Of a stretch of 24,864 nucleotides of DNA, positions 1 through 24,864 are shown in pieces. The notes beneath the pieces were generated by a model. That model saw nothing but the letters and a program-made list of their open reading frames with translations, did no database searches and was not told the DNA's origin. This DNA is from a virus. The position numbers and the translations under genes are program-made. Positions within the stretch are counted from its first letter, which is position 1, and each line of letters begins with the position of its first letter. The DNA lies in IMG/VR virus record IMGVR_UViG_3300022689_000113, positions 1 to 24,864 of that record. The stretch is one strand, 5' to 3'.

Positions 1-26
1 AATGTCCAGATTTATATTTATGAATT

Positions 27-584
27 GTGGGGTTTAATGGTAAGGGTAAAGTATCAAAGACTAAATGCCCAATGATTATGATTAATCATGAAATTGCTGA
101 CCCTAATCAAATGTATGAATCTATTTTTAAGAAACAGGGTGGTGGTAATTCTATCGAATATATTTCAACAGTAATGATACATGTATCAGCTAAGAAGGAA
201 AAGCAAGATGCTAAAAACAATGTTGATATTGAATCTATTATGACAAAAGGTGGATATACTGGTCAAAATATTCGACTTTTTACCCAAAAGAATAGAATAG
301 CAATTCCACATAAAAATGTTGAAGTATATTTAAATTATATAACAGGTATTGATAAATATAGTGGATTAGAGGGGATGCTACCGTTGATTGATGATGTTTT
401 ATACCTTAAAGATGCTCAAGGGAATGTTGGTAAAGGTAGAACATACTATTTAAAGGATGGTGATGAGGAAATTAAGTTGGGTTCATTAAATGATTGGAAG
501 AGAAATTCTGAAGTTTGGGATAAAATTCTTCCTATATTAAATGAAAAAGTTAAAATTGAATTTGGTTATAAAGTACATGGATAA
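27..584 (+). CDS. uvsX: UvsX/RecA-like recombinase, C-terminal part only
   Basis: This matches the second half of T4 UvsX, the RecA-type strand-exchange ATPase of phage recombination. The segment MIMINHEIADPNQMYE followed by a GGG turn aligns with the UvsX stretch around the strand that carries the INHT motif and the DNA-binding loop. YITGIDKYSGLEGML aligns with UvsX FDGGIDPYSGLLDM. The Walker A half is absent: only 26 bases lie to the left, and they hold an in-frame TGA at 21-23. The GTG at 27 is just the first start after that stop; no good ribosome site is seen. The true N-terminus may lie upstream and be joined by intron splicing, or the gene may be split or broken. It overlaps the next gene by one base. 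The family assignment is fairly firm; the gene structure at the left is unresolved. Confidence 0.7.
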   Translation: MGFNGKGKVSKTKCPMIMINHEIADPNQMYESIFKKQGGGNSIEYISTVMIHVSAKKEKQDAKNNVDIESIMTKGGYTGQNIRLFTQKNRIAIPHKNVEVYLNYITGIDKYSGLEGMLPLIDDVLYLKDAQGNVGKGRTYYLKDGDEEIKLGSLNDWKRNSEVWDKILPILNEKVKIEFGYKVHG

Positions 585-1285
585 TGGTACATGATCCAAA
601 AATAAAAATATATACAGTATATAAAAAAGACTGTGAGTTTAATACATTACCACAGTTACCTAATGATAATATAGTATACGAAGATTATGTTAATGGTGGA
701 ATGTATTCACTATCTTTATTATATAATAAAGCAATAGATTCTTGTGTAGAGGGTACTGATAGTTGGTTTGATTATATAATTTTCAGACATGATGATTTAT
801 ATATAGAAGATAATAATATTGTTGGTAAAATAGATAAGGCTCTTAATGATGATTCACCATATTCTATTTGTGGGGTTGCTGGAAATAGAAAATGTAGGAT
901 TATAGATAAAAATCTTTGGCATTTAATGGGTGATAATAATAGTATGAGTGGTGCAGTCGCACATACTATTGGTGATAATAATATTGAGAGGTTTGTTACT
1001 AACTTTGGTGTTACACCAAAGAGATGTATTCTTATTGATGGTTGTTTTTTTGCTATAAACACTCGGGATATAAAAAAAGCTGGTGTAAGATTTGATGAAA
1101 ATAATCCATCAAAATTTCATTTTTATGATTTGAATTTTTGTTTGGACGCCCATAAGGCTGGTTTACAGATAACAACATATCCTATATGGGTTGTACATAA
1201 ATCTCATGGACTTAGTTATGTTAATAATGTTGAATGGTCTAAAGGTAATGAATATTTTAAGAATAAATGGAGAAATAAATTATGA
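584..1285 (+). CDS. GT-A type glycosyltransferase (StrF-like family)
   Basis: A 233-residue protein with the marks of the small family-2-like glycosyltransferases related to StrF. There is an RHDD motif at residues 68-71, standing in for the DxD nucleotide-sugar/metal site. IDGCFFAIN at 151-159 is followed by FHFYDLNFCLDAHKAGL around 179-193 and a final VVHKSHG at 204-209; this order of DG, FHxYD and HxS is characteristic. There is no signal peptide or membrane helix, so it should act in the cytoplasm. The sugar and the acceptor are unknown. Known phage glycosyltransferases modify DNA bases or virion proteins, and a sugar-nucleotide dehydratase at 9533 may supply a substrate, but that link is inference. 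It starts on the A of the preceding TAA and ends in an ATGA overlap with the next gene, so it is translated within a polycistron. Confidence 0.72.
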   Translation: MVHDPKIKIYTVYKKDCEFNTLPQLPNDNIVYEDYVNGGMYSLSLLYNKAIDSCVEGTDSWFDYIIFRHDDLYIEDNNIVGKIDKALNDDSPYSICGVAGNRKCRIIDKNLWHLMGDNNSMSGAVAHTIGDNNIERFVTNFGVTPKRCILIDGCFFAINTRDIKKAGVRFDENNPSKFHFYDLNFCLDAHKAGLQITTYPIWVVHKSHGLSYVNNVEWSKGNEYFKNKWRNKL

Positions 1286-1944
1286 GCAATAAAAGGAAAT
1301 TAAAAGGAATAAAATATACAGATAAGGAGTATATTAGTAGCGACAATTTATATGGTGAAGAATATGTTGTTGACAGGGACGGTAATGCGCAGATTGATAG
1401 TGAGACAAAGAAACCAATATCTAAACCGTTTATGGAATCTCATGGTGTTCGTATTTTTGATGCGCTTTTTGATGCATCATCTGAACCAGCAGATGATGAA
1501 ACACCCGAAGAGATTGAAAATGAGTTATCTAAGAATGATCCAAATTATATAAATAATAATGAAATTACCAACGGCAATTTAACTGAAGATGATGTTAGCA
1601 GTTTTATTGAAAAAGCGTTTGAGAACGATCTTGTTAATACAAGTAAACAGATGCAAAAAGAGAAAGAGGAATACAAACAACATTTTGATAAACAGCAATA
1701 TAGAATTCTTAAACAAGAGGCTGTAGTTAAATATATAACTGATAAATTTAATGAATGTTCTGATAAAGATGAGAAAATTAAATTATACCATGATGTAATT
1801 AAAGAGACAGCAAAACTTAGCGAAATGTCTGCTGATGTTGGTGGTGAAGTTGAAAAAACAGATATGTCTGGTATTTTAGATTCAATGAAAGCATATGAAA
1901 AATATGATGATAATTCAAAAAAGAAACATGTTAAAAAATTATAA
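1282..1944 (+). CDS. Hypothetical charged, helical protein
   Basis: I do not recognise this 220-residue protein. It begins with a basic stretch. An acidic, proline-containing linker follows at about residues 65-105 (rich in D, E and N). From about 105 to 190 there is a long K/E/Q-rich region likely to be helical or coiled coil. The tail is lysine-rich. No cysteine pairs, membrane segment or nucleotide-binding motif are visible. It overlaps the glycosyltransferase by ATGA and is followed, three bases after its stop, by the ATPase gene. This suggests co-expression with the recombination/replication cluster. The length is close to that of T4 gp59, but the sequence does not look like it, and a better gp59 candidate lies at 5773. 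Confidence 0.6.
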   Translation: MSNKRKLKGIKYTDKEYISSDNLYGEEYVVDRDGNAQIDSETKKPISKPFMESHGVRIFDALFDASSEPADDETPEEIENELSKNDPNYINNNEITNGNLTEDDVSSFIEKAFENDLVNTSKQMQKEKEEYKQHFDKQQYRILKQEAVVKYITDKFNECSDKDEKIKLYHDVIKETAKLSEMSADVGGEVEKTDMSGILDSMKAYEKYDDNSKKKHVKKL

Positions 1945-1947
1945 AAT

Positions 1948-2703
1948 ATGATTAAAAGTATTGAGTTTGTTGATGGGTTCCCAATGGAGCTATATAAAGA
2001 TATTCCTAAAAAGTTTAACTTTACGGATGGTTTAAATTGCGCATTTGGAACGAATGGTTGTGGAAAATCTGTGGCTTTAAAATTTCTTAAAGCTTATTGT
2101 TCAATACCTGTAGCTGGTTGGACCACATTAGTTGATCCAAAAATGCTTTCGCCAGACCCACTTCCACATGGGTACAGGGCATTTACACCAGATAAGCTTC
2201 CAGCTATTGTAGATTGGGATGGTACACCAGTTTTTTATAATTCTGGCGATATTGCAGATTCTAATGTGTGGTTTTATCAAAAGGATGGTACTTCTGAAGA
2301 TGGTTTATCTACAGAAGCTGAACGTTTTCAGGCTATGATTGATAAGCCATCTTCGGGACAATACAGATTGAAGAAAATTAATAAAATGTTGAGTGTTGTT
2401 GGTAACCCACCCGCTCTTAAACCTAATCCTAAGCTTGGGGACGTTAAAGATCAACTAGAATATATGGAATCTTTACATAAAGATGGTAAAATTACCCTAC
2501 TATTAGATGAACCAGAACGTTCTCTTAGTCTACCAAAGCAGAAAAAGCTTTTAGATGTTCTTTTAGATTTTTCTGATAAATTTCAAATAATTATTGCTTG
2601 CCATTCACCTTTTATTTTAAGTTTACCAAGAGATAAAGTTAATTTTATTGAGATTCAACCTAATTATTTAGATGAATGTGACAAGTTATTTAATTTCAAT
2701 TGA
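1948..2703 (+). CDS. ABC-type AAA ATPase, single compact domain
   Basis: The protein has a full ABC/SMC-style ATP site. Walker A is GTNGCGKS at residues 34-41. A signature-like SSGQ lies at 135-138. Walker B is ITLLLDEPE at 182-190, with catalytic E188. The switch histidine is H219 in IIACHSPFIL. At 251 residues there is no room for the long coiled coils of SMC or gp46 proteins, nor a TOPRIM nuclease as in OLD proteins. It resembles the AAA_21-type ATPases often found as lone phage proteins. Such proteins work as dimers on DNA or RNA, or drive a partner; no partner is identified, though the unknown genes on either side are candidates. It is not a membrane transporter, since no permease is nearby. 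Confidence 0.75.
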   Translation: MIKSIEFVDGFPMELYKDIPKKFNFTDGLNCAFGTNGCGKSVALKFLKAYCSIPVAGWTTLVDPKMLSPDPLPHGYRAFTPDKLPAIVDWDGTPVFYNSGDIADSNVWFYQKDGTSEDGLSTEAERFQAMIDKPSSGQYRLKKINKMLSVVGNPPALKPNPKLGDVKDQLEYMESLHKDGKITLLLDEPERSLSLPKQKKLLDVLLDFSDKFQIIIACHSPFILSLPRDKVNFIEIQPNYLDECDKLFNFN

Positions 2704-2740
2704 ATATAACAGTTCCATCATATTATTGTTCTAGTTTATT

Positions 2741-2770
2741 ATCAACCTCGTTAATTATAATGAGGTTGAT
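2741..2770 (+). promoter_or_regulatory. Hairpin over the start codon at 2760
   Basis: ATCAACCTC at 2741-2749 and GAGGTTGAT at 2762-2770 are perfect 9-base inverted repeats around a 12-base AT loop. The ATG of the next gene is at 2760-2762, so its G is in the stem and the AT is in the loop. It could occlude the start codon as a translational operator, as with T4 gp43. No U-tract follows, so it is not an obvious terminator. Confidence 0.45.
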
Positions 2771-2957
2771 AATTGATACAAATAACGTTATAACAACTTC
2801 TGATAAACTTTTTCGTTATTTTTTTCTTGAAAAAAGATTCCTTTTCGATTATGATTACCCTAGATACATTAAAGCTGAATTAGAAAATAGGCTTAGGCTT
2901 CGTATAGTTAAAAATACAGATGGTAATATAACATTTAGCATGGTAGATAATTTGTGA
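2760..2957 (+). CDS. Small hypothetical protein (65 aa)
   Basis: This is an open frame between the ATPase and the repeat protein. A TTG at 2700 would give 85 residues. I prefer the ATG at 2760, because it has the A/T-rich start context of its neighbours and because the extra residues encoded by 2700-2759 look poor. The 65-residue product begins MRLIIDTNN and is rich in aromatic and basic residues. No domain is recognised. Its start lies in a 9-bp hairpin (2741-2770), which may control translation. It ends in a GTGA overlap with the next gene. The tight packing supports a real gene, but short length and lack of homology keep confidence moderate. Confidence 0.45.
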   Translation: MRLIIDTNNVITTSDKLFRYFFLEKRFLFDYDYPRYIKAELENRLRLRIVKNTDGNITFSMVDNL

Positions 2958-3367
2958 TATTTAATATAAAAGAAAAAGATGAATATAGTGGTGAGGAATG
3001 GTCTCGTTTACTAATCAACCAACCACAATTCTCAATACATTGTGACTGGGTAAAATTATGGGGTTGGGATTGGTCTTATTTACTAAGCAAACAACCACAA
3101 TTCTCAGTTCATTGTGATTGGGAAAAGTTAGGGGGTAGGGATTGGGATCGTTTACTAAGCAAACAACCACAATTCTCAGTTCATTGTGGTTGGGAAAAGT
3201 TAAGTGGTTGGGATTGGGCTCGTTTACTAAGCAAACAACCACAATTCTCAGTTCATTGTGACTGGTATAAATTAGATGGTGATGATTGGGATGATTGGGG
3301 TGATTGGGATGATTCACTAATAGAATATCCAAAAACATTTAAATATATGTTTAAAAATGAAAATTAA
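2954..3367 (+). CDS. Tryptophan-rich tandem-repeat protein (24-residue WDW repeats)
   Basis: The 137-residue protein is built of four consecutive 24-residue units (residues 17-40, 41-64, 65-88 and 89-112). Each reads roughly xRLLSKQPQFSxHCDWxKLxGxDW, and a degenerate acidic partial unit (DDWGDWDD) follows. Leucine, proline, cysteine and tryptophan positions are kept in all four. It resembles repeat proteins I associate with gut bacteria and their phages, of unknown function; a binding solenoid is the natural guess. It starts at GTG 2954 in a GTGA overlap and runs 11 bases into the helicase gene, so it is co-translated with the replication genes. No signal peptide is present. Function is unknown. 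Confidence 0.65.
   Translation: MIFNIKEKDEYSGEEWSRLLINQPQFSIHCDWVKLWGWDWSYLLSKQPQFSVHCDWEKLGGRDWDRLLSKQPQFSVHCGWEKLSGWDWARLLSKQPQFSVHCDWYKLDGDDWDDWGDWDDSLIEYPKTFKYMFKNEN
3002..3289 (+). repeat. 72-bp tandem repeat, four units, inside the WDW-repeat gene
   Basis: Units lie at 3002-3073, 3074-3145, 3146-3217 and 3218-3289. The core TACTAAGCAAACAACCACAA and what follows is almost identical in units 2 to 4; unit 1 has diverged. High identity at the DNA level, not just protein, implies recent duplication or gene conversion. Copy number is likely to vary between relatives. Confidence 0.85.
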
Positions 3368-4700
3368 CGAAGATTTTTTAGAAAAGACGATTTTATTCCA
3401 ATGTATTAAGAATGAATATTATTTTAGCAGTGTTATAGATCACATTGACCTTAAATATTTTTCAGATACATCGGTAATTACAATATTTAGGAAAATTCTC
3501 AGTTATTATAGAGAATATAAGAAGCATCCTAATCTTTCTGAGATTAAAATGATGTTAACATCGGATGATGATACACGAGCGTTTGTTGATGTGTTAAATT
3601 CATTTAGAGGTTTAGACACAGATGTTGATATTGATATTTTGATTTCTCAAACTGAAACGTTTGTTAGAGAAAAGGGTATTATTTCAACAATTCTTGATGT
3701 TGGATCAAGATTTGATGAATTAGAACATTCAGAAATTGCTCAACGAATACAAGATGCTTGTAGTGTTTCAATTATAACTGATATTGGGTTTGATTATTTT
3801 GAGGGGTTGGATAAACATATCGAATGGTTAAAGACACCACAACCTAAAATATCAACAGGTTTTTCATTTTATGATGAAAAATTGGGTGGTGGTTTTAATA
3901 AGAACGGTAGAGCTTTATATATATGGATGGGCGGCACCAATTCTGGTAAGAGTATGCTATTAGGCAATCTTGCTACAAATTGTTTAAGACAGAATCTATG
4001 CTTACCTATTATTTCACTAGAAATGGATGAGCAATTGTATGCTCAGCGTATTTCGTGTAATTTAACATCTATTGAATTTTCCCAATTAAAGAATGAAGAG
4101 GAAAGATTTAGAAAACAAATTAAGAAATTACGTGATGATAATCCTAATGCATCGCTTATTTTAAAAGAATTTCCGCCAGGAAAGTTAACCGTTAATCAAT
4201 TAGATTCGTATCTTGGTCAGCTTAAAAAGAGCGGTAAGAAATTTGATATTGTATTCTTGGATTATATTACTTTAATGCGTTCTACTAATACAAACGGTTT
4301 ATATGAGGCTGGCAAGAGATTGGCTGAGGATGTTAGGGCATTATCATATAAGTACAATGTATCGTTTGTTTCAGTTATACAAGCAAATAGGAGTGGGGTT
4401 TCGGGAAATCAACCTAAGCTTGACAATACATCTGAATCTATGGGTATAGCGCATACATCAGACTTTATGGCATCTATATGGCGGGAAGAAGAGGATGCAG
4501 AGACAAATACGATTAGAACAGGTATAATCAAGAATCGTATAGGTGAAAATTTCGGTACAAAAATGTTAGAACTTGATAATTACCTAAGAATTAGAGAGGT
4601 TGATGATATTTTTGACGATGATGCTAAACAAATGAATGATCAAATAAAAAATCAAATTGAAACGCTTGCTGAATCTAATTTATCGAATATAATAAATTAA
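3357..4700 (+). CDS. 41: Replicative DNA helicase, DnaB family (T4 gp41-like)
   Basis: This is the ring helicase that unwinds the fork on the lagging strand and recruits primase. The N-terminal ~150 residues are a helical domain. The RecA-like motor follows, with Walker A GGTNSGKS at 192-199, the catalytic-glutamate motif SLEMDE (E222), Walker B FDIVFLDY (D302) and the QANR sensor at 342-345. The DnaB-family segment with ARxSxxMGIAHTSDF-like spacing lies near 355-370. At 447 residues it is slightly shorter than T4 gp41 (475). The start ATG overlaps the repeat-protein gene by 11 bases. Partners in the window are the gp59-like loader (5773) and the gp61-like primase (11603). The assignment is firm. 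Confidence 0.92.
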   Translation: MKINEDFLEKTILFQCIKNEYYFSSVIDHIDLKYFSDTSVITIFRKILSYYREYKKHPNLSEIKMMLTSDDDTRAFVDVLNSFRGLDTDVDIDILISQTETFVREKGIISTILDVGSRFDELEHSEIAQRIQDACSVSIITDIGFDYFEGLDKHIEWLKTPQPKISTGFSFYDEKLGGGFNKNGRALYIWMGGTNSGKSMLLGNLATNCLRQNLCLPIISLEMDEQLYAQRISCNLTSIEFSQLKNEEERFRKQIKKLRDDNPNASLILKEFPPGKLTVNQLDSYLGQLKKSGKKFDIVFLDYITLMRSTNTNGLYEAGKRLAEDVRALSYKYNVSFVSVIQANRSGVSGNQPKLDNTSESMGIAHTSDFMASIWREEEDAETNTIRTGIIKNRIGENFGTKMLELDNYLRIREVDDIFDDDAKQMNDQIKNQIETLAESNLSNIIN

Positions 4701-4707
4701 TTTTAAA

Positions 4708-5505
4708 ATGAATAATATATATTTTATAGTCAATAAAAAATTAACATACGTATCTACACAATTTCTATTAGAATGGTTTGGATATGTACCACAGAATACT
4801 TTATATGCAACATATTATCAAACTGAAAGTGATGTTGATGAATTTCTAATGGAATTTGTTGATAAAGGTTCTGTAATTTTTGTGATAGGATTTTCTATGG
4901 AAAAATCTGAACATTTACAATCAATATTTTCAGATTATACCTTTAAAATATTCAATTCTGATATTGATGGGTATGAATGTCTATTTGATTTTGTATTACA
5001 TTCATTTGAAAGTAAGATTAGAAAACTTGATAGTAGTAAAATAAAGTATATTAAGTATTTTAAGGAATTAATGACGGGTGGTTTTGGAAAAGAGTCTTAT
5101 ATTGTAAGCATTTTATTTAGAAATTTACATATTGATAAGTTTTATAAATATTATAATTGCGGGTATCAAAATACAGGAGAGTACAACCCTATTATAGCTG
5201 AACATATAGGCAGATTTAATAAACAGAGCCAAACTATATATGAATATGATGGTTTTTATTTTGTTTTATCAAAAATAGTTTATCTAGAGGATTATAATTT
5301 TAAATATGCTAAAACTTTGAGTAATTTATCTATAATTGACTTATCGAATAAGCGTGTGTATATGAAAAATTTGACAAAAGGAGCAAAAGACATAAATAAT
5401 TTATGTAAAAAATATTGTAAAAATATTAAAGGGTTTAAAGATTTTTGCAGTGGTGATATTACAGATGACTTTTTAGAAATAACTAAAAACATGAAAAAAA
5501 TATGA
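4708..5505 (+). CDS. Hypothetical protein (265 aa)
   Basis: I do not recognise this protein. It is a soluble-looking, aromatic-rich sequence with alternating short hydrophobic strands in the first 100 residues (IYFIVN, VIFVIGFS, FKIFNSDIDGYE), then a more helical, lysine-rich C-terminal part with a cluster of cysteines around 233-248. The strand pattern with a DIDG turn faintly recalls a Rossmann- or DHH-like phosphoesterase fold. The defining DHH triad is absent, so I do not make that call. It starts seven bases after the helicase stop in the context TTTTAAAATG and ends in an ATGA overlap with the next gene. Position suggests a replication accessory role. Confidence 0.6.
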   Translation: MNNIYFIVNKKLTYVSTQFLLEWFGYVPQNTLYATYYQTESDVDEFLMEFVDKGSVIFVIGFSMEKSEHLQSIFSDYTFKIFNSDIDGYECLFDFVLHSFESKIRKLDSSKIKYIKYFKELMTGGFGKESYIVSILFRNLHIDKFYKYYNCGYQNTGEYNPIIAEHIGRFNKQSQTIYEYDGFYFVLSKIVYLEDYNFKYAKTLSNLSIIDLSNKRVYMKNLTKGAKDINNLCKKYCKNIKGFKDFCSGDITDDFLEITKNMKKI

Positions 5506-5795
5506 ATATTCTTGACAACAATCCATATGAAGAGTTGAGAGATGAAGAGTTTTATAGGCTGGTATTAGATTTTTGTACCTTTGTATGTCTCGTTAAAAAT
5601 AAAAAAATGAATTTCCCGTCGATTTTTGTTGAGATTCTTAGGGATAATGATATATTAGATGTTTATGTTAAATATTGTGGCTGCGAAGACAAGCGAGAAG
5701 CTATCCTTGAATTTATGAAGATAGATGAGACGATAATTCGCAGTAAATATGTTAAAAAATATATAAATCAAAATGGAAATAACCAACAAGGGTAA
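5502..5795 (+). CDS. Small hypothetical protein upstream of the helicase loader
   Basis: A 97-residue, mostly helical, acidic protein with no recognised domain. It is joined to the previous gene by ATGA and overlaps the gp59-like gene by 23 bases. In T4 the gene directly before 59 and 32 is 33, the late-transcription co-activator, of similar size. This makes it a positional candidate for that role in a phage that clearly has T4-type late promoters. Against this, the C-terminus lacks the hydrophobic clamp-binding tail of T4 gp33, and sequence similarity is not convincing. I leave it unnamed. Confidence 0.6.
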   Translation: MNILDNNPYEELRDEEFYRLVLDFCTFVCLVKNKKMNFPSIFVEILRDNDILDVYVKYCGCEDKREAILEFMKIDETIIRSKYVKKYINQNGNNQQG

Positions 5796-6414
5796 GGATA
5801 TTTATAATACATACCTAAAAGTAAGAGCGAAGTATGAGAATAGACCTTTTAGGTATAGGAAAGATTTTTCTAAATTTGAATATTTTGATGATATTCAAAA
5901 ATTAGAAAGGTTTTTTAATAACTACCCTTATATTAATATCGAGAAATTTTTAAGTGCCCCATATGAGATATGGCAAGATAGAAAATCATATAATCTTGAT
6001 TTTTATAATAAACGTAGGGCATTAAGATGTTATGTTGATTATAAAAAGAGATTGTTAACTCTTCATCCTGATGAAGATATTCATATTGATAGCATGAAGG
6101 CGGGATTTTCTTTCATATATCATTTTTGTGCTGATAGGGGTATAACCATTGATGATTATATTAATTATAAAGATGGTATATATTCATTTTTACAGCACTT
6201 AAAAGAAGACTCTGTTAGTATATATACTTTGTTTGCATTTGATGAATTTAAGAATAAACTTAAAAATGATGTTGACAGCGAGCTTAAAAATATGTTATAC
6301 TCTGATCTTTACATAAATTACGATTATATGTACAGAATGTATATGACATCAAAAAAATGCAAAGAAATTTCACAAAAATGCTTGACAGCTATAAAAAAAT
6401 ATGGTAAGATTTGA
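5773..6414 (+). CDS. 59: Helicase loader, T4 gp59-like
   Basis: The 213-residue size equals that of T4 gp59 (217), and two blocks align by eye. GKDIYNTYLKVRAKYENRPF matches T4 GKSVYKLYLMIKQHMNGKYD, followed by the FFNNY...LSAPYEIWQD segment against T4 FFQKL...ISNLVANQDAW. Near the C-terminus SIYTLFAFDEFKNKL matches T4 SFETFILLDSFLNII. The protein is all-helical and basic, as gp59 is. gp59 binds forked DNA and gp32 and loads the gp41 hexamer. Its position directly before the SSB gene is the same as in T4. A TTGACA promoter for the SSB gene lies inside its last codons. The assignment rests on recollected T4 sequence plus synteny. Confidence 0.68.
   Translation: MEITNKGKDIYNTYLKVRAKYENRPFRYRKDFSKFEYFDDIQKLERFFNNYPYINIEKFLSAPYEIWQDRKSYNLDFYNKRRALRCYVDYKKRLLTLHPDEDIHIDSMKAGFSFIYHFCADRGITIDDYINYKDGIYSFLQHLKEDSVSIYTLFAFDEFKNKLKNDVDSELKNMLYSDLYINYDYMYRMYMTSKKCKEISQKCLTAIKKYGKI
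6382..6410 (+). promoter_or_regulatory. Sigma70-like promoter for the SSB gene
   Basis: TTGACA at 6382-6387, 17 bases, then TAAGAT at 6405-6410. It lies in the 3' end of the gp59-like gene and predicts a transcript start near 6417, about 20 bases before the preferred SSB ATG at 6438. The downstream AAGATTTG also comes near the Bacteroidota -7 box TAnnTTTG. A private promoter for a highly expressed SSB is also the T4 arrangement. Confidence 0.5.
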
Positions 6415-6437
6415 ATAAACTTAAAAATAGAAAAATT

Positions 6438-7439
6438 ATGATAAATATAGATGATATTCTAGGTGGTAGCTTACACGATGAGATCAAGGCATCTTATAAT
6501 AAAAGCAGTGGGGGCTATCTCGATAATGTGTTAAAATTCACGCCAGATAAGGATTGTATTGTGCGATTATTGCCGATGAAAGATGATATTGGCAATAGTT
6601 TATATAAGGTTTGGTATCGAGGATGGCGGTCATATTCCAAAGACTCGATGGGTAAATATGTTGAAGCAATTGAGCCAGCTAGTCGTAATGAAGAGAACCC
6701 TATTGCTGAATATTCAAAGAAGTTGACCGAAGAACTTAAACTTCGTAATTTAGATAAAACCCATCCCGATATGGTTAAGGCTCGTTCGTTATGGTCAGAT
6801 TATAAAACATTGGTTAATTGTTATGTTGTTGATGACAAGGCCAATCCCGACAATAACGGAAAGGTTATGGTTATTCAGCTTCCTAAAACTTTAGCAAGTA
6901 TTATTGAAGACCATTTGTTTGGTGATCGTGCTGTTGATTATGGTACAAAAATCTTTGATCCAACAGAAGCTGGTCATAATCTTAAAATTCGTTGTAAAAG
7001 AAAGGAAATTAGTTCAACCTCTGCATCAAAGGATATGCAAAAAATGGGTGTTGAATATACACAATCTTATTTTATGAGTCCATCACCTCTTGATGGTATT
7101 TCTGATAATAAGGAAAAAATTATCGAATTGTTAGATTCGTGCCATGATCTTAAAACATTTTTCCCAATTAAAACCACACAAGAGCGACAGGAAATGTTAG
7201 ATAAACATTTTATCTGTAGGGATGAGGGTAGTGATGTTGATGTAAATAGTATGTTAGATTCAGTTTCCGATTCTAGTGATATAGATGAAAGTGAGGAAAC
7301 TGACAATAACGAAGAACCAGAAGAAACACAGGTTGAAGTAAAAGAAGTAAAAGAAACTGTAGATAATCACAAAAAGAAAGAACCATCAGATAACAATATG
7401 TCAGATATTGATGAAATCTTAGCTGGTTTAGGTAAATAA
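6438..7439 (+). CDS. 32: Single-stranded DNA-binding protein, T4 gp32-like, no zinc site
   Basis: The 333-residue protein has the gp32 plan. The N-terminus is short. The OB-fold core opens LKFTPDKDCIVRLLPMKDD (compare T4 LKLDNAGNGQAVIRFLP). A strand reads VNCYVVDDKANPDNNGKVMV, like T4 ANILVVKDPAAPENEGKVF. The tail is long and acidic, ending SDIDEILAGLGK like T4 TDLDDLLNDL, the part that binds partner proteins. The T4 zinc ligands (H64, C77, C87, C90) are missing: the corresponding region carries no CxxC pair. A TTG at 6411 would add nine residues; I choose ATG 6438 for its codon, its AAATTATG context and the promoter at 6382. It coats ssDNA during replication and recombination and should bind the UvsX- and gp59-like proteins. 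Confidence 0.82.
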   Translation: MINIDDILGGSLHDEIKASYNKSSGGYLDNVLKFTPDKDCIVRLLPMKDDIGNSLYKVWYRGWRSYSKDSMGKYVEAIEPASRNEENPIAEYSKKLTEELKLRNLDKTHPDMVKARSLWSDYKTLVNCYVVDDKANPDNNGKVMVIQLPKTLASIIEDHLFGDRAVDYGTKIFDPTEAGHNLKIRCKRKEISSTSASKDMQKMGVEYTQSYFMSPSPLDGISDNKEKIIELLDSCHDLKTFFPIKTTQERQEMLDKHFICRDEGSDVDVNSMLDSVSDSSDIDESEETDNNEEPEETQVEVKEVKETVDNHKKKEPSDNNMSDIDEILAGLGK

Positions 7440-7441
7440 AA

Positions 7442-7957
7442 ATGAGTGATGACGTATATAAACAGTTCCTAAGAGGTATTTTACCCGAAGTTAGTCGATT
7501 GGATAAATCAGTAACTTCGGGTAATGAGAAAACTGGTTTACGGTCTAACGAGAAGTTAAATAAGTTAGCTAAAGATTATTTACATGGGGAGGAGGTTGCT
7601 GGTGGCGGGTCTATCCACCAGCAACCTAATATTACTGAGGCTCAACCATTACCTCAATTAAGTATAAGTGAATTATCACATTATGCTAAAGAAATTTCAG
7701 ACGCTGGTGAGGATATTTTACCAGAGCTTAATCGTAAACCCATTATAGGAAATCCTTCACAAGTAAAGTCACAAACTAATTATATTAGTCAGTTATCATC
7801 AACACCAATTGATGATAAACAACTAAGTTTAGATTTAAAATATATTTCGGTTGAAGATGTTTATGAAATTGTTGATAGTATAAATAAAAAACAACAATCA
7901 ATATTAAGAGAAATTAAGATTATTAAATCACTAATAGAAGCGAAAATTAATGGCTGA
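7442..7957 (+). CDS. Hypothetical protein between SSB and clamp
   Basis: A 171-residue protein that I do not recognise. The first 120 residues are low in predicted structure and rich in S, N, Q and P, with a GGGS stretch. The last 40 residues (from about 130) alternate I/L/V with K/E and look like a coiled coil. It starts two bases after the SSB stop (AAAAATG) and overlaps the clamp gene by eight bases, so it is co-expressed with both. A disordered body with a C-terminal helix fits a scaffold or adaptor, but that is a guess. Confidence 0.58.
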   Translation: MSDDVYKQFLRGILPEVSRLDKSVTSGNEKTGLRSNEKLNKLAKDYLHGEEVAGGGSIHQQPNITEAQPLPQLSISELSHYAKEISDAGEDILPELNRKPIIGNPSQVKSQTNYISQLSSTPIDDKQLSLDLKYISVEDVYEIVDSINKKQQSILREIKIIKSLIEAKING

Positions 7958-8687
7958 TTATTTTAAATTAACAGATGCTATTATTAATAATTTTATATCA
8001 CCTATAGCATATATTTCAGATAAGGTTCCTTTTCAAATTGAAAATGATACACTCAAAGCGTGTTTTTTTACAATTAATGATGACAAGCGAATTGGGGTAT
8101 CGTTTTCATCACCTATAGAAACAAATATTAAATCAGCATCTATTAATATAATGGATGCTAAGAGATTTCGGTCATTACTTAAAATGGCAACAGAATTAAA
8201 TAGTTCTGATGAATTAATCTATGACCAAAATATCCTAAAATATAGGAGCAAAAATTTCAGATTTAAGATTTATTTGGTTGATGACACTATTCTATCATCT
8301 ATGACTAAGAATATAAACACGAAAAAGTTAGATAGTAACTTGTCATTTATATTAAAGGCGGAAGATATTTCAAATCTGCTTAAAATTAAAGCATTACAGA
8401 AAGATAAGAGTGATAAAGTTTATTTTGATATATCTGGTGGTAACGTTAATGCGTGTATAACAGATAATCAGCAGCAAAATACCGATGAAATTGGTATATT
8501 TATTACAGATACAGTTGTTACAGATAATAAAATTTCATCTTTCATTATTGATGTTGATTTTATTAAAGTTTTATCTCATCATAAGGGTATTGATTTTAAA
8601 TTAACTTCAACAGATAGTTATTGTTATGCAGAAGCAACTGTTGAAGGTGTTGAACTAAAATATCTTATAGGACATTTAGTAAAATGA
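7950..8687 (+). CDS. 45: DNA polymerase sliding clamp, T4 gp45-like
   Basis: At 245 residues it is close to T4 gp45 (228). It starts ADYFKLTDAIINNFI, like T4 KLSKDTTALLKNFA. It has a matching ILKAEDISNLLKIKAL segment (T4 EIKAEDLQQLLRVSRG), followed by the strand-turn-strand pattern expected of the second clamp domain, with FIIDVDFIKVL against T4 FIINMANMKM. gp45 is a trimeric ring that tethers the polymerase. In T4 it is also the activator of late transcription with gp33 and gp55, so its presence fits the TATAAATA boxes seen here. It overlaps genes on both sides (8 and 4 bases). Clamp-loader genes are not in the window. Confidence 0.78.
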   Translation: MADYFKLTDAIINNFISPIAYISDKVPFQIENDTLKACFFTINDDKRIGVSFSSPIETNIKSASINIMDAKRFRSLLKMATELNSSDELIYDQNILKYRSKNFRFKIYLVDDTILSSMTKNINTKKLDSNLSFILKAEDISNLLKIKALQKDKSDKVYFDISGGNVNACITDNQQQNTDEIGIFITDTVVTDNKISSFIIDVDFIKVLSHHKGIDFKLTSTDSYCYAEATVEGVELKYLIGHLVK

Positions 8688-8986
8688 AAAACAATATTAG
8701 TACACAATCTTATTTAATTAAACGGCTTCGAGATAATGGATATGTTGTTTGGAAGATTATGGATGCGTATAATGAAGGGGATCATAGAAAGTTTACTATT
8801 ATGATTGAGCCTCATAATGCTTCTATATACTGTACATGTTTAGAAAATTATGAGGAGATTGGAGATGTTTGGTTTGAATTTTATGATAGTAATCAATATT
8901 GTAAAGGTAATATAAAATTAAAAACAGATTCTTTTGAGACTTTTATGCAACACCTTTATGATCGAAATATTCTAGGAACTTATTGA
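8684..8986 (+). CDS. Conserved-looking small protein after the clamp gene
   Basis: A 100-residue mixed alpha/beta protein. It opens with a helix (YLIKRLRDNGYVVWKI), continues with the strands KFTIMIEP, ASIYCTCL and VWFEFYD, and closes with a helix. The pattern resembles short hypothetical proteins I have seen in marine T4-like phages, but I cannot name the family. It overlaps the clamp gene by ATGA. Its stop codon lies in the left arm of an inverted repeat (8980-9019) that reaches into the next late-promoter box. Confidence 0.62.
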   Translation: MKNNISTQSYLIKRLRDNGYVVWKIMDAYNEGDHRKFTIMIEPHNASIYCTCLENYEEIGDVWFEFYDSNQYCKGNIKLKTDSFETFMQHLYDRNILGTY

Positions 8987-9019
8987 GTAATTTGTTGAAA
9001 TATTCCAAATACTCAATAA
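8980..9019 (+). repeat. 10-bp inverted repeat at an operon boundary
   Basis: TTATTGAGTA at 8980-8989 and TACTCAATAA at 9010-9019 are perfect complements around a 20-base AT-rich spacer. The left arm holds the stop of the preceding gene; the right arm overlaps the late-promoter box at 9015-9029. The stem is weak in G+C and has no U-tract, so termination is doubtful. A protein-binding or 3'-end-protecting role is possible. Confidence 0.4.
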
Positions 9020-9029
9020 ATAATTAAAA
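9015..9029 (+). promoter_or_regulatory. T4-type late promoter box (AATAAATAATTAAAA)
   Basis: One mismatch (first base) to the box TATAAATAATTAAAA. The final A is the A of the ATG at 9029. If transcription starts six to seven bases after the core, as in T4, the mRNA is leaderless. Confidence 0.6.
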
Positions 9030-9349
9030 TGAGCGATAAAAGAAAAGATAATGAAGATTTTGAAGAAGATGCTATAGAGAAATTGTTAAAGAAAATTGCC
9101 GAATTACCACCAGTTGAAGACCACAAAGCAAGCAAAAATCTCCATGCAGAAACTATTGCTTCGACCCTAGAACAATATATGTCCCCATTTATTGTTATAG
9201 GTTATGATATAAATGGGGATTCTATTGTTATTGATAGTTCAAAAACACAAAAGGATAATGATGCTATAATTTCAGCTATTGGGAAATATATAATGCATTT
9301 TAATAAAAATATGAATGGTTTAGGTGGCGATATTGGGGATTTAATGTAG
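9029..9349 (+). CDS. Hypothetical protein with a late promoter
   Basis: A 106-residue acidic protein. A charged N-terminal 40 residues with many D, E and K is followed by a short folded-looking part (YMSPFIVIGYDINGDSIVIDSS) and a glycine-rich end. No family is recognised. The sequence before its start is the exact late-promoter/start fusion also seen at 11401 and at 17067 on the other strand. It is therefore probably expressed late, although it sits at the end of the replication block. A phrase like FIVIGYDxNGD suggests a small virion or regulator protein, but nothing firmer can be said. Confidence 0.6.
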   Translation: MSDKRKDNEDFEEDAIEKLLKKIAELPPVEDHKASKNLHAETIASTLEQYMSPFIVIGYDINGDSIVIDSSKTQKDNDAIISAIGKYIMHFNKNMNGLGGDIGDLM

Positions 9350-9532
9350 TCAATTTATTAATATAAAAGGAACGGTGAGCTTTCTTTTAAGGTGTAATAG
9401 CAGATAATAAATATATTGAAAAATAGTGAATTTAAAAGAATTTTAAACATATGGTTGAGTTCATTGGAACGGTCGTTGAACCAAGAAAAGAATGTAATTT
9501 TATATTTTTCATGATTTCACAGAATTATAGTT

Positions 9533-10519
9533 ATGGATGGTAAAAAAATATTAATGACTGGTGGATTTGGATTTATTGGTTCAAACTTTATAAATTATCT
9601 TATTGACAATTATGATAATTTCAAGCTTCTTAATTTAGATTATAAGGGTGTTGGATCAAATATCAAAAATGTAAAGGATTGTCGTACAAAATATCAAGAA
9701 ATATATCATATTGATATTGATATTTCTTTAAATTTTGTTAAAAATAGGGAGATTGAAAAGCTACCATTTGATTATTTGTTTAATTTTGCAGCAGAGAGTC
9801 ATGTAGACAGGTCTATTTCGACACCTGAGCCATTTATATACTCAAATGTTATGGGAGTTATGCAAATGCTTGAACTATCCCGAAAAATGGGTGTAGAGAG
9901 GGTCATTCATGTTAGTACAGATGAAGTTGTGGGGTCTGTTAATAAACCAGCTAAAGAAACAGCTAAATATAATCCATCATCTATATATTCTGCAACAAAA
10001 GCATCATCTGAAATGATAGTAAATGCATATATTAAAATGTATGGGATGGATGTTGTTATAACTAGATGTGCCAATAATTATGGTAAGAATCAATATGAAG
10101 ATAAATTGATACCAAAAGTTATTACAAACGCTTTAGTGGGTGATGATATACCTGTATATGATAAGGGCGAGCAAATTAGAGAGTGGGTTCATGTTGATGA
10201 CCATGTAAAGGATATTATAACAGTCGCTAAACATGGAAAATCAGGACAAATTTACAATGTTGGTGGTGGATATCCAATGTCAAATATAGATTTAGTTAAA
10301 AAAATCTTAGATATTTTAGGTAAATCAGATGATATTATAAAATTTGTTCCAAATGCGAGACTTGGGCATGATTTTAAATATTCTATAGATATATCAAAGC
10401 TTAATAAGCTTAAAAATAAATATAATATTCCAATTATTGATAATAATGCGGATTATTTTACAGAAAAATTAAAAGAGACTATTAAATATTATGAAGAATC
10501 TTATAATAGACGGGGGTAA
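9533..10519 (+). CDS. NAD-dependent sugar-nucleotide dehydratase/epimerase (RmlB-like SDR)
   Basis: An extended short-chain dehydrogenase of 328 residues with all catalytic marks. The NAD-binding loop is TGGFGFIG (9-16). FAAESHVDRSI at 85-95 is typical of dTDP-glucose 4,6-dehydratases. STDEVVG at 128-134 keeps the Thr-Asp-Glu of the dehydratases. The YSATK motif gives Y152 and K156, and RCANNYG and REWVHVDDH follow. The likely reaction is oxidation, 4,6-dehydration and reduction of a nucleotide-linked hexose in the cytoplasm, giving a 4-keto-6-deoxy sugar. Related epimerases cannot be excluded. It could feed the glycosyltransferase at 584. There are 183 bases of poorly coding DNA before it. 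Its last 29 bases overlap the RNase H gene. Confidence 0.85.
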   Translation: MDGKKILMTGGFGFIGSNFINYLIDNYDNFKLLNLDYKGVGSNIKNVKDCRTKYQEIYHIDIDISLNFVKNREIEKLPFDYLFNFAAESHVDRSISTPEPFIYSNVMGVMQMLELSRKMGVERVIHVSTDEVVGSVNKPAKETAKYNPSSIYSATKASSEMIVNAYIKMYGMDVVITRCANNYGKNQYEDKLIPKVITNALVGDDIPVYDKGEQIREWVHVDDHVKDIITVAKHGKSGQIYNVGGGYPMSNIDLVKKILDILGKSDDIIKFVPNARLGHDFKYSIDISKLNKLKNKYNIPIIDNNADYFTEKLKETIKYYEESYNRRG

Positions 10520-11399
10520 TCTCCTACACAGAACATACCATTCGTCACAAAAGAAGAAATATATTAATAGTGATGGTGATGATTATTCGCATTTTGTAAC
10601 ATATGTTCAAAACATTAAACGATTTGTTGAAAAATTTATGCCTGACAGAACTTATGTAGCTTGGGATATTAGAAATTATAAGTTCAAGAATTTTAGACAA
10701 GATGTTGTAGAATACAAAGAAACAAGGGACAAATCTAAAAGTGCTGATATACACAAATTTGATAAATTATTGTGGTATATTAATTCCACACTAGGTTTAA
10801 CTAATATCAAGGCTGATAAATTAGAGGCTGATGATATTATCTATTATCTTTGTAAGAAATATGTAGCAGATGAAAATATTATTGTATCAACCGATAGCGA
10901 TTTTTATCAGTTATTTGATTTATTCAGTGGTTTATGTATTTATAATCCAATTAAAGACCTTGTAATTAATGAACATAATTCTATTGAATATAATGGCGGG
11001 GTATCTAATGAAAATTATGTTCTATATAAAAGTATTATGGGAGATAGTTCGGATAACATTAGAGGGATTCATGGATATGGTAAGGTGAAAAGTGGAAAAT
11101 TTGTGAGAAACTTTAGGGAAAATTATAATAGTCTTGATGTAGATGGTCAAGAAATTATAAAAAGGAATATAAAAATTATATCATTACAATATGGTTTAAA
11201 AACATATCCAGAAGAGGCTGAGTTTTACGAAAAGCAAGATATTATGATAGAACCAAACATGGAATTGTTTTTTGAAGCAATAGATAAGATTGGTATTGAC
11301 GAATATGTTGATGATTATACTGAGTGGGAGCAATTATTTAATGGGGGGACAAATTTAAAAAAAGATTTGCAATTATTAATTGAACAGATAAATAATTAA
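10491..11399 (+). CDS. rnh: RNase H / 5'-3' flap exonuclease (T4 Rnh-like, FEN family)
   Basis: This enzyme removes RNA primers and 5' flaps from lagging-strand fragments. At 302 residues it equals T4 RNase H (305). The metal-binding acids of the FEN family are all visible: D7 in LIIDGGN, D59 in VAWD, E112/D114/D115 in LEADDII, D135/D137 in VSTDSDFYQL, and D185/D188 in MGDSSDNI. The helix-three-turn-helix DNA grip follows (RGIHGYGKVKS, 191-201). The start ATG lies 29 bases inside the dehydratase gene. Its last codons (ATAAATAATTAA) double as the late promoter box for the small zinc protein that follows. Confidence 0.88.
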   Translation: MKNLIIDGGNLLHRTYHSSQKKKYINSDGDDYSHFVTYVQNIKRFVEKFMPDRTYVAWDIRNYKFKNFRQDVVEYKETRDKSKSADIHKFDKLLWYINSTLGLTNIKADKLEADDIIYYLCKKYVADENIIVSTDSDFYQLFDLFSGLCIYNPIKDLVINEHNSIEYNGGVSNENYVLYKSIMGDSSDNIRGIHGYGKVKSGKFVRNFRENYNSLDVDGQEIIKRNIKIISLQYGLKTYPEEAEFYEKQDIMIEPNMELFFEAIDKIGIDEYVDDYTEWEQLFNGGTNLKKDLQLLIEQINN

Positions 11400-11401
11400 A
11401 A
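11387..11401 (+). promoter_or_regulatory. T4-type late promoter box (GATAAATAATTAAAA)
   Basis: One mismatch at the first base. The box overlaps the last codons and stop of the RNase H gene, and its final A begins the ATG at 11401, so a leaderless transcript is expected. Confidence 0.5.
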
Positions 11402-11571
11402 TGTTAAATTTAAATAGACAGTGTAATTTTTGCGGGTCATCTGCTCAGGGTAAAAAGATGCAACCTAGAACTATTGGTAAGGAGCTTGTGACAGAGGTTC
11501 GTTATATTTGCCCAAGGTGTAATAGATATTTTGCTAAAGATATGCTTAGAGAGTCAAAAAAAAGCCCTTGA
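11401..11571 (+). CDS. Small zinc-ribbon protein (56 aa)
   Basis: The ATG at 11401 opens a 56-residue frame ending TGA at 11569-11571. It encodes two CxxC knuckles, CNFC (8-11) and CPRC (37-40), separated by 25 residues with several basic residues: a classic zinc ribbon that may bind nucleic acid or RNA polymerase. It starts two bases after the RNase H stop, directly in a late-promoter box. The TTGACA of the primase promoter overlaps its stop codon. The cysteine spacing and tight fit between neighbours make it convincing in spite of its size. Function is unknown; a transcription or DNA-binding accessory is plausible. Confidence 0.7.
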   Translation: MLNLNRQCNFCGSSAQGKKMQPRTIGKELVTEVRYICPRCNRYFAKDMLRESKKSP

Positions 11572-11596
11572 CAATTGCTTTTGTTTAGTATATTAT
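11568..11596 (+). promoter_or_regulatory. Sigma70-like promoter for the primase gene
   Basis: TTGACA at 11568-11573, 17 bases, TATTAT at 11591-11596. The predicted transcript start is about 11603, the GTG chosen as the primase start, so this mRNA too may be leaderless. TATTATTG is also one base off the Bacteroidota -7 consensus TAnnTTTG. Confidence 0.55.
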
Positions 11597-11602
11597 TGGT
11601 AT

Positions 11603-12682
11603 GTGAGTAAAGGTTTACCTGTAGATTATGTTACCCAATATATATATCAATATGTTGGTAAGGTTAAGGCCAAACGAAATGGTGTATTAAATGGGTGTTG
11701 CCCCGTTTGTATGGAAGGTTCTTCTTGGGGTAAGAAGGCTAGGTTCTATTATAATCCATCAAAAGAGGATGAAGGTAGTACCATGTCATGTTTTAATTGT
11801 GGGTATAACTCAAATTCTGCTGGTTTTATAATGAAAATGACAGGCATGACCTATGGTGAGGTTATGGAAGAATCCAAAGATTATGATATTATACCAAAAA
11901 CTATATGTAACAACCATTTTGTTAAATTGGAGCAAAAAATTGAAAAGTTAGAATCACCACTTCCTGATAATTGTATCAATCTTTTTGATAAAACACAGGT
12001 TGATTATTATTCTGACAATGAGGTTGTTAAATTGGCTTTAGATTATATTAAAACAAGAAAGCTTGATATTGCTCCAAATCGACCTAAAACATTTTATTTA
12101 TCGCTTGATGATTATATTCATAGAAATAGATTAATTATACCTTATTACGATTGTGGTAAGATTGTTTGGTATCAGAGTAGAAGATTAGTTGATGATGATA
12201 GTCAAAAATATTTAAGCAAAGTTGACTCAGAGAGAAGTTTGTTTAATTTTGACAATATAATTGAAGATATACCGTATATTTTTATATTTGAGGGTGCAAT
12301 AGATAGCATGTTTGTTAAAAATGGTACATGTTTATCAGGAATAACAGAAAGTGGTGACTTTTTTCTTACAAATAAGCAAAAATCGCAATTAAGCATGTAC
12401 CCAATGCATCAACGAATATGGATTTTAGATTCCCCATATTTGGATGAAACAGCTAAACAAAAAACTGTATCACTATACAATATGGGCGAAAAGGTTTTTC
12501 AATGGCCAAAATCTGTTGGTTCAGTATGTAAAGATTTTAATGATATTATAATGATATCATCAAAAAAAGAAATTCCCAAAGATTTTATCTTAGGGAATTT
12601 AATGAAGGAGCGTCCTGATTTTTTTAAACTGAATTCAGAAAATCTAAATAATCAATTAAGAAATTTATTTAAATCTAGATAG
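11603..12682 (+). CDS. 61: DNA primase, T4 gp61-like
   Basis: It makes RNA primers on the lagging strand in complex with the gp41 helicase. The zinc-binding domain has CPVC (33-36) and CFNC (63-66) in the same spacing context as T4 gp61 (RCPVCGDS ... IHCYNCNYH). A TOPRIM-type core follows: FQxRxL-like WYQSRRLVDDDSQKYL, then FIFEGAIDSMFVKNG with the catalytic EG/D pair, and RIWILDSPYLDE. The length from GTG 11603 is 359 residues (T4: 342). An upstream ATG at 11531 would add 24 residues that overlap the zinc-ribbon gene and the promoter, and match nothing in gp61. The GTG start fits both the alignment and the promoter. The 3' end overlaps the convergent gene by eight bases and hides its terminator on the other strand. 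Confidence 0.87.
   Translation: MSKGLPVDYVTQYIYQYVGKVKAKRNGVLNGCCPVCMEGSSWGKKARFYYNPSKEDEGSTMSCFNCGYNSNSAGFIMKMTGMTYGEVMEESKDYDIIPKTICNNHFVKLEQKIEKLESPLPDNCINLFDKTQVDYYSDNEVVKLALDYIKTRKLDIAPNRPKTFYLSLDDYIHRNRLIIPYYDCGKIVWYQSRRLVDDDSQKYLSKVDSERSLFNFDNIIEDIPYIFIFEGAIDSMFVKNGTCLSGITESGDFFLTNKQKSQLSMYPMHQRIWILDSPYLDETAKQKTVSLYNMGEKVFQWPKSVGSVCKDFNDIIMISSKKEIPKDFILGNLMKERPDFFKLNSENLNNQLRNLFKSR
12562..12600 (-). terminator. Rho-independent terminator of the minus-strand late pair, inside the primase gene
   Basis: Arms AAATTCCC (12570-12577) and GGGAATTT (12593-12600), then after one A-A mismatch an inner stem AAGAT/ATCTT around TTT. Read on the minus strand, the hairpin is followed by C and seven T (complement of 12562-12568). 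It lies 75-113 bases beyond the stop of the minus-strand gene ending at 12675. Confidence 0.6.
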
Positions 12683-13079
12683 AATCTTGTTGAAGGTGGC
12701 TCATAACATGGTTCTTATCAAACCATGCTTTAAAGAATTCACAAAATTCTTCTTCTGATAGGTCAAATTTATTTTGAACTTCGCTACATTGTGTACGAAA
12801 GCTATCGCCAAGAATTTGTTCAAGATGGGTAAATACCTTTTCTTCTAATCTATCTCCTAACCCATCACTATCAAGGTCTTCGCCGCCACCAATAATATCT
12901 TCATCACCAGAGTAATCTAAATCTCCATCAATGCGGTCGGCCTCATCTTCAGTACCATCAAAGAAATTTTCTTCTTTGATGGTATGCTTACGTTCTTTTT
13001 CGCGTAGTTCTTGTTCTTTTAACAGAACTTGCCCATACGCATTGCTAATGTTTTCTCTATCGTCGTTTGTGTATTTCAT
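12675..13079 (-). CDS. Acidic late protein (134 aa), function unknown
   Basis: Second gene of a two-gene minus-strand late operon. The first 30 residues form a charged helix (ENISNAYGQVLLKEQELREKE). An Asp/Gly/Glu-rich linker covers about 45-80, with DLDSDGLGD resembling a calcium-loop but not a proper EF hand. A compact helical C-terminus ends HLQQDSI. The N-terminal helix contains LKE at 20-22, a possible (L/I)xE prohead-protease site. The acidity and late context fit a head-core or internal head protein. I recognise no family. It probably shares the promoter at 13601-13615. Confidence 0.55.
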   Translation of the reverse strand: MKYTNDDRENISNAYGQVLLKEQELREKERKHTIKEENFFDGTEDEADRIDGDLDYSGDEDIIGGGEDLDSDGLGDRLEEKVFTHLEQILGDSFRTQCSEVQNKFDLSEEEFCEFFKAWFDKNHVMSHLQQDSI

Positions 13080-13124
13080 TTTAGTTTAATTTGTAATGTT
13101 TTTCTGCAATCTGTTTAAGTTCAT

Positions 13125-13589
13125 TTATGCTTTAAGATTTGGAAATTGTTGTACTAGTTCACGTTCTTTTTTATCATATCCACTAACATATGATTCTAAT
13201 ACTTGAGACATAGCTGCTGCTTCTTCAGCAATACGGGTAATACGTTTACCTTGCGAGCGAACAATACCACGAAATGCTGAACCTTCTCTATCAACTCTAT
13301 TGAGGAAATTATTTAGAGAGTCTTTATTATCCATATCATTGATTAAATCTGCAAAGTCGTTAAGGATTTTAATCCATTTACGAGCTTCAGCTACATTCAT
13401 TCTACCAATCTTTCTTACATCATTTGGGTTGATGTTATAATCGTCTGGATTGGTACCATCATCAAGTGTATCCTCAAAGGCGTCTTGTGATTGTTCGGGC
13501 GTATCTTCTAATGAATCGAATTCATTATCCCTTATATCTTCTTGTTCTAGAAGTTTTATAAATTGTTTTGCAATATTTTCGTGAAACAT
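13125..13589 (-). CDS. Late protein, putative internal head protein (154 aa)
   Basis: First gene of the minus-strand late pair, 18 bases downstream of a perfect TATAAATA core. The N-terminus MFHENIAKQFIKLLE is a 15-residue amphipathic helix ending LLE. An acidic, disordered stretch follows to about residue 52, then a helical body with a basic patch (RGIVRSQGKRITRIAEEAA). The start peptide matches in length and ending that of the metallopeptidase-like protein at 20178. It fits the T4 rule that head-internal proteins carry an N-terminal targeting helix cut after (L/I)xE. The fold and function are otherwise unknown. Confidence 0.58.
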   Translation of the reverse strand: MFHENIAKQFIKLLEQEDIRDNEFDSLEDTPEQSQDAFEDTLDDGTNPDDYNINPNDVRKIGRMNVAEARKWIKILNDFADLINDMDNKDSLNNFLNRVDREGSAFRGIVRSQGKRITRIAEEAAAMSQVLESYVSGYDKKERELVQQFPNLKA

Positions 13590-13600
13590 AATTTAACTAG

Positions 13601-13615
13601 TTTTAAATATTTATA
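13601..13615 (-). promoter_or_regulatory. T4-type late promoter box (minus strand)
   Basis: The minus strand reads TATAAATATTTAAAA, an exact T4 late core plus the local extension. It lies 18 bases (after the core) before the ATG at 13589. It is the mirror image of the box at 13624-13638, eight bases away. Confidence 0.7.
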
Positions 13616-13623
13616 AAAAAAGG

Positions 13624-13638
13624 TATAAATATTTAAAA
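13624..13638 (+). promoter_or_regulatory. T4-type late promoter box (plus strand)
   Basis: TATAAATATTTAAAA with its final A as the first base of the ATG at 13638, so a leaderless late mRNA is predicted. With 13601-13615 it forms a perfect 15-bp inverted repeat, giving a divergent promoter pair in only 48 bases between two genes. Confidence 0.7.
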
Positions 13639-14021
13639 TGAAACGTAATTTAATTGAAAAAATAATCAGAGAAGATTTAGTTAATCATCAGGTACCAGGA
13701 CAAAATTCAGGGTATGATTGGCAGAATCGTAGAAACCCAACACAAATGTCTCTTGTTGACATATTACGTTCAGATAGAAGTGATGTTGAGAAAGCAAAAC
13801 ATGTTTTACCACATGAAGTTCAAACAACCTTTGAGAGAATATTAGCTATAACAGATCAAGTAGATCAATTAAAGGATGATTTTATCAGAGCATATAATAA
13901 CCCCATTATTAAGGAAGATGATAAAAAGAGAGAACTAATAAAGGATATTGTAAAAGATATAAATAAGTCTGCTGAAAAATATACAGATATCATACATAAA
14001 TTAGATCAACTTCAATTTTGA
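13638..14021 (+). CDS. Late helical protein (127 aa), function unknown
   Basis: Transcribed from the late box that abuts its ATG. The N-terminus MKRNLIEKIIRE is a short basic amphipathic helix ending IRE, then a polar, proline-containing linker to residue 35. The remaining ~90 residues are charged and almost wholly helical (likely coiled coil), ending KLDQLQF. There are no cysteines or membrane segments. The N-terminal helix makes it another candidate for head packaging and trimming by a prohead protease. No homologue is recognised. Confidence 0.6.
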   Translation: MKRNLIEKIIREDLVNHQVPGQNSGYDWQNRRNPTQMSLVDILRSDRSDVEKAKHVLPHEVQTTFERILAITDQVDQLKDDFIRAYNNPIIKEDDKKRELIKDIVKDINKSAEKYTDIIHKLDQLQF

Positions 14022-14023
14022 TA

Positions 14024-14052
14024 TTGACATTTGTTTAAATTAATGTTAATAT
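14024..14052 (+). promoter_or_regulatory. Sigma70-like promoter (TTGACA-17-TAATAT)
   Basis: TTGACA at 14024-14029, 17 bases, TAATAT at 14047-14052. The start codon at 14060 is seven bases after the -10, so the mRNA should be leaderless or nearly so. The same hexamer pair with the same spacing occurs at 23346-23374. Confidence 0.55.
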
Positions 14053-14059
14053 ATAATAT

Positions 14060-14464
14060 ATGATAGTAAATATTTTAATATTATTAGGATTCCCTGCTGT
14101 TTTTGCAGGTATTGGTTTTTTGTTTGGGTATAATCCATTAGAGTGGTTTGCTGTTTCAGCAGTAGCTCAGTTTATTTTTATATATACATTTACATTAACA
14201 TTAAGAACTATAGCAACACTTAAATTGAATCGGATGGAGATTGATAGGTTAAACGCTATGGACGCGAATAAGGTTAGTATGAAATGTTCTGTATGTAATG
14301 AACCACATATTGCAGTGGTTAAATGGGGTGAAAACAATGAATTTAGGTGTGAAAGGTGTAAATCACTAAATCAAATTGATGTTAATATTACAAACCACCA
14401 AAGAACTGAGATTGTTGAAGGTTTGATAACGGAGGATATTGTACAAAATTTAAATAAAGAATGA
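14060..14464 (+). CDS. Two-helix membrane protein with a zinc ribbon
   Basis: The 134-residue protein has hydrophobic helices at about 2-23 and 28-50. A basic linker and a cytoplasmic-type zinc ribbon follow: CSVC at 76-79 and CERC at 97-100, 17 residues apart. A helical tail follows. By the positive-inside rule the ribbon side (KLNR after helix 2) is cytoplasmic. Its TTGACA promoter suggests early or middle expression, unlike the late gene before it. Possible jobs include tethering a DNA or protein partner to the inner membrane or superinfection exclusion, but none is shown by the sequence. It starts an operon with the next two genes. Confidence 0.62.
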   Translation: MIVNILILLGFPAVFAGIGFLFGYNPLEWFAVSAVAQFIFIYTFTLTLRTIATLKLNRMEIDRLNAMDANKVSMKCSVCNEPHIAVVKWGENNEFRCERCKSLNQIDVNITNHQRTEIVEGLITEDIVQNLNKE

Positions 14465-14468
14465 ACAT

Positions 14469-14843
14469 ATGAACGATAATAATTTTATAGAGAAAAAATC
14501 ATCATCAATAACATCGGAAGAAATAAAAATTTTTGATGCAAATACTATATCAAATATGAATAAAGTTAAATGGGCTTATAAAAACAAAAAATATAAGTCT
14601 ATATACTCGGAAATTCAACAATTTGCTAGATATGAAAATCTAGCAGATGGTACACCTATTGATATTATAAAATTTTTGTTAAAATCTTATACTGATGGTA
14701 TAGTTTTAGATCATATAGATAATGGTATTATAAATTCAATTATGGGTTTATTATCAACTATTGATTTGAAGCTTGAATCTAAAGGAGATAATGAAGAATT
14801 TATTTGCAAATTGGAAGCAATGGTAGATTATCTAAATGAATAA
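14469..14843 (+). CDS. Hypothetical protein (124 aa)
   Basis: An unrecognised, mostly helical protein. It has a polar first 30 residues, a basic stretch (KWAYKNKKYKSIY), then regular I/L-rich helices. It starts two bases after the preceding stop and overlaps the following gene by eight bases, so it belongs to the three-gene operon beginning at 14060. No motif suggests an activity. Confidence 0.55.
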   Translation: MNDNNFIEKKSSSITSEEIKIFDANTISNMNKVKWAYKNKKYKSIYSEIQQFARYENLADGTPIDIIKFLLKSYTDGIVLDHIDNGIINSIMGLLSTIDLKLESKGDNEEFICKLEAMVDYLNE

Positions 14844-15084
14844 CATTATTTTAAGTGATGATGAATGTGTAAAATGGGCTTGTTTATTTGAATGTATTTA
14901 TAATATAAACAAATATTGTGAGCGTTATGGTATAGATTCTGATATTATATTAAGAAAACGGCTAAAACCCCATCATATATCTTTATACATTGAAGATAGG
15001 TTTAGTATCTTAGCAAATGAGATTGAAACTCAAAATATAAGTAGTGAGTTTCTTAATGATTTTCTTAATAATCACCATAAATAG
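14836..15084 (+). CDS. Hypothetical protein (82 aa)
   Basis: A small acidic-to-neutral helical protein with four cysteines scattered in the first 35 residues (not in CxxC form, so no clear zinc site). It is the last gene of the plus-strand trio. Its 3' end overlaps the convergent neck gene by 20 bases. No clear terminator is seen; a 7-bp inverted repeat (GAAACTC at 15025, GAGTTTC at 15046) lacks a U-tract on either side. Confidence 0.5.
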   Translation: MNNIILSDDECVKWACLFECIYNINKYCERYGIDSDIILRKRLKPHHISLYIEDRFSILANEIETQNISSEFLNDFLNNHHK

Positions 15085-15817
15085 AGTCATTAGATTTTGT
15101 ATCTTTGCTATAATCAAAGATTAATTTACCAAGATCATCGTTAGTTTCATCAATAGGTGGGTTAATCCTATCAGTAACGCTGCTAAGAGAAGCAGACCCG
15201 CTTAAATCACTGTATAGGGTGTTATCATCATTAACTTGATTAAGAGTATTTTCTGGTGTAACATTATTTTCGTAAGAGTAATCGTAACGTTTACCCCATA
15301 TCATCCAAACATAATGACCAATTAGAGGAACAGTTTGGCTAATAATCTGATCATCACGGTTTGTTACTTCAAATACTTCAGCACCTCTGTTATTAGGTCT
15401 ATTGGTAGAACCATATTCGGATAAACGTATCAAATCGCCAGAATTTGGTTCAGCATCTTCCCCAAATGTTGCTTTATATGAAGAAATTGAAATAAATGCT
15501 GTGATATCACCCATAGATTCTATACCAAATTGGTTAAGAACTATACTGTCATCATTATAAGCAACATACATGATGATTGGTTTAGGATTATCAAATATTC
15601 TAGTTGTATGTTCACCATAAAGTGTGTTATCAGAGCTTAATAAATGGTTATTTACTTGATATTCTACTTCAGTGCCCCACTGTTCAATTTGTTCGAGAAA
15701 ATACTTAGCATATAATTCGCGCTCATTACTATTATTTTGGGTATTAAGGTACCTTAAATCTTCCGTAAATGTGCAATTTTCAGCAAGTACAGGAGTGAAA
15801 AATTTACAATCAGCCAT
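15065..15817 (-). CDS. 14: Neck/head-completion protein, T4 gp14-like
   Basis: Neck proteins close the filled head and join it to the tail. The 250-residue length matches T4 gp14 (256), and motifs line up. YAKYFLEQIEQWGTEVEYQV with LSSDNTLYGE aligns with T4 [20 protein letters not shown] with VSPDLIFGED. The DIFDNPKPIIMYVAYND-type strand and NQFGIESMGDITAFIS align with T4 SNFGMQVQDEVTLSIN. PNSGDLIRL matches T4 PKEGDLIYF, and a FEVTN strand then matches FEINW. The short aromatic end (SIYGDY) recalls the neck-protein C-terminus. It lies two bases after the nucleotidyltransferase-like gene on the same strand and should share its late promoter. In T4, gp14 is next to gp13 and gp15 rather than such an enzyme. 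Confidence 0.72.
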   Translation of the reverse strand: MADCKFFTPVLAENCTFTEDLRYLNTQNNSNERELYAKYFLEQIEQWGTEVEYQVNNHLLSSDNTLYGEHTTRIFDNPKPIIMYVAYNDDSIVLNQFGIESMGDITAFISISSYKATFGEDAEPNSGDLIRLSEYGSTNRPNNRGAEVFEVTNRDDQIISQTVPLIGHYVWMIWGKRYDYSYENNVTPENTLNQVNDDNTLYSDLSGSASLSSVTDRINPPIDETNDDLGKLIFDYSKDTKSNDSIYGDY

Positions 15818-15819
15818 TT

Positions 15820-17067
15820 TTACAATTCGTTTAGATGTTTTTTAACTCGTTTAATTTTTTGTTCGATAGTTTCTTCAAAAATTATTGTAATTCCGTTATT
15901 ATATTGGTTTCCACCAACGATTTTTTTACCAATAGGGTTGGTAATTCTATATTTTTTGGCTAATTTTTTAGCCTCTGATGAGCCAGCTTTAACTCTTATA
16001 ATATTTGAGTTAAGTTTTGCTGTATTTACTTTATTGGTTGTTTTATCCCCATCATTTCTCTGGTAATCTGGTACAATATTTAAGCTTTTTCTTGAACCAT
16101 GCCCAATTAAACCAGCATTTGTTTGTTGTTGGCGGTGTCTAGGTTTATGTTGCATATCCCCACGACCTTTTGTTTCAAATACACTTTTGAATGTGATTTT
16201 TTCATTGGTTAATTTGGTTTTTAGTATTGAATTTAAACTTTCGAACTCATTATGAGATAGTATACCATCATCGCCAATGATTTTTTTAATTTTTCTATAT
16301 AAATCTAAGTAATGGTATCGTTCTATAAGTTTAAATACAACATTTCCCGGTAAACGGGTTTTAATTCCATATTTTTTAATCTCTGATGGCGTCATTTTAT
16401 CGGAAAATGCTTCATTTCTGGCATCTTTTAATTCTGTATATGTATCAGCAAGTTTTGCAATATTATTATTAATTTCTGTAAGTTTTTTATCTAGTTTTTC
16501 TTTTAAACCGTTTAACTCTTCTTTTGGTATATCTTTAATGATTTCATAATCAATCATATTTCTACGCAATTCTTCACTAAAATCACTAAATTCTTCAACA
16601 TATTTTTTAAAATCATCGTAATATTCATCAATATTTATATTTTTTGAGGACATTCTTTTAATCCATTCATTATTTTTAACATCATATGCTGCTTCTGTAT
16701 TCTCTAGATTATATGATTCCTGAGTTATATAATATTGAAATGGATATGTTACTCCTTTGATATATGTGTTATCAATTTCTTCCCAAATTGGTTTTAATAT
16801 ACGTTTTAGCTGTTCTTCTGTGTATAAATTGGTGTTTACTCTTACAAATACATCAATATCAGATTTTTTAGAGTATTGTTTGGTTAAAATACTACCTTTA
16901 ATAAAAAAATCAACAACGCTTATTTTTTTATTGATTTTTGAGATATCGTTTATAATTTTGTTTCTAACAACATCTTTTAATTTGGGGTTATTTGATGTAT
17001 AGTCATCGAATACATCGCTAGAGTAGTTTTTAAGAGTATAATCAATAACTGATTCGAATAAATTCAT
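15820..17067 (-). CDS. Nucleotidyltransferase-fold protein, late-expressed
   Basis: Near the N-terminus FFIKGSILTKQYSKKSDIDVFVRV (53-77) is the signature of the DNA-polymerase-beta superfamily: G58-S59, then ten residues, S69-D70-x-D72 for two metal-binding acids. The usual third acid, expected on the strand near FQYYIT (110-116), is not obvious; YDVKNNEWI (128-136) follows as in other phage members. Residues 170-240 look like coiled coil. From 300 the protein is basic with a glutamine/arginine patch (RHRQQQTNAGLIGHGSRKS). It could adenylate or otherwise modify a tRNA, protein or nucleotide, or be a catalytically dead structural protein. Its promoter (17067-17081) fuses with the ATG, so it is late, in an operon with the neck gene. 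Confidence 0.62.
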   Translation of the reverse strand: MNLFESVIDYTLKNYSSDVFDDYTSNNPKLKDVVRNKIINDISKINKKISVVDFFIKGSILTKQYSKKSDIDVFVRVNTNLYTEEQLKRILKPIWEEIDNTYIKGVTYPFQYYITQESYNLENTEAAYDVKNNEWIKRMSSKNINIDEYYDDFKKYVEEFSDFSEELRRNMIDYEIIKDIPKEELNGLKEKLDKKLTEINNNIAKLADTYTELKDARNEAFSDKMTPSEIKKYGIKTRLPGNVVFKLIERYHYLDLYRKIKKIIGDDGILSHNEFESLNSILKTKLTNEKITFKSVFETKGRGDMQHKPRHRQQQTNAGLIGHGSRKSLNIVPDYQRNDGDKTTNKVNTAKLNSNIIRVKAGSSEAKKLAKKYRITNPIGKKIVGGNQYNNGITIIFEETIEQKIKRVKKHLNEL

Positions 17068-17081
17068 TTTAATTATTTATT
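17067..17081 (-). promoter_or_regulatory. T4-type late promoter box (minus strand, AATAAATAATTAAAA)
   Basis: The minus-strand sequence is identical to the box at 9015-9029, and its last A is the A of the ATG at 17067. It lies just past the terminator of the upstream acidic gene, so this operon has its own start. Confidence 0.65.
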
Positions 17082-17090
17082 GATTATATT

Positions 17091-17125
17091 AAAAAAATAA
17101 ACCTCTCAATAAAGAGAGGTTTATT
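17091..17125 (-). terminator. Rho-independent terminator of the acidic late gene
   Basis: Perfect 12-bp stem AATAAACCTCTC / GAGAGGTTTATT (17096-17107 and 17114-17125) with a 6-base loop. Read on the minus strand it runs into at least five further T (complement of 17091-17095). It ends the gene at 17159. Confidence 0.8.
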
Positions 17126-17158
17126 AGGGAGAAGATATATTAATACCGTGAAAAAGTT

Positions 17159-17662
17159 TTAAGAACCCTTAGTTGTTTTATGTTTCAACTCTTGTGGTTT
17201 TGTGCGTTTAACGAATTTGTATTGTTTTTCTTCGCCATCTTCGGTTTCGGTTTCTTTTTCAAGGTCGCCAGTGTTGTCAACAGCCTTACCGGATTTTGTG
17301 TGATTACGTGCGGTTTCTGCTGAAACGCCTTTTTCTGATTCAATAGCCTCTTTTTCTAGCTCTTCGATATCATCGATATCATCGATATCTTCGTCTTCGC
17401 TTTCTTCATCACTTTCTTCATCACCACCATCAACTTGCGCTAGGATTTCTTTGAGAACCGAAATTTGGTTTTGTGTAAGAGTAATTGTTACATCTTCGTC
17501 GCTAAATTCTGAAGTATCATCAAAAGAGGATTCGCCCCCTTCATAATCATCAATGACTTCATCTTCGTCATCACCAAACATGCTATTTTCGTTTATAGCA
17601 CGTTCGAATAAAGCTTCAAATTTAGTTAGTTTCTTAGCGGTATTGGATTTTTTGGTTTTCAT
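17159..17662 (-). CDS. Highly acidic late protein, putative prohead core component
   Basis: The N-terminus is basic (KTKKSNTAKKLTK), then a helix FEALFERAINE to residue 25. Long Asp/Glu runs at about 31-60 and 83-112 flank a short folded segment VTITLTQNQISVLKEIL. The C-terminal third is charged with mixed signs. T4 head-core proteins such as gp67 are small and very acidic, and an (L/I)xE sequence (LFE at 18-20, INE at 23-25) would suit prohead-protease cutting. It is monocistronic, between two minus-strand late boxes and a strong terminator, and divergent from the terminase gene. The role is inferred from composition and context only. Confidence 0.55.
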   Translation of the reverse strand: MKTKKSNTAKKLTKFEALFERAINENSMFGDDEDEVIDDYEGGESSFDDTSEFSDEDVTITLTQNQISVLKEILAQVDGGDEESDEESEDEDIDDIDDIEELEKEAIESEKGVSAETARNHTKSGKAVDNTGDLEKETETEDGEEKQYKFVKRTKPQELKHKTTKGS

Positions 17663-17679
17663 ATTAATAAAATTTGTTA

Positions 17680-17694
17680 TTTTAATTATTTATA
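17680..17694 (-). promoter_or_regulatory. T4-type late promoter box (minus strand, proximal)
   Basis: An exact TATAAATAATTAAAA on the minus strand. The core ends 24 bases before the ATG at 17662. The ATTAAAA extension is kept although no ATG follows it, showing that the extension belongs to the promoter rather than the start codon. Confidence 0.7.
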
Positions 17695-17710
17695 TTGCGA
17701 GTAAAATTTT

Positions 17711-17725
17711 TTTTAATTATTTATA
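17711..17725 (-). promoter_or_regulatory. T4-type late promoter box (minus strand, distal)
   Basis: A second exact TATAAATAATTAAAA in the same direction, 31 bases upstream of the proximal copy. Tandem late promoters suggest strong expression of the acidic protein, as expected for a core protein. Confidence 0.65.
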
Positions 17726-17749
17726 AAAAAGATTGGATTGATTATTCGT

Positions 17750-17764
17750 TATAAATAATTAAAA
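17750..17764 (+). promoter_or_regulatory. T4-type late promoter box for the terminase operon
   Basis: An exact TATAAATAATTAAAA, two bases before the ATG at 17766; the transcript leader would be about one or two bases. It is the mirror of 17711-17725 across a 24-base spacer. Confidence 0.7.
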
Positions 17765-17765
17765 T

Positions 17766-19553
17766 ATGTCTAAAAATTATAAAGAGCTTGTAAAGAAGGT
17801 CAACCAAAAATATAAGGGTGATAAAACAGTACCTTATATGGGGAATAACAGTTTACCTGATGCAAGATCAGTTTATGATTATGATAAAGATAGAGTAGAT
17901 GTTATTAGAAGGTGCCATAAAGATATTATATTCTTTGCTGAGAATTTTTTCTATATTATAACATCTGGTAGGAAAGAAAATATTAAACTTAGGGAATATC
18001 AAATTGAGGGATTAAAATTATTTCAAGATTATAAGAAAACTATATTTAATACCAGCAGACAGGTGGGTAAAACTACGCTTATGACTATTTACGCTGTATG
18101 GTTAATTACATTCTTTGAATATCGTAAAGTTATGATTGTTGCTAATAAATCTGATACAGCTAAAGAAATTTTAGAGCGTATAAAAATAGCATATGAAGAA
18201 ATGCCTAATTGGATTAAACCTGAGACAAAGGGTTGGAATAAATTATCTGTAGAGTTTAAAAACGGTTCTAGTATAAAAATTGCAGCAACTAGTTCTGATG
18301 CAGCCCGAGGAAGTTCACTCAACTGTCTTATTATTGATGAGGTTGCACACATTGATGATAATATGTTAGATGCATTTTGGTCATCTGTAAGCCCCACAAT
18401 ATCAAATGACCCTAATGGTAGAATATTGATGGCTTCTACACCAAAAGGTGTTGGAAATCTTTTTCACAGAATTTGGAACGAATCCCAACAACCCGATTCA
18501 CCTTGGGGCTATCTCAAAGTTATGTGGGATGATATAGGGGGTAGAAGTGAGACATTTAAACAGGAACAAATTATAGACCTTGGTAGTGAAGAACTTTTTA
18601 GACAAGAATATTGTTGTGAATTTTTAGAATCTAGTGGCTCATATATACACGAGGAACTATATAATGAATTAGCAGCTAAGTGTATTGAACCAAGAATCGA
18701 ATTAGCTAATATAGATGGTTATAAGATTTTCAGAGAACCAGATTTAGAAAATCGTATATATGTTGCTGGTGTTGACGTTGGTGAGGGTGTAAATGAATGT
18801 AATTCTGTTGTTCAAATATTAGATGTTACAAATTTAACCAGTATTGAACAAGTTGCAATATATGTTACTAATAAAGTTGGCCCAAATGGTTTTGCTAAAA
18901 ATATTAATGATATAATGAAACATTGGGGTAAACCACCAATAGCGGTAGAGCGTAACAATAGTGGTGGGGGTGTGGTAGTAACACTATTAGCCGAATCATA
19001 TGGTTATCCGTGTATAGTTAATTTTGCTGAAAAACAGGGTAGGTTGGATTATGGTCATTTAAGGGGTGTAACAGCATCAACTAATACTAAGTACTTAGCT
19101 GTTATGAATATGTTCGATTTCCTTAAAACTAAAAAGGTTATAACCCTACGTGAATTAGAAACCCTTAAAGAATTAAATACATTTGTTAGACATAAGAATG
19201 AGAGGTGGTCTAAAAAAAGTAGTGCATATAAAGATGATAGGGTTGATGCTCTTTATTGGGCATTAATTTGTATCCACGAAAGAGTTGTCACACAATATTT
19301 TAGTGTAGAAGTTTGGGATGATGAGAAAAAACCATTAGTAATAAAACCATTGTATGATATTTATGGTAAGAATTATAGATTACGTTTTGGTGATAAATCA
19401 AATAATTATGGTGCCGACCCGTTTATATTCTCAGGTGATGAAAATATAGACCCATTTATGCAAGAAATGAATGATATTGGTTGGCTTACACCAGAACAGG
19501 ATGCTCGTAGGGGTTGGAGTAGCTATGAACCTGCTGGATATTTAAAACATTAA
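17766..19553 (+). CDS. 17: Terminase large subunit (T4 gp17-like)
   Basis: This is the packaging motor ATPase and headful nuclease. The ATPase half has Walker A TSRQVGKT (96-103, T4 SRQLGKT), Walker B LIIDEVAHID with D191/E192, and the coupling motif MASTPKG (222-228). The nuclease half has an RNase H-type triad: D337 in VAGVDVGEG, E395 in AVERNNSGG, and D494 (or D491) in YKDDRVDALYWAL. Length 595 against 610 in T4. The first 80 residues include the HKDIIFFAENFFYI segment typical of T4-like large terminases. The small subunit is not next to it. The late promoter is almost fused to the ATG. Confidence 0.95.
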   Translation: MSKNYKELVKKVNQKYKGDKTVPYMGNNSLPDARSVYDYDKDRVDVIRRCHKDIIFFAENFFYIITSGRKENIKLREYQIEGLKLFQDYKKTIFNTSRQVGKTTLMTIYAVWLITFFEYRKVMIVANKSDTAKEILERIKIAYEEMPNWIKPETKGWNKLSVEFKNGSSIKIAATSSDAARGSSLNCLIIDEVAHIDDNMLDAFWSSVSPTISNDPNGRILMASTPKGVGNLFHRIWNESQQPDSPWGYLKVMWDDIGGRSETFKQEQIIDLGSEELFRQEYCCEFLESSGSYIHEELYNELAAKCIEPRIELANIDGYKIFREPDLENRIYVAGVDVGEGVNECNSVVQILDVTNLTSIEQVAIYVTNKVGPNGFAKNINDIMKHWGKPPIAVERNNSGGGVVVTLLAESYGYPCIVNFAEKQGRLDYGHLRGVTASTNTKYLAVMNMFDFLKTKKVITLRELETLKELNTFVRHKNERWSKKSSAYKDDRVDALYWALICIHERVVTQYFSVEVWDDEKKPLVIKPLYDIYGKNYRLRFGDKSNNYGADPFIFSGDENIDPFMQEMNDIGWLTPEQDARRGWSSYEPAGYLKH

Positions 19554-19555
19554 CT

Positions 19556-19570
19556 ACTAAATATATAAAA
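19556..19570 (+). promoter_or_regulatory. Weak late-promoter-like box before the tube gene
   Basis: ACTAAATATATAAAA has six of eight core matches (xxTAAATA) with the standard six-base gap to the ATG at 19570. It overlaps the 16-base gap after the terminase. It may only be a start context. Confidence 0.3.
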
Positions 19571-20181
19571 TGCAAGATATTAGTTCAAAAAGTTTAACAA
19601 TACCAGATTCTTATGATATAACGCAATCTATACTTAATAAGGGTAGGTCTGACAAATATATAATGGTTTTAACCCTACCAGATGCTTTACGTAAATTAAA
19701 ATCAGAAGAGCGTAGTAATACAAAGATCGATTTTGATACGCTACAGTTTACAATTAAAGGTACACCAGTTCCAGATATTATTGTTCCAGCCGTTTCACAA
19801 GAATATGCAGGGCAAGCATTAAAAATAAGTTCACATTCAAGGCAAACATATGAAAATATATTTGTAGACTTTAAAGTTGATAATTTATTTAGAAATTGGT
19901 GGGTAATCTATTATTGGTTAAATTTATTAAATGACGAAAAAAATTCCTTTTATAATTATAGCGATGATGCTGAGAGAGAACCCCATGAAGCATTAAGGGA
20001 CTATAGTGCTAAATTTACAGTATTTGGGTTGGATGAGTATAATAATAGAGTTATAAGGTTTGATTATGAAGGAGCATTTCCAGTTTCAATAACCAGTCCA
20101 AAATATAATGACGAATCTCCAGAAGAGATTAGATCGAGATTCGAGTTTGGTTTTACCTTTTTTACAGCAACACTAATATGA
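19570..20181 (+). CDS. Tail tube-like protein (gp19 family)
   Basis: The 203-residue protein follows the layout of the gp19 tail-tube family. An early strand (KYIMVLTLP) is followed by DTLQFTIKGTPVPDIIVPAVSQEY, like T4 NFTFQCKATALPAG. FVDFKVDNLFRNWWVIYYWLNLL resembles the T4 VTVMNDEAHDARQKFVDW helix region. The C-terminal pair is FDYEGAFPVSITSPKYND (T4 IKGLWPTNVGELQLDW), ending in RFEFGFTFFTATL (T4 TFEVTLALD). It may be the major tube, or a paralogue at the tube end such as gp54 or gp3. Against a major-tube call, it precedes rather than follows the sheath gene. It overlaps the next gene by four bases. Confidence 0.65.
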   Translation: MQDISSKSLTIPDSYDITQSILNKGRSDKYIMVLTLPDALRKLKSEERSNTKIDFDTLQFTIKGTPVPDIIVPAVSQEYAGQALKISSHSRQTYENIFVDFKVDNLFRNWWVIYYWLNLLNDEKNSFYNYSDDAEREPHEALRDYSAKFTVFGLDEYNNRVIRFDYEGAFPVSITSPKYNDESPEEIRSRFEFGFTFFTATLI

Positions 20182-20912
20182 ATAAATTAAATAACATAAT
20201 TAAAGATATTTTATTGTTAGAGAGAGAAAGCGATCATATTAATATTAAATATGCGGCAGATATGTATGTTAATATGATTAAATATGTTAGAAGTATAGAT
20301 ATACCAACAAACGATAAAATATCTTTTATAACAAACGACAGTAAAACGCAAATAGTTGGGCTAATGTTCTCATTAAAGGAGTTAGGTGAACAATTAACGA
20401 TAGAAGTTGCATCAGAACTTAATGATGATTTCATGGGATTATATGATCCGATTGTAAATACCATTATATTATCACCATATTTATATGTTGATAATTCATA
20501 TTATAAAAAATTAATAAAAATAGAGAATGAGTTAGATTTTTTCAATTATTTTAAAAAATATATCACTAAATTTATTGATAGAGGCGTATTTATTCATGAA
20601 TTTGCTCATTATCTTGATAATAAATATAATCAATTTTTATATAAACGAAGTAATTATATTGATTATAAGGACGATGAATATTATAATAATGATGAAGAAA
20701 TACAGGCATATTTGATTCAATTTTTCACTAATTATAGAAATTACTTTAAAAATGATAGATTTGATAGTTTTGATAAGTTTAAAGAAGAGTTCTTATATTA
20801 TTTTAATAAAACATCACCTGAACTTATTAAAAATCTAGATAATATTAGTAAAAATAAGTTTTTAAAGAGACTTTATTCTTTTTGGTATGATAAAACTTCG
20901 AAAAAAACATGA
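20178..20912 (+). CDS. HExxH zinc metallopeptidase-like late protein
   Basis: The motif FIHEFAHYLDN (138-148) gives H140, E141 and H144 of a zincin active site. DEEIQAYL (172-179), 28 residues on, could supply the third ligand (E173 or E174) as in gluzincin-type enzymes. Before it, GLYDPIVNTIILSP (87-100) is the edge strand usual ahead of the HExxH helix. The N-terminus MNKLNNIIKDILLLE is a 15-residue helix ending LLE, as in the putative head protein at 13589. This suggests capsid targeting and removal by a prohead protease. It is cotranscribed with the tube-like gene, before the sheath. The substrate is unknown: a host protein after injection, a virion protein or cell wall are all possible. 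Confidence 0.68.
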   Translation: MNKLNNIIKDILLLERESDHINIKYAADMYVNMIKYVRSIDIPTNDKISFITNDSKTQIVGLMFSLKELGEQLTIEVASELNDDFMGLYDPIVNTIILSPYLYVDNSYYKKLIKIENELDFFNYFKKYITKFIDRGVFIHEFAHYLDNKYNQFLYKRSNYIDYKDDEYYNNDEEIQAYLIQFFTNYRNYFKNDRFDSFDKFKEEFLYYFNKTSPELIKNLDNISKNKFLKRLYSFWYDKTSKKT

Positions 20913-20968
20913 TACAATAATTTAAATCTAAACAATAATAGGTTCTGTTATTTTTCTCATTAGGAAAG

Positions 20969-20983
20969 TATAAATAATTAAAA
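20969..20983 (+). promoter_or_regulatory. T4-type late promoter box for the sheath gene
   Basis: An exact TATAAATAATTAAAA; the core ends 20 bases before the ATG at 20997. The predicted leader is about 14 bases. Confidence 0.7.
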
Positions 20984-20996
20984 CTAAATTTAAATT

Positions 20997-23285
20997 ATGG
21001 CTCAACAATATATTCAAAGTCCAGGTGTTCAAATTAATGAAGTCGATCTTTCTTTACGTGTAAATTCACCAACAGGTGTTGGTGTTTTAGCGATGGGATT
21101 TACCAATCAGGGACCAACTGATGAGGTATTGCAACTTACTTCAATATCAGAATATGAATCTGTTTATGGTAAACCAACTACAGCAGCAGAGAGATATGCT
21201 TACCACTCAGTTAAAGCTTTATTTAATTCTCCCGCTAATATTTATTTCTCAAGACTTCCTTATGGTAGTTCTTCTGGCAGTATTTTTACTGAAGATCATT
21301 ATAGTGCTCTGGTATATCCAGCTATTCCAGAAGATGGTTCAACAGATTATAGTACACTATCAGCGAGTGGGTTGAGCGCATCTTCAACTAGCATTAATAG
21401 TTTTTATTTAGCAAAGCCTTACCATCTTGAACTTACAAGAGCCGAATATGAATCAATTATAAATGATGAAATTGTATGGCAAGATTTGTTTGGTAAAGAA
21501 GATGGTGTAGATTATACATCTCTTTCAGGTATGGGTTATGCTGGCTTAGTTGTTTTAAATACTGGTAAAACAACTATCAATGAACAGTTTGAGGGATATT
21601 ATCTTGGTATCTCTGATAATATTAATACAGACCCAGGTTCACCGTATACCGATGTTACCGCAATCCAATCTATTAATAATACTGGCGATAACTCACAAAG
21701 CTATGTTGAAATACCAGATATTAGATTAGATTTTGAACTTTCTTCAACAAATTCTAATGTTGATAGTATTTCGGAAGTTATGGAAAGCATCCCATCATTT
21801 AATATTGGTATTGATGCTTTTGATGACATGATTTCAATTGGTCTATTTAAGCTAAGAAAAACACCATTTAATAATTCTGAAATTTCTCTTTCATATGCTC
21901 TTATGGAGTCATATTTAGGCTCATTTGATCCTGATAGAGAATTACAAAATCCAACAGGTGGGTCAAATCAAAGTGTTTTCTTGGAAACTGTTGATAATGT
22001 AAGTAATAATGTTCGTTTCTTTGTAAATCCAAATCTACAAAGCGTATTTACATTAGATATTAACTCCAATGAACCAGTTAAATCACTAAGAGTTCTTACA
22101 GAAACTAGCGTAGAGGGTACTGCTCTATCATCAATACCATCTTCTGAATATGCTAATGAACTATACCCAGTAGGTGTATTCCAAAATTCTCGTGGTAGTG
22201 ATAAAACAATTGGGGCGGTTCCATCAAAGATTGAACGTGTTCTTGATTTGGTTGAAAATCCTGATTTATTTGAACTTGACCTTGTTGTAGAGGGTGGTTT
22301 AGGAACAATATATACATCAACAGCTAGTTCAACGTTATCTGCAACTAAACCAACATACGATGAAACATCAGTATGGGACTCATTAAGTGGAATGAGACAA
22401 CAAACATCAGGTGCTCTAGATGTTGATGAAACATTTGTTAATTATAATGCAATCTTTACACCATTTAATACATTCTGTGAAAAACGTCGTAAAGATTGTA
22501 TGTTTATCGCTGACCCAATTCGTCAAATATTTATTACAGGTGAAAATTCACGAGTATTGAATCAAACCTATACGGATATTGAAGGAAATGCTGTTCCAAA
22601 ATCATTTAGTCAATATATTTACTGGCCTCTTTATCACCAATTTAAAGCAGCAAACACCAGCTATGCTGCAACATATGCTAATTGGGTTAAGGTGTTTGAT
22701 GAAAATGTTAATAAACAAGTGTGGGTACCTTATTCTGGATTTGCCGCTAGTCTAATGGCTAATATGGATAATGTTTGGGATGCCCCTGCTGGTTACACCA
22801 GAGGTATTAATAGCAATATTAACGATATTGCTATATATCCAAAACGAAGGGAAAGAGATCAGTTATATACGAATTCTATCAACCCTGTTATGTTTGACCC
22901 TAATGAAGGTTTTACAACATTTGGTCAAAAAACATTATTATCCAAACCAAGTTCATTTGGTAAAATTAATGTACGTAGGGTGTTCTTATATCTTGAAAAA
23001 GCAACCAAGAGAACTGTTAAATATTTTGTATTTGAACCTAATAATTTATTTACTAGAACTCAAGTTATTAATGTTCTTGAACCTCTATTTGAAACAGTTA
23101 AAAATAAAAGTGGTGTGAGGGATTATATAATTGTTTGTAGTGAACGAAACAACACAGATGAAATTATTGGACAGAATCAATTAAAAGTGGACGTTTACAT
23201 AAAACCACAGGAAATTAGCGAATATATTTTGGTAGATTTCTTTGCGACACGACAAGATGCTGATTTTCAAGAAATTATAGGATAA
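20997..23285 (+). CDS. 18: Tail sheath protein (T4 gp18-like)
   Basis: This is the contractile sheath subunit. The N-terminus IQSPGVQINEVDLSLRV is the hallmark of phage sheaths (T4 LLSPGIELKETTVQS). Strand VLAMGFTNQGPTDEVLQLTSISEYESVYGKP resembles T4 ALAGKFQWGPAFQIKQVTNEVDLVNTFG. The C-terminal domain VRRVFLYLEKATKRTVKYFVFEPNNLFTRTQV is strongly conserved in gp18 (RRLFLTLEKAVSRAARYQLFEFND-type), ending with the VDVYIKPQEISEYILVDFFATR strand that interlocks subunits. At 762 residues it is about 100 longer than T4 gp18, with extra Ser/Asn-rich sequence in the middle, probably in the surface domains. It has its own late promoter and is followed by a strong terminator. Confidence 0.93.
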   Translation: MAQQYIQSPGVQINEVDLSLRVNSPTGVGVLAMGFTNQGPTDEVLQLTSISEYESVYGKPTTAAERYAYHSVKALFNSPANIYFSRLPYGSSSGSIFTEDHYSALVYPAIPEDGSTDYSTLSASGLSASSTSINSFYLAKPYHLELTRAEYESIINDEIVWQDLFGKEDGVDYTSLSGMGYAGLVVLNTGKTTINEQFEGYYLGISDNINTDPGSPYTDVTAIQSINNTGDNSQSYVEIPDIRLDFELSSTNSNVDSISEVMESIPSFNIGIDAFDDMISIGLFKLRKTPFNNSEISLSYALMESYLGSFDPDRELQNPTGGSNQSVFLETVDNVSNNVRFFVNPNLQSVFTLDINSNEPVKSLRVLTETSVEGTALSSIPSSEYANELYPVGVFQNSRGSDKTIGAVPSKIERVLDLVENPDLFELDLVVEGGLGTIYTSTASSTLSATKPTYDETSVWDSLSGMRQQTSGALDVDETFVNYNAIFTPFNTFCEKRRKDCMFIADPIRQIFITGENSRVLNQTYTDIEGNAVPKSFSQYIYWPLYHQFKAANTSYAATYANWVKVFDENVNKQVWVPYSGFAASLMANMDNVWDAPAGYTRGINSNINDIAIYPKRRERDQLYTNSINPVMFDPNEGFTTFGQKTLLSKPSSFGKINVRRVFLYLEKATKRTVKYFVFEPNNLFTRTQVINVLEPLFETVKNKSGVRDYIIVCSERNNTDEIIGQNQLKVDVYIKPQEISEYILVDFFATRQDADFQEIIG

Positions 23286-23304
23286 ATCAGATATATAATT
23301 AACA

Positions 23305-23335
23305 AAAAAAGCTCCACAATTTGTGGGGCTTTTTT
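23305..23335 (+). terminator. Rho-independent terminator after the sheath gene
   Basis: Stem GCTCCACA / TGTGGGGC (one G-T pair) with a three-base loop, flanked by A7 on the left and T6 on the right. The symmetric A/T flanks make it bidirectional. It isolates the sheath operon from the homing endonuclease. Confidence 0.85.
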
Positions 23336-23345
23336 ATAAAATATA

Positions 23346-23374
23346 TTGACAAATTTAAATATATATGATAATAT
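23346..23374 (+). promoter_or_regulatory. Sigma70-like promoter for the homing endonuclease gene
   Basis: TTGACA at 23346-23351, 17 bases, TAATAT at 23369-23374, the same pair and spacing as at 14024. The predicted leader to ATG 23389 is about eight bases. Confidence 0.5.
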
Positions 23375-23388
23375 ATATTTAAATTTAT

Positions 23389-24864
23389 ATGAGGAGAAAA
23401 TTAACAACAGAAATTTTTATAGAACGTGCAAAATCAATACATTGTGGAAAATATGATTATTCTAAGACAATATATAGTAAAATGCATGATAAAATTGTTA
23501 TCATATGCCCAATACATGGTGAATTTGAACAAAAGGCGTGTAACCATATATCGAAATTAGCCCAAGGTTGTCCAAAATGTAGAGAGAAGAGAATATCAGA
23601 AAGCAAAATAAAAAATAAAGCTATTGATATTATCCATAGATTTAAAAAAATACATGGTGACAAATATGATTACAATAACGTTAATTATACCCATAGTAAA
23701 AATATTGTTGAAATTATTTGTCCAGAACATGGTTCTTTTTTTCAAACCCCAAATCATCATTTAAAAGGTCGTGGGTGCCCAGAATGTGGGAAAAAATATA
23801 GATGGAAAAATAGAGATGGTTTAGTAAGTGAAGATATTTTTATAAAAAGATCAACGAGAAAACATAATGGGAAGTATGATTATTCTAATGTTATTTTTAA
23901 TAGCATGAAAGAAAAGGTTGAAATTATATGTCCCAAACATGGATCATTTTGGCAAATGCCGCATAATCATATGTATTTTGGTGATAATTGTCCGAAATGT
24001 GCAAATAATTATTCTTCCTATGAGCAAACTATAGAAGATTATATAATAAAAAAGAAAATAAAATATACTAGTAAGAATAAATCAAAAATCAAACCATATG
24101 AGCTTGATTTCTACCTCCCTGATTATAACATTGCAATTGAAGTTAATGGTATATATTGGCACTCTGAATTAAAAGGAAAAGACAAGAACTATCATCTTAA
24201 TAAAACTAAAGCTTGTTTAGATAAGGGAATTAAACTTATTCATATAAACGAAAATGAATTTATTAATTCTTTACCTATAATCAAATCAAAATTAAATTCT
24301 ATTCTTGGTATTAATAAAAGGAAAATTCATGGTAGAAAATGTGAAGTTAAAGAGATAGATACATCTTTAAAATCTAAGTTCTTAAATAAATATCATCTTC
24401 AAGGAAATGATAAAGCATCGGTTAAATTAGGGTTGTTTTATAATAATAAGTTAGTTTCTGTTATGACATTTTGTAAACGTAGAATAGCTATGGGTAAGAA
24501 AAGTAGTGAAGAGGGTGAATGGGAACTTTCTAGATACTGTGGTAATTTCCATTTTTATGTTATAGGTGGAGCTTCTAAGCTTCTAAAATATTTTGAAAGG
24601 AATTATAAACCATCTAAAATCGTAACTTATGCAGATAAAAGATGGTCAACTGGAGATTTATATTTTAATTTAGGCTTTACTCATACCCATGACAGTGCTC
24701 CTAATTACTGGTATTTTAAAAATAATTATATCAAAACAGGTGAAATATATCACCGTTTCAATTTCAGAAAATCTGAACTACCCAAAAAACTAGATACATT
24801 TGACCCCAATAAAACAGAATGGGAAAATATGGTTGATAATGGATGGAATAGAATTTGGGATTGT
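23389..24864 (+). CDS. Free-standing homing endonuclease, Vsr-like, with three zinc modules (3' end cut by window)
   Basis: An open frame of 492 codons runs off the right edge, probably close to its end (GWNRIWDC usually precedes the last few residues). Three ~70-residue modules each have KYDYS, then CPxHGxF and CPxC: C40/H43 with C61/C64, C111/H114 with C130/C133, and C181/H184 with C201/C204. A Vsr/EDxHD-type PD-(D/E)XK nuclease follows: SYEQ (E212), ELDFYLPDY (D240) and AIEVNGIYWH (E251). The C-terminal 190 residues (GLFYNNKLVSVMTF ... YADKRWSTGDLYFNLGF) have a GNAT-like pattern of unknown role. Such genes cut related phage genomes at a neighbouring site and are copied in by repair. Its own promoter and the terminator before it fit an inserted selfish gene. 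Confidence 0.82.
   Translation, partial: MRRKLTTEIFIERAKSIHCGKYDYSKTIYSKMHDKIVIICPIHGEFEQKACNHISKLAQGCPKCREKRISESKIKNKAIDIIHRFKKIHGDKYDYNNVNYTHSKNIVEIICPEHGSFFQTPNHHLKGRGCPECGKKYRWKNRDGLVSEDIFIKRSTRKHNGKYDYSNVIFNSMKEKVEIICPKHGSFWQMPHNHMYFGDNCPKCANNYSSYEQTIEDYIIKKKIKYTSKNKSKIKPYELDFYLPDYNIAIEVNGIYWHSELKGKDKNYHLNKTKACLDKGIKLIHINENEFINSLPIIKSKLNSILGINKRKIHGRKCEVKEIDTSLKSKFLNKYHLQGNDKASVKLGLFYNNKLVSVMTFCKRRIAMGKKSSEEGEWELSRYCGNFHFYVIGGASKLLKYFERNYKPSKIVTYADKRWSTGDLYFNLGFTHTHDSAPNYWYFKNNYIKTGEIYHRFNFRKSELPKKLDTFDPNKTEWENMVDNGWNRIWDC

Follow-up and report, generated by a model that had tools for sequence, protein, structure and literature searches.

A WDW tandem-repeat gene beside the replicative helicase of a virus, and the same repeat at the C-terminus of bacterial STAND proteins

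What does a gene made almost entirely of short tandem repeats do directly in front of a viral replicative helicase? The question is raised by a gene in the window, by which we mean the whole 24,864-nt stretch analysed here (IMG/VR record IMGVR_UViG_3300022689_000113). A preliminary description of this DNA had placed the gene in a replication operon and had suggested, from the similarity of its repeats, a recently expanded array of the kind seen in variable binding proteins that track a changing partner. We followed the repeat through phages and bacterial genomes, through structure prediction and through the proteins in which it recurs. We favour the answer that it encodes an accessory protein with a binding function, which may serve in virus-host conflict.

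The repeat gene and its junction

The features of the replication block that bear on the question are the following:

1948..2703, plus strand: AAA ATPase (Pfam AAA_21), which tblastn places upstream of the helicase gene in all 8 close relatives
2700..2957, plus strand: 85-aa ORF upstream of the WDW gene, with an ortholog (45% identity) in L002 only, where it overlaps the helicase directly
2954..3367, plus strand: WDW repeat gene, 137 aa, GTG start, from the ORF and its sequence; 4 units, score 160.7 with a unit HMM whose seed included these units
2954..2995, plus strand: N-terminal 14 residues ahead of unit 1, resembling the start of the L010 protein (alignment A2)
2996..3067, plus strand: repeat unit 1, EWSRLLINQPQFSIHCDWVKLWGW
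3068..3139, plus strand: repeat unit 2, DWSYLLSKQPQFSVHCDWEKLGGR
3140..3211, plus strand: repeat unit 3, DWDRLLSKQPQFSVHCGWEKLSGW
3212..3283, plus strand: repeat unit 4, DWARLLSKQPQFSVHCDWYKLDGD
3284..3364, plus strand: degenerate fifth unit or C-terminal cap, with a 9-bp mini-repeat (Tandem Repeats Finder, 3281-3314) and low model confidence (pLDDT 49-64)
3357..4700, plus strand: DnaB-type replicative helicase (Pfam DnaB_C, E 2.2e-21; phrog_19, E 4.9e-73)

The tandem repeats themselves are beyond doubt: four 72-bp units, each of 24 residues, occupy 2996-3283 and are followed by the degenerate fifth. Tandem Repeats Finder reports 2995-3274 with period 72, 3.9 copies and a score of 406, the runner-up in the whole window scoring 71, and the lag-72 self-match within the array reaches 182 of 208 positions, against 94 in the best of 60 order-1 Markov shuffles. 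The GTG start is supported by its alignment with the ATG start of the related protein in the virus record L010 (MEFELNKKDEY / MIFNIKEKDEY). It overlaps the stop of the preceding ORF as GTGA (4 bp), and the 3' end of the gene shares 11 bp with the helicase start (ATG at 3357). The overlaps that the preliminary description had read as translational coupling on both sides are thus present at both ends, and they suggest coupling to both neighbours. The AAA ATPase at 1948-2703 also shows partial matches to the PADLOC models AriA, PtuA and GajA (best E 4.7e-12).

The conservation of this arrangement was judged from the 34 loci returned by a helicase search. Eight close relatives have helicases 59-70% identical to that of the window (L002, L003, L004, L005, L006, L008, L009 and L059); they are not independent, L003/L004 and L006/L009 being near-copies, and a ninth, L007, was left out at the junction since its record begins inside the helicase gene. 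All eight carry the ATPase upstream of the helicase and none has a WDW gene between the two (tblastn). The WDW profile matched L010, L011 and L058 only among 37 virus records, possibly fragments, and gave no match in the records of the close relatives, some of which are fragments. Because the L002 ortholog of the 2700-2957 ORF overlaps the helicase directly, the WDW gene counts as an addition to this junction in the window. Judged by gene content, it is an accessory gene and not a conserved part of the replication machinery; the replication role implied by its placement in an operon found no support.

The closest phage copy sits elsewhere. L010 belongs to the same phage group, its capsid-like protein (we take the name "capsid" to be right for the L010 and L008 proteins) being 80% or 75% identical, in two comparisons, to that in the L008 record. 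The order in L010 is capsid gene, DUF723 gene, then a WDW gene with a similar N-terminus, cut by the contig end; in the L008 record, the stretch after the capsid gene gave no match to the L010 DUF723 protein, and no WDW match was found. We take DUF723-type proteins to be probable homing endonucleases. One of them seems to lie in the window as well, where an open frame at 23392-24864, running off the window end, is 63% identical over 495 columns to the L010 protein. A phage homing endonuclease has been described as amplifying anti-defence genes (PMC13096335), and a vehicle of that type is possible for the WDW gene, by analogy and from its position beside the DUF723 gene in L010.

Related proteins with a different N-terminal part occur in L011, L058 and L137, up to three per contig. 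L011:3-1343 and L058:125-2802 encode three and two proteins, respectively, in which an N-terminal part MKTFNTLEELHAEWE... precedes WDW repeats; those of L011 are adjacent. At L137:776-1369, a phage ORF adjoining the WDW gene carries a different W-rich repeat, DKWFDPEKFNWEYSYYLVVYCPQHF, with no Pfam match at E 0.01. A virus-labelled stretch, L135:1307-11053, holds a 14-unit WDW gene near type I restriction-modification-like genes (identified by eye) and a Fic gene (PF02661); this one example could be of host origin. L134 and L136, with one weak unit each, were left out of the WDW counts. Searching INPHARED phages with the window protein (tblastn) gave nothing at E 0.01, and a viral scan with the single window protein as query gave no confirmed match. 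Elsewhere in the window, a 134-aa ORF at 14060-14464 has a weak match to a Cas12f1-like TNB domain (E 0.0035, under the curated cut-off).

Variation among the units and the predicted fold

The four units had been described as near-identical at the DNA level. Over their whole length they are less alike than that, pairs sharing 79-89% of nucleotides (83-89% among units 2-4), and identity is complete in the core, where residues 5-16 of units 2-4 are identical at 36 of 36 nt, silent sites included. Amino-acid changes among these three units are restricted to codons 3, 4, 17, 19, 22 and 24, with one silent change in codon 20, and 19 of 24 residues agree in each pair. Moreover, mean DNA identity within the array is higher in the window (0.836) than in any other of the 35 arrays of the family (second 0.790). 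The identical silent sites and this top rank support the recent expansion that had been proposed, as expansion or as homogenisation.

The positions that change are those that vary in the family at large. In a set of 35 arrays with 258 units, variability among the 24 positions is highest at nine, namely 4, 24, 7, 8, 22, 3, 19, 15 and 17, and all six changed codons of window units 2-4 fall within them. The units entering the entropies were selected by a pattern that fixes positions 2, 5, 6, 10, 12, 18 and 21, and they include the four units of the window; the enrichment has P 0.009 over the 17 positions left free by the pattern, the fairer test, and P 0.0008 over all 24. The expectation of a variable binder is therefore borne out as far as the pattern of changes goes, units 2-4 differing at six codons drawn from the most variable positions. 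Between units pN is about equal to pS, over few sites, and diversifying selection is therefore only a possibility for the window array.

Some of this variation is shared with L010. Window unit 1 and L010 unit 2 have 25 identical bp, window unit 4 has a 15-bp run in common with the 3' half of the same L010 unit, and half-unit variants are common to both arrays in different order. The pattern fits exchange between units; it could also be old shared variation. By DNA, the units nearest to those of the window are from L010, and by protein some Lentisphaerae units (L018) are equally close or closer. Fresh capture of the gene from a bacterium found no support: its GC3 of 0.23 lies inside the range of 0.14-0.24 of the 16 window genes compared.

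AlphaFold2, run with 27 aligned sequences on the window protein alone among family members, predicts an alpha-solenoid (mean pLDDT 88.1, pTM 0.79). By ten-residue blocks, pLDDT is 95-98 for residues 11-100, 90 for 101-110 and 49-64 in the C-terminal part, so the fold prediction that the preliminary description had called for yields a confident model over the repeats. Within each 24-residue unit, the model places a helix of 10 residues, then one of 6 residues and a short turn. The variable positions sit on one face of the predicted long helix (periodicity P 0.0001), a regularity that is partly built in because the selection pattern fixes three of the nine positions. The structure libraries offered no clear known fold for the model: with PPR, the MgtE N-domain and DUF4116 compared as known alpha-repeat folds, the best Foldseek hits had E 1.0 in the PDB and E 0.13 in viral models (DUF4116-type), and the best VIA-align Z was 5.8. 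We do not claim a new fold. DUF4116 proteins are likewise made of alpha repeats and resemble the window protein weakly in fold (the E 0.13 hit of the viral structure library), but the Pfam scan of the window protein gave no DUF4116 match, and the resemblance may reflect a common arrangement.

The Pfam scan of the window protein found no family (best E 0.096), PHROGs gave weak matches alone (best E 0.01, to an entry of unknown function), a PDB sequence search returned 0 matches with the protein and one, at E 1.8, with the family profile, and PADLOC models, a library without anti-defence proteins, gave no match at E 0.01. The protein does fit the 24-residue unit DWxxLLxxQPQFxxxCDWxKLxG (alignments A3, A4) of what we call the WDW / QPQF family, which is defined in this analysis. 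Our scans found no Pfam or NCBIfam entry for the repeat, a literature search with the exact motif found no description, and a search by title and abstract found none describing it among the matches listed. As far as these searches reach, the WDW repeat family is undescribed.

The WDW family in bacteria and STAND proteins

A DNA pattern for QPQFxxxCDW recovered 46 stretches from GTDB genomes, several of them from one genome. The unit HMM found arrays in 34, and we took the other 12, in which it found none, as chance matches. By record title, 29 of the 34 are Lentisphaer-, Kiritimatiell- or Verrucomicrob-, four 'uncultured bacterium' and one Flavobacteriales. We then used a two-unit profile (E 1e-10) on genomes of three phyla, which we name from record titles. 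Among genomes of the G039 phylum (Lentisphaeria), 32 of 387 match, which is not an unbiased prevalence because 12 of these had been recognised as positive beforehand; in that of G062 (Flavobacteriales), 1 of 296 matches, namely G062 itself; and in that of G049 (Gammaproteobacteria), 0 of 299 match, in a sample without a known-positive genome and hence weak as a sign of absence. The window gene at 9533-10519, which we take to encode a dTDP-glucose dehydratase, was tried as a clue to the host. Its best matches score 254 bits in the G039 phylum (217 of 240 genomes match) and 264 bits in the G062 phylum (240 of 247); the host is not discriminated.

In bacteria, most WDW ORFs consist of repeats with short flanks and nothing else. 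Of 43 bacterial WDW ORFs, a part of which was scanned for domains, three (L012, L013 and L026) have a recognised partner domain, and none was recognised in L019, L021, L031, L050, L023, L051, L041 or L054. The neighbours of bacterial WDW genes (77 of 144 listed ORFs scanned) give no clear defence signal; among the matches listed, AAA_16 occurs in 5 and nSTAND3 in 2 of the 77 neighbours, and the scan is a weak test because the list covers 25 of the 77 matching families, with no background set for comparison.

The few proteins with partner domains are of a particular kind. L013 is a 1383-aa open frame with 16 units, TIR_2 above the Pfam cut-off and a sub-threshold match to the STAND-type model NF040586; L012 has 18 units, AlbA_2 above the cut-off, AAA_16 just under it and an NF040586 match; and L026 has 9 units and TIR_2, with no NTPase detected. 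In these proteins, TIR- or AlbA_2-STAND or, for L026, TIR without a detected NTPase, the WDW array is C-terminal. Further candidates are L123 (21 units) and L128 (10 units), which have no Pfam match and sub-threshold NF040586 matches, and L125, where L125:3796-6219 carries AAA_16 above the cut-off. Pfam detects no NTPase in L123, L128 or L125:2-1894; the STAND assignment, which is probable, draws for the first two on the sub-threshold NCBIfam match and A6, an alignment of the STAND cores of L012, L013, L123, L128 and L125, and for L125:2-1894 on A6. At L125:3796-7225, the NTPase part and the WDW array are in different frames, by an assembly error or in a pseudogene, and a second copy nearby is cut by the contig start.

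We searched a profile of A6 in 37 of the 45 genomes known to have WDW matches (a first set of 25 and 12 of 20 further ones) and obtained 15 matches in 6 of them, counted as 14 proteins; the other 31 genomes gave no match to this profile. Six of the 14 carry at least 10 WDW units, a result by construction because five are sources of A6 and the sixth was already known. Three are AlbA_2-type and carry weak WDW-like units, one or two each (HMM scores 13-29 against a cut-off of 35), ahead of long Sel1 arrays, three have TIR with TPR arrays, one has AlbA_2 with a C-terminus of no assigned family, and one is cut by a contig end. Pfam confirms Sel1, TPR and TIR_2 above the cut-off; AlbA_2 exceeds it in L142 and L147 and stays sub-threshold in L143 and L146. 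In L142, L143 and L146, the weak WDW-like units separate the NTPase core from the long run of Sel1 repeats, an order that would suit a swap of the sensor array. Some of the sibling STAND proteins with Sel1 or TPR arrays are in the same genome as WDW-bearing ones. Since Sel1, TPR and WDW arrays are found on the same kind of NTPase core, WDW is best seen as one of several exchangeable C-terminal arrays of one chassis.

In fungal NLRs, the C-terminal array occupies the sensor position, according to PMC12881547, and the architecture of the bacterial WDW-STAND proteins suggests that they too are immune receptors. They share with Avs anti-phage STANDs and other bacterial NLR-like systems a STAND core with a C-terminal sensor region (PMC12881547); unlike those systems, L012 and L013 have weak partial PADLOC matches only, to other models (PDC-S66, SAVED_TIR, PDC-S01), and the likeness is one of architecture alone. 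The phage protein stands apart from all of them. It has the same 24-aa repeat by profile as L012, L013, L123, L128 and the two L125 copies, but these combine an NTPase core, in some cut by a contig end or a frame change, with 10-21 units, whereas the phage protein is 4 units alone. Its 137 aa of repeats contain no STAND NTPase domain by Pfam and the unit HMM, and we do not class it as a receptor; what it has in common with STAND receptors with C-terminal repeats is the repeat type, as in L012 and L013, and not membership. The link to defence that the preliminary description had proposed to look for therefore exists in an indirect form only, through the occurrence of this repeat as a C-terminal array in TIR- or AlbA_2-bearing STAND proteins.

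Among documented cases, the nearest evolutionary parallel to the window array is, by analogy, the HNWD family of Podospora, whose repeats evolve in concert with four residues per repeat under diversifying selection, as PMC1805685 reports. Fungal NLRs have highly conserved C-terminal repeats of WD, ANK and TPR types (PMC1805685, PMC4986451 and PMC12881547). The bacterial WDW arrays are like them in holding the STAND sensor position, and the window array is like them in its uniform repeats, its variation at particular codons and its signs of unit exchange. The differences are as clear: WDW is a 24-aa alpha unit and not WD40, the phage protein has neither NTPase nor effector, and its units 2-4, agreeing at 19 of 24 residues, fall under the threshold for high internal conservation in PMC4986451, where repeats must be more than 85% identical across 100 aa or more. 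Diversifying selection in HNWD compares in the window with changes at six codons and pN about equal to pS, over few sites.

What the phage array may do

Taking these lines together, we give about an even chance to the reading in which the WDW gene, an accessory gene sitting at a variable junction in the replication block, codes for a small binding protein of alpha-solenoid type with a rapidly changing protein as its partner, likely in host-phage conflict. It is probably an accessory binding protein, and possibly one for virus-host conflict, because its repeat serves some immune-receptor-like proteins of bacteria as their presumed recognition end. In this model, the fixed residues of each unit would build the solenoid scaffold and the varying ones form a ligand-binding face, and exchange between units would keep the scaffold uniform while the contact residues change. 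The partner would itself change rapidly, most likely as a party to host-phage conflict, for example as a host defence protein or a ligand watched by a WDW-type sensor, and the phage array would bind or mask it during infection. A decoy or anti-defence role is plausible. The mobility of the gene, missing from the junction in 8 of 8 close relatives and at a different locus in L010, supports this reading. Against it count the prevalence of repeat-only proteins in bacteria, STAND profile matches in no more than 6 of 37 WDW-bearing genomes, the weak neighbour scan with its lack of a clear defence signal and the negative PADLOC search with the window protein.

A more modest account sees in the phage protein a copy of the repeat-only WDW protein common in bacteria, with the same role in the cell, structural or as an adaptor for instance, and no part in immunity or counter-immunity. 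The predominance of repeat-only ORFs with short flanks in bacteria, the 31 of 37 WDW genomes without a match to the STAND profile and the lack of a clear defence signal among neighbours all speak for it. It names no mechanism, however, and a changing partner accounts better for the six-codon variation and the mobility of the phage gene; we consider it doubtful. The overlaps at both ends of the gene, including that with the helicase, would suit a helicase adaptor or loader whose synthesis is translationally coupled to that of the helicase, but the relatives that keep helicase and ATPase (8 of 8) lack the gene at the junction, their records, possibly fragments, show no match, and the copy in L010 adjoins capsid and DUF723 genes, which leaves a replication accessory quite improbable. 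Slippage or recombination does yield short recent repeats, and the overall pN/pS between units is near 1, as a neutral or selfish expansion, without function and retained by chance, would predict; an open frame in an overlapping gene organisation, a 36-nt core conserved while six codons change, a family shared with other phages and bacteria and a confident fold make such an expansion highly improbable.

Whatever the phage protein does, the WDW family, with no Pfam or NCBIfam entry found and no PDB sequence match, holds the presumed sensor position in TIR- and AlbA_2-STAND proteins. With Sel1 or TPR siblings at the same position, the swapping of sensors among bacterial NLR-like proteins is open to direct test, and the phage WDW protein is a small candidate decoy, inhibitor or ligand-binding partner for these receptors. 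A bolder interpretation, which we think unlikely, would make WDW a sensor-repeat class, so far undescribed, that NLR-like receptors in Verrucomicrobiota-type bacteria can exchange for Sel1 and TPR on a TIR/AlbA_2-STAND chassis, and the free-standing, recombining arrays of phages mobile decoys or inhibitors of these receptors. If true, a receptor-mimic arms race would be written in one repeat.
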